Below are positions 1 through 64,000 of a stretch of 64,000 nt of DNA, in pieces; within the stretch, counting starts at the first letter, position 1, and each line of letters begins with the position of its first letter. This DNA comes from Pirellulales bacterium. Its GTDB lineage: Bacteria > Planctomycetota > Planctomycetia > Pirellulales > JAEUIK01. The DNA lies in NCBI GenBank assembly GCA_019694435.1, contig JAIBBZ010000005.1, positions 124,001 through 188,000 on the forward strand, in the 5' to 3' direction. The position numbers were made by a program, and so were the translations under genes. Under the pieces are notes generated by a model. That model was not told the origin of the DNA. It saw only the letters and a list, made by a program, of their open reading frames with translations, and did no database searches.

Positions 1-2
1 TG

Positions 3-320
3 CGCAATTTCGAGCTGTTCGACGCGCCGCACGTGGCCATCGTCTGCATGGAGAAATACTACGGGCTCGGCGTCGCGCTCGACGTCGGCATGTGGGTCCA
101 GACCTTCATGCTGGCCCTCTGGTCGCGTGGCGTGCAATCGTGCCCGCAGGCCAGCCTGCGGCAGTACCCGACGATTTTCAAATCGGTGCTCGGGATCCCG
201 GACGAGCTGCGCATGTTGTGCGGCGTGACGTTCGGCTACGAAGACCCGGCGGTACCGGCCAACCGCACGCGTCAAACCCGTGAGCCGATCGACGCGAACG
301 TGGTGTTTGTCGACGCGTGA
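3..320 (+). CDS. nitroreductase family protein, C-terminal part (5' truncated by window edge)
   Basis: The reading frame is open from the first bases of the window, so only the last ~105 residues of the protein are present. The visible part has the segments MEKYYGLGVALDVGMW and CPQASLRQYP followed by an acidic-aromatic region ending in NVVFVD, which matches the C-terminal half of NfsA/NfnB-type flavin (FMN) nitroreductases. These enzymes reduce nitro compounds or quinones with NAD(P)H as homodimers in the cytoplasm. The FMN-binding N-terminal Arg/Ser motif lies outside the window, so substrate and subfamily cannot be judged. It converges on the DUF1801 gene with only ~28 bp between stops. The family call is by recognition of the fold's conserved C-terminus. 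Confidence 0.75.
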   Translation, partial: RNFELFDAPHVAIVCMEKYYGLGVALDVGMWVQTFMLALWSRGVQSCPQASLRQYPTIFKSVLGIPDELRMLCGVTFGYEDPAVPANRTRQTREPIDANVVFVDA

Positions 321-348
321 GCGCGACGAGACGCGCGAAGGGAGATCG

Positions 349-789
349 TTACGTCAGCCATCCGGGCAGCGCCGCGGCCTGCTTGACCCACTTCGACATT
401 TGTGCTTCGTCGAGTTGATCGCCTGCGCGGATGTCGATCCAGCGCGCGTCCTTGCTGCGCTCGGTGCCACCAGGCGGGACCGGTCGCAGCGAGGCGCCGG
501 TGAAAAACGTCACCTTCACGTAGTGGGTAAATACGTGGAACGACAGGAACCAGCCGTGGCCTTCGATCCCATAAAAGGGTGAATTCCACTTCACGGCCTT
601 ACGCACCTTGGGCGCGGACTTCACGATCAGCGCGTCGAGCCGCTTGCCGAGGTCGCGCTTCCAGCCCGGCATTGCGGCGATATACGCCTGCACGGGCGCA
701 TCGCCGTCGGCCTTGGCGATTTGCGGATTGCCGCCCGAAAGCAGCACGACGCCTTTCTTGGCCTTGGGCTTCGCCTTGTTCTCGGTCAT
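349..789 (-). CDS. DUF1801 (YdhG-like) domain protein
   Basis: A 146-aa protein. The N-terminus is Lys/Ala-rich (MTENKAKPKAKKG), followed by the DUF1801 pattern: a helix around VQAYIAAMPGWKRDLGKRLD, then KAVKWNSPFYGIEGHGWFLSF and a C-terminal VKVTFFTGASL segment. Family members are small cytoplasmic proteins of unknown biochemical role with the YdhG/DUF1801 fold; some are annotated only as conserved hypothetical. An upstream in-frame start exists 28 codons earlier, but the chosen ATG has an AAGAGAA Shine-Dalgarno-like sequence just before it and the extension looks like non-coding composition. The gene stands alone between convergent and tandem neighbours, so context gives no role. Confidence 0.8.
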   Translation of the reverse strand: MTENKAKPKAKKGVVLLSGGNPQIAKADGDAPVQAYIAAMPGWKRDLGKRLDALIVKSAPKVRKAVKWNSPFYGIEGHGWFLSFHVFTHYVKVTFFTGASLRPVPPGGTERSKDARWIDIRAGDQLDEAQMSKWVKQAAALPGWLT

Positions 790-903
790 CGATCGTTCTC
801 TTGCTGCACCAACGAAAAGGCGCAGGCGCCCAACATTCGGCGAGCCGTTCGCAGCGAGCGGAAGGCCCGTCAACGATTGGCGTTGTTCAAAGCGCAGCCG
901 GGC

Positions 904-1674
904 CTATTTCGGCGCCATGCGGATGGCGCCGTCGAGGCGGATGCATTCGCCGTTGATCATCGGGTTTTCGATGATGTGACAGGCCAAGGCGGCGTACTCC
1001 TTGGGCTGGCCCAGCCGTGACGGGAACGGCACCTGCGCCCCCAGCGACTTCTTGGCCTCGTCCGGCAGGGCCTGCATCATCGGCGTATCGAACAGGCCCG
1101 GCGCGACGGTCACGACGCGGATGCCGAAACGGGCCAGTTCACGGGCGATCGGCAGGGTCATCGCCACGACGCCCCCTTTCGAGGCCGAGTAAGCGGCCTG
1201 GCCGATCTGGCCGTCGAACGCGGCGACCGAGGCCGTGTTGATGATCACGCCGCGCTCGTTGTCTTCGTTCACCGGCGGCGCGCCGGTCATGGCCGCGCCC
1301 ACCAGCCGGATGACGTTGAAGGTCCCGATCAGGTTGATGTTCACGATCGTCGTGAACAGCTCCAGATCATGCGGGCCCTCCTTCGGGCAGACCCGCGCGG
1401 CCCAGCCGACGCCCGCGCAGTTGATCGCGCCGTGCAGGCCGCCGAAGTGGCTTTGCGCGGCGGCGATGCAGGCCTGCACCTGCTCGGTCTTGCTGACGTC
1501 GGTCGCCAGGAATCGGGCCGACGAGCCCAGCTCTTTCACCAGGGCTTGACCTTGCTCGTCCTTCAAGTCGGCGATGATCGCATTGCCGCCCTTGGCGAGA
1601 ATCTGGCGCACCGTGGCCTCGCCGAGGCCCGAAGCTCCGCCGGTCACCAGAAACGTCTTACCTTGAATATCCAT
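904..1674 (-). CDS. SDR-family 3-hydroxyacyl-CoA dehydrogenase (type 2 / HSD10-like)
   Basis: A 256-aa short-chain dehydrogenase. The NAD-binding motif TGGASGLG is at residues 11-18, NCAG at 85-88, and the catalytic residues are Ser149, Tyr162 and Lys166 (YSASK). The insertion with [13 protein letters not shown] and the C-terminal [12 protein letters not shown] segment are typical of type 2 3-hydroxyacyl-CoA dehydrogenases (HSD17B10-like), which oxidise 3-hydroxyacyl-CoA, including 2-methyl-3-hydroxybutyryl-CoA from isoleucine. It is the last gene of a minus-strand group with an acyl-CoA dehydrogenase, ligase and thiolase, supporting a role in acyl-CoA oxidation. A longer open frame extends upstream (to 1989) but that part is antisense to the thiolase and is not credible. 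Substrate range is inference. Confidence 0.85.
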
Positions 1675-1784
1675 GCGCGCGGGTTTCCCAGAAGGTGTGC
1701 TTCGAGTTGCAATAAAACCTGGAGGCAATGATTCCTGGCGGCCTGGTCGCGGATGCGCTGGAATTCGTCCCGGGCCGGGTGAAA

Positions 1785-2939
1785 CTAGAGCCGTTCGATG
1801 ATCGTGCACGTGGCCTGACCGTGGCCGATGCACATGGTCTGCAGGCCGATGCGCCCGCCCGTGGCTTCGAGCCCGGCCAGCATCTTCGACATCAGGCCGG
1901 CTCCGGTGCCGCCCAGCGGATGGCCGTGAGCGATCGCGCCGCCCCAGGGATTGACCTTGGCCATATCGGGCTTGAGCTCGCGGGCCCAACCGAGCACGAC
2001 CGTGGCAAACGCTTCGTTGATCTCGATCCAGTCGATGTCCTTGATCGTCAAACCGGCGCGCTTCAGCGCCTTTTGCGTGGCGGGAATCACGCCGGCCAAT
2101 TGCAGGGTCGGATCGTCGCCCACGGCCACGCGTGCCAGGAACCTTGCACGCGGCTTGAGGCCTTCGCTCCGCGAGACTTCGTCGCTGGCGATCAACACGG
2201 CCGCGGCCCCGTCGGAAATCTGGCTGCTGTTCGCGGCCGTCACGACACCGTTGCCGTCCGGGCGAAACACCGTGGCCAGCGAAGCCATCTTGGCCCGATC
2301 AACCACGTCGCGCACGCCCTCGTCGCGGGTCACGTCGATCTTTTTGCCTTCCTTGTCGACCCCTGTGGTCGGCAACAGCTCTTTGTTGCGATTCTCCTTG
2401 GCGGCGCGGCTGGCGCGGGCATGGCTCTCGATCGAGAAATCGTCGACGTCCTGCCGGGTGATGTTCCATTTCTCGGCCATCCGCTCGGCGCTTTCGCCTT
2501 GATGCACCAATTCGAATTGCTTGAACAGGGCCGGGTTCAAGTTGCCCAGGTCGCCCACGTCGCTGAACATGGGGGCCCGCGTCATGCTCTCGATGCCGCA
2601 GCCGATGGCGAAATCGGAGTCGCCGGCGGCCACTTCCTGCGCGGCGAAATGGATCGCCTGCTGGCTCGAGCCGCACATGCGGTTCAGGCTCACGGCCGGC
2701 ACGTGCACGGGAAAGCCCGCCAGCAACACGCCCAGGCGGCCGATGTTGGCCCCCTGCTGACCGGCCTGGGTGACGCAACCGGTGACAACGTCGTCGATCT
2801 TGGCTGGATCGACCTTGGCGCGCTCGAGCAGCCCCTTGAGCGTGTGGGCCAGTAAGGCGTCAGGATGGGTTTCGCGATAGGCGCCATCGCGGCGGCCAAA
2901 CGGCGTGCGGACGGCCTCGACGATCACAGGTTGCGGCAT
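1785..2939 (-). CDS. thiolase (acetyl-CoA acyltransferase)
   Basis: A 384-aa protein of normal thiolase length. The nucleophilic cysteine is Cys89 in [12 protein letters not shown], the NEAF motif is at 308-311, the catalytic His338 sits in [11 protein letters not shown], and the second active-site cysteine is Cys370 in TMCIGHGQ. Thiolases cleave 3-ketoacyl-CoA with CoA to acetyl-CoA plus a shortened acyl-CoA, or run the reverse condensation. The ATG is preceded by a GAGGAGT ribosome-binding site. Position between an acyl-CoA ligase and a hydroxyacyl-CoA dehydrogenase argues for the degradative, last step of beta-oxidation. Whether it prefers straight-chain or branched-chain substrates cannot be read from the sequence. 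Confidence 0.9.
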
Positions 2940-3008
2940 GGCTCGATACTCCTCGCGCGGCGTCGGGCCGCGGATCGAAAGAACGTGTCGGGTAGATGCG
3001 TGGGACGG

Positions 3009-4643
3009 TCAGGTCGAACCGCGGCCCTCAGTATAATGGTCGCGAAACTGCTCGCGTAGCGCCGACTTGAGGAACTTCCCCGCCGAGGTGCGGGGAATCG
3101 CCGTGACAAACTCGACGCAATCGGGCAGCCACCATTTGGCGAATTGTGGTCGCAGAAACTCGATCAATTCCTCGCTCGTGGCCCGGCCTTCCGGCTTCAA
3201 GACTACCACGGCCAGCGGGCGCTCCTGCCATTTGGGGTGGGCGACGGGAATCACGGCTGCCTCGGCCACGGCCGGGTGCCCCATCAGCGCGTTTTCCAAT
3301 GCCACCGAGCTGATCCACTCGCCGCCCGACTTGATCACATCCTTGGCCCGGTCTTGCAGTTGGATGCAGCCGTCGGGCTCAATGGCCACGATGTCGCCGG
3401 TGCGAAACCAGCCGTCTTCGGTAAACGACGCCGCCCCGCTGGGACAGTCGTAATAGCTGGCGGCCACCCAGGGCCCGCGGACTTCGAGCTCGCCCATCGA
3501 TTGCCCGTCCCAGGGGACTTCGCCGTTCTCGTTGCGGCCGCGGACTTCGACAAACGCCACCGGACCGCCCTGCTTGGCGCGGTAGGCAAATTGCGCGTCC
3601 TCGCCCGCGTTGCGCAGCCGGCTCGGGACGTTCGAAATGGTGCCCATCGGGCTCAGCTCGGTCATACCCCAGGCGTGCAGCACGTGCAGCCCATGCCGGC
3701 GTTGAAAGCCTTCGATCATCGAACGCGGCGCGGCCGAGCCGCCGACGATCATGGCCCGTAGCGACGACAGGTCGAAACGTTTCGGGTCTTTGTCGAGGAT
3801 CTGCAACATGCCGAGCCAGATCGTCGGCACGCCGGCCGTGAGCGTCACGCGTTCGCGAGCCAACAAGTCGAGCAGGCTGGGCGGGTCGAGGTGCGGCCCG
3901 GGAAACACCTGCGTCGCGCCGACCAGCGCGCAACTGAAGGGCAGCCCCCACGCGTTGGCATGAAACATCGGCACCACGGGCAAGCAGACGTCGGCCTCGC
4001 ACACGCCGTGCGCGTCGACCATCGTGGTCACCAACGAGTGCAAGGTGATGGCGCGGTGCGAGTAGAGCACGCCCTTGGGCCGGCCCGTGGTCCCCGAGGT
4101 GTAGCACATCGCGGCGGCCTGCTGTTCGTCGAGTTCGGGCCACTCGAAGCGTCGTCCTTCGACCGACGCGAGCAGGTCCTCGTAATCGAGCATCCCGGGC
4201 GGCGGGCGGTGCCCCGGCTCGCAGACGACGATCACGTGCTCGAACCCGGCCGCCGCGCGGAACTGGTCGAGCAGCGGCAACAGCGACTCGTCGACAATCA
4301 CGGCGCGGTCGCCGGCGTGCTTGGCGATGTATCCCAGGTCGTTGGGGTGCAAGCGGAGATTGAGCGTGTGCAGCACGGCACCGGCGCAGGGAATGCCGAA
4401 GTACGCCTCGAGATGCTGGTAGTGGTTCCAGCAGAGCGTGCCGACGCGATCTCCGGAGCCGATGCCCAGGTTGGCCAGCGCCAGCGACAATCGCTGCATG
4501 CGGTCCAGCATGTCGCCGTAGGTGTAGCGATGGATCGACTTGTCCGTGCGCTGCGTGACGATGGGCTTGTCGCGAAACCGCTGCTGGCAGCGGCGCAGCA
4601 TAGCGGGCAGCGTCAGCTGAAAGTCCATCATCAGTCCGTGCAT
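3009..4643 (-). CDS. AMP-dependent acyl-CoA synthetase/ligase
   Basis: A 544-aa ANL-superfamily adenylating enzyme. It carries the phosphate-binding motif YTSGTTGRPKGVLYSH, the WGMTE adenine-side motif, GWFRTGDIVAIEPDG, the hinge region DRAKDVIKSGGEWIS and the C-terminal catalytic lysine in PRTSAGKFLK. It activates a carboxylic acid to acyl-AMP and then acyl-CoA; the overall length and the DRAKDVIKSGGEWIS form suggest a medium/long-chain fatty acid ligase (FadD3/AlkK-like). The start is supported by GGGAGA about 9 bases upstream; a second ATG pair lies 4-5 codons in. The frame stays open far upstream antisense-like through the acyl-CoA dehydrogenase gene, but that part encodes no recognisable protein. 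It lies 44 bp behind the dehydrogenase gene, so co-transcription is likely. Confidence 0.9.
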   Translation of the reverse strand: MHGLMMDFQLTLPAMLRRCQQRFRDKPIVTQRTDKSIHRYTYGDMLDRMQRLSLALANLGIGSGDRVGTLCWNHYQHLEAYFGIPCAGAVLHTLNLRLHPNDLGYIAKHAGDRAVIVDESLLPLLDQFRAAAGFEHVIVVCEPGHRPPPGMLDYEDLLASVEGRRFEWPELDEQQAAAMCYTSGTTGRPKGVLYSHRAITLHSLVTTMVDAHGVCEADVCLPVVPMFHANAWGLPFSCALVGATQVFPGPHLDPPSLLDLLARERVTLTAGVPTIWLGMLQILDKDPKRFDLSSLRAMIVGGSAAPRSMIEGFQRRHGLHVLHAWGMTELSPMGTISNVPSRLRNAGEDAQFAYRAKQGGPVAFVEVRGRNENGEVPWDGQSMGELEVRGPWVAASYYDCPSGAASFTEDGWFRTGDIVAIEPDGCIQLQDRAKDVIKSGGEWISSVALENALMGHPAVAEAAVIPVAHPKWQERPLAVVVLKPEGRATSEELIEFLRPQFAKWWLPDCVEFVTAIPRTSAGKFLKSALREQFRDHYTEGRGST

Positions 4644-4687
4644 GTGCGGAGATCTCCCAGAGGGTCGCGCGGGGCCGGCGCAGGCGG

Positions 4688-5824
4688 TTACTTGCGGCTC
4701 AGTTCGCGGGCAATGATGTTGCGCTGAATTTCGCTCGTGCCTTCGTAGATTTGCAGCACCTTGGCGTCGCGATAGAGCTTCTCGACGGGAAACTCGGTGC
4801 TGTAGCCCATGCCGCCGAAGACCTGGACAGCTTCGCTCGCGGCCCAGGTGGCCGAGTCGGCGGCAAAAGCCTTGGCATAGGCGGCTTGCATCGTGTTCCG
4901 CTGGCCCGAGTCGATCAGCCAAGAGGCTTCGAGCGTCAGCAGCCGCGCCGCTTCGAGCCGGATCGCCATGTCGGCCAGCTTGTGGCCGATCGCCTGATGC
5001 GCGATGAGCGGCTGTCCCATCGAGGTGCGCTCCTTGGCATAGGCCAGCGCTTCGTCCAGGCAGCGCTGGATCAGGCCCACCGCCGAGGCGGCGATCATCG
5101 GTCGCGAACGATCGAAGACCCGCATGGCGATTTGGAACCCGGCACCTTCTTCGCCCAGCAGCCGCGCGGGCTCCAGTTCGACGTCGACGAAATTCAACTC
5201 CGCGGCGGGTGAGGCGCGCTGGCCGAGTTTTTCCAGCTTGCGGCCGACCGTCACGCCCGGCTGATCCAGGTCGACGACGAAGGCCGAGATGCCGTGATGT
5301 CGTTGCGTCGGATCGGTCTTGGCAAACACGATGGCAAAGCTCGACACCGTGGCATTGCTGATCCAGATCTTCGTACCGTTGAGCAAATAGCGGTCGCCGC
5401 GGCGCAGCGCGGTCGACTGGATGCCGGCGACGTCCGATCCGGCGGCCGGTTCGGTCGCGGCGTAGCAACCGAATTGACCGCTGGTGAGCCGGCCGAGGTA
5501 TTCGCGCTTTTGCGCTTCGGTCCCGGCCACGGCCAGCGCATCGGCCGAGACGGCGTTCAGTCCCAGCGCACCGCCGATGCCCGTGCAGCCCCAGGCCAAC
5601 TGTTCGGTGACGACGGCCAGGTCGAGCACGCCCAATCCCGCGCCGCCGTAGGCCGGCGCAACCGTCAGGTTCACCAGCCCCAGCTCTCGGGCCCGCGCGT
5701 ACAGCTCGTGCGGAAAGCTCTGTTCGCGGTCGTGCTTGGCCGCAACGGGGACAATTTCCTTGGCCGCAAAATTATGGGCCAGGTCGCGGATCAACCGCTG
5801 TTCTTGCGAAAGTTGAAAGTCCAT
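4688..5824 (-). CDS. acyl-CoA dehydrogenase
   Basis: A 378-aa FAD-dependent acyl-CoA dehydrogenase. Visible signatures are [11 protein letters not shown] (residues 121-131), GTKIWISNA (150-158), [10 protein letters not shown] and the C-terminal [22 protein letters not shown], with the catalytic base at Glu361 in [11 protein letters not shown], as in short/medium-chain enzymes. It introduces the alpha-beta double bond in acyl-CoA and passes electrons to ETF. The start MDFQLS was chosen because AGGA lies 8 bases upstream; a start six codons earlier is possible. It is the first gene of the minus-strand acyl-CoA group. Substrate length or branching is not determined. Confidence 0.9.
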
Positions 5825-5933
5825 CGACGCATCCTGGCGCAAGCGGCGGCCGTAGCCTGCCGCGATCTCGAAACTCCCCCAAACCGGCCCGCATTATGGT
5901 CTCAGGCTGCGGCGAGAGGGAGGGCGCGCGAGA

Positions 5934-6413
5934 TTATTCGGCCAGCCGCTCGATCTCCGTGTCGAAGCGCACCGCCACGACAATCCACCGGCCGGGGTCG
6001 TTGGCCGCGGCCGTGCGATCGAACGTGCGGTAGACGGTGAAATACCAGACCACCGGAAAGGTTTCGCATTTATAGAGATACTTGAGCACCAAGACGTCGG
6101 TGCCGATGCGCCGGGCCGTGATCTGCTCGAAATTGCGCGCGGGGCCATAGAGCCGCGCCAATTCGGGCGTCTTGGTGACCAGCGCGTCGACGGCCGCCGT
6201 CTGCTTTGCCAGCGGCGATCCCGCGAGCAGCCCGGTAAACGCGTCGCGCACGCGGTCGGCCGAAATATCGCGGAAAAACAGTTCGATCCGCTCCGTCACG
6301 GCATCGGGCACGGCGACCGGCGGGGGCTCGCTTGGCTGGGCGGCCAGGCTCGCGACCGGCGCGAAGCAGAGCCAGCCCAGGCAGACGATCGAGCAACGCA
6401 CTTGCGCGTTCAT
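5934..6413 (-). CDS. hypothetical secreted protein, ~159 aa
   Basis: The protein begins with a clear signal peptide: MNAQVRC, then a hydrophobic stretch to SLAAQ, with a likely cleavage after Ala. The mature part is about 130 residues and contains VTERIELFFRDIS, TKTPELARLYGPARNFEQ and a beta-rich tail LKYLYKCETFPVVWYFTVYRTFDR. That tail suggests a small alpha+beta extracytoplasmic domain of the sort that measures or binds a ligand, but I do not recognise the family. The start was set by a strong AAGGAGG 10 bases before the chosen ATG; the longer frame would place that ribosome-binding site inside the gene. It lies between the acyl-CoA group and folC without a clear link to either. Confidence 0.65.
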   Translation of the reverse strand: MNAQVRCSIVCLGWLCFAPVASLAAQPSEPPPVAVPDAVTERIELFFRDISADRVRDAFTGLLAGSPLAKQTAAVDALVTKTPELARLYGPARNFEQITARRIGTDVLVLKYLYKCETFPVVWYFTVYRTFDRTAAANDPGRWIVVAVRFDTEIERLAE

Positions 6414-6455
6414 CGACAACGACCCTCCTTGGAACAACGATCGGGCTCGGGCGGT

Positions 6456-7880
6456 TTACACCAGCGAGCCGGGAATCTGGATCGGCCGTCCGTTGAACTC
6501 GGCCTGGATTTCCGCGGCGATGAAGAACGAACCTGTCACGCACAGCAAGTCGGCCGGGTCGAGCGACTCGCGCGCCGTCCGCCACGCCGCGAGGGGATCG
6601 GCCACGGCCAGGCAATCGGACCGGCCCAATTCCGCGGCGCAGGCGACGAGGCTTTCGGGCGACTGCGCGCGGGGATTGCTCAAGAACCGCGTCATCACGA
6701 CGCGCTCGAAGTGGGGGAGCAGCTCGCGCAGCATGCCGGGTGCGTCCTTGTCGCTACTCGTGGCGAACAGCAACGTCCGCCGGCGCGCCACGAAGCTCTC
6801 CTCGAGCGCCTGGAGCAGGGCCACGACCGACGCGACATTGTGTGCCGCGTCCACCACCACGGTCGGCTGCCGAGAGATCACCTCGATCCGCGCCGGCCAG
6901 CGCACCTGGGCCAATCCCCGGCGGATCGCCGCTTCGGGCAAGTCCCATCCCTGGCGGCGCAACTGTACCAGGGCGGCGATGGCCACGGCCGCATTGGCCG
7001 CCTGGTGCTGGCCGACCAACCCCAGCTCGACGTCCGCCAGGTGCGTTTTGCCGGCACCATCGTCGTAGTGAAAATCGATCGTCGGGCACTGATCGGCCAG
7101 ATCGAGCCGGGCAGGGGCATGATACTCGGCCTTGAATTCCACGTTGAGCTCGATCAGCGGCGCGCGACGTTCGCGGCAGATTTCGCAGATCGCGGCCCGC
7201 GCCGTGGGCTCGCCGACACCGCTCACGGTCGGTACCTGCGGCTTGACGATGCCGGCCTTTTCGCGGGCGATTAATTCCAGCGTGTTGCCCAACTGACGCG
7301 TGTGGTCGTAACTGATGCTCGTGATCAGCGCCGTGCGGGGTGTGACGACGTTGGTCGAGTCGAGGCGTCCGCCAAGCCCGACTTCGAGCACCGCGGCATC
7401 GACCCCTTGGCGCGCAAAATCGACCAGCGCCATGGCCGTCAAGACTTCGAAATAGGTAGGGGAGCGCAAATCGCTCTCTTCGCCTTGTGCGTCGAGCCAC
7501 TCGACCACGGGCCGGACGATTTCGACCAACTCGGCCAGCCGCTCGGGAGAGCAGGACACTCCGTCGATCGCCACGCGTTCTTCGACACGAAACAGGTGCG
7601 GCGAGCTGAACAGGCCCGTGCGGTAGCCGGCGGCGGTCAACACGGCCGCCGTCATCGCCGAGGTGGAACCTTTGCCCTTGGTGCCGGCGACGTGGACGAA
7701 ATTCAGCTCTTGGTGCGGCGAGCCGAGTTCTTCCAGCAGCCGCCGCATGCGATCGAGCTTCAGCACCCCGGCGCCATACGGCATCCGCAGCGACCGCTCG
7801 TAATTGATCCGCCCATAGAGGAACTCAAGGGCGGCTGCATAAGGACCCGAAGGGGGCTCGCCGGCGACGATCGGGTCCAT
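6456..7880 (-). CDS. folC: bifunctional folylpolyglutamate synthase / dihydrofolate synthase
   Basis: A 474-aa Mur-ligase-superfamily protein. The ATP-binding P-loop GTKGKGST is at residues 66-73, preceded by LNFVHVA and followed by FSSPHLFRVEERVAIDG. VGLGGRLDSTNVV, SISYDHTRQLGNTLELIAREKAGI and VVDAAHNVASV (start of the C-terminal domain) are all typical of FolC. The enzyme adds glutamate to dihydropteroate and to tetrahydrofolate in the cytoplasm. The ATG at 7880 has AAGAGA just upstream; a GTG six codons earlier is an alternative. It is transcribed in the same direction as the small secreted protein downstream, 42 bp apart, but no functional connection is evident. Confidence 0.92.
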   Translation of the reverse strand: MDPIVAGEPPSGPYAAALEFLYGRINYERSLRMPYGAGVLKLDRMRRLLEELGSPHQELNFVHVAGTKGKGSTSAMTAAVLTAAGYRTGLFSSPHLFRVEERVAIDGVSCSPERLAELVEIVRPVVEWLDAQGEESDLRSPTYFEVLTAMALVDFARQGVDAAVLEVGLGGRLDSTNVVTPRTALITSISYDHTRQLGNTLELIAREKAGIVKPQVPTVSGVGEPTARAAICEICRERRAPLIELNVEFKAEYHAPARLDLADQCPTIDFHYDDGAGKTHLADVELGLVGQHQAANAAVAIAALVQLRRQGWDLPEAAIRRGLAQVRWPARIEVISRQPTVVVDAAHNVASVVALLQALEESFVARRRTLLFATSSDKDAPGMLRELLPHFERVVMTRFLSNPRAQSPESLVACAAELGRSDCLAVADPLAAWRTARESLDPADLLCVTGSFFIAAEIQAEFNGRPIQIPGSLV

Positions 7881-7995
7881 CGGGTCTCTTGCCCGCACAA
7901 CAAAGGGTCTGAGAAGCGATGGCCCATTCTACCGACGTGCGTGTCGGTTGTCTGCTTGACCCAGCTTCGCGCGGCGGACCGCCGCGGCGAGCCGC

Positions 7996-8199
7996 TCAGG
8001 CGACCAATTCGCGCAGGCCGCGACCGCGTGCTTCGACGTGCAGCGACTCGCAAATCCGGCGGATCTCGTCGAGGTCGCGCCGCACCGTGTCGGCCAGCAG
8101 GCGCTCGTCGCGGCCGTCGGCCAACTCCCAGGCCTGGAACGATCGGGTCAGATGATCGAGCACGTCCTTCATCCACAAGAACTTGGCTCGTCGTTCCAT
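7996..8199 (-). CDS. small conserved-looking protein of unknown function, 67 aa
   Basis: A short soluble protein rich in charged helical residues (KDVLDHLTRSFQAWELAD, VRRDLDEIRRICESLH), with no signal peptide, cysteine pair or known motif. A good ribosome-binding site (AAAGGGAG) lies just upstream of the ATG, and the composition is that of a real helical protein rather than of antisense noise. I cannot assign a family. It precedes folC by ~115 bp on the same strand. It could be a small helical adaptor, but this is only a guess from composition. Confidence 0.5.
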   Translation of the reverse strand: MERRAKFLWMKDVLDHLTRSFQAWELADGRDERLLADTVRRDLDEIRRICESLHVEARGRGLRELVA

Positions 8200-8507
8200 G
8201 ACAGGCTCCCTTTGCAGCGGCGAGGAAAGGCGTTTCGGGTCAAACGCCCCGGGCCAAGGGCAACTCTCATGCCGCCAACCAGGCTGGCAATGCTGGCGCG
8301 CGGCCAGTCTTGAATCCTAAGCGACTTGCAATGAAGTACTTGGGGCGAGAGCACCGCGCTTGGCGGCACTCGCATCTAGCGCCAGCATCGTGCCGTGCGT
8401 TGTAAGAATTGCAAGGCGATCTGGGTACGGCCGAGGTTTCGGCCGTACCCAGATCGGTTGCGTCAGGAGGTTCGCGGCGGCATGTCGCCGTAGCAAGCAG
8501 CGACCGT
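8200..8507. other. intergenic region without a supported gene
   Basis: This 308-bp gap separates the DUF1559 gene (which ends at 8508 on the minus strand) from the 67-aa gene. Its only notable content is a perfect 18-bp inverted repeat at 8417-8456, listed separately. A short minus-strand open frame runs through it (8317-8568), but it overlaps the end of the DUF1559 gene and is not supported. Confidence 0.5.
8417..8456 (-). terminator. perfect 18-bp stem, 4-base loop hairpin behind the DUF1559 gene
   Basis: The left arm CGATCTGGGTACGGCCGA (8417-8434) is followed by a GGTT loop and the exact reverse complement of the arm (8439-8456). The hairpin lies 51 bp beyond the stop codon of the DUF1559 gene in the direction of its transcription. 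There is no convincing T-tract after it, so it may stabilise the mRNA 3' end rather than act as a classical intrinsic terminator. Its function is inferred. Confidence 0.5.
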
Positions 8508-9542
8508 CTAGTTGGACGATCCAGTGGACATGACCTCGGCGCCGGCCCGCGTGGAAAGTGCGCGCCAAAGAAAGATGTCGGTCCCGTCGGTGTAGACGCG
8601 TACGGAGCCGTCCATCAGCAGGCCGTGAACGACGCCTTCGTGGTAACTGCGTGCGGTGACCGCGGCATACGTGGGGATCGTCAGCGTCTTGGCCTCGGTC
8701 GAGTTGATCCAGTCGACATCGTATTGCCCGGTCGAGTGTTGGTAGAGCACTTTCTGGTTGGGGCTAAACACGGTCGTAAATCCGGTCTCGTGAACCTTGC
8801 CATCGACCCATTCCGTGTGGCCGGAGTTGTTGGCGAGGTTGGGGCCGAGCTTCACATCGCCACCCAGGGCGAGCAATTCCGCAATCGTCTGCGGCATCGC
8901 GAGGGGCTTGGGCTTCGACGCGTTGCGAAGTCCCGAGGTGAAGGCCTTGACCTCGGAGAATCCCAGCGTGTTCGACAAGCCGTCCAACAGATGCGCGGGC
9001 CGGACTTCCAAGTTAGGGTGAAAAACGCCGTCGCCGCTCTGGTAGGGGTCGGCCGGGTCCCAGACCATCCAGGTGCCTTGGTTCACCGCGTAATTGATCG
9101 GCCAATGCTCGGGTTTGCCGGTGCTGTCATAGCGCTGTTGATCGTGGGTTTCCGCGGGGCACATGAAGCCCTCGGGCCGAATGCTGGCCACCTTCGCCCC
9201 GTCGAACAGGACATTCGCATAGGGTTTGCCGAAATCGATCACGGCATACAGGTTGCCCTTTTCCAGGTAGGGCAGCAGCCGTGCCTGCGCGGACCAGGTA
9301 CCGCCCTGGTCGCCCATCACTCCGCAACGGCTCGGCGGGTAAGTCGTCCAGCTCAGTTCGTAGTTGTGCAGAGCGAGACCGATCTGCTTCAGGTTGTTCG
9401 TGCATTGGGTCCGCCGCGCGGCGCCACGCGCCGACTGCACAGCGGGCAGGAGCAAGGCGATCAGAATCGCGATGATCGCGACGACGACCAACAGTTCGAC
9501 GAGGGTAAAGCCTGACATCCGGCCTTTTCGCGAGGACTCCAT
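8508..9542 (-). CDS. DUF1559 prepilin-type N-terminal cleavage/methylation domain protein
   Basis: A 344-aa protein. Its N-terminus has a short basic leader followed by GFTLVELLVVVAIIAILIALLLPAV (residues 11-35), the type IV pilin/pseudopilin motif cleaved by prepilin peptidase before Phe12. The rest matches the planctomycete DUF1559 family: RRTQCTNNLKQIGLALHNYE, a globular middle, and near the C-terminus the SYHEGVVHGLLMDGSVR pattern (His, then a DG turn). Such proteins are present in tens to hundreds of copies in planctomycete genomes; they are thought to be exported, membrane-anchored pseudopilin-like proteins of unknown role. It is a stand-alone gene followed by a strong hairpin. Confidence 0.92.
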   Translation of the reverse strand: MESSRKGRMSGFTLVELLVVVAIIAILIALLLPAVQSARGAARRTQCTNNLKQIGLALHNYELSWTTYPPSRCGVMGDQGGTWSAQARLLPYLEKGNLYAVIDFGKPYANVLFDGAKVASIRPEGFMCPAETHDQQRYDSTGKPEHWPINYAVNQGTWMVWDPADPYQSGDGVFHPNLEVRPAHLLDGLSNTLGFSEVKAFTSGLRNASKPKPLAMPQTIAELLALGGDVKLGPNLANNSGHTEWVDGKVHETGFTTVFSPNQKVLYQHSTGQYDVDWINSTEAKTLTIPTYAAVTARSYHEGVVHGLLMDGSVRVYTDGTDIFLWRALSTRAGAEVMSTGSSN

Positions 9543-9773
9543 CGACGTGCCTCATGCCAACCAAAGGGGTGGAGCAAGACCTCAGGCTTGACGGCGCTGG
9601 GTGAAGGCCGTGTCAATCGACGTCGAGTCTCGGGAGGCGAGGTTGCTTAAAGCAATTGAGACTCAGTATCAAGATTGCTGCGGCCGATTGTACAGCTCGG
9701 CACTGGCTTGTCAACAATGGCCAGGGCGAGAATCTTGCCGCCTCGGCACGAGGTAGATCGCCGCAGCGAGCGT

Positions 9774-9808
9774 CAAAGAAAAACGCCGCGGAGCCGTGCT
9801 CCGAGGCG
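9774..9808 (-). terminator. probable intrinsic terminator of rpsR
   Basis: On the minus strand an 11-bp stem with one mismatch (arms 9798-9808 and 9784-9794, loop 9795-9797) is followed by a T-rich run, seen on the plus strand as AAAGAAAAA at 9775-9783. It lies about 60 bp beyond the rpsR stop codon in the direction of transcription. Confidence 0.6.
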
Positions 9809-9868
9809 CTCGTGGTTCACGCGTTTTTTCGCAGACGGCGGCCCTTGGCAGACAGTGGCCCGACGTAC

Positions 9869-10141
9869 TTACTCGCCGACGTACGGCAGCAAGGCCATGA
9901 ATCGGGCCCGCTTGATCGCCTTGCTCACGGCGTGCTGACTGACGGCCGTGCAGCCCGTCTTGCGGCGACCGGTGATCTTGCCGTGGCGGCTGCACATCTT
10001 CGACAGCAGGTCCAAGTCCTTGTAGTCGATCCACAACGGCCGCGGACGCGCGCCGTCGACAAACAGCGGGTCCTTGCGCTTGCGGGCGCTGGTTTTCGAG
10101 CGTTTCTTCGAGCTACCGCTGGGCGAAGACGGACGGGGCAT
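9869..10141 (-). CDS. rpsR: 30S ribosomal protein bS18
   Basis: A 90-aa protein with the S18 core: a basic N-terminal tail ([15 protein letters not shown]), the [12 protein letters not shown] segment, then [10 protein letters not shown] and the conserved C-terminal ends [14 protein letters not shown]. It is a structural protein of the small-subunit platform. Length and motif order are normal for the family; the N-terminal Ser/Lys/Arg-rich stretch is somewhat long. Unlike the common rpsF-ssb-rpsR-rplI arrangement, no other ribosomal gene is adjacent. An intrinsic terminator follows the gene. Confidence 0.93.
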
Positions 10142-10595
10142 GGATCAGGCTCGGTCGGGTTTCAATGCAACGGATGCCGGAGCCCCGCACTGTATCACAG
10201 GCGAATTGGCGGGGGAAGCGGTCCGCTAGGCGTTTTTTCCTGCCGTGTGTCGCCGCGCGTCGATCGTGGCCGCTGTTCAGGCGGATTGCGCAAACCGTTA
10301 GGCCATAGCAGGTTGCTTGTCACCTGGCGAGCAGGCATCTATAGTGGCGGAACACTCGGAACAAATCGCGATTTCGGGTCTACGCTCGCTTCCGGCGCGA
10401 TGCCGCGAGTGCGGGCCGAGGCCGCGTCGAACTGTCGCTAGCACTTGGGCGTAGCGAGAAGAGGCCACGCTTGAGGTTCTCCGGCAGCTCGCATCGTCGA
10501 GCGGTTGAGCCGGCGCCGTCGGGGGACGTGCTGCGCTGGCGGTGCCCACGCGCCCAATCGCTGGTCGACTAACTTTTGCCCAGGGCCATGGCCGC
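10142..10595. other. 454-bp divergent intergenic region, no gene recognised
   Basis: This region separates the minus-strand rpsR from the plus-strand ABC transporter operon, so it must hold promoters for both. I see a T-run near 10233 and no RNA gene, repeat or credible open frame. The plus-strand frame starting at 10542 belongs to the ABC gene but its first ATG with the family N-terminus is at 10596. Confidence 0.4.
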
Positions 10596-11534
10596 ATGAA
10601 CGATTCGGTCGTCATTCAGACGCGTAATTTGTCCAAGGTCTATCGCGATTTCTGGGGACGCCAGAAAGTACGGGCCCTCAAGGCGCTCGACCTCGAAGTG
10701 CGGCGCGGCGAAATCTTCGGACTGCTCGGACCCAACGGTTCGGGCAAGACGACCACGATGAAGCTGCTCTTGGGGCTATTGTTTCCCACCAGCGGCGAGG
10801 CCTTCGTGCTGGGGAAGCCGGCCGACGACGTGCAAAAAAACGAGCGCATCGGCTACCTGCCCGAGGAATCGTACCTGTACCGATTTCTCAACGCCGAAGA
10901 GACGCTCGATTTCTACGGCCGGCTGTTCGACATGCCCCGGGCAATTCGCAAGCAGCGGATCGAGCGGCTGATCGACATGGTCGGGCTGACCTGGGCTCGC
11001 CGCCGCCAGCTGCGCGAATACTCGAAGGGCATGACGCGCCGCATCGGCCTGGCGCAGGCGCTGATCAACGATCCCGAACTGATTCTGCTCGACGAGCCGA
11101 CGAGCGGCCTCGACCCGATCGGCACGCGCGAGATGAAGGACTTGATCCTGCAGCTCAAGGCCGACGGCAAGACGGTTGTCATGTCGAGCCACCTGCTGGC
11201 CGACGTCCAAGACGTGTGCGATCGAATCGCCATCCTGCATCAGGGCGAGCTCAAGGAGCTGGGGCGCGTCGACGCGCTGCTCAAAGTGCAGGATCTGACC
11301 GAAGTCCGCGTCTCGGGCCTGTCGGAAGAGGCGAAGTCCGAGCTACGGAGCGTGATCGAAAGGCATCACGGCCAGTTGCTGAGCATGGACAATCCCACGA
11401 CGACGCTCGAAGAGCTGTTCCTGAAAATCGTGCGCGAAAGCGAATCGCGACCTGGCCGCCGGGCCACGACGGACGGCACCTCCGGCGGTGTGCCGGATCG
11501 CGCCGACGGCACCGCTCCGGCATCGCACAACTGA
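10596..11534 (+). CDS. ABC transporter ATP-binding protein
   Basis: A 312-aa nucleotide-binding subunit. Walker A is GPNGSGKTT (residues 45-53), the signature motif is the variant YSKGM (142-146), Walker B is LILLDEPTS (162-170) followed by GLDP, and the H-loop is in MSSHLLADV. The C-terminal ~70 residues after VDALLKVQD form an extra domain common in ABC-2-type exporters (CcmA/NatA/GldA-like). It drives ATP-dependent transport with the permease encoded 54 bp downstream. The start MNDSVV gives the normal family N-terminus; an upstream in-frame ATG at 10542 would add 18 residues. The substrate is unknown. Confidence 0.9.
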
Positions 11535-11588
11535 CCATCGACTTCCTGGCGGCTGCCTGCCAGGCTTCCCGCGCCGATCACGGAACGT

Positions 11589-13382
11589 ATGCCCGAGCTC
11601 AATCCCGATTTCGATTTGGCGAAATGGTTCCCCGCGGCGGCTGCCGACTGGGGCCTGCAAATCGCTGCGCTGACGGTCCTGGGGCTGATCGTGGGGTTTG
11701 TGCTGTCGAGCGTTCGCCTGGGTCCCCTGGCCGGGGCGCGCCGCGTGGGTCGGTTCGTCGCGTCGGCCGTGGGAGATTTGGCCCGGATTTCGCCGCGTCG
11801 CGTATTCGCGCTGGCCCGGCTGGCGGTGCTCGAATCGATTCGCCGCATGGTGCTGGCAGCTTTCGTCGTGTTCGTCGTGATCCTGCTGTTCGCGGGGTGG
11901 TATCTCGACCCCACGAGCAGCAATCCGGCGCGGTTGTATCTGAGCTTCGTGCTCTCGGCCACCAGCTTGCTAAGCGCCCTGCTGGCGTTGTTCCTGAGCG
12001 TCTTCAGCCTGCCCAACGACATCCGGACGCGTACGATTTACACGGTGGTGACCAAGCCCGTTCGGCCCAGCGAAATCGTGCTCGGCCGGATCCTGGGGTT
12101 CTCATTGATTGGCACCGTGATGCTGCTGCTGACGGGTGTCTCGAGCTATTTCTTCGTATTGCGCGGCTTGGACCACAGCCACGAAGTGGTCGACGCCTCG
12201 CTCGAACCCGAGGCGAGCGCCGCGGGCTCGAGCGGTGCGCTCGTCGGGCGGACCTCGGCCGTGCACAATCATCGCCACCAGGTGCGGATCGACGCTCAAA
12301 GCGGCACGGGGCAAACGTCGTTCGACCAGGGACACGATCACGATGTGACCCGGGTCGAAGTCGGCGGCAAGACGCGCTACCGCCTGGGGCCACCGCGAGG
12401 CCACCTGGTCGCCCGGCGGCCAATCTACGGCCAGTTGCAGATGCTCAACCGGCAAGGCGAGCCCGGCGGCATCGATATCGGCAAGGAATCGAAACGGCAG
12501 TCCTGGATCGAAGGCGGGACGCAGGCCGCGGCCATCTGGACCTTTTCGGGTCTGAGCGAACAGCAGTTTCCCGACGGGTTGCCACTCGAATTGACGCTGG
12601 GCGTGTTTCGCACAGCGCAGGGCGACGTCAGCCAGGGCGTGCTCGGTGCGATCACGCTGCGCAATCCGCACGATCGGACGAAGGTCAGCGCGCCGCGCAA
12701 TTTTGTGGCCCAGGACTACAAGAGCGACCTGCACCGGATTCCGCGCGAAGTGCAAGCTCCCGACGGCTCGACGCTCGACCTGTACCGCGACCTGGTGCAC
12801 GACGGACGATTGGAAATCGAGATCACCTGCTTGCAGGGCGAACAATACCTCGGCATGGGCCAGACCGACGCTTATCTGCGGCCCACCGACGGCTCGTTCG
12901 CACTCAACTTCTTCAAAGGCTACATCGGCATCTGGTTGCAGATGCTGATCATCACGACGGTCGGCGTCACCCTGAGCACGTTTCTCAACGCCGCCGTGGC
13001 GATGCTCGGCAACCTGGTCCTGATCCTGGGTGGCTTCGTCAAGCCATACATCCTCGATGTGGCCACGGATCGCGTCATCGGCGGCGGACCGATCGAATCG
13101 CTGGTGCGCATCGTCAGGCAGATGAACCAGACGATTCCTCTCGAGCCCGGCTTCACGACCACGGCGATCAAGTCGCTTGACGTGGGATATCGGGCCGCGC
13201 TGAAGGTGATGGCGAACGCGGTGCCCGACTTGTCGTCGCTCAGCGGCACGACGCTCGTCGCCCGGGGCTACGACATCCCGTGGAATCCGCTGGTAAGCCA
13301 GGTGCTCATGGCGCTGGCATACGTCGTGCCGGTGTTCGTGGTGGGCTATTTGTTCTTCAAGATGCGCGAGGTGGCGCGATGA
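11589..13382 (+). CDS. ABC-2-type transporter permease with large extracytoplasmic domain
   Basis: A 597-aa membrane protein. Hydrophobic segments lie at about residues 24-41, 88-104, 115-140 and 165-191; after a large soluble insert (~195-440) come further segments at about 445-485 and 570-592. The N-terminal half has the ABC-2 features of a cytoplasmic RLAVLESIRRMV helix and the VVTKPVRPSEIVLGR loop. The soluble insert of ~240 residues is unusual and is probably outside the cytoplasmic membrane. The gene follows its ATPase and overlaps the next gene by 4 bp (ATGA), indicating translational coupling. It is probably an exporter or an envelope-remodelling permease. Confidence 0.85.
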   Translation: MPELNPDFDLAKWFPAAAADWGLQIAALTVLGLIVGFVLSSVRLGPLAGARRVGRFVASAVGDLARISPRRVFALARLAVLESIRRMVLAAFVVFVVILLFAGWYLDPTSSNPARLYLSFVLSATSLLSALLALFLSVFSLPNDIRTRTIYTVVTKPVRPSEIVLGRILGFSLIGTVMLLLTGVSSYFFVLRGLDHSHEVVDASLEPEASAAGSSGALVGRTSAVHNHRHQVRIDAQSGTGQTSFDQGHDHDVTRVEVGGKTRYRLGPPRGHLVARRPIYGQLQMLNRQGEPGGIDIGKESKRQSWIEGGTQAAAIWTFSGLSEQQFPDGLPLELTLGVFRTAQGDVSQGVLGAITLRNPHDRTKVSAPRNFVAQDYKSDLHRIPREVQAPDGSTLDLYRDLVHDGRLEIEITCLQGEQYLGMGQTDAYLRPTDGSFALNFFKGYIGIWLQMLIITTVGVTLSTFLNAAVAMLGNLVLILGGFVKPYILDVATDRVIGGGPIESLVRIVRQMNQTIPLEPGFTTTAIKSLDVGYRAALKVMANAVPDLSSLSGTTLVARGYDIPWNPLVSQVLMALAYVVPVFVVGYLFFKMREVAR

Positions 13383-14986
13383 ACGCTCGTCGGCGGTTGA
13401 TGCGAAAGGTGCCCTATTTCGTCGGCATCGGCGCGCTGCTGTTGGCGATTACCTGGTTGAGCCGCCCTTCGACCGGGGCCCCCGGCACGCCGGGTGCGTC
13501 GGCCGGCGGGAAGCTATCGCAAATGCGCGACCGGCTGGGGCTGAGCCAGGCCAACCTGGGTCAGATCGATCCGACCAGCGAGGCGCTCAAGCTGGCCACC
13601 TTGGGGATGCGCGGCGTCGCCGCCCAACTGCTCTGGTCCAAGGCCTTTCAGGCCATGAACAAGGACGAGGATTACAACACCTTGTCGGCGTTGTATGAGC
13701 AGATCACCAAGTTGCAGCCCAACTACATCAGCGCCTGGCGCTTTCAGTGCTGGAACCTCTCCTACAACGTCTCGGTCGAGTTCGACGACTATCGCGACCG
13801 CTACTTCTGGGTGATCAAGGGCATCAACTTTCTCAAGGAAGGGATTCGCTATAACCAGCGCGAGCCCAGGCTGCGCGCCGAGATGGGGCACTTCATCAGC
13901 CACAAGATCGGCCGTTCCGACGAGCGCAAGCTGTTCCGCGCCCTGTTCAAGAAGGATGACGATTTTCACGGCCCCGACGTGCCCGAGGCACTCCGCGACA
14001 ACTGGCTCGTGGGCAAACGCTACTTTCTCGAGGCTGAGGACCTGGTCGATAACCAGGGCGCCGTGTTGATGGGCATCAGCCCGATCATCTTCTACTCGGA
14101 ACCGGGTCTCGCGCAGATCAACTACGCCGTGGGCCTCGAGGAAGACGGCACCTTTGGCGAACGCGCCGCCGTGGCCTGGAGCCGCGCGGCCAGCGACTGG
14201 GCCCGCTATGGCGATCGCGAATTCGTCATGAGCGAGGGCGTCAAGATCCGTCTGAACGACGACGTCATGGCCCAGTTGACGCGGGAAAAGCAGGAGGAGT
14301 TGCTCAGCCTGGCACCTGGCCTGGCACAACAGATTCGCGATCGCCGCTTGGAACAGTTGCTGCCCGAGCAGCAGGCCTTGGCGAAGAAGAATCCGGACGA
14401 TTTGTCGTATAGCGAGATCATGGCGCGCCAGCAGCTCGACCAGCGGCTGGTGCCCACGGCCTGGGAGCTGGCCGACGAGCTGCCCCCCGAGCTGCGCGCC
14501 AAGGGGCGCGAACTGGCCAGCGAGATCCGTCAATACGGCGACAAGGCCAGCACCATCGGCAATTTCCGGCACCAGGTGAATTACGACTATTGGAAAGTCC
14601 GCTGCGAAGCGGAGAAGGGCAACGACTGCATCGCCGCGCGGCGGCTGATCTTCGAGGGCAATGCGGCGCTCGGCAATGCCGACTTGAAGACGGCTCGGGC
14701 CAGCTACGAAGAGGGGCTGAAGCTGTGGCGCGCGGTGCTCGACAAGTACCCGCGGCTGATCGCCGATGGCCTGACGGGCGACGAGCTGGTGCGGACCACG
14801 GCGCGATATGCCAACATTCTCAAGCAGCTCGACGAGCCGTTCCCCGATCCGTTCATCTTGGCCGACGTGATAAAGCTGCACGGTCCTCGAAAGCCGCCGG
14901 CCAAGTTGCAGCAATCGAGCGATTCGGCCGAAACCGAAGGTGCCGAGGCGGCCGAGACGGCAGCGCCGCAGGAACCGATCGAATAG
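13379..14986 (+). CDS. membrane-anchored helical (TPR-like) protein of an ABC operon, unknown function
   Basis: A 535-aa protein with a positively charged N-terminus (MNARRRLMRKVPYF) and one hydrophobic segment at about residues 12-28, which make it a signal anchor. The rest is a large predominantly helical extracytoplasmic domain with TPR-like spacing (SALYEQITKLQPNYISAWRF; RASYEEGLKLWRAVLDKYPRL) and a Glu/Ala-rich tail. I do not recognise a named family. It overlaps the permease stop codon by 4 bp, so it should be made together with the ABC transporter and probably acts with its large extracytoplasmic insert as a partner protein. The shared operon is seen; the partnership is inferred. Confidence 0.75.
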   Translation: MNARRRLMRKVPYFVGIGALLLAITWLSRPSTGAPGTPGASAGGKLSQMRDRLGLSQANLGQIDPTSEALKLATLGMRGVAAQLLWSKAFQAMNKDEDYNTLSALYEQITKLQPNYISAWRFQCWNLSYNVSVEFDDYRDRYFWVIKGINFLKEGIRYNQREPRLRAEMGHFISHKIGRSDERKLFRALFKKDDDFHGPDVPEALRDNWLVGKRYFLEAEDLVDNQGAVLMGISPIIFYSEPGLAQINYAVGLEEDGTFGERAAVAWSRAASDWARYGDREFVMSEGVKIRLNDDVMAQLTREKQEELLSLAPGLAQQIRDRRLEQLLPEQQALAKKNPDDLSYSEIMARQQLDQRLVPTAWELADELPPELRAKGRELASEIRQYGDKASTIGNFRHQVNYDYWKVRCEAEKGNDCIAARRLIFEGNAALGNADLKTARASYEEGLKLWRAVLDKYPRLIADGLTGDELVRTTARYANILKQLDEPFPDPFILADVIKLHGPRKPPAKLQQSSDSAETEGAEAAETAAPQEPIE

Positions 14987-15232
14987 CTCAGTTTCCGGTC
15001 TACCCAGTGGCCCCTGCATTGGGGGGGCAAATGTTTGACGCCTGTTTCTTCCGGCGCTAACATATGCACCAGCATTCATGGATCGCACTCCGCCGAGATG
15101 GGCTCCGTGCGACCTCTGGCCTTGAACGGGTCCAGGAGTAACCGGAGCAGCGGCCGCTGATGGGCACTTGGGCCCACCGGGCCGCGAACCCCCCCACCCA
15201 AGCCCTGCCCCACCAACACGCGGGAATTGCGT

Positions 15233-17020
15233 ATGCCGTGGCCTCGTTCACGCCGGGTGGCGCGATTGAGCACCTGGCTCACGATCGGATTCGGGCGCGC
15301 CGCGCCGCGAGCCGACCTCGTCGCGTGGTTACTCGTTTGTCTTGCCGTCGCCGTGCCCTTGGCGCGGGCCGCCGATAGCACGCCAACTCCCTCGACGGCG
15401 CCGCTCCACGAGCAGATCGACCACATGATCGCCCAAGCGCTTCCGGCGCCTGCGGCCGAACGATCGAGCGACGAGGAGTTCGTCCGGCGCATCTATCTCG
15501 ATCTGTTGGGGTCGGTCCCTGCATTCGACGAAGTCCAACGCTTCCTGGCCGACGAGCGGTCCGACAAGCGGGTGCGGCTGATCGACGAATTGCTGGAGCG
15601 GCCCGAGCACGCTCGGCGTCTGGCCACCTGGTTCGACGTGACCTGGATGGAACGCCGTCCAGACGCGAACGTGGCCGCGCCCGAATGGCAGGAATATCTG
15701 CGGACCGCGTTTCGCGAAAACCGCCCGTTGAACCAATTGTTGTGCGAAATCCTCAGTGCCGACGGCACCGATCCGGTCGCGCGGCCGGCGGCCAAGTTCT
15801 ATCTCGATCGCAATGGCGACACGAACCTGCTGGTCCGCGACGTTGGCCGGCTGATGTTCGGGATGGACCTGCAATGTGCGCAGTGTCACGACCATCCGCT
15901 GGTCAACGATTATGAGCAAGCGCACTATTACGGCCTGCTGGCCTACCTCGAACGCGGCGTGTTGTTTACCGACAAGGCCAAGAAGGTGTTTTACGCCGAG
16001 AAGGGCGCGTCCGAGCCGGTGACCTTCAAGTCGGTGTTCACCGGCGAATCGGCTCAGGCCACTCCGCAGTTGCCCGGCGGATCGGTACCGGCCGAGCCGA
16101 AGTACCTGGCCGGCTGCGAGCATGTCGTCGCCCCGGCCGACGGCGTGATGCCGGTCCCGCGTTTCAGCCGCCGGCAGCAGTTGGCGCACGATGCCTGCGG
16201 CGGACAGAACGCGGCCTTCAATCGCAACCTGGCCAATCGGCTGTGGGCCTTCATGCTGGGCCGGGGCATCGTGCATCCGCCCGATATGCATCACGCCGAC
16301 AATCCACCGTCGCATCCGGAATTGCTGGCGCTGCTCACCAACGAGCTCGTGGCGTCGGGTTTTAACGTGCGGTCGTTGATGCGCGAGATCGCGTTGAGCG
16401 AGACCTATCAACGCACCAGCCAGCTCCCCGCGGGACAATCCGAGGATTCGCTGCCGCCGCAGAGTTACGGCGTCGCTCCGCTCAAGCCGCTGTCGCCCGA
16501 ACAGCTAGGACTTGCGCTGCTGCAAGCCACGGGTCAGACCGACGTGCAGCGTACCGCTGTGGCCAGCGAGTTTCCCACGGTCGATCCCAAGCTGAGCGAC
16601 TTGCTGCCGCTCACGGCCGACGAGGCTGCGCGGCGCGACGATCTGCTCGAACGGGCCCTGTATGCCCGGCTGGCACCGAACTTGGGCAGTTTCACGGCGC
16701 TGTTCGGATTGCCGGCCGGCAGCCCGCAGGACAACAGCCAGTCGACCGTGCACCAGGCGTTGTTCCTGGCCAACGCGGGCGTGCTGCAAAGCTGGCTGAC
16801 CCCCGGCGGCAACGATCTGACGGCCAGGCTGGCCGCGATCGCGGATAACTCGGCGCTGGCCGACGAGTTGTACCTGAGCGTGTTGGCGCGGCATCCCGAC
16901 GATGCCGAGCGCGGGATGGTGGTCGGTTACTTGGCGGCGCGCCCCGGTGACCGCACCGTCGCGATCCAGGAAATGGCCTGGGGGCTGCTGACTTCGACCG
17001 AGTTTCGATTCAATCACTAA
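15233..17020 (+). CDS. DUF1549/DUF1553 domain protein with CxxCH motif
   Basis: A 595-aa planctomycete-type protein with an N-terminal hydrophobic signal (about residues 27-47, ending in ARAAD). The DUF1549 part begins near IDHMIAQAL and has RRIYLDLLGSVP (about 85-96), typical of the family. The CAQCHDHP motif at residues 215-222 is a c-type heme or metal-binding CxxCH. The DUF1553 part includes NRLWAFMLGRGIVHPPDMHHADNPPSHPELL and LMREIALSETYQRTS. The length is shorter than many homologues (700-1000 aa). The ATG two codons after a TTG is preferred. It heads a four-gene group with two DUF1501 proteins and a WD40 protein. The molecular function of the family is not established; an extracytoplasmic role is likely. 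Confidence 0.88.
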   Translation: MPWPRSRRVARLSTWLTIGFGRAAPRADLVAWLLVCLAVAVPLARAADSTPTPSTAPLHEQIDHMIAQALPAPAAERSSDEEFVRRIYLDLLGSVPAFDEVQRFLADERSDKRVRLIDELLERPEHARRLATWFDVTWMERRPDANVAAPEWQEYLRTAFRENRPLNQLLCEILSADGTDPVARPAAKFYLDRNGDTNLLVRDVGRLMFGMDLQCAQCHDHPLVNDYEQAHYYGLLAYLERGVLFTDKAKKVFYAEKGASEPVTFKSVFTGESAQATPQLPGGSVPAEPKYLAGCEHVVAPADGVMPVPRFSRRQQLAHDACGGQNAAFNRNLANRLWAFMLGRGIVHPPDMHHADNPPSHPELLALLTNELVASGFNVRSLMREIALSETYQRTSQLPAGQSEDSLPPQSYGVAPLKPLSPEQLGLALLQATGQTDVQRTAVASEFPTVDPKLSDLLPLTADEAARRDDLLERALYARLAPNLGSFTALFGLPAGSPQDNSQSTVHQALFLANAGVLQSWLTPGGNDLTARLAAIADNSALADELYLSVLARHPDDAERGMVVGYLAARPGDRTVAIQEMAWGLLTSTEFRFNH

Positions 17021-17050
17021 CGCCCGATCCGGTTTGCAGGAGGTTCGATC

Positions 17051-18352
17051 ATGAAGTGCACCTATGCCTGCGGCACTGCGGATCATCTGCTGGCCCGTCG
17101 TCAATTCCTGGGGAGCGTCGCCGCCGGACTCTCGGCCGGAGGTCTGGCCGCCGCGGGGTTGGGGACGTTCGTGCGGCCGGCGATCGCCGAGCAGATCGCC
17201 AAGGCGCATAAGCGGGTATTGGTGATCTGGCTGTCGGGCGGCGTGAGCCAATTGGAGACTTGGGACCCCAAGCCCGGCACCGACACCGGCGGGCCCACGC
17301 GAGCGATCTCGACGAGCGTGCCCGGCGTGCAGATTGCCGACCTGCTGCCGCACACGGCGCAACAGATGCACCGGCTGCTGTTGATTCGCGGCGTCAACAC
17401 CGCCGAAGACGACCACGGCAAGGGGTACCAGATCATGCACACCGGCCGCCGGCCGGAGCCATCGATCGAGTATCCGCACTTTGGTTCGCTCGCGGCGCGT
17501 TTGCTCGAACCGGCCGACGCCAGCCTCCCCGGTTATATTCACATCACGCCGGGCGGCGGCGGGGGATTGGCCGCGAGCGAGGCGGCATACCTGGGGCCAC
17601 GGTTCGGCTCGGTGACGCTGGGTAACGGCGCGCCGCCGCAGAACACGGTGCTGCCGCAAGCGATTACCGAAACCGCCGATGCAGCGCGGAATTCATTTCG
17701 CGGTCAGGTCAACGATCACTTCTCGCGCCGCCGGCGGACGGCCGAGACCGAGGCCTACAGCGCCACCTACGACCAGGCCGCGGCGCTGATGCGCAAGCGC
17801 GAGCTGTTCGACGTCACGAAGGAGCCGGCCGCCGACCAGGAGCGGTATGGCAACCACGACCTCGGCCGGCATTGCCTGCTCGCGCGGCGGCTGCTGGAAA
17901 ACGGCGTGACGTTCGTAAAAGTCTCGCACTCGAACTACGACACGCACAACGAGAATTTCAATTTCCACATCGAACAGCTCGGCGAGTTCGACCGCACTTT
18001 TGCCACGTTAATCGACGACCTGGCCCAGCGCGGCATGCTCGATTCGACGCTGGTCGTCGTCAAATCGGAGTTCGGCCGCACGCCGAACATCAACCACCTG
18101 TTCGGCCGCGATCACTGGAGCAAGGCCTGGAGCGTCGCCCTGGCCGGCTGCGGACTGCACTCCGGCGGCGTGTACGGCGCCACGAACGACCGCGGCACGG
18201 AAGTCGTCGATGGCCAGGTGAACGGCGGGCACTTGTTCCACACCTATTTTCGCGCTCTCGGTCTCGATTCGCGCGAGTCGTTCACGATCAACGGACGACC
18301 GCTGCCCATCGCCGATCCTTCGGCGCATGCCATCGAAGAGGTTCTGGCGTGA
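17051..18352 (+). CDS. DUF1501 domain protein, Tat-exported
   Basis: A 433-aa protein with a twin-arginine leader (RRQFLGS, Arg16-Arg17) followed by a hydrophobic Ala/Gly stretch. The body matches DUF1501: VIWLSGGVSQLETWDPKPG (about 58-76), then MHRLLLIRGVN, YPHFGSLAARLL, GVTFVKVSHSNYDTHNEN, LVVVKSEFGRTPNIN and GRDHWSKAWSVALAG. The family is related to the alkaline phosphatase/sulfatase superfamily. A strong AGGAGG ribosome-binding site precedes the ATG, and the gene follows the DUF1549 gene by 30 bp. In planctomycetes DUF1549/1553 and DUF1501 genes are regularly paired, so the two proteins probably act together in the periplasm. The substrate is unknown. Confidence 0.9.
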   Translation: MKCTYACGTADHLLARRQFLGSVAAGLSAGGLAAAGLGTFVRPAIAEQIAKAHKRVLVIWLSGGVSQLETWDPKPGTDTGGPTRAISTSVPGVQIADLLPHTAQQMHRLLLIRGVNTAEDDHGKGYQIMHTGRRPEPSIEYPHFGSLAARLLEPADASLPGYIHITPGGGGGLAASEAAYLGPRFGSVTLGNGAPPQNTVLPQAITETADAARNSFRGQVNDHFSRRRRTAETEAYSATYDQAAALMRKRELFDVTKEPAADQERYGNHDLGRHCLLARRLLENGVTFVKVSHSNYDTHNENFNFHIEQLGEFDRTFATLIDDLAQRGMLDSTLVVVKSEFGRTPNINHLFGRDHWSKAWSVALAGCGLHSGGVYGATNDRGTEVVDGQVNGGHLFHTYFRALGLDSRESFTINGRPLPIADPSAHAIEEVLA

Positions 18353-18409
18353 GCCGTTGCGCCCGGCAGGCGATCCCCAGCTAAGTCGGTCGAAGAAAGA
18401 GCATCGCCG

Positions 18410-19414
18410 ATGCAGGCCCCCGCGACCGATCCGACGCAGACGCACGTGCTGCGAGAGTTGAAGCACGGCAGCCCGCTGCTGGCTTGCCGGTTTGATCCGG
18501 CGGGGCAGTTTCTCTTCGCCGCGGCTCAAGACAACACCTTGCGCCGCTTCCGGCTCGACGGCGACGAGCACATCGCGCTCGCCGGGCATCAAAGCTGGCC
18601 GCTCGCGCTGGCGATCGATCCCTCGGGCAAGACGCTCGTCTCGGGCGGCTGCGACGGGCGGCTGCTGTGGTGGCCGGCCGACGCGCCGGCGCCGCAACCG
18701 AGCAGGGCGCTCGATGCGCATGCCGGCTGGATTCGTGCCGTGGCCGTCAGTCCCGACGGGCAACTGGTGGCCAGTGCCGGCAACGATCTGGTGGTCCGGC
18801 TCTGGTCGCTCGGCGAAGGCACCTTGGTGCGCGAACTGCCCGGCCACGAATCGCACGTTTACAGCCTGCTCTTCGATAGCGACGGCAAGTCGCTGCTATC
18901 GGGCGATCTCAAGGGTGTCGTCCGGCAATGGGATGTTGCCGCCGGCAGCGAAACGCGCAAGCTCGACGCCGCCGTGCTGTGGAAATACGACGAAGGCTTT
19001 CGCGCCGACATCGGCGGCGTGCGCGGAATGGCGCTGCGGGCCGACCGCGCGCTGTTGGCCTGCGCGGGAATTACGAACGTCACCAATGCGTTTGCCGGAC
19101 TCGGGCAGCCCATCGCGGCGACGTTCGATTTTGCCGCCGGCCAGCAGAAGGTGGTGCATCGGATCAAGGAAGCGATCAACGATGTGCTCTGGAACGTGGC
19201 CTATCATCCCGACGGCTACCTGATCGGCGCACTGGGCGGTAGCGCCGGTGGCTTTCTCGCCTTTTGGCGGCCCGAGGAAGAGTTCGAGTTTCACCGGCTG
19301 AAGCTGGCCGCCAGCGCCCGGGATTTGGCGTTGCACCCGGCCGGCCTGCTCGTGGCGACGGCCGAGCACGACGGCGTGGCGCGGATCTACGAGCTGCGCA
19401 AGGCGCCGGCCTAG
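18410..19414 (+). CDS. WD40 repeat protein
   Basis: A 334-aa protein built from WD40 repeats. Repeat units recognisable by their blades are at ...LACRFDPAGQFLFAAAQDNTLRRFRLDG, LALAIDPSGKTLVSGGCDGRLLWWPAD, RAVAVSPDGQLVASAGNDLVVRLWSLGE, SLLFDSDGKSLLSGDLKGVVRQWDV, and later degenerate copies. This gives a seven-bladed propeller-type fold, typically a protein-binding platform. There is no obvious signal peptide, so it is cytoplasmic unless exported by other means. It lies between two DUF1501 genes with no long gap and is a common partner of the DUF1549/DUF1501 group in planctomycetes. No catalytic residues are present. Confidence 0.9.
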   Translation: MQAPATDPTQTHVLRELKHGSPLLACRFDPAGQFLFAAAQDNTLRRFRLDGDEHIALAGHQSWPLALAIDPSGKTLVSGGCDGRLLWWPADAPAPQPSRALDAHAGWIRAVAVSPDGQLVASAGNDLVVRLWSLGEGTLVRELPGHESHVYSLLFDSDGKSLLSGDLKGVVRQWDVAAGSETRKLDAAVLWKYDEGFRADIGGVRGMALRADRALLACAGITNVTNAFAGLGQPIAATFDFAAGQQKVVHRIKEAINDVLWNVAYHPDGYLIGALGGSAGGFLAFWRPEEEFEFHRLKLAASARDLALHPAGLLVATAEHDGVARIYELRKAPA

Positions 19415-19528
19415 CGCCATCTGCGGCGCCGACCGGCTGAGAATTGTTTCGCTTCGACACGCGCGGCCTTGTACGATCGGGGGGCGTCGGGGTTTTCCGC
19501 GGGAGTCACGATGACGGGAGGTCGTGCC

Positions 19529-20953
19529 ATGTGGACCATGCTCGGCAGTCGGCGGCACTGCTGCGACGGCATCTCGCGGCGCGAAACGCTCAAAGTCGGA
19601 GCGCTTTCGGCGCTGGGCGGGTTGGGGTTGGTCGATCTGCTCCGCGCCCAGGAATTAGCGCCCGGTGTGCCGCCCAAGGCGAAGAGCGTGATCGTGCTGT
19701 ACCTGCTCGGCGGCGCACCGACGCAGGACATGTACGATCTGAAGCCTCAGGCTGCCGAGGAAGTCCGCGGTGAGTTCCGCCCGATTTCCACCAGCGCCCC
19801 GGGCGTGGAGATTTGCGAGCTGTTGCCCCGGACAGCGCAGTGGATGCATCGCGCGGCGCTGGTGCGGACCGTCAACCACACGGGCGGCTGCCACAACACG
19901 CTGCCCAGCTACACGGGCTACGGCGCAGTCCTGCCCGATATCGTTTCGACCCGCGACAGCTACCCGCCGAGCATGGGCTCGATCTGCGAGTATCTCAACG
20001 ACGATCCGCACACGCCGGCCTATTTCTACCTGCCGTGCTACCTGGGCTGGGGGCAGGCCATTCGCCGCCCGGGACCCTACGCCGGCTTCTTGGGCAAACG
20101 CTTCGACCCGCTGTTCACCGAGTGCGAGCCGTATGTCGACAACCCGCCGGACACGCCGTACCACGCCCAAGTGCTGCGGGGCCGGCCGGTGTTGCCTAAC
20201 AGCAAGCTGCTTGACGGCATGACGATCGACCGGCTCGACGGCCGGCGCGACCTGCTCGCGCAGATCGACGATGCGCGCCGTGAAATCGAGCCGCAACTGG
20301 CCATTGCGCAGTTCGACCGGCAGCAGCGCCAGGCCTGGGACATCCTGTTGTCGTCGCGCGTGCGCGACGCATTCGACCTCGACCAGGAGCCCACGGCGTT
20401 GCGCGAGCGCTACGGCAACTCGTTGTTCGGCGCGAGCACGCTCGTGGCCCGGCGCTTGGTCGAGGCCGGCGTGCGTTTCGTGAACGTCACCTGGGACTGC
20501 TATTGGGAACGGTTGAAATTGCAGTACGAATGCTGGGACACGCACGAGCGCAACGCCGGCGTGCTGCGCGATTACAACTTGCCGCAGTTGGATCTGACCT
20601 ACAGCGCCTTGATCGAGGATCTCGACGCGCGCGGGCTACTCGACGAGACGCTCGTGGTGGTGATGAGCGATTTCGGCCGCACGGCGCGGCACAACGCGAA
20701 GGGCGGCCGTGATCATTGGACCCATTGCTACTCGGTCCTGCTGGCGGGCGCCGGCATCCGTGGCGGGACGATCCACGGGGCCAGCGACGCGCAGGCCGCA
20801 TTCCCCAAGACCGACCCGGTCAGCCCCGGCGACGTCTGTGCAACGATCTATCGCCTGCTGGGCATCGACCCGGCGATGCGCGTCCGCGACGCGCAAGGCC
20901 GCCCCGTCGAAATCGCCCACGGCGGCCGGCCGATCGAAAGCGTGCTGGCCTAA
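19529..20953 (+). CDS. DUF1501 domain protein, second copy
   Basis: A 474-aa DUF1501 protein. The N-terminus contains SRRETLKVGAL (Arg17-Arg18), a Tat-like leader. The core has VIVLYLLGGAPTQDMYDLKP (about 54-73), CHNTLPSYTGYGAVLPD, RFVNVTWDCYWERL, LVVVMSDFGRTARHN and GRDHWTHCYSVLLAG. It is paralogous to the DUF1501 protein at 17.1 kb but belongs to the other common subtype, with longer inserts and a TTG/ATG-rich upstream region. GGGAGGT just before the chosen ATG decides the start. It is the fourth gene of the DUF1549-DUF1501-WD40-DUF1501 group; its relation to the first copy (same or different substrate) is unknown. Confidence 0.9.
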   Translation: MWTMLGSRRHCCDGISRRETLKVGALSALGGLGLVDLLRAQELAPGVPPKAKSVIVLYLLGGAPTQDMYDLKPQAAEEVRGEFRPISTSAPGVEICELLPRTAQWMHRAALVRTVNHTGGCHNTLPSYTGYGAVLPDIVSTRDSYPPSMGSICEYLNDDPHTPAYFYLPCYLGWGQAIRRPGPYAGFLGKRFDPLFTECEPYVDNPPDTPYHAQVLRGRPVLPNSKLLDGMTIDRLDGRRDLLAQIDDARREIEPQLAIAQFDRQQRQAWDILLSSRVRDAFDLDQEPTALRERYGNSLFGASTLVARRLVEAGVRFVNVTWDCYWERLKLQYECWDTHERNAGVLRDYNLPQLDLTYSALIEDLDARGLLDETLVVVMSDFGRTARHNAKGGRDHWTHCYSVLLAGAGIRGGTIHGASDAQAAFPKTDPVSPGDVCATIYRLLGIDPAMRVRDAQGRPVEIAHGGRPIESVLA

Positions 20954-21017
20954 CGGCTACCCGATCCTGGACGCTACCGCACGGACTGCGGGAGGTTATC
21001 CCACAGTTGGGGCTTCT

Positions 21018-21073
21018 CTACGCCTTGATCAGCTTCACTACTTCACTACGCCTTTTCACTACGCCTTGATCAG
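21018..21073. repeat. short direct duplication at the 3' end of ilvB
   Basis: The 15-mer CTACGCCTTGATCAG occurs at 21059-21073, where it carries the end of ilvB, and again at 21018-21032. Between the two copies are further partial repeats of TTCACTACG. The pattern is that expected of replication slippage or a small tandem duplication at the gene end. Confidence 0.65.
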
Positions 21074-22825
21074 GTCGTGCACCGTCTTGCCGGCGGGAAT
21101 CATCGGCAACACGTGTTCCTGGTAAGGCACGGCGACGTCGAGGACGTAGGGACCCGGGTAGGCGAGCATCGCGCGGATCGCGTCGGCCAGATCGGCCTTC
21201 TTCTGCACGTGGGCCGCGCCGCAGCCGAAACCCTTGGCGATCGTCACGAAATCGGGATAACGCTGGTCGGGGCCAAGACCTTCGCCCTGGCCGACGGCCT
21301 CGGGATTGTCGATCGGGCCGAGATACGTGTGCGCCCGATTGCCGGCGTGGAACCGGTCTTCCCATTGCACGACCATGCCCAAATGCTGATTGTTCAACAG
21401 CAGCACCTTGACCGGCAGGTTCTCGCAGTAGCAGGTGGCCAGTTCCTGGATGTTGATCAGCATGCTGCCGTCGCCGTCGATGTCGACGACCAGCCGGCCC
21501 GGGAAGGCCGCTTGCACACCCATCGCCGCGGGCAGGCCGAAGCCCATCGTGCCCAGGCCCGAGCTGGAGAGCCAGGTGCGGGGCTTGCGGAACTTGTAGA
21601 ACTGGGCGGCCCACATCTGGTGCTGGCCGACGCCGACCGAAATCACCGGGTCCATTTCCTTGGTGATCTGCCACAGGGTTTCGATGGCGTGCTGCGGCAG
21701 GATGTGTTCCGACTGTTTGTTGTAGGTGAATGGATCGCTCTGCTTCCACTCGGCGATTTGGGCGTACCAGTCCGAGAGATCGTCCGGCGCCTCGACGATC
21801 TTGTTCAGCTCGGTCAGGGCATACTTGACGTCGCTGCAAATCGGGATGTGCGCGGCCTTGTTCTTGTTGATCTCCGAGGCATCGACGTCGATGTGGACGA
21901 TCTTCGCGTTCTTGGCGAAAGCCGAGACCTGGCCGGTCACGCGATCGTCGAATCGCACGCCGAGCGCCAACAGCAGATCGCATTGATCGACGGCATAGTT
22001 GGAATACACGCTGCCGTGCATGCCCAGCATGTCGAGCGACTGAATATCGTCGCCCGGGAAGCAGCCGATGCCCATCAAGGTGGTCGTGACCGGAATGGCC
22101 GTTTTACGGGCCAGGGCCTGCAGCTCGGCGCTGGCCTCGCCGGTGATGATGCCGCCGCCGGCGTAGATCACCGGACGGCGCGAACGCTTGATCGCCGCGG
22201 CCACTTGCGCCAACTGCTCGGGCCGCGCCGTGGGGCGCATGACGCGGTAGCCCGGCAGGTCCATCGGGGCGTCGAAGTTGGGCACCGTCGTCGCGAGTTG
22301 CACGTCCTTGGGCAGATCGACCAGCACCGGGCCCGGGCGCCCGGTCGTGGCGACGTGGAAAGCCTCGCGCATGACGCGCGCGACGTCTTCGACGCGCGTG
22401 ACCAGGTAGTGATGCTTGGTGATGCCGCGGCAGATCTCGACGATCGGCGTTTCTTGGAAGGCGTCGGTGCCGATCACGCGCGTGGGCACCTGGCCGGTCA
22501 GGCAAACCAGCGGGATGCTGTCGAGCTTGGCGTCGGCGATGGCCGTCACCAGATTCGTCGCGCCCGGGCCGCTCGTGGCCATGCACACGCCCGGCTTGCC
22601 GGTCGAGCGGGCCAGGCCTTGGGCCGCAAAGCCGCCGCCTTGCTCGTGGCGCGGCAAGATCGTGCGGATGCGGTCCTTATACCGGGTGAGCGCCTGGTGC
22701 AGCGGCATGCTGGCGCCGCCCGGATAGGCAAAGATCACTTCAACCCCGTGGTTGACCAGCGACTGCACGACGATGTCGGCGCCTGACATGAGTTCCGTTT
22801 CGGTCGAGCGCGAAATGGTAGCCAC
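21059..22825 (-). CDS. ilvB: acetolactate synthase, large (catalytic) subunit
   Basis: A 588-aa thiamine-diphosphate enzyme. Glu61 in RHEQGGG is the cofactor-activating glutamate, and the thiamine-diphosphate/Mg motif is GDGS...NN in [19 protein letters not shown]...LLLNN. Also present are [34 protein letters not shown] and the FAD-interacting region around [20 protein letters not shown]. It condenses two pyruvates, or pyruvate and 2-oxobutyrate, in branched-chain amino-acid synthesis. The GTG start at 22825 is preferred because AAGGGAA lies about 9 bases upstream; a TTG 17 codons earlier is possible. Its natural partners ilvN and ilvC are 5.5 kb away on the opposite strand. The last codons are duplicated just beyond the stop. 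Confidence 0.93.
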
Positions 22826-23023
22826 GGTGTAAGTGTTCCCTTGCAAAGACCCATCAAATATTGAACAGAGCCCCAATGGTTCCCGGCGACCCTCCTCGCC
22901 AGGACCGCGGCCCGTTCCGCCCGGCAGGACGGGCGAAACACCCTATCCTAGGGCCGTTCTCGGGGGGGTTCAACCGAACCGCTGGCCGAGATTGCCGCAG
23001 GTCAAGTTTACCTCGACATTCGC

Positions 23024-23044
23024 GGGCCGATGAAGGTTCGGCCC
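23024..23044 (-). terminator. 7-bp stem hairpin after the membrane/TPR gene
   Basis: GGGCCGA and its exact reverse complement, TCGGCCC, flank a 7-base loop. It lies 25 bp beyond the stop of the gene at 23069 in the direction of transcription and before the ilvB promoter region. There is no T-tract, so its terminator role is uncertain. Confidence 0.3.
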
Positions 23045-23068
23045 GACCTCTCGACGCCCGGCGGCAGG

Positions 23069-25213
23069 CTAGGGGGGAGTTTCCCGGATGATTGTCTCGA
23101 GCCGCTGCTCGGCCTGTTCCATCTCGTCGGCACGGACCAGGGATTGGGTCTGGGGGTCGGACAGTAGCTCTTGCAGCCGCCGCAAGTAGTCTTCCCAAAG
23201 TCCCTGGCTGGTCAGGTTGTGCCGAGTCGCGGAGCGCAGCACCGCCAGGGCATTCGCCGGCTGCCGCGCCTGGAGCAAGATCGAGGCCAGCACCTTGGCG
23301 GCGTGCTCATGACCCGGTTCGATCGCCAATGACCGTTGCAGCGAATCGACGGCCGCCTGCAGTTCTCCCCGGCGCAACTGGATCAGTGCCAGAATGAAGA
23401 CCGCATCGGCATTGTCGGCCTGGCGTGCCAGTGCGGCCGCTACGGCCTTGTCTGCCAGCGGCAGGTCGCCGCGCTCGACGAGCAGGCCGCCGGCCTTGGC
23501 CAGCGTGGTCGATGCGGTCGCCTCACGCCGCGCCGCAAAGCTCCAGGCGTCGGCCTCGCGGCCCGCGCGCAACAGCGCGGCGACCACGACTTCGGGCTCG
23601 ACCCGGTTTTGCAGCCAGCTGAGGTACCAGTCGAGGATCTCACCGCGGCGCGCGTCGGCATTGCTCCAGCGCTTGCGATAGGCATACGAACCGTCGGGCT
23701 CCGGCTCGCGGAACAGGATCTCGTCGCCGGGCACGGGATCGGGGACGCGCGGCTCGCCCGCCAGCGCGATGGGAGCCACGACGACCACCACGTCGTCCGG
23801 CTGGTCGATCAGCAAATCGATGCGGTTCTTCAGACCCGGCACCAGATTGTTGTCGACGGCATAACCTTGCAGAGGTCGCTCGACGCAACCGTGCGTGGGC
23901 AACATGAGATAGCTCTCATAGAAGCCCATCGCAAGCAAGGGCAAGTCGCGATACTTCTCGGCGATTGCCCGGCTACGCCCGGTGTCGGTCCGCACGATCG
24001 ACGATTGGTCATATCCTGCTTCGAGCGCGCCGCGGCGCAGTCCCGATTCGACCCAGTGGCGCCAGAACCGCTGCTCGACGTCGGTCAGATTGACGACGAT
24101 GAGCAGGGCGAAACAGGCCGCGGCCCAGCGCGGCGACCAGTGGCGCACGGCCATCGTCAGCAGGATCATGGCCGCGGGAATCATACTGGCCTGGTAGCGG
24201 GGAATGATTTCGAAGAATTCGCCGGCCAGGTACATGCCGAGCAACCCCACCGCCAGCACCAGGGCGACGCGGTCGGCGTGAAACTCACGGCCCAAGGCGG
24301 CCCAGGTCTCCGGCCCGCGCCGGGCGACCAGCACCAGCCGCGCAGAGCGCCAGGCATACCAGCCCAGGATCGCGAGACTCAACGCCGCGAACTCGGGCGT
24401 GAACAGCAGCACTTCGGCCAGACCCTTGCTGCGCGATTCGGCGCCGAGGTCTTTGAACAGGACATTCATCGTGCCGCCCCACCGGATCAGCGCATATTGG
24501 CCGACCAGCGCTGCGGCGAGCAGCACGACCGCGAAGCGCTGCGCCGTCTGGCGCCGCGCCGGGGAACCGCGCCATCCCCACAGCGCGAGCCAGGCCAAGG
24601 ACAATGCCAGGGCCAGCGTATGGACCATGCCGGTCGACTTTGCCAGGAAGCCCAGCACGATGAGCAAGCTGGCCAGCAACCAGCGCTCGTGCGCCACGGC
24701 CAGCGCCGACGCGACGACAAACGCACCGAGGAACAAGTCCATGCCGGCGTTGTCCATCTGGACCACCATGGCCGGAAACGTGAGCGCCGTGGCCGTCGCG
24801 AGCAGCGCCACGCCCGGATGCACCCACCGCGCGGCCAGGGCCGTCGAACCAACGCCGATGACCGTGGCCGCGGCGATTCCCAGGCAGTGAAACCAGATCA
24901 GGTTGGTCGCGGGCGAAGGCGCGAAGCGCATGCCCAGGGCCACCAACGACGGCACGAAGCTGGTCATGTAGACCCGGTTGCCGTGCTGGTAATGCGTGGG
25001 CTCGGCATAGCGCAGCGCGTAGTAGTCGAAATCGGTGCGAGCCAGGTAATCGGCCTCGCGGCACATGGCGAGCGTGGCGCCGTAATTGGGTGGCAAGTCG
25101 AAGTTGGGCGAGCGCCAGATCGCCAGCAGCGCGAACCAGGCCAGCCAACTGACCGGGTGCGCCATCCAGCGCTCGATGCGCCCGCGCGGGCGTTCGTCGA
25201 CGGCCGTGGTCAT
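23069..25213 (-). CDS. polytopic membrane protein with C-terminal TPR-like region (GT-C-like)
   Basis: A 714-aa protein. The first ~400 residues hold about ten hydrophobic segments (for example HPVSWLAWFALLAIW, NLIWFHCLGIAAATVIGVG, LLASLLIVLGFLAK). The first extracytoplasmic loop has acidic READYLARTDFDYY followed by HYQHGNRVYM, the layout of PMT/ArnT-type (GT-C) glycosyltransferases. The last ~200 residues are soluble with TPR repeats (LAKAGGLLVERGDLPLADKAVAAALARQ; ILALIQLRRGELQAAVDSLQRSLAIEPGH; ASILLQARQPANALAVLRSA). Its start codon overlaps the uvrA stop (ATGA), so it is translationally coupled to uvrA. The glycosyltransferase call is from fold layout only; a catalytic Asp was not proven. 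Confidence 0.65.
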   Translation of the reverse strand: MTTAVDERPRGRIERWMAHPVSWLAWFALLAIWRSPNFDLPPNYGATLAMCREADYLARTDFDYYALRYAEPTHYQHGNRVYMTSFVPSLVALGMRFAPSPATNLIWFHCLGIAAATVIGVGSTALAARWVHPGVALLATATALTFPAMVVQMDNAGMDLFLGAFVVASALAVAHERWLLASLLIVLGFLAKSTGMVHTLALALSLAWLALWGWRGSPARRQTAQRFAVVLLAAALVGQYALIRWGGTMNVLFKDLGAESRSKGLAEVLLFTPEFAALSLAILGWYAWRSARLVLVARRGPETWAALGREFHADRVALVLAVGLLGMYLAGEFFEIIPRYQASMIPAAMILLTMAVRHWSPRWAAACFALLIVVNLTDVEQRFWRHWVESGLRRGALEAGYDQSSIVRTDTGRSRAIAEKYRDLPLLAMGFYESYLMLPTHGCVERPLQGYAVDNNLVPGLKNRIDLLIDQPDDVVVVVAPIALAGEPRVPDPVPGDEILFREPEPDGSYAYRKRWSNADARRGEILDWYLSWLQNRVEPEVVVAALLRAGREADAWSFAARREATASTTLAKAGGLLVERGDLPLADKAVAAALARQADNADAVFILALIQLRRGELQAAVDSLQRSLAIEPGHEHAAKVLASILLQARQPANALAVLRSATRHNLTSQGLWEDYLRRLQELLSDPQTQSLVRADEMEQAEQRLETIIRETPP

Positions 25214-28068
25214 GACGCCAGCAGGGGTTGGAGGAACCTGCCCGTGTGATTGTCGGCCAACGCGGCGATCTGCTCGGGCGTGCCCTCGGCGACGAGTTGG
25301 CCGCCCGCCGCGCCGCCCTCGGGGCCCAAGTCGATGATCCAATCGGCCGACTTGAGCACTTCGAGATGGTGCTCGATGACGAGCACCGTGTTGCCCAGGT
25401 CGACCAGCCGGTTGAGCACGGCGAGGAGATTGCGCACGTCGTCGAAGTGCAGCCCTGTGGTGGGCTCGTCGAGAATGTACAGCGTGTTCCCGGTGTTCGT
25501 GCGGCCCAGCTCGGTGGCCAGCTTGATCCGCTGGGCCTCGCCGCCGGACAGCGTGGTCGAGGCCTGGCCGAGCGTCAAATAGCCCAGGCCCACGTCGTGC
25601 AACTTGGCGAGCACGCGGGTAATGGCCGGGAAATTGGCGAAGAACTCGACCGCCTCGTCGATCCGCAGTTCCAATAGCTCGGCGATATTGCGCCCCTTGT
25701 AGCGGACCTCGAGCGTTTGCCGGTTGAAACGCGCGCCCTGGCATTCGGGACAGGTGACGTGCAGGTCGGGCAGGAAGTTCATGGCGAGGCGCTGCACGCC
25801 CTGCCCTTGGCAGGTCTCGCAGCGGCCGCCCTTGCTGTTGAAGCTGAACCGCCCCGCCTTGTAACCCCGGGCGCGGGCCTCGCGGGTCGTGGCCATCATC
25901 TTGCGAATCTCGTCGAACACGCCGGTGAATGTGGCCGGGTTGCTGCGCGGCGTGCGCCCGATGGGCGATTGGTCGATGACGACCAGCTTGTCGATCAGGC
26001 TGGCGCCGCGCAGGCTGTCGTGCGCGCCGGGCTTGGGAGCCACGCCGCCCAACCGTCGCGTCAAGGCGGGTGCCAGTGTTTCGTTGAGCAGGGAGCTCTT
26101 GCCCGAGCCGCTCACACCGCTCACGCAGACCAGCGCCCCCAGCGGAAACCGCACGGTGATCTGCTTTAGGTTGTTGATCGACGCGCCTTCGAGCGTGATG
26201 GCGCGTTTGAACGAGACCTTGCGGCGCGCGGGAGGCACCGCAATCGTCCGCGCCCCGGTCAGGTATTGGCCGGTGATGCTGCGCGCGTCGGCCATCACCT
26301 CGACGGGCGTGCCTTGAGCAACCAGGGTGCCGCCGTGCAGCCCGGCGCCGGGCCCCAGGTCGATCAGATGATCGGCCTCGCGCATCAGGGCCTCGTCATG
26401 TTCGACGACCAGCACCGAGTTGCCCTGTTGCTGCAGCTCGCGCAAGGCCTCGATCAAGCGGCCATTGTCGCGCGGGTGCAGGCCGATCGACGGTTCGTCC
26501 AGCACGTAACACACGCCGACCAGCGCCGAACCGATACCGGCGGCCAGGCGAATCCGCTGCGATTCGCCGCCGCTCAGAGTGTCGGCGCGCCGATCGAGCG
26601 TCAGGTAGCCGAGCCCGACCTTTTGCAAGAACCGCAGGCGAGCGAGCACCTCGCGCACGAGCGGCTCGGCGATGGGCGCATGCTCCGGGAGGAATTTCAG
26701 CTCGGTAAACAGCGCCTCGGCCGCGGCCACGGTTTCGGCCGTGCATTGATGAATGGCGCGGCCCCCGATCCGCACCGACCGGGCCTCGGGGCGGAGCCTG
26801 GAACCTGCGCAGTCGGGGCACGCCACCCAGCCCCGGAACGCCTCATGCGGCTCGCGCTGATCGTCTTCGCTGGCGTCGTATTGTTGGGTCAACAGCGGCA
26901 GCACGCCGGGCCAACTCTGGCCGTCGCCCCGGAGCAGCTTGTCGAGCAACTTGGGCTTGAGATCGGCGACGGGCACCTGAGAGCTCGCACCGCCGCCGGC
27001 AAGCAGTTCGTCGATCAGCGTGCGCAGCCGCTTGGGCAGGGCCCCGTTGCGCCAGGGTGCGATCGCGCCGCCGGCGATCGACAGGCTCGGGTCGGGGATC
27101 ACCAGCTCGGGATCGAATTCGACTTGTCCGCCGAGTCCCTGGCACGTGGGGCAGGCGCCGTAAGGACTGTTGAAACTGAACGTCCGCGGCTCGAGCTCTT
27201 CGTAGCTGAGCTGGCACTTGGGACACGCATACTCCGTGCTGAACAGACGATCGATCCATGCCCCCTGAGGGTTCTGCGATGTGATGACTACGGCGCCTTC
27301 GCCGTGTTTGATGGCCAGTTGCAGGCTTTCGGCCAGCCGCGAGCGCGCCGCCGGCTTGACGATGATACGGTCGATCACGGCCTCGATCTCGTGAGCGCGC
27401 TGCGGCACCAGCTCGGGCACCGCCTCGACGTCGTGCACCTGGCCATCGACGCGGACCCGCTGGAACCCGGCCTTGCGGATCGATTCGAAGACCTCAGCGT
27501 GGCTCCCTTTGCGCCCGCGGACCAGGGGCGCCAAGAGCATCGCCTTGGTGCCCTCGGGAAAGCCCAGGATCAGGTCGAGGATCTGTTGGGGGCTTTGCTG
27601 CCGGATCGGCTCGCCGCAGCGATAGCAAAACGCCTCGCCTGCGCGGCTAAATAACAGCCGCAAGTAGTCGTAAATCTCGGTGACTGTGGCGACCGTGCTG
27701 CGCGGATTGTGGCTGCCGGCTCGTTGGTCGATCGAGATCGTCGGCTGCAGGCCCTCGATCAGGTCGGCGTCGGGCCGTTCGAGTTGATGGAAAAACTGGC
27801 GCGAGTAGGTGGACAGGCTCTCGATGTACTGGCGCTGGCCCTCGGCGTAGACCGTATCGAAGGCGAGCGAACTCTTGCCCGATCCGCTCAGGCCCGTGAT
27901 GACGACCAACTGGTCGCGGGGGATATCGAGACTGATGTTTTTGAGGTTGTGGACCCGGGCGCCGCGAATGCGGATGGCCTCGGGGCTGCCGTTGGCGCCC
28001 GGAGAAGCCGGCTCCGGGGGGGCGGCGGGCGCGGAAGCAGGGGGGCCTTGCGTCGTTCGGGTAGACAT
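25210..28068 (-). CDS. uvrA: excinuclease ABC subunit A
   Basis: A 952-aa nucleotide-excision-repair ATPase of normal UvrA length. The first Walker A motif is GLSGSGKSS (59-67) and the second is GVSGSGKSS. There are two signature regions with [12 protein letters not shown] and [12 protein letters not shown], and zinc-binding cysteine pairs in CPKC...CPTC and CETC...CPEC. It recognises DNA damage with UvrB as a dimer in the cytoplasm. An unusual Pro/Ala-rich N-terminal tail of ~25 residues precedes the conserved part, so the exact start is uncertain; an alternative GTG lies 15 codons upstream at 28113. It is followed, with overlapping codons, by the membrane/TPR gene. Confidence 0.95.
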
Positions 28069-28302
28069 CGCGGCGGGGTCGTTGGACCAGGGAGCCTGTG
28101 CCGGCACGGTCACAAACTTGCGAAGCTACCAGAGCCCTCGTCCAGCGACAACTTCCGCGCGAACACGGGCCGTTCGGTCTGTGTCGCAATTGCCGGCGCC
28201 CAAGGTATTTCGGGCTCGGGCTGCGCCGTTGCGCGGGCCCTTGTCCGCCTGCGGCGCGCCGATTATTATCACCCTTTCCTCTGTTTCTCTAGGGAGTTGT
28301 CC

Positions 28303-28836
28303 ATGCGCCACGTGTTATCGGCCCTCGTGCAGAACGTGCCCGGGGTGTTGGCGCACATTTCCGGCATGCTGGCCTCGCGGGGCTACAACATCGAGAGCCT
28401 CGCGGTGGGCGAAACCGAGGACGCGCACCTCTCACGGATGACGGTCGTGCTCGAGGGGGACGACAGCCTCTTGGAACAGGTTCGCAAGCAGCTCGAGAAG
28501 ATCGTGACCGTCGTACGGGTCATGGACATCAGCTCGCAAAACTTCGTCGAGCGCGACCTGATGCTGATCAAGGTCGCGGCCCCCAGCGGCGCTGCCCGCA
28601 GCGCCGTGAAAGAGCTGACCGAGGTGTTCCGCGGCCGGATCGTTGACGTCAGCCCCGAGGAGGTGACGGTCGAGATTTCGGGCCAGGAGCGCAAGATCGG
28701 TGCGTTTATCGAACTGATGCGGCCGTACGGCATTTGCGAACTGGTGCGTACCGGGCGGATCGCGATGGTCCGCAGCGGACTGGGCGATGCCGCCCGCCGC
28801 GATGCCCGCGAACCGGCCGAGGTTCGCGAAGGCTGA
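28303..28836 (+). CDS. ilvN: acetolactate synthase small (regulatory) subunit
   Basis: A 177-aa protein with an N-terminal ACT domain ([39 protein letters not shown], about residues 2-41) and the C-terminal small-subunit domain (RDLMLIKVA...[47 protein letters not shown]). It binds the catalytic IlvB and confers feedback inhibition by branched-chain amino acids, usually valine. AGGGAG just upstream sets the ATG. It lies 105 bp before ilvC on the plus strand, a natural ilvNC pair; ilvB is encoded elsewhere on the opposite strand. Confidence 0.93.
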
Positions 28837-28941
28837 CAGGCACACAATCCCGGCGCGGCGGCGACGGCTAGTTCGGCCAGTGACCGGCAGCCTGCACCCC
28901 TGGTCCGGGTCAATCACCTTAGCGATGGGAATTATTCTGCC

Positions 28942-29946
28942 ATGCCCGTAACGATCTACTACGACAACGATGCCGATCTGTCGCTGCTCAAGGGAAAGAC
29001 GATCGCGATTCTCGGCTACGGATCGCAAGGGCACGCGCACGCCCAGAACCTGCGCGACAGCGGCTGCAACGTGATCGTCGGCCAGCGGCCGGGCAGTGCC
29101 AATTACGACCTTGCCAAGAAGCATGGCTTCGAGCCGGTGAGTGTCGAAGAGGCTACGAAACGGGGCGACATGGTGAACATGCTGCTGCCCGACGAGGTCG
29201 CGGCCGATATCTACAACCGCAGCGTGCGCGACAACCTGAAGCCGGGCAGCATCTTGATGTGCTCGCACGGGTTCAACGTGCACTTCGGCCAGGTCGTGGC
29301 ACCGCAGGGCGTCGACATCGTTCTGGTCGCCCCGAAGGGTCCCGGGCATCTCGTGCGCAGCGAATTCGAACGTGGCGGCGGCGTGCCGTGCCTGATCGCG
29401 CTGAGCGAAGGGGCCTCGGAGCAATCGCGCAAGTTGGGCCTCGCCTATGCCAAGGGCATCGGCGGTACCCGCGCCGGCGTGATCGAGACCACGTTCGCCG
29501 AAGAGACGGAAACCGACCTGTTCGGCGAGCAGGTCGTGCTCTGCGGCGGCGTCAGCGCCCTGGTCAAGGCGGGCTTCGAGACGCTGGTCGAGGCCGGCTA
29601 CCAGCCCGAGATGGCCTACTTCGAGTGCATGCACGAGCTGAAGCTGATCGTCGACCTGCTCTACCAGGGCGGGCTCAACTACATGCGATACAGCATCTCG
29701 AACACGGCCGAATTCGGCGACTACACCCGGGGTCCGCGGATCATCACCGACGAGACCCGGGCCGAGATGAAGAAAATCCTCAACGAGATCCAGTCCGGCC
29801 AGTTCGCCAAGGAATGGATCCTGGAAAACAAGGCCAATGCCCCGGCATTCAAGGCCCAACGCCGCCGCGAGCGGGGTCACGCCATCGAAACGGTGGGCCG
29901 CGAGCTGCGGAGCCTGATGTCGTGGATCAACGCCAAGGTGGTGTGA
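28942..29946 (+). CDS. ilvC: ketol-acid reductoisomerase
   Basis: A 334-aa class I enzyme. The NADPH-binding Rossmann motif is in [19 protein letters not shown] (about 23-41), with the coenzyme loop [22 protein letters not shown] and [18 protein letters not shown] carry the Mg-binding acidic residues, and the C-terminal [20 protein letters not shown] is conserved. It converts 2-acetolactate to dihydroxyisovalerate in valine/isoleucine/leucine synthesis, in the cytoplasm. It follows ilvN and probably shares its transcript. A hairpin followed by a T-rich stretch lies just after the stop codon. Confidence 0.95.
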
Positions 29947-29961
29947 GCGCTCGCTGCGGGG

Positions 29962-29987
29962 GGGCAATTGCCCTTGTTTTGGTTTGC
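29962..29987 (+). terminator. possible terminator after ilvC
   Basis: GGGCAATTGCCC (29962-29973) is self-complementary, forming a short 4-bp stem, and is followed by CTTGTTTTGGTTT. The stem is weak; the case rests on its position directly after ilvC and the T-rich tail. Confidence 0.35.
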
Positions 29988-30101
29988 ACTCGTCAGAGTT
30001 TGCCCTTGTCTGGGGGAGCGGTAGCCGGAGAATAACACGAGGATCGGGACGCGTACCGACAGAGATCGACGACCCCGACGATTCGGCCCAGGAATCGAAC
30101 G

Positions 30102-30380
30102 ATGCCGCAAACGACGTTTGAATTGGCGACCCGTCGGCTGTTCACCGAGCTCAAGCCCGGCGATCGCGTGCGCGTGGTGCACGAAGTCAAGGTCGGGCTG
30201 AAGACCTGGAAGACTGAGACCCGCGGCACGGTGGTCTCTACCGACCGCCGCCGCCACGGTTTGCACAATCGCCGCAACGTTGACGACAAGGTCTGGAGCG
30301 ACTTGATCTTGTTAAAACGCGACGACGGCGAGTTGACCACCGTCACCATCGACGAGTGGACGGAATTGTATCGGGCCTGA
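30102..30380 (+). CDS. conserved hypothetical protein, 92 aa
   Basis: A small soluble basic protein. It has a beta-rich look (KPGDRVRVVHEVKVGLKTWKT, then ETRGTVVSTDRRRHGLH, then DLILLKRDDGELTTVTIDEWTEL), reminiscent of small SH3-like/KOW-type domains, with many Arg and Lys. No signal peptide or cysteine is seen. AGGAAT lies upstream of the ATG. I do not recognise a named family; similar small proteins occur in planctomycetes. It sits between ilvC and the radical SAM gene on the same strand, and nothing ties it to either. Confidence 0.65.
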   Translation: MPQTTFELATRRLFTELKPGDRVRVVHEVKVGLKTWKTETRGTVVSTDRRRHGLHNRRNVDDKVWSDLILLKRDDGELTTVTIDEWTELYRA

Positions 30381-30446
30381 GACGCTCCGGGCTCGCACGG
30401 GGCGGCCACTCCGCTGCCCGGGGTTGATCGGGCGCCGAGGTTTGCC

Positions 30447-31394
30447 ATGGGCGCAGCCGATGATCGCACCGAGCGGCCCACCTTGCCGCGCGGCAAGGAA
30501 CCGGCGGCCGGAACCGAGTTGCCGGCGCAAGTCGCGTCGCTCTTCACGACGCATCCGCGCTTGTTCGAGCAGTTTCGCTACGTCTACCCGGTGGTCAGCC
30601 GCCGCAGCCGCGGCGTTTCAATCGGGGTGAATCTGAACCCCGACAAGGTCTGCAACTTCGATTGCGTCTATTGCCAGGTCGATCGCAGCACGCCGCCGGC
30701 GGTTCGCGAAGTCGACGAAGCGCAGTTGCTGGGCGAGTTGGAGGCGGCGCTCGACCTGGTGCTTGGCGGACAGCTTTTCGCACATCCGCGCTTTGCCGCC
30801 ACTCCGCCCGAGCTGCGCCGGCTGAATGACATCGCCTTTAGCGGCGACGGCGAGCCGACGACTTATCGCCGTTTTGCCGAGTTGATGACTCAGGTTGTCG
30901 AGTTGAAGCGGCGCCGCGCGCTCGGCGCGGTGAAACTGGTGCTGATCACGAATGCCACCATGTTGCACCGGCCAGCGGTGATTGCGGGGCTCGAAGCGAT
31001 GATGGCCGCCGGCGGCGAGATTTGGGCCAAGCTCGAAGCGGGCACCGAGGCCTACTACCGGCGCGTCGAGCGCACCAGCGTGCCGTTGGCCAGAGTGTTA
31101 GCCAATATCACGGCCACGGCCCAGCGTTGGCCCGTGACGATTCAGGCGCTGTTCATGCTGCTCGACGGCCAACCGCCCTCGGCCAATGAGCTCGACGCCT
31201 TCTGCGATCGTCTCGCCGAAATCGCCGCCGGAGGCCAATTAAGGCTCGTGCAGATCTATACGGTCGCCCGACAGCCGGCCGAGTCGTTCGTCGCGCCATT
31301 GGCGGACGCGCAGGTGGACGAAATCGTCGAACGGGTTCGCACGCGGACGGGTTTGGCGGTCGAAGGGTATTACGGCGCGAGCGCGGGCCAGTGA
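30447..31394 (+). CDS. radical SAM protein
   Basis: A 315-aa protein. The iron-sulfur motif is CNFDCVYC, that is Cys69, Cys73 and Cys76 (CX3CX2C), preceded by the SIGVNLNPDKV strand and followed by FSGDGEPTTY (about 128-137), the GGE-type SAM-binding segment in a variant. AGGEIWAKLEAGTEAYYRR and QIYTVARQP complete a TIM-barrel fold typical of small radical SAM enzymes resembling wybutosine-synthase-type/YfkAB-like families. It cleaves S-adenosylmethionine to form a 5'-deoxyadenosyl radical; the substrate is unknown. The ~45-residue N-terminal extension is not conserved-looking. A hairpin follows its stop codon. Confidence 0.85.
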   Translation: MGAADDRTERPTLPRGKEPAAGTELPAQVASLFTTHPRLFEQFRYVYPVVSRRSRGVSIGVNLNPDKVCNFDCVYCQVDRSTPPAVREVDEAQLLGELEAALDLVLGGQLFAHPRFAATPPELRRLNDIAFSGDGEPTTYRRFAELMTQVVELKRRRALGAVKLVLITNATMLHRPAVIAGLEAMMAAGGEIWAKLEAGTEAYYRRVERTSVPLARVLANITATAQRWPVTIQALFMLLDGQPPSANELDAFCDRLAEIAAGGQLRLVQIYTVARQPAESFVAPLADAQVDEIVERVRTRTGLAVEGYYGASAGQ

Positions 31395-31399
31395 TATGC

Positions 31400-31420
31400 G
31401 GCTGCGCCGCGAGCGCAGCC
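31400..31420 (+). terminator. 8-bp stem hairpin after the radical SAM gene
   Basis: GGCTGCGC (31400-31407) and GCGCAGCC (31413-31420) are exact reverse complements around a 5-base loop, beginning 5 bp after the stop. No T-tract follows, so it may be a bidirectional or 3'-end stabilising hairpin between two convergent genes. Confidence 0.35.
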
Positions 31421-31513
31421 AATCAACCGTCGTGGTCCAAAGGTGCCGCATCTTGGGGCACTCCCGGGTTGTCGTTGGGGACGATTCGGACGTCGTCTGA
31501 GCGTGGCGGCGGT

Positions 31514-31777
31514 TCAGGCGCGATCCCAGTCGCGGCGTAGCCGCGGCTCATCGCTGCGCAGCTCGCAGCGCGTCGGATCGACGACGACGGGTTCTCCCGG
31601 GGTGTCCTCGTAGCGGGCCAGCATGTCGGCCAGAGGCAGCCGCCAACCGCGGCCCACGAGCAATTGGGAAATCAGCGGATCGGTCCAAGGGGCGACCTCG
31701 CGCAGCGCCGGCTCGCTCACGCCGCGGGCCAATTCATCTTCGTCGGCGACCAGAACGCAGACATGCGCATGCACCAT
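31514..31777 (-). CDS. hypothetical protein, 87 aa
   Basis: A short acidic protein (VHAHVCVLVADEDELARGV, SEPALREVAPWTDPL, LADMLARYEDTPGEPVVVDP) with no signal peptide or known motif. The ATG is preceded by an AGGAGTT ribosome-binding site, supporting expression. It converges on the radical SAM gene. I do not recognise its family. Confidence 0.5.
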   Translation of the reverse strand: MVHAHVCVLVADEDELARGVSEPALREVAPWTDPLISQLLVGRGWRLPLADMLARYEDTPGEPVVVDPTRCELRSDEPRLRRDWDRA

Positions 31778-32124
31778 GATGTGAACTCCTGGTAAGCTCC
31801 GAACGGAGCGGGAAGCAGATCAATCGCAACGTCAGGGCTCGAACGCCCCGGGGGACGGGATGGGCGGGCCAGGGGTTGACCGGCCGCCGTTCGTCAGAAG
31901 AGCAACCAGTGTGCCGGGAGCCTGAAAAAAGACCGGCGTGTTCCCGGCGGCTTTCAAGCCGCGTTGCGATGGGGCTTTGCGCCGACGTCGGAAGCGGCTG
32001 CCTAGCCGGTAAGCTTTGCGCGGCCCGCTGCAGTTCGCGCGCAGCGGTCAGGCCTGCATTGAAAAAGATTCAAGTGCTTACATCGTCGCGCCAGCGACGC
32101 CCCTGTAGAGCCGCGCCAGCGACG
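31778..32124. other. 347-bp intergenic region with a small imperfect repeat
   Basis: This gap lies between the divergent-facing end of the sulfatase gene (minus strand, stop at 32125) and the start of the 87-aa gene. It contains the short repeat at 32087-32125 listed separately. No gene, RNA or further regulatory element was recognised. Confidence 0.4.
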
Positions 32125-32125
32125 C
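32087..32125. repeat. two copies of a 14-bp GC-rich motif at the sulfatase 3' end
   Basis: CGCGCCAGCGACGC occurs at 32087-32100 and 32112-32125. The sequence around each copy is partly palindromic (CGTCGC...GCGACG at the first), giving small hairpins. The second copy reaches the sulfatase stop codon. It resembles REP-type intergenic motifs, but only two copies are visible here. Confidence 0.45.
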
Positions 32126-34497
32126 TATTTCAGTTCGACGGTGACGCGCTCGATCGTGCCTTGGAAGGCAAACGGCAGCTCGTAGTCGAAGGACACCGCC
32201 GAACCGGTGTCGAGGCCCACATCGACGCCTTCGCCGAGCGACATGACCAGCGGAATCGTGCGCGGCAACTTGCCGGTGCCGACGACTTTGTCGTTGGCGC
32301 GCAGCGTCACCGTGGCCGATTTGCCGAGTTCGCCGGGTTTGCCGTCGTAGGCGAAATCGACCTCGATGCGCACCTTGCCCGCGGGCAACGCGGACGACGA
32401 GATCGTGAACCGGTCCAGCGCGAGCAGGTTATAGACGAAGTGGGCCTTGCCCTGGTGCAGATAGAGCCCGAAACCGCCGGTCAGCCCGCCCTGGGTGTAG
32501 ATCATGCCTTCTGCTCCTCCGGCGGGTAGATCGAGATCGGCCGTCAGGGAGAAAGAATTGTTCAACACGGGGGGCGCCGCGCCGCTGGGCAGCGCGACCT
32601 GGCCCGGGTAATAAGTGTACTGTTTTCGATGCCCGGCCAGGCTCGGCCGGTGTTGCAACTCGCCGTTGAGCCGTTCGACGGCGCGCCAATCGAGCGGCAG
32701 CACCTGATATCGCTCGGCTTCTTTCCAGAACAATGCCTCGAGCTCCTTCACGCGTTCGGGATATTTCGCGGCGACGTTGTTGGCTTGCGAGAAATCTTCG
32801 GTCACGTGATACAGCTCCCACGGCGCTGTAAGCGGATCGAACTTGCCGCGCACCGGCGACCAGGGGACAAAGCTGCGGCTCGAGGCCATCCAACCCTCGT
32901 GGTAAATGCCACGATTGACGAGCAGCTCAAAGTATTGCGTCGGCCGTGTCTCCGGAGCTTTCAGGTTGGTGAACGTGGCGGCAAAGCTCGTGCCTTCGAT
33001 CGGCTTTTGCTCGATGCCGTTGAGTTCCTTGGGGGCCGTGATGCCGATGGCCTCGTACAACGTCGGTACGAGGTCGATCACGTGCAGGAACTGCGAACAC
33101 ACGCCGCCGCGCTCTTTGATTTTCGCCGGCCAAGAGACGATCAGCGGGTTGCGCGTGCCGCCGAAATGGCTGGCGACCTGCTTGGTCCATTGAAACGGCG
33201 TGTTCATCGCGTGCGCCCAAGCGCACGGAAAATGGTTGAACCATTTCGGTCCGCCCAGTTCGTCGATGTGCTTGAAGTTGTCTTTCCACGACTCCGGGTA
33301 GCCGTTGAAGAACAAGTTTTCGTTGAGGCTCCCTTCGATGCCGCCCTCGGCGCTGGCCCCGTTATCGCCGACGATGTAGACGATGATCGTGTTGTCCGCA
33401 TCGGGCATTTGCTTGACGGCGTCGACGATCCGGCCCATGTGATGATCGACGTGCGCGGCAAAGCCGGCGAAGACCTCCATCATCCGGGCATACACGCGTC
33501 GCTGGTCGGCCGACAACGAGTCCCAGGCCGGGAGCCCCTCGCTGCGGGCCGTCAGCTTGGTGCCCGGCGGGATGACACCCAGCTTCAGTTGGCGTTGGAA
33601 CGTCGCTTCGCGATAGGCATCCCAGCCCCCGTCGAATTGACCCTTGAACCGGTCAATCCAATCCTGCGGAGCGTGGTGCGGCGCGTGATTGGCGCCGGGG
33701 GCCACGTAAAGGAAGTATGGGCGATCGGGCGAGATGCTCTTCGCCCGGCGGACCCAGGCGATGGCCTTGTCAGCCAGGTCTTCCGTCAGGTGATAGTTGG
33801 GATTCGGATCGCGCGGCACCAGGTTGCGGTTTTCGAACAGCACCGGGTCCCATTGGTTCATGTCGCCGCCGTTGAAGCCGTAGAAATAATCGAAGCCCAA
33901 GCCGTTGGGCCAACGGTCAAACGGGCCGATCACGCTGGTTTCCCAGGCCGGCGTGTTGTGGTTCTTGCCAAACCACGCGGTTGCATAACCGTTTTGACGG
34001 AGCACCTCGCCGATGGTCCCGCAACTACGCGGCAACACGCAGGTGTAACCGTCGTAGCCCGTAGCCGCTTCGGTGATCACGCCCGTGGCGGTCGAGTGAT
34101 GATTGCGGCCCGTGATCAAGGCCGCGCGCGTGGGGCTGCACAGGGCCGTGGTGTGGAAGCAGTTGTAGCGCAACCCCTCGGTCGCCAGGCGGTCGAGCGT
34201 GGGCGACGGTACCCCGCCGCCGAACGTCGAATACTGACCGAAGCCCGTATCGTCGAGCAGGATCAACAACACGTTGGGCGCCCCGGCGGGCGCCTCGATC
34301 GGCTGCGGGAATTGCGGTGGGTCGGATTCGAGGTAGGTGCGGCCCACCTTGCCCGGGAACCGGAAGTCGGGCCGTGGCAGCACGTCGGGCGTGCCGGCCG
34401 CGGCTTCGGCGGCCTGGGCCGGTGCGGTGGTCAGCGGCGGTGCGAACACGCAGCAAGCCAGCAGGCCCGCCGACGAGGCAAGCAGGATACGGTTCAA
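32125..34497 (-). CDS. sulfatase (type I, CSPTR signature)
   Basis: A 790-aa exported sulfatase. A signal peptide occupies residues 1-30 (ending in TAPAQAA). Metal-binding Asp82-Asp83 are in LLDDTGFGQYS, and the maturation motif is CSPTR with Cys120 followed by AALITGRNHH, the cysteine converted to formylglycine. GRN/His residues, KNHNTPAW and DNGASAEGG (metal Asp-Asn) are present, and the C-terminal ~180 residues (from about PSGAAPPVLNN) form an extra beta-rich domain. It hydrolyses sulfate esters, probably on polysaccharides, in the periplasm or outside the cell. The start is TTG, preceded by GGAGA. An FGE gene about 2.7 kb away and a second sulfatase form the local sulfatase locus. Confidence 0.92.
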   Translation of the reverse strand: MNRILLASSAGLLACCVFAPPLTTAPAQAAEAAAGTPDVLPRPDFRFPGKVGRTYLESDPPQFPQPIEAPAGAPNVLLILLDDTGFGQYSTFGGGVPSPTLDRLATEGLRYNCFHTTALCSPTRAALITGRNHHSTATGVITEAATGYDGYTCVLPRSCGTIGEVLRQNGYATAWFGKNHNTPAWETSVIGPFDRWPNGLGFDYFYGFNGGDMNQWDPVLFENRNLVPRDPNPNYHLTEDLADKAIAWVRRAKSISPDRPYFLYVAPGANHAPHHAPQDWIDRFKGQFDGGWDAYREATFQRQLKLGVIPPGTKLTARSEGLPAWDSLSADQRRVYARMMEVFAGFAAHVDHHMGRIVDAVKQMPDADNTIIVYIVGDNGASAEGGIEGSLNENLFFNGYPESWKDNFKHIDELGGPKWFNHFPCAWAHAMNTPFQWTKQVASHFGGTRNPLIVSWPAKIKERGGVCSQFLHVIDLVPTLYEAIGITAPKELNGIEQKPIEGTSFAATFTNLKAPETRPTQYFELLVNRGIYHEGWMASSRSFVPWSPVRGKFDPLTAPWELYHVTEDFSQANNVAAKYPERVKELEALFWKEAERYQVLPLDWRAVERLNGELQHRPSLAGHRKQYTYYPGQVALPSGAAPPVLNNSFSLTADLDLPAGGAEGMIYTQGGLTGGFGLYLHQGKAHFVYNLLALDRFTISSSALPAGKVRIEVDFAYDGKPGELGKSATVTLRANDKVVGTGKLPRTIPLVMSLGEGVDVGLDTGSAVSFDYELPFAFQGTIERVTVELK

Positions 34498-34537
34498 GTG
34501 GGATTCTCCGGGTGCAAGGGTGCGACGAGCGTTGCGC

Positions 34538-36076
34538 CTAAAATTCCTGGCTGGTATCTTCCGGAGCCTCCATGCGGACGAGGAGAATCTGCTCCGTCTT
34601 GTTGTTGCCGTGGTGGATCAGGGCCGGCGCGTCATCCTGCGTCAGGTTGTAGAGCCCCGTTTCGATCACCGAATTGGGACGATCGACCACGGAAAACGCC
34701 ACGCGTTGCGATTGTTTGTCGACGCGCCCTTGCAAGGTGTAGGTGGCGTCGGTCTTGGTGTTGTACATCGTGCCGCTGACGACGCCTTGTTTGTTCACGG
34801 CCAACTGCAACACGCGCGTCAGGTCGGTGTCGTCTTTCGAGGTCGAGAGCCCGAAGGTGCCCAGGGGCAACCACTCGGAATCGGCCGCTGCCTGGTCGTC
34901 GGCCGGCGGATCGACGGCCGCCAGATCGGCAGCCGACTGCGAGTATTCCTCGGCGCTGCCGACGTCTTCGCCGTCGCACATCACGCGGTTGTCTTGATAG
35001 ACGACATTGCCGCCGGTGCCATAGTCATAGTAGTAGCCGTTGTCGGACCAGCCATAGCTGGGAAACCACGAGGTGACCGCCGCCCAGGTCGGCACCGTCC
35101 ACCAATAGCGCCACGGACGATTCATGTAACCGTAGTGCCAGTAGCCGTGGTGGATGGGATGCGACGCCCACCACGAGCCGTTAAACCAGGGCCGGTATGC
35201 CGGCAACGTCGTGGCCCAGTTGCGGCGCACGCCGTCGGCCCAACCGTTCCAGTAGCCGGCGCGATCGGGATGCAGGTTGTTCCAGTTGTTGACGTTGAAA
35301 TTGTTGAAGTGGTTGCCGATCGCCGTGTTCCACTGATTGTTGATCTGGCCGATGCGATCCGGGCCCAGGTTCTGCCAGGGCGGTCGCTGCGCGTTGGGAC
35401 GCAGGCCGTCCATGCCGAGAAAGTTCCCGAGTTGATCGGGCCGTACCCTGCCGGGCAAAGTCGTCGGCCGACCGACGTCGCCGGGGCGACCTACGCCAGG
35501 ACGTCCGGTACCGGGTCGCCCTGCTCCCGGCCGATCGATGCCAGGCCGATCCAAGCCGGGTCGATCGCCACCAGGCCGACCGGCACCGGGCACGCGACCG
35601 GGCAGCGTCGTGGGACGACCTGCCGGGTTGCCGTTGCCGGGCCGACCGAGGCCATCGCCGCCGCCAAAATGTGGTGCCGAACCGGGACTGGGGCGACGAT
35701 CCGCTAATGCGCCGCCCGGCTTGGAGGGCCGGGTGGGTGCGGGCAGATTGCCCGGGCGGCTCGGGCGATTTGCACCCAAGTTCCCGCCCGCGAGATTGCC
35801 GGCCCCGCCACGTCCGCCGGAGACAGGATGTCCCGGGGGACGAGATTGCGGCCGCGAAACGGGCCGCGTCGTGGGTCGAGACGCGGGGCGAGATGCTGGC
35901 CGTGACGCCGGGCGCGGCGCCGGGCGGCCGCCGCCACCCATCCTGGCACCGCCGCCGGCTCGTCCGCCGCCACCCCGTGCGCCGATGGCAAACGCCTGTT
36001 CACACATCATTGCAGCGCCAGCGCAGGCGATTGCGGCCAAGGCCAGCGAGCGGAGTTTTGAAGAGCACGTGCTCAT
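34538..36076 (-). CDS. secreted low-complexity protein with Arg/Pro/Gly-rich repeats
   Basis: A 512-aa protein with a signal peptide (to about residue 30, CEQAFA|IGA). Residues 32-220 are low complexity: RPASRPASRPTTRPVSRPQ followed by Gly/Arg/Pro-rich runs (RPGGDRPGLDRPGIDRPGAGRPG). The C-terminal ~290 residues include a Trp/Tyr/Asn-rich segment (QWNTAIGNHFNNFNVNNWNN, YWHYGYMNRPWRYWW, GYYYDYGTGG) and a beta-rich end. Comparable Trp/Gly/Pro-rich exported proteins are frequent in planctomycetes, but the function is unknown. Its ATG overlaps the stop codon of the upstream SnoaL-like gene (ATGA), with AGGAAGG as ribosome-binding site, so the two are translationally coupled. Confidence 0.7.
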   Translation of the reverse strand: MSTCSSKLRSLALAAIACAGAAMMCEQAFAIGARGGGGRAGGGARMGGGGRPAPRPASRPASRPASRPTTRPVSRPQSRPPGHPVSGGRGGAGNLAGGNLGANRPSRPGNLPAPTRPSKPGGALADRRPSPGSAPHFGGGDGLGRPGNGNPAGRPTTLPGRVPGAGRPGGDRPGLDRPGIDRPGAGRPGTGRPGVGRPGDVGRPTTLPGRVRPDQLGNFLGMDGLRPNAQRPPWQNLGPDRIGQINNQWNTAIGNHFNNFNVNNWNNLHPDRAGYWNGWADGVRRNWATTLPAYRPWFNGSWWASHPIHHGYWHYGYMNRPWRYWWTVPTWAAVTSWFPSYGWSDNGYYYDYGTGGNVVYQDNRVMCDGEDVGSAEEYSQSAADLAAVDPPADDQAAADSEWLPLGTFGLSTSKDDTDLTRVLQLAVNKQGVVSGTMYNTKTDATYTLQGRVDKQSQRVAFSVVDRPNSVIETGLYNLTQDDAPALIHHGNNKTEQILLVRMEAPEDTSQEF

Positions 36077-37005
36077 GGGGAATCGCCTTCCTGCGAGGGT
36101 TGGGCGGGTTCGTTGGCGTTCGCGGTCGGGGCGACACGGCGGACCGTAACCAGCTCAGTGGCCGGGCGCAACTCGCCGTCGAGGTCGATGTCGGTCCATT
36201 GCACCTGGAAGGTGTCTTCATCGATCGGCTTGAGCACTTGGGTCGCCGAAGCGGCGCGGCCGTCGGCCAGCGTTCCGGTCCAGTGAATCGCCCAATGGTC
36301 TTCCTGCGGAGTCCAGGTGCCTTCGGCCCAGGTTCCGATCGAAGTGAAGACCCAGGTGCGGATCTCGTCACGGCGCGCGTCCCAGGCGATGTATTGCGTG
36401 CCTTCCTGCGGACCGTTTTCGGTGGTCAGCGAATAGGTCCGTACGAGCATGCGTCCGTCGGCCGCCCAGGCAAAGGTCGATTGCGTGCTCGTCGCGCTGG
36501 CTTCGTCCGCCCAATCGCCGACGAGCCACGCGAGGTCGGTCAACGGATCGGGATCGGTTTCCTCGGCGGCCAGGATCAGCCAGCGATCTTCCTTGCGCTC
36601 CAGCTCGGCGAGAAAGGCGCCGGCCGTCTTGTTGCCGCTGCCGTCGTCGGTTTCGGTCGTGCCGCGCACGCGGGCCGAACTGTCGCCGTCGAGCTGCAAT
36701 TCGGTAATCGTCGCGACGAGCTTCAATTGGGGCTGTTCCTTGAAGATGGCCTCGTAACGGGCTTGAATCTCGCTTCGCCCGTTGAGCTGCAGTCCATCCG
36801 CCGGATCGACGTATACGGCGTCTTCGCTCCAGCCGGCAGCGACCGCGGCCGCATCATGTCGATTGACAGCCTCGACGAGCGCGGCGAGCGCCTTGCGCAC
36901 CGCGGCCGCGTCATCCGAGTCCACGGCGAGCGAACTGCCGATTCCACACGCCAGGGCAAGCGAAACCGCAAGGAGCGACAAACTGCGAGCCAATGTTCGC
37001 GTCAC
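36073..37005 (-). CDS. exported SnoaL-like/NTF2-fold domain protein (SgcJ/EcaC type)
   Basis: A 310-aa protein with a signal peptide (about residues 1-28, SLALACGIG). The N-terminal mature part has DAAAVRKALAALVEAVNRHDAAAVAAGWSEDAVYVDPADGLQLNGRSEIQARYEAIF (about 33-88), the SgcJ/EcaC/SnoaL-like fold. A second similar beta-rich unit follows (DWADEASATSTQSTFAWAADGRMLVRTYSL, EDHWAIHWTGTLADGRAAS). Such domains bind small hydrophobic ligands or act as polyketide-type cyclases; here, being exported, a binding or accessory role is more likely. Start: GTG after AGGGAGA, six codons within a TTG-initiated frame. It is coupled to the low-complexity gene. Confidence 0.7.
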   Translation of the reverse strand: MTRTLARSLSLLAVSLALACGIGSSLAVDSDDAAAVRKALAALVEAVNRHDAAAVAAGWSEDAVYVDPADGLQLNGRSEIQARYEAIFKEQPQLKLVATITELQLDGDSSARVRGTTETDDGSGNKTAGAFLAELERKEDRWLILAAEETDPDPLTDLAWLVGDWADEASATSTQSTFAWAADGRMLVRTYSLTTENGPQEGTQYIAWDARRDEIRTWVFTSIGTWAEGTWTPQEDHWAIHWTGTLADGRAASATQVLKPIDEDTFQVQWTDIDLDGELRPATELVTVRRVAPTANANEPAQPSQEGDSP

Positions 37006-37223
37006 GACACGTCTCCCTAACAACCCCCATAAGACGGCTTCAGATTACGCAATCTCAGGACGATTGGTAGCAAAAAACAAAAATTCTCGCGTGCCGGCGT
37101 CGGCTGTTGGGGAGATGGTTTTCGGGCACGCAGACCGTTGCCGTCCGTTGCGGACCACAGCGGCTGATGCGAGACTTTGTTCGCATTGTGTTCAAGGACC
37201 CGCGCACCGCGAGAACACGACCG

Positions 37224-38354
<1,131 letters not shown>

Positions 38355-38363
38355 GTCGCCTCG

Positions 38364-39155
38364 ATGAATTGGATCTATGTTTGGCCGACGTGGCCCCTGG
38401 TCGTGTTGCTGCTCGCGTTGATGTTCGTGTGCGACGAGTTGGGGTTTTGGCTGGGACGGAGCCGGCATCGCTGCGAGAACGAGGATTCGCGTCACGTTTC
38501 GTCCACGCTCAAGGCCAGTGTGTTCGGCTTGTCGGCCTTGCTCCTGGGGTTCACCTTCTCCATGACGGCCGCGCGCCATGACGTCCGCCGTCGGGTCGTG
38601 CTCGACGAGGCCAACGCCCTAGGTACCTGTTATCTGCGCGCGGGCCTACTCGACGGCTCGGCCGGCGAGCCGATCCGCCAGGCGCTCGCCAGCTACCTTG
38701 CGGCGCGCCTCCACCAGCATGCGCATGCCCTCGAACCGCAAGTCGTCGAGACCACGAATCGCGAGATTGATGGGCATCTGGACGCGCTATGGCGCGCCGT
38801 GAGCGCCGCCGCGAAGGCGAACCAGCAGCTCACGCTCACGAGCATGGTTGTGCCGGCCGCGAACGCGGTCATCGATTTGCACGCGACGCGAACCTGGGCC
38901 GTGCGCAATCATGTGCCCCCGGCCGTGCTGGCGCTGCTGGTCACGTGCACGCTTGTCTCGAGCGTCTTGATCGGTCACTCGTCGGGCCAGGTCGAGCGCC
39001 GGCACGCGGGCTTGTGGGTCGCCTCGAACGTGCTGTTGGCCCTGGTGTTGTTCGTCGTGCTCGACTTCGACCGGCCTGCCCGCGGCATGGTGCGCGTCGA
39101 TCATCAGCCGCTCTTCGATCTGCAATTCGCTTGGCAAGCGAGTTCCGGCCGCTAA
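38364..39155 (+). CDS. bestrophin-like (DUF4239) membrane protein
   Basis: A 263-aa membrane protein. Hydrophobic segments are near residues 8-25 (WPTWPLVVLLLALMFVCDELG), 48-66 (SVFGLSALLLGFTFSM), 185-205 (VPPAVLALLVTCTLVSSVLIG) and 218-236. The central stretch LGFTFSMTAARHDVRRRVVLDEANALGTCYLRAGLLD is the typical DUF4239 (bestrophin-like) signature. Related proteins are thought to be anion channels, but the function of bacterial DUF4239 proteins is largely unproven. It starts 10 bp after the FGE gene and 67 bp before the second sulfatase gene on the same strand, so co-transcription is likely. Its link to sulfatase maturation or sulfate handling is speculation from position. Confidence 0.8.
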   Translation: MNWIYVWPTWPLVVLLLALMFVCDELGFWLGRSRHRCENEDSRHVSSTLKASVFGLSALLLGFTFSMTAARHDVRRRVVLDEANALGTCYLRAGLLDGSAGEPIRQALASYLAARLHQHAHALEPQVVETTNREIDGHLDALWRAVSAAAKANQQLTLTSMVVPAANAVIDLHATRTWAVRNHVPPAVLALLVTCTLVSSVLIGHSSGQVERRHAGLWVASNVLLALVLFVVLDFDRPARGMVRVDHQPLFDLQFAWQASSGR

Positions 39156-39222
39156 GATGGGCACAATTGTCGCTCGACAATTGTTCTCAGTTCGGCTCTT
39201 GTCATGCTCGGGAGATCGCGCG

Positions 39223-40986
39223 ATGCGAATTCAATCTTTGTCTGCTGCGCTGGTTTGCGTGGCGATCGGCGGTGTCTTGGGCTGGTTTGCCGCCTCCAGT
39301 GGAGTCGTGGAACAGCCGATTGCCGCCGGGCCGGTCGCTGGCCTGATAGCGGAACAGCAAGCAGCAAGCAGCCCTGCGCCAACGCAGCAGCCCTGCTGCG
39401 ATGCGACGCTCGTGGCCATGGTGAACAAGCACAACGCCGTCGTTGCGGCCAATGCCCAGGCGACTGGAAAAAAGCCGAATATCTGCATCATCTGGGGCGA
39501 CGACATCGGGCTGACGAACATCAGCGCGTACTCCTTGGGGCTGATGGGCTATACCACGACGAACATCGACCGCATCGCCCGCGAAGGGATGATGTTCACC
39601 GATTACTACGGCGAGCAGAGCTGCACGGCGGGTCGTGCGTCGTTTCTGACCGGGCAGCACGGGCTGCGCACCGGGCTCACCAAGGTGGGCCTGCCCGGCG
39701 CCACCCTGGGCCTGCGCAAGGAAGACCCGACGATCGCCGAGTTGCTCAAGCCGTTGGGCTATGCGACCGGCCAGTTTGGCAAGAACCACCTGGGTGATCG
39801 CAACGAATTCCTGCCCACGGTGCATGGGTTCGATGAGTTCTACGGCAACCTTTACCACCTGAACGCCGAGGAAGAGCCGGAGCACCCGGATTATCCGAAG
39901 GATCCGGCTTTCCGCGAGAAGTACGGTCCGCGCGGCGTGCTCGATTGCAAGGCGACCGATCAGGACGATCCGACGGTCGATCCGCGGTTCGGCAAGGTCG
40001 GCAAACAGGTGATCAAGGATACTGGGCCCCTGACGCGCAAGCGGATGGAAACGATCGACGACGACGTCGCCAACCGCGCGTCCGAATTCATTTCGCGACA
40101 GGCCACGGCCGGCAAGCCGTTCTTCGTGTGGGTGAATTTCACGCACATGCATTTCCGCACGCACGTCAAGGCAGAAAGCCGCGGCCAGTCGGGCCCAGGC
40201 ATGAGCGAATACGTCGACGCGATGATCGATCATGACAAGAACGTCGGCACGGTGCTCAAGGCGCTCGACGACGCGGGTGTCGCCGACAACACGTTCGTGA
40301 TGTACAGCACCGACAACGGACCGCACATGAACACCTGGCCCGACGGCGCGATGACGCCCTTCCGCAACGAGAAGAACTCGAACTGGGAAGGCGCCTATCG
40401 GGTGCCGTGCATCGTCCGATGGCCGGGCAAGATCAAGCCGGGCAAGGTCTCCAACCAGATTGTCGGCCATCACGACTGGTTGCCGACGCTGCTCGCCGTG
40501 GCGGGTGATTCGGACGTGGTCGCGCGACTGGCCAAGGGGGCTCAGGTCGGAGAGATGCAATACAAGGTGCATCTCGACGGATTCAACCTTGTGCCCTACC
40601 TCACGGGTCAGCAGGAAAAGAGCCCGCGCGAGTCGTTCCTCTATTGCAACGACGACCAGGAGCTGACCTGCCTGCGCTATAACAACTGGAAGTTTGTGTT
40701 CATGGAGCAGCGGGCTCCCGGCACTCTGCGCGTCTGGGCCGAGCCGTTTACGACCCTCCGCGTGCCGAAGATTTTCAATATCCGGTTGGACCCATTCGAG
40801 CGCGCCGACATCACGTCGAACACCTATTACGACTGGATGATCGACCGCGCCTTCATGCTGGTGCCGGCACAGGATTACGTCGCCAAGTTCTTGATGACCT
40901 TCCGAGAGTTTCCGCAGCGCCAGAAGGCGGCGTCCTTCAACCTGGACGAGGTCCTGGATTCGCTGCAGAAGCCTCAGCAGCACTGA
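39223..40986 (+). CDS. arylsulfatase-family protein with CTAGR signature
   Basis: A 587-aa exported sulfatase. The N-terminus has a signal peptide (about residues 1-28). The metal Asps are in IWGDDIGLTNI (about 91-101). The modification motif is SCTAGRASFLTGQHGLRTG with Cys134, that is C-T-A-G-R instead of the usual C-x-P-x-R. Other typical regions are GKNHLGD, HMHFRTH, MYSTDNGPHMNTWPDGAMTPFRNEKNSNWEGAYRVPCIVRWPGKIK and FNIRLDPFERADIT. It should hydrolyse a sulfate ester (arylsulfatase/choline-sulfatase-like branch) outside the cytoplasm. GGGAGA before the ATG sets the start; the frame is open earlier. It follows FGE and the DUF4239 gene. Confidence 0.9.
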   Translation: MRIQSLSAALVCVAIGGVLGWFAASSGVVEQPIAAGPVAGLIAEQQAASSPAPTQQPCCDATLVAMVNKHNAVVAANAQATGKKPNICIIWGDDIGLTNISAYSLGLMGYTTTNIDRIAREGMMFTDYYGEQSCTAGRASFLTGQHGLRTGLTKVGLPGATLGLRKEDPTIAELLKPLGYATGQFGKNHLGDRNEFLPTVHGFDEFYGNLYHLNAEEEPEHPDYPKDPAFREKYGPRGVLDCKATDQDDPTVDPRFGKVGKQVIKDTGPLTRKRMETIDDDVANRASEFISRQATAGKPFFVWVNFTHMHFRTHVKAESRGQSGPGMSEYVDAMIDHDKNVGTVLKALDDAGVADNTFVMYSTDNGPHMNTWPDGAMTPFRNEKNSNWEGAYRVPCIVRWPGKIKPGKVSNQIVGHHDWLPTLLAVAGDSDVVARLAKGAQVGEMQYKVHLDGFNLVPYLTGQQEKSPRESFLYCNDDQELTCLRYNNWKFVFMEQRAPGTLRVWAEPFTTLRVPKIFNIRLDPFERADITSNTYYDWMIDRAFMLVPAQDYVAKFLMTFREFPQRQKAASFNLDEVLDSLQKPQQH

Positions 40987-41028
40987 ACGCGAGCGCTCAT
41001 CGTGCGCGGCGGCTGGCCGAAAGCGGTC

Positions 41029-42372
41029 TTACCACCACACGGCCAGCCGCGCGGCGAGCAGTTGCCCGACGCCCGTGCCTCGGTCCGGGTAGACGGGCGA
41101 CTCGTAGCTGTAGTTGAACATCAGACGCACGTAGTCGGACAGGTACCAATTGACGCCGCACGTAAACTGCGGCAGCTGCTGGCCCTGGGGGAACCCGTTC
41201 GATCCGAGCGGCGCGTTTCCGTCGACCGTGTCGAGCCAGGCGAAGCGCGTGGTGAGTTCCCAGGCGCCGGGCCCGCGCGAGCGGTCTTCGGTGTTTGATC
41301 CGCGTAAGAATGGGCGACGTACTTCGACGTTGCGGAAGGTCCCCATCTCTTTTGAATAGAGGCGATGCTCGCCCGTGAGGAACCAGCCGCCGGCCGCGTA
41401 ACAGCCATGGTAGAAGACCGCGCCGGCGTCGGGCTGATCGATCCACGATCCATACCACTCGGCCTGCGCCCACCAGCCGTCGCGAACCGCCGCCGCTTGC
41501 AGATTGACCAATTGCTGATAGTTGGCTGGGATCTTGATTTGCCTTGAGAAGGCCCCCGCCGGCGGATTATCCACATCGAGCAGCAACGATTGCTGTCGCT
41601 GCGCGACGTCGATCTCGCCATGCTCGGGCAGCCGCTCGGAAAGTGCCAATCCGAAGTGCAGCAGCCGGCGCCCGGAATCTTCGACGACGGGGGCATAGGT
41701 CAGCCGCTCGGTGAAATCGACCGTGCTGCCCGCGCCCGAGGCGAAGTCTCCGGGACCGTCACCGGCGTGCGCCGCCACGACGGCCCAGGTGCCGCGCTGT
41801 TCGAACATTGTGGCAAACCAGCCGAGTCCCCAGTTGCGCACCGGGTCGAACACGCCGGCGGGAGAGCGTTCGATGAATGGCAAGAAACGAGCGCTCGTAT
41901 AGCCTTCGAGGTTAAAGGGTTCGCGGAAGTGGCCGCAGCGAAACTCGCCCTCCTCGCCCTGATTGCCCAGGCCGACGAACACGTCTTGCGGCACGACCTC
42001 GCCGGTGGCCACGTCGATCTCGGTGACGTAGCGGCCCCAATCGTCGAACTTGCCCTCGGCGCCGACGCGAGCCCGGCGCAACCCGGTGACGTCGCCGTAG
42101 TGGCCGACGATCGCCTCGCTCGCGGCACTTTGCACGACCCACAGCGAGTCGGTGTCGATGCGCCCCCGCAGCTTCAAGGTGACCGTCGGAGAGAGCTGCC
42201 AGGTGCGCCGCCAGATAGGGTCGGTTGCGGGTGCTTTGGCTGCGCTGCTCGCCGCGGTCGGCGAGGATGCCGATTGCAACTCGACCGCCCTGCAGATCCG
42301 GCAAGCTACTGGGCCGGGCGACATGCCGCAGACCGCCAACAGCAGAATCGCAAGCAGCCAAGCGCGCGACAT
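41029..42372 (-). CDS. outer-membrane porin, OprO/OprP (phosphate-selective) family
   Basis: A 447-aa beta-barrel protein. A signal peptide occupies about residues 1-24 (ending PVACR). The barrel shows alternating Phe/Tyr/Trp strands: LKLRGRIDTDSLWVV, RRARVGAEGKFDDWGRYVTEIDVATGEVV, PQDVFVGLGNQGEEGEFRCGHFREPFNLEGYTSARFLPFIERS, which is the characteristic OprO/P signature (FREPFxLE...R...ER). It ends in aromatic WW, a usual OMP C-terminus. It allows uptake of phosphate, pyrophosphate or other anions through an outer membrane. In planctomycetes such porins are often near polymer-degradation genes. It faces the sulfatase (convergent), so co-regulation is not implied. Confidence 0.85.
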   Translation of the reverse strand: MSRAWLLAILLLAVCGMSPGPVACRICRAVELQSASSPTAASSAAKAPATDPIWRRTWQLSPTVTLKLRGRIDTDSLWVVQSAASEAIVGHYGDVTGLRRARVGAEGKFDDWGRYVTEIDVATGEVVPQDVFVGLGNQGEEGEFRCGHFREPFNLEGYTSARFLPFIERSPAGVFDPVRNWGLGWFATMFEQRGTWAVVAAHAGDGPGDFASGAGSTVDFTERLTYAPVVEDSGRRLLHFGLALSERLPEHGEIDVAQRQQSLLLDVDNPPAGAFSRQIKIPANYQQLVNLQAAAVRDGWWAQAEWYGSWIDQPDAGAVFYHGCYAAGGWFLTGEHRLYSKEMGTFRNVEVRRPFLRGSNTEDRSRGPGAWELTTRFAWLDTVDGNAPLGSNGFPQGQQLPQFTCGVNWYLSDYVRLMFNYSYESPVYPDRGTGVGQLLAARLAVWW

Positions 42373-42605
42373 GAGCCCAATGCGACCAGGGTTACGACCG
42401 TTCCGGCAATGTCAACGATTCCGGGTCACTGAGATTCATCGGGCCGGTCAGCCGCGGAGCACGCTGGCAAGCAGGAGACACGGCCCATTCGGCGGGGCGA
42501 GCCCTCGCTGTCTGTTCCGCCTATGCGGCCTGCGGCGAGTTTGCGGAGAAGCCGGCGGCCAACCGTGTGCCCAGAGCACACCGTGACCGGCCGCGGAGGC
42601 AGCGG

Positions 42606-43727
42606 CTATTTCACCAGCCGCCAGCCCTGCCCGTCGACTTCCAGGGCCGTGTGCCCCCGGTATCGGTCGTAGGTGGCGTTCATCGCGTCGAGATCGTCGA
42701 AGAAGCCGACGACGTGTGCCGCGCTGAACGATTGCCCCGCGCGAATCGGCCGGCCGTACACTTCTTCGATCATCACGATGATGCCGCCGGGGCGTTGGCT
42801 GCACCACGCCTCGTAAACGATCTCCGGATCGAGCGTGAGCCCGGCGAGCCACGGCCCATCGCGCCCCGTTTGCGGATCGCGCAGATGATACGCGCGGATG
42901 AACCGCTCGGGCGTGTGGTGCGTGTCGCGGCGATAGCCGAATTTCAGATCGGGCGGAAACGGCGCGAAGAATTCGCTGGCCGGGATATGCACGCCTTGCG
43001 GCCCGCTCAGGTAGCTGAGGTACATCTCGCTGAACGTATCGCCGCGCTCGTGGCGCACGCAGCCGGGCGTGTCGTTGCGAAGAAACAATTCTTCGGCGTC
43101 GTTCACCGAGTCGATCTTGTCCATCAAGACAAAGAACCGCTGCCCGCGCGGAAAGACGATGAGCTGCGTCCATTGCGATCCCGCCTTGCGGCCGGGGGCG
43201 GCGTACTCGAACTTGTAGCGCGTCCGCACGGCCACGTAATCGGCGCCACGGATCACCTCGGGCTCGACCGGTTTCATGCGGTGGCAAAGCTGCGGGCCTT
43301 CCACCATCCGCTTGCGGTGGCTGCTGCCGTGCGCCATCAGTGCATATTCGCGCCGCGCCGGGTCAGTCTCGTTTTCGTACCAGGTGTAACGGCCCACGCC
43401 GTTGCCGTCGGGCGCGAACACCTGCTCGGCCCATTCGGCGTCGCTGCCGGGCTCCATGAGCCAGTCGATGACCATCAGTCCGTCGCCCACCTCGCGAAAC
43501 CCGGTGGCCTTGTCGAGAAACGAACCCTTCTCGATCCCGGTCATCCAATGCTTGGGATTGCGCTTGGGAATGACGGCTTCGAGCTGCTCGGTCTCGATCT
43601 TGATGGCCCGTTCGTCCTCGGTCACTTGGGCCCAGTCGGCGGCCACGCCCGCCGTCGTGTGCCCGACGACCAACGCTGTCAGCAGCACGCCCAGCGAAGC
43701 GTTCCCAAGACGTCGATTGATGTTCAC
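42606..43727 (-). CDS. secreted protein of unknown function, 373 aa
   Basis: The protein begins with a signal peptide (MNINRRLGNASLGVLLTALVVG...AGVAADW). It starts with GTG preceded by AGGAGT 6 bases upstream. The mature part is mostly beta-strand with many aromatic residues: AIKIETEQLEAVIPKRNPKHWMTGIEKGSFLDKATGF, RKRMVEGPQLCHRMKP, YKFEYAAPGRKAGSQWTQLIVFPRGQRFFVLMDKID, ELFLRNDTPGCVRHERGDTFSEMYLSYL. The overall pattern looks like a beta-sandwich or galactose-mutarotase-like fold acting on a carbohydrate, but I do not recognise the family. It is the third gene of a minus-strand group headed by a Gfo/Idh/MocA oxidoreductase. Confidence 0.6.
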   Translation of the reverse strand: MNINRRLGNASLGVLLTALVVGHTTAGVAADWAQVTEDERAIKIETEQLEAVIPKRNPKHWMTGIEKGSFLDKATGFREVGDGLMVIDWLMEPGSDAEWAEQVFAPDGNGVGRYTWYENETDPARREYALMAHGSSHRKRMVEGPQLCHRMKPVEPEVIRGADYVAVRTRYKFEYAAPGRKAGSQWTQLIVFPRGQRFFVLMDKIDSVNDAEELFLRNDTPGCVRHERGDTFSEMYLSYLSGPQGVHIPASEFFAPFPPDLKFGYRRDTHHTPERFIRAYHLRDPQTGRDGPWLAGLTLDPEIVYEAWCSQRPGGIIVMIEEVYGRPIRAGQSFSAAHVVGFFDDLDAMNATYDRYRGHTALEVDGQGWRLVK

Positions 43728-43767
43728 GTCTGCACTCCTGAAGTACGATCCGGCCAGCGCGGCCGGG

Positions 43768-44763
43768 TCAGTTCGTCGCTGCGCTCGCCGTGCCTTCGGG
43801 CGCGGGGTCCAGGGCATTGCAGGCGGCCAGCGCCATGACGGCCATCGCCGTGCCTGCGTGGGTGATGTAGTGCTTACCGTCGGCCCAGGCCGATCGCGTA
43901 AACCAGCGTCCACTGGCCCGCTGATTCTGACGAAGCCAGTCGACGCCGCGCACCAGGCGTGGATCGTTGGCGGCCACCCCGGCAACACGCGCGAGATAGA
44001 CAACCAGTCCGGTCGCATAGCCGTCGCTATGTTCGAGGTCCTGTGGCGAGCTGTCGGAGCGATCCCAATTGCCCAAGCTGGCAAACACCCAGCCTCCGTC
44101 AGGTCGCTGCAAGGCGAGCAACTCGTCGAGCACGGCCTGCTGTTCATCGGCCGTGAGAATGCCGTCCACCTTGGCCGAGGCCCACAGCAGCATCGCGCGG
44201 TGGTGTAGCATCGTCGGCGGGTGCTCGCGGAAATAGGCCCGCAGCTTGTCTAGATTTGCGACAACGGCCGCTTCGCGCGCGTAGCCCTCGGGCGCCCAAC
44301 CGGCCGCCAAGGCGGCCATCGTGGCACCAAAGTGTTCGTCCGATTCCATCGGCGGCCAGTTGCAACTGATCCAGTCGAAGCCGCCGTCGGCACGCTGCAC
44401 TTCCCACATCCGATCCAGGGCCAAGCGCGTCGTGGGGTGCAGCTTGCCCGTCGTGGCGGCGTCGTGCGAGGCCAGCACCGCGGCCGTCATCACCACTTCG
44501 GCGTCCCAGCGCGGCCCCTTGTCGGGCCAACGCTCGGTGACGATCTGCTCGGCAAACGTCCGCACGGCCGCCTCGGCCGGGGAACGGGTCGGCATTTGGG
44601 GCCGGGCCAGCAAGTACAGGTAGTTCGTGTGGCAGGTCATGCACTTGCGCTGCTCTTGCCAATGGAGCGAGGCGTTGTCGAGAAACTGGGCGGCCCGAGC
44701 CACCGAAAAGCTTCCCAGCGGCTCATCGGCCGTGTTCGGCCCGGGATCGGTGACGGCTGGCAA
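43768..44763 (-). CDS. prenyltransferase/squalene-cyclase-fold protein with CxxCH, apparent 5' frameshift
   Basis: The readable part has 331 residues. A CMTCH motif occurs at 41-45, followed by repeated (alpha/alpha)6-barrel segments typical of the prenyltransferase/squalene-hopene cyclase fold: QRADGGFDWISCNW, LQRPDGGWVFASLGNWDRSD, WLRQNQRASGRWFTRSAW (QW-like). No SHC DXDD motif is seen, so catalysis as a cyclase is unlikely. The only start in this frame is a TTG at 44763 without a ribosome-binding site. A separate frame, starting with ATG at 44879 after AAGGTGAGG, encodes a good signal peptide (MTLPLSQPLRAVFAFVVAGL) that should belong to this protein but is out of frame; see the frameshift feature. 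It lies between the oxidoreductase gene and the secreted unknown. Confidence 0.65.
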   Translation of the reverse strand: MPAVTDPGPNTADEPLGSFSVARAAQFLDNASLHWQEQRKCMTCHTNYLYLLARPQMPTRSPAEAAVRTFAEQIVTERWPDKGPRWDAEVVMTAAVLASHDAATTGKLHPTTRLALDRMWEVQRADGGFDWISCNWPPMESDEHFGATMAALAAGWAPEGYAREAAVVANLDKLRAYFREHPPTMLHHRAMLLWASAKVDGILTADEQQAVLDELLALQRPDGGWVFASLGNWDRSDSSPQDLEHSDGYATGLVVYLARVAGVAANDPRLVRGVDWLRQNQRASGRWFTRSAWADGKHYITHAGTAMAVMALAACNALDPAPEGTASAATN

Positions 44764-44879
44764 AGCGGGCTCGTCCGCCAGGCTTGTTGCAGTGAAGCCG
44801 GGCGGGCCGACAGCAGGCCCAGACCGGCGACCACGAACGCGAAGACCGCGCGAAGCGGTTGCGACAACGGCAGCGTCAT
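44764..44879 (-). pseudogene. probable 5' exon-like part of the CxxCH cyclase-fold gene, out of frame
   Basis: From ATG 44879 the frame encodes a convincing signal peptide (hydrophobic segment RAVFAFVVAGLGLLSARPAS, about residues 10-29), preceded by AAGGTGAGG. The downstream homologous sequence (FTATSLADEPALPAVTD, as read in the other frame) continues in a shifted frame from about 44800-44830, where the run GGCCCGCCCGGC makes an indel plausible. The signal-peptide frame continues for 80 codons before its stop at 44637. Whether the shift is a true mutation, a programmed event or an assembly error cannot be told from the sequence. Confidence 0.5.
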
Positions 44880-44903
44880 GACGACCTCACCTTGGCTTGG
44901 GAC

Positions 44904-46025
44904 TTAGACCAGCGTGAATGCCGGCAACCGTACGATCTCGCCGCCCTTGAGGGCCGATTCGTGAGCGCAGATTCCCACGCAGGTCCAGTTGGCCGATTGC
45001 ACGGCGTTGGGCCACGGGTCGCGGTCTTCGAGCAGTGCGCTGACGAACTCGTGGACGAGATGCGGATGCGAGCCACCGTGGCCGCCACCCTGGATGAACG
45101 ACAGGTGATCGGCGTCCTGGATCGAGCGCGTGAATTTCTGGATCGGCTCCGGCAGCCGATGGGCAAAGTCGGGCACCTCGACCTTCGAGGCGATTTCCGG
45201 TTCGGGCTTCTTGGCCGTGTGCAGGACGTGCGGCTCGCCCTCGACGAGCGTCCACTCGAAGCTCTGCTTCGTGCCGTACACGTCGAAGCTCTCGCGGTAT
45301 TGGCGCGCCACATCGTAGAGAAACCGCCAGATGTGGGCCGTGACGTCGCTGTCCTTGATCTTGATGTGGCACGACTCGACGGCGAAGCGGTTGCCCGACT
45401 TCTGCTGAATGTCTTCGCGCACGGTGCCCGAGCCGAAGCAGCTCACGTACTCGGCCCGCGCGTCGAGCAGGCCCAGGCAGGGGCTGACCACGTGCGTGGC
45501 GTAATGCATGGGGATCATCCGTTCCCAGTAGGCCGGCCAGCCGTCCATGTCCTGCGGGTGCGAGGCGGCCAGGTGCTGGATCTTGCCCAACTCGCCGCGG
45601 TCGTACAGGTCCTTGATGAACAGAAACTCGCGGCTGTAAACGACCGTCTCGGCCATCATGTACTTGAGGCCCGTCGCGCGAACCTTGGCGACGATTTGTT
45701 CACACTCGGCCACCGTCGTGGCCATCGGCACGGTGCACATGACGTGCTTGCCGGCGTCGAGCGCGGCCAGCGACATGGCCGCATGGTCCGGAATCGGGCT
45801 GTTGATGTGTACGAAGTCGACGTCCGGGTCCTTCAGGACGTCTTCGTAGCGGGAGTATCGGCGCTCGATGCCGAACCGCTCGCCGATCTCGCGCATATGC
45901 GCCTCGTTCCGCTGGCAAACCGCATACATGTTGGCCTGCGGATGCGCCTGGTAAATCGGGATAAACTCAGCCCCGAAGCCCAGGCCGATGATGGCGACAT
46001 TGACGGATTGTTTTTGCTTGCTCAT
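44904..46025 (-). CDS. Gfo/Idh/MocA-family oxidoreductase
   Basis: A 373-aa NAD(P)-dependent oxidoreductase. The Rossmann motif is IIGLGFGAEF (residues 12-21), followed by the C-terminal GFO/IDH domain with MAETVVYSREFLFIKDLYDRGELGKI and HYATHVVSPCLGL. The usual EKP lysine of the family is missing: the corresponding position reads HVMCTVPMATT (94-104). Known homologues of this subfamily share the CTVPM form. The enzymes oxidise sugars or inositol-like compounds, but the exact substrate cannot be read. The start MSKQKQ is the probable ATG; an earlier in-frame ATG exists at 46079. It heads the group with the cyclase-fold and secreted genes. Confidence 0.85.
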   Translation of the reverse strand: MSKQKQSVNVAIIGLGFGAEFIPIYQAHPQANMYAVCQRNEAHMREIGERFGIERRYSRYEDVLKDPDVDFVHINSPIPDHAAMSLAALDAGKHVMCTVPMATTVAECEQIVAKVRATGLKYMMAETVVYSREFLFIKDLYDRGELGKIQHLAASHPQDMDGWPAYWERMIPMHYATHVVSPCLGLLDARAEYVSCFGSGTVREDIQQKSGNRFAVESCHIKIKDSDVTAHIWRFLYDVARQYRESFDVYGTKQSFEWTLVEGEPHVLHTAKKPEPEIASKVEVPDFAHRLPEPIQKFTRSIQDADHLSFIQGGGHGGSHPHLVHEFVSALLEDRDPWPNAVQSANWTCVGICAHESALKGGEIVRLPAFTLV

Positions 46026-46118
46026 GGCGACCGGATGCTCTGTTCGTCGTTGCCCAAGGCCCCTTATTCGTTTCCGCAAGGGGGCACTATAACGCCTCGC
46101 CGCGCGCCGTTCACCTGG

Positions 46119-46994
46119 TCAAGGTGCACGGCCCGAGTCGCGCCATTCCTTCCGCGCGCCTTCGATGCGCAGCGGGCCGGCAACTTCTTGACCGTCGCGC
46201 AGCACCATGTAAGCGTCGGCCCCTGCCACGCTGTCCCAGGCCAAGGTCGCCAGTCCCCGGCTTGCCACCGCCGGCGAAGCCGCGGACCGCAGACCTTGGG
46301 CGCCGACGGCGATTAATGCATAACGATGCGGGTCGGTCCCGTCGGTGCGGACGATCTGCGGAGCGGCCGGCACGGGAAGTGGCATTTCCTGCACGCGGCC
46401 GCCCCAGAGCTCGAGCACCTCGTCGGCCGAGGGCAGCCCTCCGCCGCCGTATCCGCCGCCGCCGAGCGACATCATGCCCTGCCCGATCAAGGCATCGGTC
46501 AGTGGCTCGCTGTGTCCGGGTCGAAAAGTCTGCACGCGAAATCGACCGGGATGCGTGGCGCCGTTCCATTGCTCGCGCGGGACTTCGGACAGCTCGACGC
46601 CTTCGCCCTGAATGATGGTCGTTTGTCGCCACGCGTCGTCGAGCCAGACGTTCCACGAGATGTGACCCGGCGCGCGGCGCAGCGAGCCGTCGCGCTCCAG
46701 GGCGTGAAACCGGTCGTCGAACGGATCGTCGATTTCGCCCTTGATCAGCCGGCTGCGCACCCAGAGCCCGCCGGGGCCGTCGTGGAGCGCCCGGGCATAC
46801 AGGCCGCGTGGAATCTGTTGGCGCTCGTAGCCCGACTCCCAGGGCTGCTCGGTGTCGGAAACGATCAGCTCGTGTCGCACGACCAGCCGATCGACCACGA
46901 GTTCCCGGGGCGCCACCGCATCGCCGGGCGCCAGCTTCAGCAGGCCATAGGTCGCCATCACGGAAAGCGCAACGGTAAGTAGGCGGTCGGACAT
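46119..46994 (-). CDS. exported protein of unknown function, 291 aa
   Basis: The N-terminus is a signal peptide-like hydrophobic segment (MSDRLLTVALSVMATYGLLKLAPGDAVAPRE). The middle contains VVDRLVVRHELIVSDTEQPWESGYERQQIPRGLYARALHDGPGGLWVRSRLIKGE. There is a glycine-rich GGGGYGGGGLPS, and a C-terminal beta-rich part (LATLAWDSVAGADAYMVLRDGQEV) that resembles a fibronectin type III repeat. AGGGAGAG precedes the ATG. I do not recognise the family. It stands between the oxidoreductase group and the M56 gene, both on the same strand but with separate gaps, so neither association is firm. Confidence 0.55.
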   Translation of the reverse strand: MSDRLLTVALSVMATYGLLKLAPGDAVAPRELVVDRLVVRHELIVSDTEQPWESGYERQQIPRGLYARALHDGPGGLWVRSRLIKGEIDDPFDDRFHALERDGSLRRAPGHISWNVWLDDAWRQTTIIQGEGVELSEVPREQWNGATHPGRFRVQTFRPGHSEPLTDALIGQGMMSLGGGGYGGGGLPSADEVLELWGGRVQEMPLPVPAAPQIVRTDGTDPHRYALIAVGAQGLRSAASPAVASRGLATLAWDSVAGADAYMVLRDGQEVAGPLRIEGARKEWRDSGRAP

Positions 46995-47123
46995 GGCAAT
47001 ACTCTCCCTGGTTAGCTGCGACAGAACGCAGACTACCATGGGAGGCTAGCCGGACTGAACTCGATCAGGTAGACCGTGGCCAAAATAGGGAGGCACCGCT
47101 TGAACTTTTCTAGGAAGCGTTCT

Positions 47124-49394
47124 TCAGAATTGGCCAGAACCTGTTTTTCGCTGTTCCAGCGGGCGAAGGAGGATCCGGTCGCCATGATGCACGCGAGGGT
47201 TTTGCTCACCGCTGGAATCGCGAATGATCGCGTTGAGTGTAAGAACGATTTGATTGGCGACCCCAACCGGCGCTCGGCCGATGTACTCGACAACCGCGCC
47301 CTCCGACAATAACGCGCTAATTCCTGCGTCCTGGTCCGTCAACATATCCAGCACCGTCTCGCCACCGTGTAGCGGACGACGTTTCACAGTGCCCGGTTGA
47401 TCCATGACCCCGACGAAACAATAGTGCTGACCCATGTCGTCGAGGATCACTTCGACTCGAGCGTCGAACCCTTGCTCCTCGCACCGAATGGCAATCGCCT
47501 GTTCGACCTGGGCGAGCGTTTTGCCAATGACTGCAAAACTGCCGAATCGTGGGATTTTCAGCGTGCCGTCGGGTGCTACCCTCCACGTCGGCTCCCTCGG
47601 CTGCTTGTCGTCCTGAATTGACCTGGGCGCCGAATCGACAAGCGCGTTGAGCGTAAAGGCAGCGGGAGCGTAATACATTTGCAGCTCGGAATCGCCCAAC
47701 ATCGACTTGAAGTGACTTGCGGCCGCGTCCCGGGCGGCGGCAAGGTTTTTGCCTTTCACGTCGACAGCGCCATAGCTGGCATTGAAGTGCAGGCTATGGT
47801 CAAAGGCGACGACATACGGGCCTTCGACCGGCTCACTGGCCAGCGTGTTACTGACCGAAACATGCACCACATCGCCGGGCTGGAGCATTCGCTCGTCGCG
47901 GGGCGTTAGCCTGACGTCGATTCGCAATCGGTCACCCGGCCCGAGGCGGAAAGCGTCACGCTCGACGATGGCCGCATTGATCTCGTCATTGGATCGTGGT
48001 TGCCGCTCCTCGTCAGTCGCGACTTCGCTCACGGGAGGTGCCACGGCGATTACGGGCGCGGGTCGATTGGCGCCGCCGGTGGAAGGAGGCGCGGTTTCTT
48101 CTGCGTTGATCCGAAGCGTCGACAGTGCCAGGCAGAGTAGCAGTGCCGAGGCGAGGACGAACCAGTGCATCACGGGGCGCATGGCTTGGGGGCAGTTTTC
48201 TGGAGGTAAAGCGAGCAAATCCATGATTCTCCTCCTCGTTGAAGGGTGACGATGGGCCATGGCAGTTCCTGGCGAGCGCGCGTTTCCCGTGGCCGCGAGC
48301 CACATCGTGAGCTGCTCGGCCAGGTCCACAGGATGGATCCCGCCACGCACGGCACGGTGATCGGCAGCTTGTTCCGCGGCGACAAGAAATGCGCGCCGCA
48401 CAACGTACAACAGCGGTTGCCACGGCAGGACGAGCAACGCGAGCTGAAAGCTTGCCTGGGCCAGATTATCCCGGCGCTGGGCATGCGCCAGTTCGTGACA
48501 GGCGACCTGGTACCAGTCTGCATTCCTGGGCGCCTGAGTGGGAATTAGGACAACTGGCCGACGGATGCCCGACAACGTCGGCACCTTAATGTCGGATGAG
48601 TGGCGCACCTGGAATCGACCGGCGAATCTCAGGGCCGCTGCCGCACGGTTAAACTCAGCCGTGATCTTCGCCGGTACATCGTACAACGAGCGTCGTCGAA
48701 GCCGGGCCAGGGTTTGGACGTCGTGCGCGATCCTTGCAAATCGCCAACCAACCAGTAATACCCAGCCCATTGCTGTGACGAGCCAAGGATTGGGCAGAAG
48801 TCTCGAGTCATGCTCGGCCAGCGATTCGAGCTGCGCGGCCGACGTGAATTCAGGCAGCAAGGCCGTGTCATCGAGGCTGCTCGCCGCTGGAACATGCCTG
48901 GGGACCCTTGCAGGCTCCGCATTCAGCGCCGCTGTATCGGCGGTTGCCTGGTCCGCGAACGGTTCGCTGTCAGGTAATTCGCCTTGCGGTACGAACAATG
49001 ACCGCAGTGTTGGGTGTGTTGCCGCAACTGGCGCCGGCTTGGCCCCGGCAGTTGATGCGCCGGGCATCGACCTGCTGTATGCAACGCTTCCCGTAGCCGC
49101 CTCCGGTACTGGCAGCGCAGTTGACCACGCGTGCGGCAGCGACCAGGTGATTTCATGCCTGGTCGAGCGGAGGGCAGTCGTCAACAGCGGCGTCACCACC
49201 GCCAGGCACACCGTCGCCAGGCAGACCTCCGCCCTCCAAGCCCCCGACTGCTTGCGGCACAGCCGCTCGACCGCCAAGCCAATCAGGCAAACGACGGTCG
49301 ATTGCCAAAGGCAGTTCCAGGCAAACAGTTGCCAGGCGTCGCGCTCGACCAGCGACATCAAACTGGCCAGGATATCCGCCCCGAGTTCAGCCAT
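47124..49394 (-). CDS. M56-type peptidase (BlaR1-like) fused to polysaccharide-export-like domains
   Basis: A 756-aa protein. N-terminal hydrophobic segments (about 33-50, 60-78, 205-220) frame an M56 domain with the zinc motif HELAH (His300, Glu301, His304) followed by downstream acidic AEQAADHRAV (Glu341). A further transmembrane segment lies at 410-428 (WFVLASALLLCLALSTLRIN). From about residue 480 come two beta-rich units: FRLGPGDRLRIDVRLTPRDERMLQPGDVVHVSVSN and WRVAPDGTLKIPRFGSFAVIGKTLAQVEQAIAIRCEEQ, with VGVMDQPGTVKRRPLHGGETVLDMLTDQ (SLBB-like), as in Wza-type export proteins. BlaR1 relatives cleave BlaI in response to a signal sensed outside. It overlaps blaI by 8 bp. Confidence 0.75.
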   Translation of the reverse strand: MAELGADILASLMSLVERDAWQLFAWNCLWQSTVVCLIGLAVERLCRKQSGAWRAEVCLATVCLAVVTPLLTTALRSTRHEITWSLPHAWSTALPVPEAATGSVAYSRSMPGASTAGAKPAPVAATHPTLRSLFVPQGELPDSEPFADQATADTAALNAEPARVPRHVPAASSLDDTALLPEFTSAAQLESLAEHDSRLLPNPWLVTAMGWVLLVGWRFARIAHDVQTLARLRRRSLYDVPAKITAEFNRAAAALRFAGRFQVRHSSDIKVPTLSGIRRPVVLIPTQAPRNADWYQVACHELAHAQRRDNLAQASFQLALLVLPWQPLLYVVRRAFLVAAEQAADHRAVRGGIHPVDLAEQLTMWLAATGNARSPGTAMAHRHPSTRRRIMDLLALPPENCPQAMRPVMHWFVLASALLLCLALSTLRINAEETAPPSTGGANRPAPVIAVAPPVSEVATDEERQPRSNDEINAAIVERDAFRLGPGDRLRIDVRLTPRDERMLQPGDVVHVSVSNTLASEPVEGPYVVAFDHSLHFNASYGAVDVKGKNLAAARDAAASHFKSMLGDSELQMYYAPAAFTLNALVDSAPRSIQDDKQPREPTWRVAPDGTLKIPRFGSFAVIGKTLAQVEQAIAIRCEEQGFDARVEVILDDMGQHYCFVGVMDQPGTVKRRPLHGGETVLDMLTDQDAGISALLSEGAVVEYIGRAPVGVANQIVLTLNAIIRDSSGEQNPRVHHGDRILLRPLEQRKTGSGQF

Positions 49395-49785
49395 GGCGCA
49401 GCTCCCGGCGACGTTGTTCGATCAGTTGCCGCAGCTCGCGCAATTCCTCGTCGGACGCAGGATGGAGTTCCAATAGCTGCGAAACGAGCTCTCGGGCATC
49501 GCCGGCGAAATGCTTGTGCAGCAGTTCGCCGAGACTGCTGGTGCGGTTTTGTTTGCGGCTAACGCGCGCCGAGTATTGATAGGCGCGACCCCGCGCGCGG
49601 TGTTGTACCCAGCCCTTTTTTTCGAGCTTCTGCAGGGCAACCAGAACGGTCGTATAAGTCACTTCGTGGCCGGCGGCACCGAGGCGTTCGTGCAGTTCGG
49701 CCACGGTCGCCGGCCCTCGATCCCAGAGGAATTCAATGAGCTGTCGTTGCAGCGGACCCAGCGACTTGACGTCGAAATGTGCCAT
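49387..49785 (-). CDS. BlaI/MecI/CopY-family transcriptional repressor
   Basis: A 132-aa winged-helix regulator: LGPLQRQLIEFLWDRGPATVAELHERLG, then TYTTVLVALQKLEKKGWVQHRARGRAYQYSARVSR, and a C-terminal dimerisation helix region with EELRELRQLIEQRRRELRHG. This is the BlaI family, which represses by binding TACA-N2-TGTA-type sites as a dimer and is inactivated when the cognate BlaR1-like M56 peptidase is activated. The gene overlaps the M56 gene by 8 bp, so the two are a typical pair made together. A candidate operator lies upstream at 49829-49850. No beta-lactamase is in the window, so the regulated process is unknown. Confidence 0.88.
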   Translation of the reverse strand: MAHFDVKSLGPLQRQLIEFLWDRGPATVAELHERLGAAGHEVTYTTVLVALQKLEKKGWVQHRARGRAYQYSARVSRKQNRTSSLGELLHKHFAGDARELVSQLLELHPASDEELRELRQLIEQRRRELRHG

Positions 49786-49828
49786 GTTGTTCCGTGAAAG
49801 GCAGCCATTCCCGGGGGAGTGATCTGTC

Positions 49829-49850
49829 TACGTCTGTACGACGTACGTCG
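49829..49850 (-). promoter_or_regulatory. candidate BlaI operator upstream of the blaI/M56 pair
   Basis: TACGTCTGTA at 49829-49838 differs by one base from the TACA-N2-TGTA core bound by BlaI/MecI, and it abuts the perfect 12-bp palindrome CGACGTACGTCG (49839-49850). The site is about 44-65 bp upstream of the blaI start, a proper place for autoregulation. The plus-strand Nramp-like gene starts ~224 bp beyond it and could also be regulated. This is inference from sequence likeness. Confidence 0.45.
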
Positions 49851-50073
49851 GTGAATCGTAGCCAGAGAGTGGGCGAAGTCAAGCAAATTCGCAGGCAGGC
49901 ACGATCAGCCTTCGCGGCTCGTTTGCCGAACACGAAGACTGGATTCCCCAGCTTGGGTTGCGCCCGGTGTCGTGTTAGAACGGGACGCCGACGGCAGCCG
50001 GCTGGAGGAGCAAGTTGCCGTCGGGGAGTTGCTTTGCTCGATGGCCGCGAGTCCCAGGGGGCCGCTTCTCGGC

Positions 50074-51552
50074 ATGGAAAACCAAGCGCCGTACGAACCG
50101 TACGCCCTGTCGAACGAAACGATTCAGGAGCCGCCGCGCAGCCTGCCGGCGGCCCTGCGCAAAATCGGGCCCGGCATCATTTTGGCCGGCAGCATCGTCG
50201 GCTCGGGCGAATTGCTGCTGACCACCGCGCTTGGCGCGCAATACGGCTTCGTGTTTCTGTGGCTGATCTTGTTCAGTTGCGTGATCAAGGTCTTCGTCCA
50301 GATCGAGCTCGGGCGCTACGCCATTTCTTCCGGCAAGCCGACCCTCGCCGGGCTCGATGATTTGCCGGGACCGCGCCTGGGGACGCATTGGCTCGTCTGG
50401 TGGTGGTTCATCATGTTGTTGATCACCGTCGTGCAACTGGGCGCCATGGCCGGTGGCGTGGGCCAGGCCGTGCACCTGGCCTTTCCCCAGGGTTCGCCGT
50501 GGCTGGCCGAACGGTTGAAAGGCATCTGGCCGGGCATCAGCCAGGCGATCGCCGAAAAGCCCGAGCACCCGTGGGCCGTGCTGGCCGCGATGGCCGCGAT
50601 CTTGCTGTTGCTCAGCGGCGGGTACCGGCGCATCGAGCGCATCACCACGCTGCTCGTGGCCGCCGTAACGCTGATCACCGTGGCTTGCGTGTGCATGCTG
50701 CCGGCGACGGGTTACCCGCTACGGCTGGGCGACCTGCGCGAGGGTTTTTCACTCGATGCGTTGTTCTTGTCGAGTACCGCGATCGCGGCGGCGTTTGGCG
50801 CGTTTGGCATCACCGGCGTCGGGGCTTCGGAGCTGTACGCCTATCCGTATTGGTGCCTGGAAAAGGGCTATGCGCGATTCACGGGCCCCTGCAGTCCCGA
50901 TCCGCGATGGGTCGATCGTGCCAAGGGCTGGTTGCGGGTGATGTATCTCGATGCTTGGGTCAGCATGGTGGTGTTCACCACGGCTACCGTCGCGTTCTAC
51001 CTGCTGGGGGCGACCGTGCTGCACCGCCAAGGGTTGCATCCGGAAAAGGGGCAGATGATCGCCACACTGGCCGAGATGTACGTCCCGGCCTTTGGCGAGT
51101 GGACGAAGATCTTCTTCCTCATCGGGGTCTGGGCCGTGCTGTTCAAGACGCTGTACGTGGCTTCGGCGGCCAACAGCCGATTGACGGCCGACTTCTTGGG
51201 CCTGGTCAAGGCGGTCCGGTATCGCAGCGACGCGCAGCGCCACTGGTGGACCGGCGTGTTCTGCGTGATCTACCCCGCCGTGGGGCTGCTGCTCTATCTG
51301 TATTACCGCGATCCGAAGCTGATGGTGATCATCGGCGGTTTTGTGCAGGCCGCGACGCTGCCGATCATCGCCGGCGCGGCGCTCTACCTGCGCTACCGCC
51401 GCACCGATCCGCGGCTGGCGCCTTCGCGCTGGTCCGATTTCTGGCTGTGGTTCGCCTTCGTGACGATCACGATCGTTGCGGTGTTCGCGATCGACGCCGC
51501 GACCGGCGGCAACTTGATGCAGATCCTCACCGGCGGTAAGGCGAGCGCTTAG
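50074..51552 (+). CDS. Nramp-related membrane transporter lacking the metal-binding motifs
   Basis: A 492-aa polytopic membrane protein with about 10-11 hydrophobic segments. The first segment reads GPGIILAGSIVGSGELLLTTALGAQYGF (residues 32-59), which aligns with Nramp TM1, but the metal-binding DPGN is replaced by VGSGE. The Nramp TM6 Met/Ala-Pro-His motif is replaced by GASELYAYPYW. The family resemblance therefore stands, but typical Mn/Fe binding does not; an Nramp-related protein with a different substrate is more likely. Two earlier in-frame starts exist (49972 and 50041). It is followed, after a 438-bp gap, by a two-component system. Confidence 0.7.
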   Translation: MENQAPYEPYALSNETIQEPPRSLPAALRKIGPGIILAGSIVGSGELLLTTALGAQYGFVFLWLILFSCVIKVFVQIELGRYAISSGKPTLAGLDDLPGPRLGTHWLVWWWFIMLLITVVQLGAMAGGVGQAVHLAFPQGSPWLAERLKGIWPGISQAIAEKPEHPWAVLAAMAAILLLLSGGYRRIERITTLLVAAVTLITVACVCMLPATGYPLRLGDLREGFSLDALFLSSTAIAAAFGAFGITGVGASELYAYPYWCLEKGYARFTGPCSPDPRWVDRAKGWLRVMYLDAWVSMVVFTTATVAFYLLGATVLHRQGLHPEKGQMIATLAEMYVPAFGEWTKIFFLIGVWAVLFKTLYVASAANSRLTADFLGLVKAVRYRSDAQRHWWTGVFCVIYPAVGLLLYLYYRDPKLMVIIGGFVQAATLPIIAGAALYLRYRRTDPRLAPSRWSDFWLWFAFVTITIVAVFAIDAATGGNLMQILTGGKASA

Positions 51553-51990
51553 TCGTCGGCATCGCGCGGCGGGTCTGCGCTCGTCGTGGGCGCTGCAGAG
51601 CCTGTGCGTGCGTTCGCTGGCCGAGAATCTTCCACCGAGCCACGGCCTGGAATGCAGCGCGGCCGTCGTCGACGCACCGTGGCGTGATGTGCCGACCGCA
51701 GGCCGCTGACCGTCCCAGGCAATGTCCATGCCACGGGTCGATGCCAGGCAATCCCCGGCGATTTACGGCAATTCTTGCACACTGCGACGTCCGACCAGGC
51801 TGCCGACCGCGATGGGGCATGTCGAACGGCGCGACACACGCGGCTATCGACGCGACAGGCTGACAAGAGCCTGGGCATGCTGGCCTCGACGGGGCATCTA
51901 GGGCGCCAGGCGGCGAGGCATTAGGATCGTGGTATTCGCGATTTCCTCGACACCGTTTGCATTCAGGCTCCCTCGCATCGACGCGATGGC
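51553..51990. other. 438-bp intergenic region, no gene recognised
   Basis: This region lies between the Nramp-like gene and the histidine kinase, both on the plus strand. I find no RNA gene or credible reading frame. The sequence CCAGGCAAT occurs twice near 51716 and 51751, but as a loose repeat only. Presumably a promoter for the two-component pair lies here; no clear -35/-10 or -24/-12 element was convincing. Confidence 0.4.
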
Positions 51991-53457
51991 ATGATGACCG
52001 ACGAACACCCGTCATTTGCGCACGCCGATCGGGCACCCCGCACGCACCGCCTGCGGTGGCCGTTACAGGCGCAGTTGCTGGGGCCGTCGATTGCGCTGGT
52101 CCTGCTGACGACCTGCCTGGCCACGGGATTGACGGCCGCATGGACCGTGCGCCGAGTGCGCCAAGAGCAGGCGCAGCGGTTGGAGCAAACCGCCGCAACG
52201 CTGGCCGAGGCCACGTTTCCCCTGACGGCGCGGGTGCTGGAGCAATCGCGCGCGCTGTCCGGCGCCGAGTTCGTGATTCTCGACGCGGACCACGCGATCG
52301 CACAGTCCACGCTCGAGTTGCCGGCGGCCGATGCGCGCGTCGTAGCGGCGCGGCTGGCCGACCAAGGCCCAGGGCCGTTCGCTGATTCTTTCGAACTGGA
52401 TTGCGCGCGCGGCAGATACCTGGCCCGCGCGGCGCGGCTCGCCAGGCAGCCCACCGGCGACGCGACCATCCTGGTCGTGCTCCAGCCGCGCGACGAATTG
52501 ACCGCGCAAATCCGCCAGTCGGTATTGCCGGCGATTCTCGCGGGCGGGCTGGCGGCGATCATTTCGTCGGCGATCGCCAGTTGGCTGGCACGCCGCTTCA
52601 CATTGCCGATCCGCGAGTTGGTTCGCCAGACGGCGGCGATCTCGGTGGGGCGATTCGCCCCCCTGCCCACGCCGGATCGCAACGACGAGTTCCGAGATCT
52701 GGCCGAATCGATCAACGCCATGGCGCGGCGCTTGGCCTCGTACGAGCGCGAGGTGCGCCAACACGAGCGGCTGCGCTCGATGGGCGAATTGGCCGGGGCG
52801 ATGGCGCACCAGTTGCGCAACACGGCCGCCGGCACGCGAATCGCCGTCGAACTGCACCAACGGCGGTGCCTGACGGCCGAGAGCGACGAATCGCTGGCCG
52901 TGGTTTTGCGTCAACTCCGCTTGATGGAATCGTTCCTGCGGCAGTTTCTGGCAGTGGACAATCACGAACCAATCGAGTTGCGGAGCGTCGATTTCGGCGA
53001 GATCGTGGCCGACGCCGTCGAGCTCGTGGCGCCGCTGTTTGCCCACGCCGACGTGCGTCTCGATACCAGCCAGATCGAGCCTGCCAGGCTGCTCGGCGAT
53101 CGCGAATCGCTGCACCAGTTGGCAACGAACCTGCTGCTCAACGCGCTCGAGGCGGCGCGCGTGGAATCGGCCACGGCGGCCGAGGTCCGCGTCGAGCTCG
53201 CCGCAAGCGGTGAAGAGACCGGCAACTTGATTGTCGAGGACACCGGCGCGGGCGTGCCAGCAGCCATCGCGCCACGATTGTTTCAATCATTCGTCACGAC
53301 TAAGCGCAACGGCGTGGGGCTGGGCCTGTATTGCGCCCAGCAGGCGGCGCAGCGGCACGGCGGCAGTTTGCGGTACGAGCGCGTGGCGGGACGCACGCGG
53401 TTTGTTTTCGAGTTTCCCCGGGTGAGTCAGGAACATGGCGCACGTCTTTCTTGTTGA
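51991..53457 (+). CDS. sensor histidine kinase (NtrB-like)
   Basis: A 488-aa membrane kinase. Transmembrane segments lie at about 32-53 and 178-199, with an extracytoplasmic sensor domain between them and a HAMP domain after the second (RRFTLPIRELVRQTAAISVGRFAPL). The H-box is ELAGAMAHQLRNTAAGTRIAVELHQ with His273, and the ATPase motifs are present: NLLLNALEAARVE (N-box), VEDTGAGVPAAIAPRLFQSF (G1) and GVGLGLYCAQQAAQRHGGSL (G2). It autophosphorylates on His and passes the phosphate to the regulator encoded immediately downstream, whose gene overlaps this one by 23 bp. The sensed signal is unknown. Confidence 0.93.
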   Translation: MMTDEHPSFAHADRAPRTHRLRWPLQAQLLGPSIALVLLTTCLATGLTAAWTVRRVRQEQAQRLEQTAATLAEATFPLTARVLEQSRALSGAEFVILDADHAIAQSTLELPAADARVVAARLADQGPGPFADSFELDCARGRYLARAARLARQPTGDATILVVLQPRDELTAQIRQSVLPAILAGGLAAIISSAIASWLARRFTLPIRELVRQTAAISVGRFAPLPTPDRNDEFRDLAESINAMARRLASYEREVRQHERLRSMGELAGAMAHQLRNTAAGTRIAVELHQRRCLTAESDESLAVVLRQLRLMESFLRQFLAVDNHEPIELRSVDFGEIVADAVELVAPLFAHADVRLDTSQIEPARLLGDRESLHQLATNLLLNALEAARVESATAAEVRVELAASGEETGNLIVEDTGAGVPAAIAPRLFQSFVTTKRNGVGLGLYCAQQAAQRHGGSLRYERVAGRTRFVFEFPRVSQEHGARLSC

Positions 53458-54874
53458 CGACGAGCAGGCGGTTTGTTGGGGTCTTGCGCAGTTGGTGCGC
53501 GAGCTGGGCCATACGGCTTCGACGGCGTCGTCGGCCGAGCAGGCGTTCGACCGGCTCGACACGATTGCGCCCGACGTCATCGTGCTCGACGTCCGGCTGC
53601 CGGGCATCGACGGCATCTCGGCCATCGATCGATTTCGGCAGCGGCTCGGGCAGGTGCCGATCATCGTCATCACGGCGTTTGGCGAATTGGCCGTGGCCGT
53701 GGCCGCCGTGCGCAAGGGCGCCTTCGACTACCTCGTCAAGCCGTTCGACCTGAAGGTCGCGCAACGTGCCATCGAACGGGCCATTGCCTCGCCATCCGCA
53801 GCAGTCGACCAGCGCACTCCGCCGGGACCAGTCACGAGCGAGACCGACGACGAAATCATCGGCTCGTCGCCCGGCATGCAAGAGGTGTTCAAGCAAGTCG
53901 CCATGGTCGCCGCGACCGACGCTTGCGTGCACGTGCAAGGCGAGAGCGGCTCGGGCAAGGAGCTCATTGCCAGGGCCATTCACCGCTTCAGCCGCAGGCA
54001 CGCCGGACCTTTTGTGCCGGTCAATCTGGCGGCACTCAGCCCCAGCCTGGCCGAGAGCGAGCTGTTCGGCCACGTGAAGGGTTCGTTCACCGGCGCCGAA
54101 GTCCAACGCAAAGGGCTGCTCGAGCAGGCCCATGGCGGTACCGTCTTTTTCGACGAGGTGGCCGACATTCCGCTGAACGTGCAGGTCAAGCTGTTGCGCG
54201 TGCTGGAGCGCGGCGAGATCTGGCCGGTGGGCGCCGAGCGGCCCCTTCTGTGCGACTTCCGCGTGGTCACGGCGACGCATCAACAGCTCGGCGCCATGGT
54301 CGCCGAGGGCCAGTTTCGGCACGATCTCTATTTTCGCCTGCGGGCGTTCGAAATCTTGTTGCCGCCGTTGCGCGAGCGCGCCGGCGACATTCGCGATCTG
54401 GCCCAACACTTTCTGCAGCGTCTGGCCGCGAAGAACCGCAGCGCATGTCCTGCGCTGGCACCGGAGACCGTCGAGGAACTCGAGCGACGCCCCTGGTGGG
54501 GCAACGCGCGGGAGCTGCGCAACGCGCTCGAACATGCCATGATCCTGGCACGCGGCGGATCGATCTTGCCCGAGCATCTGCCGCCGCCGGCGTCGTCCCC
54601 GCAGTCGCCGAACGCAGCAGCCGAATTGTCGCTCGAGCAAGTCATCGACCGCTGGACCCGGCAACAACTCGCGATCGAGCCCGACGCTTGCGATCTTCAC
54701 GAACGACTGTTGCAGACGGTCGAACCGCCGTTGCTCCGGGCGGTCCTGCAGCGGCACGGTGGACAATACCTCGCGGCGTCGCGGCAGCTCGGGCTGCATC
54801 GGGTCACGTTGCGGCGCAAACTTGGCCCGGCCGATGCCGCCGCGCCCCCGGCACCAGCGAGCGAGAGTGAATAG
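53435..54874 (+). CDS. sigma-54-dependent response regulator (NtrC-like)
   Basis: A 479-aa protein. The receiver domain has VDDE (8-11) and the phosphorylated Asp52 in IVLDVRLPG. The AAA+ domain has Walker A GESGSGKE (169-176), the sigma-54 loop GSFTGA (216-221, variant of GAFTGA) and Walker B GGTVFFDE (234-241). The C-terminus has a Fis-type helix-turn-helix (RAVLQRHGGQYLAASRQLGLHRVTLRRKL). It activates sigma-54 promoters when phosphorylated, and its kinase partner is the overlapping upstream gene. CAGGAAC precedes the ATG. Which promoters it binds is not evident; no convincing -24/-12 site was found in the window. It converges on the giant gene, with its stop ~18 bp away. Confidence 0.93.
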   Translation: MAHVFLVDDEQAVCWGLAQLVRELGHTASTASSAEQAFDRLDTIAPDVIVLDVRLPGIDGISAIDRFRQRLGQVPIIVITAFGELAVAVAAVRKGAFDYLVKPFDLKVAQRAIERAIASPSAAVDQRTPPGPVTSETDDEIIGSSPGMQEVFKQVAMVAATDACVHVQGESGSGKELIARAIHRFSRRHAGPFVPVNLAALSPSLAESELFGHVKGSFTGAEVQRKGLLEQAHGGTVFFDEVADIPLNVQVKLLRVLERGEIWPVGAERPLLCDFRVVTATHQQLGAMVAEGQFRHDLYFRLRAFEILLPPLRERAGDIRDLAQHFLQRLAAKNRSACPALAPETVEELERRPWWGNARELRNALEHAMILARGGSILPEHLPPPASSPQSPNAAAELSLEQVIDRWTRQQLAIEPDACDLHERLLQTVEPPLLRAVLQRHGGQYLAASRQLGLHRVTLRRKLGPADAAAPPAPASESE

Positions 54875-54892
54875 CGACGCTTGCGCGGCGGA

Positions 54893-57800
54893 TCAGGTAT
54901 CGGTCTCGGTTTCGCCGGGTTGCAAGCCGTTGACGATATCCTGGCCAAAGCTGTAGAAGAGCCAGTCGAGTTCGCTGCCGCCGGTGAGTCGATCGACGGC
55001 GCCGTCGTCGAACACCGTCTCGCCGGGCAGGAGCGTGTCGAACAACAGGGACGCGACGCGATCGGGATACGCGTCGCCCGAAGACCAGACGCCTTGCGTG
55101 CCGCCGACCAGCCCGTAGTAATCGTCGGGATAGCTGACGACGTCGGCCACGAGCAGGTCCTCGCCGGCGCCGCCGTCGAGGGAGTCGGCGCCGTAGTAGC
55201 CGATCAGCACGTCGAAGCCGTCTTCGCCGAACAGTCGGTCGCCCAGGTCGGTGCCCTGCGTACCGCCGATGAGCAGGTCATTGCCCTGGCCGCCGTAGAG
55301 CGAATCGCCGCGCGAACCGCCATAGAGGGCGTCGTCACCGTCGCCGCCGTAAAGCTCGACCACGCGCGAGCTGATGAACTCCGCATCGAGCACGTCGAGA
55401 CTGCCGTGGCCATAGAGCTTGACGCGGCCATTGACGCCGGGGATGACCGTCGTGCTGAAGCCGAGCACCGAGTTTTCGAACTGGGTGATCAGAGTCACCG
55501 AGGTCCCGCTGCCGAAGAGGAACACCGCGTCGAGTCCGGGCGTGCCGCCCCAGAGCAGGTCGTTCGTCGCGCCGTTGTTGCGGACCACATACTTGCTCAC
55601 GTTGACGCTGACCGGGGAAGAGACGAGCCCTAGACCACCGTCCTGGTCGGTGGCGCGGACAACGAAGTTCTTCGTGCCGATGGTCGGGTAGGCGTGGGTC
55701 ACGGTGGTACCGCTCGGGCCGGCGACGGTCTGATCGAACACGCCGTCGTTGTCCCAGTCGATGTCCCAGGCGAAACTCGCCGCCTGATCGACCGGCGACG
55801 GGTCCGTGGTCGTGAGGCTGTAGGTGACACTTTCGCCGCGGAATTGTGCCGCGACGGCCGCGGAAATTGCCGCGGCGGGCGCGACGTTGCCGATGGTCAA
55901 CGTCGTGGCCGCCGAGGTGGTCAGACCGCCGTCGCCATCGTCGATGCGCACACGGACATCGTGAATCGCAGTTGCGTTGCCATCGTCGATGCCCAGGGCC
56001 ACGAGCTGCGCCCAACTGAGCGTTGGGTTCGAGCCGGTTGCATCGCCAAAGACCAGATCGCCGTTGATGTCCCAACTGTAGGTCAGGGGGTCGTTGGCGC
56101 CGACCGGATCACTACCGGTGGCCGACAGCGACACGCCTGAGCCTTCGCTCGCAGCATACGCACCATTGGCCGACGCGGTGGGCGGCAGGTTGTCGATCGT
56201 GAGCGTCGCCGGCGCAGAAACGGTGACGCCGCCGTCGCCGTCGTCGACTTGTACGCGGACGTTGTAGATCGATGTGGCGTTCCCGTCGTCGATCCCGAGT
56301 GCCTGCAATTGGGCCCACGACAGCGTCGGCGTTGCCCCCACGGCGTCGCCGAACACCAGATCGCCATTGATGTCCCAGGAAAAGGTGAGCGGATCGAGGG
56401 GGCCGATCGGATCGGCACCGGTGGCCGAAAGCGTGACGCCGCTTCCCTCATCGGTCGCGTAGAGACCACCGGCGCTGGCCGTCGGCGCGAGGTTGTTGAT
56501 GGTCAGGGTCGTCGGGGCCGATGTGGTGACACCGCCGTCGCCGTCGTCGACCCGAACACGGACGCTGTATATCGAACCTGGTGTTCCGTCGGTGATGCCC
56601 AGAGAGTTGAGCTGTGCCCAACTGAGCGTGGGATTGGCTCCCACGGCGTCGCCGAATACCAGATCGCCGTTGACGTCCCAGGAAAAGGTGAGCGGGTCGA
56701 GGGGGCCGATCGGATCGGCACCGGTGGCCAAAAGCGTGACGCCGCTTCCCTCATCGGTCGCGTAGAGACCACCGGCGCTGGCCGTCGGCGCGAGGTTGTT
56801 GATGGTCAGGGTCATCGGGGCCGATGTGGTAACACCGCCGTCGCCGTCGTCGACCCGAACACGGACGCTGTATATCGAACCTGGTGTTCCGTCGGTGATG
56901 CCCAGAGCGTTGAGCTGTGCCCAACTGAGCGTGGGATTGGCTCCCACGGCGTCGCCGAATACCAGATCGCCGTTGATGTCCCAGGTGTAAGTGAGCGGGT
57001 CATTCGCGCCGGCTGGGTCGCTGGCGTTCGCCAACAGGGAGACACCGCTCCCCTCGTCGGTCGCATAGGGGCCGCCGGCACTGGCCGTCGGCGCCACATT
57101 GGTCGCGCTGATGCGGAAGGTCTGCCGCGCCGGCAACGGAGTGCTGCCGTTGTCCCAAGCCGTCACCGTGATTGGCACCGGCGCCAGTACCTGATCGGCG
57201 AAGGACCCTGTGATGACGCCGGTGGTCGGGTTGATCGAGAACCCCGCCGGCGCGCCCGGCTCGAGGCTGTAGGTCAGCGTCTGGCCGGCGTCGGGGTCAC
57301 TGGCGACGACCGGCAGCACCAGCGGAACACCCTCTTGCCACACCAGGTCGGCGATCGGGTCCATCGTCGGCTGCTGGTTCGTCGGCGGTCCCTTGTAGTA
57401 CACGCCCGACGAGACCGTGATCGGCAGCCCGCCGATGGGATTGGCGAGCGATACTTGGATGAAATAGGCCGTCCAGCCTTGGGCGGGCGTCGGCACATTG
57501 CCGCGATAGACGCCGCCTCCCTGGTCGGACAATTGATTCGAGGTGAAGATCGAACCCACGACGGCATAGCGGAAATCGCGATCGTTCGCGTTCGTCGCAC
57601 GCCACAGTTTGGCGTCGGTCACCGTGGCCGAGGTCGTCAGCTCGATCGAGCCGTTTGCCAGCTGGTGAAAGCTGTACTCGGGCGCAAAACCGTCTTCGAG
57701 GAACGTGGCCAGCAGATTGACCGCGTCCAATAAATAGGCCGGGTCGGAAATGCCGTGGCCCGAATTGGGCAGATAGCGAATCGCCTTGGGGCCGGGCAGG

Positions 57801-60343
57801 GCGTCGTAATAGAACTGCCAAGAGTCGGGCACGAAGAATTCGTCGCCGCTGGCATAGACCATGAACTTCTGCGCGGTCAGGCGGTCGCGATAGGTATACG
57901 GATCGACGATCGTCAGCAGTTCGTTGATCGCCTCGGTGCCGAAGTTGTCGACGTCGAGAATGCCTTCGTCGACATAGTCTTGCACGGCCGCCGAGAAGGT
58001 CCCGTCGTAATAGGCATAGTGGTGCACGAAGCTGGCTTGCATGTTGAGCAAGTCGGCCACGATCGGCGCGCCGGTCGAGACGCGCGGGTCGGTGGCCATG
58101 GTCAACCACGTCGTCCAACCGCGTTTGGAGCCGCCCGAGACGATAAACGACTCGATGTCCACGTTGCCGCCGAACGGCGACCCGACAAAATCGGAAATCG
58201 CATCCATGGCTCGCATCGCGGACCGGGTCATTGGCAGGTTCACGGGCCAGGTCTCATCGCCCGTTTCCAGGAACTTGCGCCAGGAATACGCGATGATCTC
58301 GTCTTCAGTGCGCGAGCTGCTCTCGCCGGCGAAGAGCAGCGGCTCGTTCGGGACAGTCAACAGGTCGACGAAGACCGCACCCGTCGAGGCGGCCAAGGGA
58401 CCGGCATACGAGTCGAGGTCGGTCGTCGCGGGAGGCGAGCTGCTGTTGCTGCCGCCGTCGATGAATACCAGGGCCTTGTTGTTGGTGATCTCGTCGGGCA
58501 CGTACGCCACGAGCCAGTGCGTCCAGGTGGGCTTGTTGACTTCGGCCGCCGTGCGCCAGGTGCCGGACGTGAGCTGGATGTTGTATTTCGTAAACCCGTC
58601 GCCATCGATGCGGTTACGAATCTCCCACTTGTAGTTCGATTCGATGGTGTTCACATACTGGTCGAGCACGCCGATGCCACCGCTGGCGAAGACCGTAATC
58701 GGCACGACCTTCTGGTCGACCGCGCTGCCGAGATCCTGTACTCGAACCGTCACCGAGTAGCGGCCCGGGGTGACACTGCCGTCGGGCGACCAGGTGAACT
58801 GGCCCGTAGTCGGGTTGATCGAGGCGCCGGCCGGAGCCCCGGGTGCGAGGCTGAACGTCAGCGAGTCGACGGGTAGATCCTGGTCCTTGGCCAGGGCCGA
58901 AAACGTCAGCGTCGAACCGATGTCGATCACCTGGTTGGCGATCTGTTTCAGCTCGGGCGCGTCGTTGGCCTGGGTATAGCGCCGCGCGAACACGCCCAGG
59001 CTGGTGCCGCCGCCGGTTTCTTGTCCGGGGCTTTGCCAGCCGATGAGCAGGTCGCCATTGTCGTCGATCGTCGCGGCGGGGTTGTTCTGGGCGCCGGTCG
59101 TGAAGCCGTTGACGATGAACTCGTTGCCCAGCGACGCGCCGGCCGCGTCGTAGGTCCGCGCGACGACCGTGTCGAGGTTGCCGTCCTGCGCCGCGCTTTG
59201 CCAGGCGACGACGAACCCGGCCGTGTCCGAGTTGGCGATCGAGGGGTTTGCCTGGCTGCCCGTGGTGAACTGGTTGACGACAAACTCGTTGCCCAGGGCA
59301 GCGCCCGCCGCGTCGTAACGCCGGGCGACAATCGTGTCGCTGTTGCCGTCCTGGCCGGCACTCTGCCAGGCGACGACGAACGAGCCGTCGCTGGCCGCGG
59401 AAACCGAGGGGTTGTTCTGGTTGCCGCTGGTGAACTGATTGATCTGGAACTCGCCGGCCAGGGCCGTGCCGGTGTTACCGTAGCGTCGCCCGATGACGGC
59501 GTCGCCGTTACCGTCCTGCGAGGCGCTTTGCCAGGCGACGATGAACTGTCCCGTCGCGTCGATGGCCACGCTCACGGCTTGCTGGTTGCCCGAAGTCGTG
59601 GTGTTGACGATCATGTCGGTCGTCACCGCAGTACCGGCCGCGGAATACAGCCGGGCGATGGCCGCATTGCCGCTACTGTCGCGGTTGGCGCTTTGGAAGC
59701 CGATGACGAAGGCGCCGTCGTCGTTCATGGCGATCGAGGGGGCCTGCTGCGCCCCGGTCGTCGACGAGTTGACCCGGAATTCGTTGGCGATCGCCGTGCC
59801 GTCGTAGTTGAAGCGCCGCGCGTAGACGCCGTCGCTTGCACCATCGGACGACTGCCACGCGACCACGAAGCTGCCGAGCGAATCCATGCCGACGGCCGGC
59901 GCCGACTGATTGCCGCTGGTCGTGTTCGCCACGCGAAACGGCGTGCCAATCGCCCCGCCATACCGATCGTATCGCTGGGCATACACGCCGTCGCCGCTGC
60001 CGTCTTCGCCGACGCTGACCCAGGCCATGACGACCTGGGCGCTATGTGGGTTGGAAGCGATCGCGATCGTGCGCTGATCGTTCGCCACGGTCGTGTTGAC
60101 GACAGATTCGCTGCCCAGCGGCGACGCACTCAGGAGGGAACGCGTTTCGAGTTGCTCGATGGCAGCCGGGCTGGACGGCAGGCGATAAGGACGGCGGCAA
60201 GCGGACCGCGGGGTAGGTTTTTTACGCAGACCAGGCGTATTGAGCACGTGGTGGGGGCTCCTAGGGCGTGCCGCATGCAGCGAGGCTCTCGATGAATCCC
60301 CTGGAGAGCCGCTAGAGCGAGCCACAATGTAGTTGCGGACCAT
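54893..60343 (-). CDS. giant multidomain surface protein with embedded PhoPQ-related hydrolase
   Basis: A 1816-aa protein. The N-terminus has an RRPYRLPSSPAAIEQLETRSLLSA motif (about 51-73), a planctomycete export-type signal. Residues 80-455 hold seven ~55-aa repeats with (I/V)V(A/G)WQS cores. A cadherin/putative-Ig-like domain follows (about 460-550). Residues ~560-890 match PhoPQ-regulated (PqaA) alpha/beta hydrolases, with Ser739 (SGGSKRG), Asp834 (ASGDEFF) and His863 (NSGHGIS) as a likely triad. Then a further Ig-like unit, four tandem 101-aa PKD-like repeats (1082-1485), one more PKD-type unit and C-terminal RTX-type Gly-Asp calcium-binding repeats (about 1662-1740). It is presumably surface-exposed or secreted. 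The triad is inferred from spacing. Confidence 0.75.
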   Translation of the reverse strand: MVRNYIVARSSGSPGDSSRASLHAARPRSPHHVLNTPGLRKKPTPRSACRRPYRLPSSPAAIEQLETRSLLSASPLGSESVVNTTVANDQRTIAIASNPHSAQVVMAWVSVGEDGSGDGVYAQRYDRYGGAIGTPFRVANTTSGNQSAPAVGMDSLGSFVVAWQSSDGASDGVYARRFNYDGTAIANEFRVNSSTTGAQQAPSIAMNDDGAFVIGFQSANRDSSGNAAIARLYSAAGTAVTTDMIVNTTTSGNQQAVSVAIDATGQFIVAWQSASQDGNGDAVIGRRYGNTGTALAGEFQINQFTSGNQNNPSVSAASDGSFVVAWQSAGQDGNSDTIVARRYDAAGAALGNEFVVNQFTTGSQANPSIANSDTAGFVVAWQSAAQDGNLDTVVARTYDAAGASLGNEFIVNGFTTGAQNNPAATIDDNGDLLIGWQSPGQETGGGTSLGVFARRYTQANDAPELKQIANQVIDIGSTLTFSALAKDQDLPVDSLTFSLAPGAPAGASINPTTGQFTWSPDGSVTPGRYSVTVRVQDLGSAVDQKVVPITVFASGGIGVLDQYVNTIESNYKWEIRNRIDGDGFTKYNIQLTSGTWRTAAEVNKPTWTHWLVAYVPDEITNNKALVFIDGGSNSSSPPATTDLDSYAGPLAASTGAVFVDLLTVPNEPLLFAGESSSRTEDEIIAYSWRKFLETGDETWPVNLPMTRSAMRAMDAISDFVGSPFGGNVDIESFIVSGGSKRGWTTWLTMATDPRVSTGAPIVADLLNMQASFVHHYAYYDGTFSAAVQDYVDEGILDVDNFGTEAINELLTIVDPYTYRDRLTAQKFMVYASGDEFFVPDSWQFYYDALPGPKAIRYLPNSGHGISDPAYLLDAVNLLATFLEDGFAPEYSFHQLANGSIELTTSATVTDAKLWRATNANDRDFRYAVVGSIFTSNQLSDQGGGVYRGNVPTPAQGWTAYFIQVSLANPIGGLPITVSSGVYYKGPPTNQQPTMDPIADLVWQEGVPLVLPVVASDPDAGQTLTYSLEPGAPAGFSINPTTGVITGSFADQVLAPVPITVTAWDNGSTPLPARQTFRISATNVAPTASAGGPYATDEGSGVSLLANASDPAGANDPLTYTWDINGDLVFGDAVGANPTLSWAQLNALGITDGTPGSIYSVRVRVDDGDGGVTTSAPMTLTINNLAPTASAGGLYATDEGSGVTLLATGADPIGPLDPLTFSWDVNGDLVFGDAVGANPTLSWAQLNSLGITDGTPGSIYSVRVRVDDGDGGVTTSAPTTLTINNLAPTASAGGLYATDEGSGVTLSATGADPIGPLDPLTFSWDINGDLVFGDAVGATPTLSWAQLQALGIDDGNATSIYNVRVQVDDGDGGVTVSAPATLTIDNLPPTASANGAYAASEGSGVSLSATGSDPVGANDPLTYSWDINGDLVFGDATGSNPTLSWAQLVALGIDDGNATAIHDVRVRIDDGDGGLTTSAATTLTIGNVAPAAAISAAVAAQFRGESVTYSLTTTDPSPVDQAASFAWDIDWDNDGVFDQTVAGPSGTTVTHAYPTIGTKNFVVRATDQDGGLGLVSSPVSVNVSKYVVRNNGATNDLLWGGTPGLDAVFLFGSGTSVTLITQFENSVLGFSTTVIPGVNGRVKLYGHGSLDVLDAEFISSRVVELYGGDGDDALYGGSRGDSLYGGQGNDLLIGGTQGTDLGDRLFGEDGFDVLIGYYGADSLDGGAGEDLLVADVVSYPDDYYGLVGGTQGVWSSGDAYPDRVASLLFDTLLPGETVFDDGAVDRLTGGSELDWLFYSFGQDIVNGLQPGETETDT
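55889..57100 (-). repeat. four tandem 303-bp repeats inside the giant gene
   Basis: Four copies of a 303-bp unit encode four 101-aa PKD-like domains (residues 1082-1485). Adjacent copies, particularly the second and third, are nearly identical at the DNA level over long stretches (for example the segment around GGTCGCGTAGAGACCACC). This implies recent duplication or gene conversion within the gene. Confidence 0.7.
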
Positions 60344-60471
60344 CTACTGAACAAATCTTAAGATCGTTCGCCGTATGGTCTGCCCACTGAACCCCGCGCG
60401 GCCGGAAAAGTTCCGCGCCGCTGCGCCCAGAACAGCGAGGCCTGAAACGGCTGCGCTCGTTGCTTGTTGGC

Positions 60472-62613
60472 TCAAGGCGCGCCGTCGGCAGACACCTGCA
60501 AGGGGGGCTTCTCGCCGTAGAGCCCCGCGATGGCCAGCGGCCACTGCCAGGCCCGCGCATCGGCCTTGTGCAGCGTGACCTGGCGCGGAAAAGCCAGGGA
60601 CACCGCCTGCGGCATGTCCAGCACGCGCTCGACACCGATTAGCGAGGGCCCTTCGCGATGGGTGCTGGGCAAGCTTGTCAGGTCGAAGCGCGTCACGCTG
60701 GGCTCGAAGAGACCGGCATACAAGGCAACGCCCGCCGCGATCCCTTCGCCGCGCAACTCGAGCTCGGGGGCCCGCAGTCCTGTTTCGCTCAGCGTCTGGA
60801 TCGCGCGGCGCACGTCCCACATCCGGCCTTCGTCGATGGTCGTGCCGAGCAGCACGTGTTGTCGGGGCAAGTGGGTGTTGAATCGTTCATCGTCGGACCA
60901 CGCGTTGGGGCCCCAGCCGCGCGGAGCGATGCAAGCCAGTGCCTCGCCCGGTGCGAGAGCAGTGCCATTCCCTGCGGCAGTAGAGGTCGCGGGCGCGCTT
61001 CCCGGGGAGAGTTCGGGAAAGCTGCCACCGAAGCGGCTGACGAATCGTTCCCAGGCAGGGTCCGCGGCGACTTCGAACACGATGCGATCGACCGGGCGTT
61101 CGTCCGCCGCCGTAACCACGTGCACCACAAATTTCAGATTGGCTTCGCTGGTGAACTCGATCGACTGCAGCCGCAGTCCGTGGCGTTGCACGTCGGCGAC
61201 CACGCGCGGCGCCGCAACCGCGACCGGCGCGGTCGAATCCGTCGACACGCTGCCCTCGGTTTGCATGCGCGATGCAAAACATTGGCGTGCCAGAGCCGCG
61301 ATCAAGGTCGCCTGCTGGCGCTCCCAATCGTCCATGGTCGTAGCGGGGGCCAGGTCGGCGATGCGGACGAACGATTCCTGGATGGTGGTGTTGCGCTCGT
61401 CAACCGGCAGCTGATCAAAGACCCTTAGCTCCTGCGGCGTGAACGGCTTTTCGCCGGGGGCCTCGATCGGTTCGTTCGTGTTCTTCAGCCAGCGGTTCAT
61501 CCAACGGAACGCCGCGAGTTGCAGTTCCTGCGTATCGGCGTGCGGTCCCTCGCTGATGAACAGGCCCAGCCGCTCGGCCGCGTGATAGCCGGCGTAGACG
61601 CGTCGCAAGCGCTCGTGGACCCTGAGCACACCGCTCAAGGGAAAGATCGTGTCCTTGTCGGTATTGGCCAGCAAGCACGGCCGCGGCGCCGCCAAGGCGG
61701 CAATCGTGCCGAAATCCCAGCCGTATTGGTTCAAGTGGTACATGCAGTCGCAATGGCCATAGGCGCAGTCGTCGACGACGTGGTTCTCCAGGTCGGTGAT
61801 TCCGGCGACCGGCACCAGGCAAGCGGGCCGATCGTCGAGCGCCGCCAGCCACCAGGTGTAGGCACCGCCGCCGCTGCGACCGGTGACGCCGATTCGCGTG
61901 CGATCAGCCTCGGGCCGGGTTTCGAGATAGTCCAAGGCGCGGATCGCGTTCCAGGCCTCGACGCCGGCCGGTGTGTAGCCGCGAGCGATCCACCACATCA
62001 TCCCCAGGCGATAAGTGCCATGATGTACACCTTCGATTTCTCCCAATTGCAGCGTGTCGATCGACAGGCAGCAGTAGCCGTGTCGAGCGAACCAGGTGCC
62101 ATGCTGTTGGTAGGAGACCTTGTTGCCGTAGGAGACGCCGTTGGCTGCGTTCCGCGCGTGGCCGTTGAGATAGAGGATCGTCGGCAGCGGTTGGTCGACC
62201 GTGGCTGGCCGGTAGAAGTTGGCGGTCACATACAAGCCGGGCAGCGATTGAAAATGCAGCCGCTGGACGACGATGCCGTCGCGTTCGACCTGGCCGACGA
62301 CCGTCGCGCGTAGGTCGCCTTTTTCCGGCAGCGGTGCCAGGCCCAGCATCTCGAACAACTGGCCACGCAGCTCGCCGCGGCGGCGTTGCCAGGTCGCCGG
62401 ATCGAACGTCGCGGCGGGCTCGGCCTTGTGCAGCTCTTGCACGCGCAGGCGGAGGTATTCACGGATCGCCGCGGTCGCTTGCCCGCGCGCGTCGGCCGGC
62501 GCCGGCTCTGCGTCGGCGGCGCGGCTGACCGGCGTTGTCATCGCGACCAGGAGCAGCGCGAAGAGTACCGTTCGAATCTCAGGGTGGCACAAGCGAAACG
62601 GCGCAGGCTGCAT
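60472..62613 (-). CDS. exported alpha/beta hydrolase (acetyl xylan esterase-like)
   Basis: A 713-aa protein with a signal peptide (about residues 1-33, ending SRAADA). The middle has TILYLNGHARNAANG, DTLQLGEIEGVHHG and GVTGRSGGGAYTWWLAAL, the nucleophile elbow G-x-S-x-G (Ser in GRSGG), plus LLANTDKDTIFPLSGV with a candidate acid. This matches large secreted esterases of the acetyl-xylan/PhaZ-like group in planctomycetes. The last ~300 residues are an additional domain of unknown fold. It is expected to remove acetyl or other acyl groups from polysaccharides outside the cytoplasm. GAGGA lies before the ATG. It follows the MFS gene by 20 bp, so co-transcription is likely. Confidence 0.78.
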   Translation of the reverse strand: MQPAPFRLCHPEIRTVLFALLLVAMTTPVSRAADAEPAPADARGQATAAIREYLRLRVQELHKAEPAATFDPATWQRRRGELRGQLFEMLGLAPLPEKGDLRATVVGQVERDGIVVQRLHFQSLPGLYVTANFYRPATVDQPLPTILYLNGHARNAANGVSYGNKVSYQQHGTWFARHGYCCLSIDTLQLGEIEGVHHGTYRLGMMWWIARGYTPAGVEAWNAIRALDYLETRPEADRTRIGVTGRSGGGAYTWWLAALDDRPACLVPVAGITDLENHVVDDCAYGHCDCMYHLNQYGWDFGTIAALAAPRPCLLANTDKDTIFPLSGVLRVHERLRRVYAGYHAAERLGLFISEGPHADTQELQLAAFRWMNRWLKNTNEPIEAPGEKPFTPQELRVFDQLPVDERNTTIQESFVRIADLAPATTMDDWERQQATLIAALARQCFASRMQTEGSVSTDSTAPVAVAAPRVVADVQRHGLRLQSIEFTSEANLKFVVHVVTAADERPVDRIVFEVAADPAWERFVSRFGGSFPELSPGSAPATSTAAGNGTALAPGEALACIAPRGWGPNAWSDDERFNTHLPRQHVLLGTTIDEGRMWDVRRAIQTLSETGLRAPELELRGEGIAAGVALYAGLFEPSVTRFDLTSLPSTHREGPSLIGVERVLDMPQAVSLAFPRQVTLHKADARAWQWPLAIAGLYGEKPPLQVSADGAP

Positions 62614-62633
62614 GCGTGGTCCTCGCGGTACGA

Positions 62634-63893
62634 CTAATCCCCGTGGCGCTGCGGGCGAATCAACAAGACCAGGATGACCGAGAGCAACGCCGTACTGGCG
62701 AAGACGGCGAAGATCACGTTCAGCGGTACGTGCCGGTCGAGCAGCATGCCGAATCCCCGATCGGCGAAGCCCCCGACGCTGATACCCACCAGGTTCATGA
62801 TGCCATAGCCTGTGGCCCGTAGCTCGGGCCGCACGATCTGGGACAGGATGGGCATGTTGTTGCAGTCGAAGAAACCCCAGCCGATGCCGAACAGTGCGAG
62901 GAACAAGATCGCCATCGAGAGCGACCCGGCGTTGCCCACGCCAAACAGCGAGGGGATCAACAAGCTCATGCCAAACGCACTGGTGTAGATGCGACCGCGC
63001 AGCGTGCGGCCCATCAATTGGTCGGCAATCCAGCCACCCAGGAATGCGCCGCCCAGTGCCGCCACGTTCATCGGCAGCGTGGCAAACACGCCGGAGGCCC
63101 CTTGTGTGATGTCGAAGCGTTCCTTGAGGATTGCGGGCATCCAATCGCGCACCACCCAACCGGCCAGCGACGGCAGGGTGAAGTACCCGACCAATAGTAA
63201 GTAGAAGCGGTTCGTCAACAATTCGCCAACGGCGAGGGCCAGCGTTGGTTTGACCGCCTGGGCGTCCGCCCGACGCTGCTCGCTGCGTGGGGCATTGCGC
63301 AGGAACAAGAACAAGGGAATCGCATATAGCACCCCGACGATGCCGGTGATGTCGAAGGCGAAGCGCCAGCCGAGCTGCGGCGAATCGGCGACGTAACCGC
63401 TGAAGCCGCCGACGATCACGCCGCAGTAGATGCCCATCTGGTGCACGCCCACGGCCCGGGACCGCGTATCGCCGGTGTGATGGTCGGCGATCAGCGCCAA
63501 AGCCGCCGGAAAGTAGAACGCCTCGCTGATGCCCATCAAGGTGCGCGTCCACAGCAGGCCGTGAAAGTCCGTCACGTGCCCCGTGGCCCAGGTCACGGCC
63601 GACCAGACGAACAGGCTGCTGACGATCACCAGCCGGCGGCTGAAACGGTCCGCGATATAGCCGCCGACCGGGCTGAGCACCGCATAGACCCATTTGAACT
63701 GGCCCAGCATGTGGCCCCAGTTGGTCTCGCTGCCGATCGAGGTGATTTCGCCCATCACCGAAAACTTCATCGCCGCCAACATCTGGCGGTCGAGATAGTT
63801 GAGCAGGGCGACGGGCCAGAGCAGGGCCACGGTCATCCAGGCGAGGCGCAGCAACTCCGGCGACAGCGTGGGGGTGCGTTCTTGATGCGTCAT
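62634..63893 (-). CDS. MFS transporter (ACS-like, anion:cation symporter group)
   Basis: A 419-aa membrane protein with 12 predicted hydrophobic segments. The MFS loop motif GGYIADRFSRRLVIVSS (about 76-92) follows TM2. Other signatures are WTRTLMGISEAFYFPAALALIADHHTGDTRSRAVGVHQMGIYCG and the second-half motif GGWIADQLMGRTLRGRIY. This is the layout of the anion:cation symporter branch (hexuronate/sugar-acid type). It probably imports a product liberated by the downstream esterase. The start MTHQER fits the family; an earlier in-frame start lies at 63989. The window ends shortly upstream, so further genes of this operon may be missing. Confidence 0.85.
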   Translation of the reverse strand: MTHQERTPTLSPELLRLAWMTVALLWPVALLNYLDRQMLAAMKFSVMGEITSIGSETNWGHMLGQFKWVYAVLSPVGGYIADRFSRRLVIVSSLFVWSAVTWATGHVTDFHGLLWTRTLMGISEAFYFPAALALIADHHTGDTRSRAVGVHQMGIYCGVIVGGFSGYVADSPQLGWRFAFDITGIVGVLYAIPLFLFLRNAPRSEQRRADAQAVKPTLALAVGELLTNRFYLLLVGYFTLPSLAGWVVRDWMPAILKERFDITQGASGVFATLPMNVAALGGAFLGGWIADQLMGRTLRGRIYTSAFGMSLLIPSLFGVGNAGSLSMAILFLALFGIGWGFFDCNNMPILSQIVRPELRATGYGIMNLVGISVGGFADRGFGMLLDRHVPLNVIFAVFASTALLSVILVLLIRPQRHGD

Positions 63894-64000
63894 GCAAACG
63901 TCGCGATGCGTGAGATATCGTTCGTGCGGCAGGAAGTCTCCGCGATGATAACCGACGGCGCTGCCGTGGGGCGACTTGAGGGCCGACAATTCGTCCCGGC

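Follow-up and report, generated by a model that had tools for sequence, protein, structure and literature searches.

Switches that pair a BlaI repressor with an M56 peptidase are known mainly through beta-lactam resistance. The roles of the zinc-site residues have been described for S. aureus BlaR1, in which they form the motifs H201ExxH and E242xxxD (PMC9834060), and the topology of BlaR1 (PMC9834060) is used here to assign sidedness to the protein under study. OPX proteins of class 3 consist of Poly_export and SLBB domains and lack Wza_C or GfcC (PMC9603273). Neither 'peptidase' nor 'planctomyc' occurs in the main text of PMC9603273, and we found no description of an M56-OPX fusion in the open-access literature. 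At the locus presented here, the core of the BlaI/M56 switch is coupled to a secretion component, and this is so in more than one lineage.

The locus lies in a 64-kb window (the whole stretch of Pirellulales DNA that was analysed, 64,000 nucleotides) and comprises two genes:

47124-49394, minus strand: M56-OPX fusion of 756 aa (unbroken frame; Pfam; same fusion in at least 16 further genomes)
49387-49785, minus strand: blaI-type repressor of 132 aa, winged helix, Penicillinase_R (PF03965)

The fusion gene is a single frame without internal stop or frame change, and an 8-nt overlap (common letters ATGGCTGA) joins its start to the blaI stop. PF03965 matches the repressor with E 2.5e-28 (99.2 bits against a Pfam cut-off of 22.6), which together with the overlap bears out the original prediction of a paired BlaI repressor. 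Its type is that of the BlaI genes found in the same M56 clade. We read the pair as a BlaR1-type antirepressor module with a swapped sensor, a periplasmic OPX module, and give this reading a probability of roughly 0.6. Directly downstream on the same strand is a 291-aa frame with no Pfam match (46122-46994), which may be cotranscribed with the fusion. A divergent Nramp-type transporter gene (50074-51549, plus strand; PF01566, E 4.7e-16) shares the intergenic region that holds the operator, and positions 51991-54871 (plus strand) encode a HAMP-domain histidine kinase and then a sigma-54 response regulator.

The protease half contains the following elements:

48342-48785, minus strand: M56 peptidase match, residues 204-351, taking in helix 3 (PF05569; residues 228-346 align to BlaR1 8exs)
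48483-48497, minus strand: zinc motif HELAH, residues 300-304, aligned to BlaR1 H201-H205
48360-48374, minus strand: third zinc ligand and its partner, E341-x3-D345, aligned to BlaR1 E242/D246
49146-49337, minus strand: transmembrane helices 1 and 2, residues 20-45 and 51-83 (hydropathy and AlphaFold2 helices)
48693-48794, minus strand: transmembrane helix 3, residues 201-234 (AlphaFold2 helix)
48096-48179, minus strand: transmembrane helix 4, residues 406-433 (hydropathy and AlphaFold2)

PF05569 is detected with E 7.5e-12 (45.5 bits against a Pfam cut-off of 31). In an eight-row alignment, the H, E, L and final H of HELAH are invariant, with A or G as the fourth residue, and E341 and D345 are invariant as well; the zinc-site residues of the fusion protein are intact. 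The AlphaFold2 model was generated from a 26-sequence alignment and has a pTM of 0.45, with pLDDT values of 75-91 over most M56 blocks, and its four helices fit the transmembrane helices of BlaR1. By analogy with that protein, the chain after helix 4, including the OPX module, would be periplasmic. An M56/HELAH domain followed by a transmembrane segment had been predicted, as had the lack of a penicillin sensor, and both hold: Pfam finds no penicillin-binding domain in the fusion protein up to E 1, and NCBIfam BlaR1 scores 27.8 bits against a cut-off of 400.

In place of that sensor the chain carries three C-terminal parts:

47634-47954, minus strand: first OPX unit (PES1), residues about 481-587 (second PF02563 stretch, alignment with relatives, pLDDT)
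47430-47597, minus strand: second OPX unit (PES2), residues about 600-655 (best PF02563 stretch, 602-649)
47160-47429, minus strand: SLBB-like tail, residues about 656-745 (Wza alignment of the family profile; EpsE model to residue 742)

Poly_export (PF02563) matches the fusion at residues 602-649 and in a second stretch, with E 3.9e-13 and 49.8 bits against a cut-off of 28, and the C-terminal 327 aa searched alone yield E 1.5e-14 over three stretches. The export character of the two predicted units therefore stands. Their SLBB membership by Pfam does not, as PF10531 has no significant match in the window protein, whether the whole chain or the C-terminal 327 aa is searched. The SLBB label for the tail is only indirectly supported: the alignment between the Wza structure and the fused-family profile continues through what follows the second Poly_export unit (about residues 98-235 of Wza), and NCBIfam EpsE matches residues 605-742 with E 5e-7, but far under its cut-off. 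In the model, pLDDT is 82-97 over residues 481-570 of PES1, 81-92 for the second unit and only 55-68 for the tail. A profile of six fused proteins matches the solved structures of BlaR1 (8exs, E 1.6e-11) and of Wza-type export proteins (E about 1e-12 to 1e-13 for 2j58 and others). The chain begins with M56 and transmembrane helices, and the OPX module has no lipoprotein signal ahead of it.

Upstream of blaI, two control elements are recognized:

49829-49860, no strand assigned: operator of two overlapping 17-bp dyads TACG-N9-CGTA, 49829-49845 and 49844-49860 (shuffles, genome search, conservation)
49855-49882, minus strand: sigma-70-like promoter TTGACT-16-TACGAT, the sole promoter-like match in 46800-50200

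A candidate operator had been placed at 49829-49850; it extends to a pair of dyads that overlap by two bases and are conserved upstream of the BlaI genes of relatives. Single TACG-N9-CGTA sites are expected 0.21 times in the 64-kb window according to dinucleotide shuffles, and three are found, two of them at the operator. This exact double site is unique in the 6.13-Mb assembly, and the double arrangement also precedes BlaI at three related loci (L034, L035 and L037), with a variant form at two more (L154 and L204). The -10 hexamer of the promoter (TACGAT) is the first half-site of the operator; shuffles average 0.7 promoter-like matches where the 46800-50200 region has its one, and the hexamer spacing is kept in L034 and L035. 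A second fused clade has another BlaI type, with dyads of 16 bp (e.g. TACGACAnTTGTCGTA). A wider regulon was considered and set aside: the genome has four further single TACGTCG-N6-CGTA sites, all seemingly within coding frames, and the overall number of sites is close to that of the control. At no other promoter of the genome was a second operator detected. The few other sites, their apparent position in coding frames and a count near that of the control lead us to regard the operator as best read as autoregulatory. The BlaI type or operator of the window's clade also accompanies two M56 proteins with other ends, one helical and possibly CpxP-like (L038 8636-10426 in G015; by eye, Pfam none) and one WD-repeat-like (L204 3977-7015; by eye).

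From these parts we infer BlaI binding and cleavage, the direction of the signal, the ligand and the target genes as follows. BlaI bound to the tandem TACG-N9-CGTA dyads would cover the -10 element of its own promoter and repress the blaI-M56 operon, possibly also the divergent Nramp gene. The M56 protein would sit in the inner membrane with its zinc site toward the cytoplasm and its OPX module in the periplasm, after the last transmembrane helix. An altered interaction of the OPX module with the export machinery or its polymer would switch the protease on, and the active protease would cut BlaI and bring about derepression. A protease that "reads envelope polysaccharide or surface status", as originally predicted, is a plausible reading; of that prediction, the architecture, BlaI pairing, missing penicillin sensor and operator stand, and the SLBB domain does not by Pfam.

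The domains stand in the same order in at least 17 of the 296 Pirellulales genomes sampled; these belong to eight families (fused-profile search followed by Pfam) and include the closed chromosome of Lacipirellula limnantheis I41 (Pirellulales). Together with the unbroken frame, this recurrence rules out an assembly join or a gene boundary between the two halves. On genome contigs, a query with the single protein matched nothing and a query with the alignment did match. At the strict limit of E 1e-95, no fusion is found outside Pirellulales among 392 genomes drawn from the phylum. A BlaI gene adjoins the fusion in 14 of the 17 genomes, as scored by a simple pattern, and the other neighbors of the fused genes are not obviously polysaccharide genes when judged by eye from sequence. 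The fused sensors vary at their ends. Three from family f6 (L105, L106 and L107, in G122, G118 and G098, respectively) have an extra C-terminal tail, that of L106 giving a weak Secretin match under the cut-off (E 9e-4), and L109 ends in a PDZ-like domain. Two others lack the first OPX unit (L219 in G011, 2505-4688; L218 in G149, 1962-4766), so that PES1 is absent altogether from these fused relatives. Further M56 proteins of the order end in CarboxypepD_reg, redoxin, WD40, PDZ-S41, PSCyt2 or SBP_bac_10. Given this range of C-terminal domains, M56 in Pirellulales appears to be a platform whose C-termini can be exchanged.

In a tree of 42 M56 domains, the fused proteins fall into three separate groups: A, which includes the window protein, B with nine members and C with two. 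The window row forms a long branch in this tree. Placing all fused proteins in one clade is rejected (p-AU 1.8e-5), as is a grouping of A with B alone (p 0.004), and with the former goes the simple vertical descent of one fusion. The sensor swap thus appears to have arisen more than once, with gains inseparable from losses or domain replacement in the counts and trees. In the OPX tree, families f19 and f14 have fused domains that cluster with the standalone OPX lipoproteins from the respective genus (support 100/99).

Members of the standalone family open with what by eye is a lipoprotein-like start, followed by two Poly_export units, an SLBB-like part and a C-terminal tail. Neither that start nor that tail is present in the fused modules. 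Several copies or fragments of standalone genes lie at contig ends, e.g. L118 (G048:C273) and L153 (G057:C123), which hints at assemblies breaking in repeated or multi-copy genes. Between standalone proteins of different families, PES1 is 44% identical and the rest 61% (192 pairs), so PES1 changes faster. Five fused proteins reverse this relation when compared with the standalone protein of their own genome, with PES1/rest identities of 90/52% in G048, 92/68% in G034, 79/57% in G157, 81/64% in G118 and 70/53% in G035. Together, these genomes span all three fused clades; most genomes in the comparison look like metagenome assemblies, with G157, a closed Lacipirellula genome, as the exception. 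With a 15-point cut and unit boundaries that were picked after the data had been seen, a PES1 excess of at least 15 points occurs in 0 of 317 cross-family pairs of fused and standalone proteins, 0 of 231 standalone pairs and 3 of 35 same-family pairs from other genomes. When genomes are permuted, the first unit reaches p about 5e-5, with relatedness only partly controlled. Of the 13 genomes that allow a comparison of both parts, 8 have no such PES1 excess, and G054 and G004 show the opposite pattern to the five genomes above.

The match suggests that in several relatives the sensor mimics the resident exporter. If the sensor is a copy of the resident OPX lipoprotein, monitoring of the export machinery or a partner shared with that lipoprotein is suggested for these relatives, and the input to the OPX sensor would most likely be binding of the same partner, or assembly with it. 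Stated in full, the M56 protease would bear, anchored in the inner membrane, a copy of the OPX lipoprotein that the cell itself makes. Repeated exchange or coevolution would keep the two alike, and the switch would report on the export machine while passing for one of its components; we put this forward tentatively, with the odds somewhat against it.

Direct binding of secreted polysaccharide offers another account, in which the module reports the level of the polymer without contacting the resident OPX protein, and PES1 is alike within a genome through binding of the same species-specific polymer. Poly_export/SLBB domains do belong to polymer export, and a unit that varies between lineages as PES1 does (44% against 61% for the rest) is expected if polymers are species specific. 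Polymer binding by PES1 is putative, however, and protein-protein contacts explain the pattern equally, which leaves this account rather unlikely.

The likeness of PES1 within genomes might also be neutral gene conversion between duplicates, with no functional meaning. In G034, PES1 is more alike than the remainder at fourfold sites (0.74 vs 0.49, p 0.012), which points to gene conversion in that genome. The Lacipirellula pair is in keeping with it: in the closed genome G157, PES1 of the sensor resembles the genome's own lipoprotein, whereas the sister genome G149, with a standalone protein 95% identical, carries a related sensor in which the first unit is missing. Against conversion as the general explanation, PES1 in G048, G118, G157 and G035 is no more alike at fourfold sites than the remainder (0.36-0.53) although its amino acids are 70-90% identical, and selection would be needed to hold such a match after any exchange; this argument is weakened by the difference in codon usage between the two genes (GC3 of 0.70-0.81 vs 0.82-0.85). 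On balance, we consider conversion alone unlikely.

Wza-type proteins are octameric, and OPX proteins form rings. The OPX module could therefore serve for oligomerization or tethering alone, with the protease controlled in some other way, e.g. by membrane stress acting through the transmembrane part. The many unrelated C-terminal domains on M56 proteins of the order fit such a loosely constrained C-terminus. A pure tether need not follow the fast-evolving unit of the resident OPX protein, however, and the same type of domain is found in three separate M56 clades, making this explanation improbable.

The window's own copy differs from those of its relatives. No member of the standalone family was found in its genome, which is 97.9% complete; the G048 lipoprotein as query retrieves the fused gene only (E 1.4e-17), and the genome's sole other Poly_export protein (G000:C5, 80 kb) is only weakly similar to the window module (31% over 65 residues). 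A missed copy is possible because standalone genes are often at contig ends in these assemblies. The OPX region of the window protein does not exceed 31% identity to any other, whichever of the two parts is compared; it has the longest branch in the OPX tree and has lost the conserved YNSK motif, and no relative with a gene close enough for dN/dS turned up. The input to this protein may differ, or the protein may be decaying. That it is a decaying or repurposed relic would account for the missing partner, the long branch and the lost motif, but frame, zinc site, BlaI coupling and operator are all intact and PES1 is folded with confidence in the AlphaFold2 model, and we give the idea little credence. 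As the window's genome has no detected standalone partner and its module has diverged, mimicry of the exporter is drawn from the relatives; at the window locus, only the general BlaR1-like reading is supported.

This locus represents a genuine variant of the BlaI/BlaR1 switch, one that recurs and has an OPX module as its sensor. In some genomes, that sensor tracks the fast-changing part of the resident exporter, which offers a concrete, testable way in which bacteria could keep watch on the export of their own polysaccharide. The domain pair and a closed isolate genome, that of Lacipirellula limnantheis, are thereby named as a test case.

Compared with BlaR1/MecR1 and BlaI/MecI, the window locus shares an M56 gluzincin with HExxH and ExxxD motifs and four predicted transmembrane helices, an adjacent BlaI-type repressor and, by sequence and conservation, a dyad operator at the promoter. 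Unlike those systems, the fusion has no penicillin-binding sensor and ends in an OPX module instead, and its operator is a tandem TACG-N9-CGTA. Like class 3 OPX proteins, it has Poly_export units followed by an SLBB-like region, with no match to Wza_C or GfcC in Pfam; unlike them, the module is part of an inner-membrane protease and not a secreted or lipoprotein export component. The planctomycete standalone OPX proteins differ from it in having a lipoprotein-like start and a C-terminal tail. Finally, the window protein resembles other Pirellulales M56 proteins in joining the M56 domain to a long C-terminal extension, although theirs are CarboxypepD_reg, redoxin, WD40, PDZ-S41, PSCyt2 or SBP_bac_10 in place of the OPX module.
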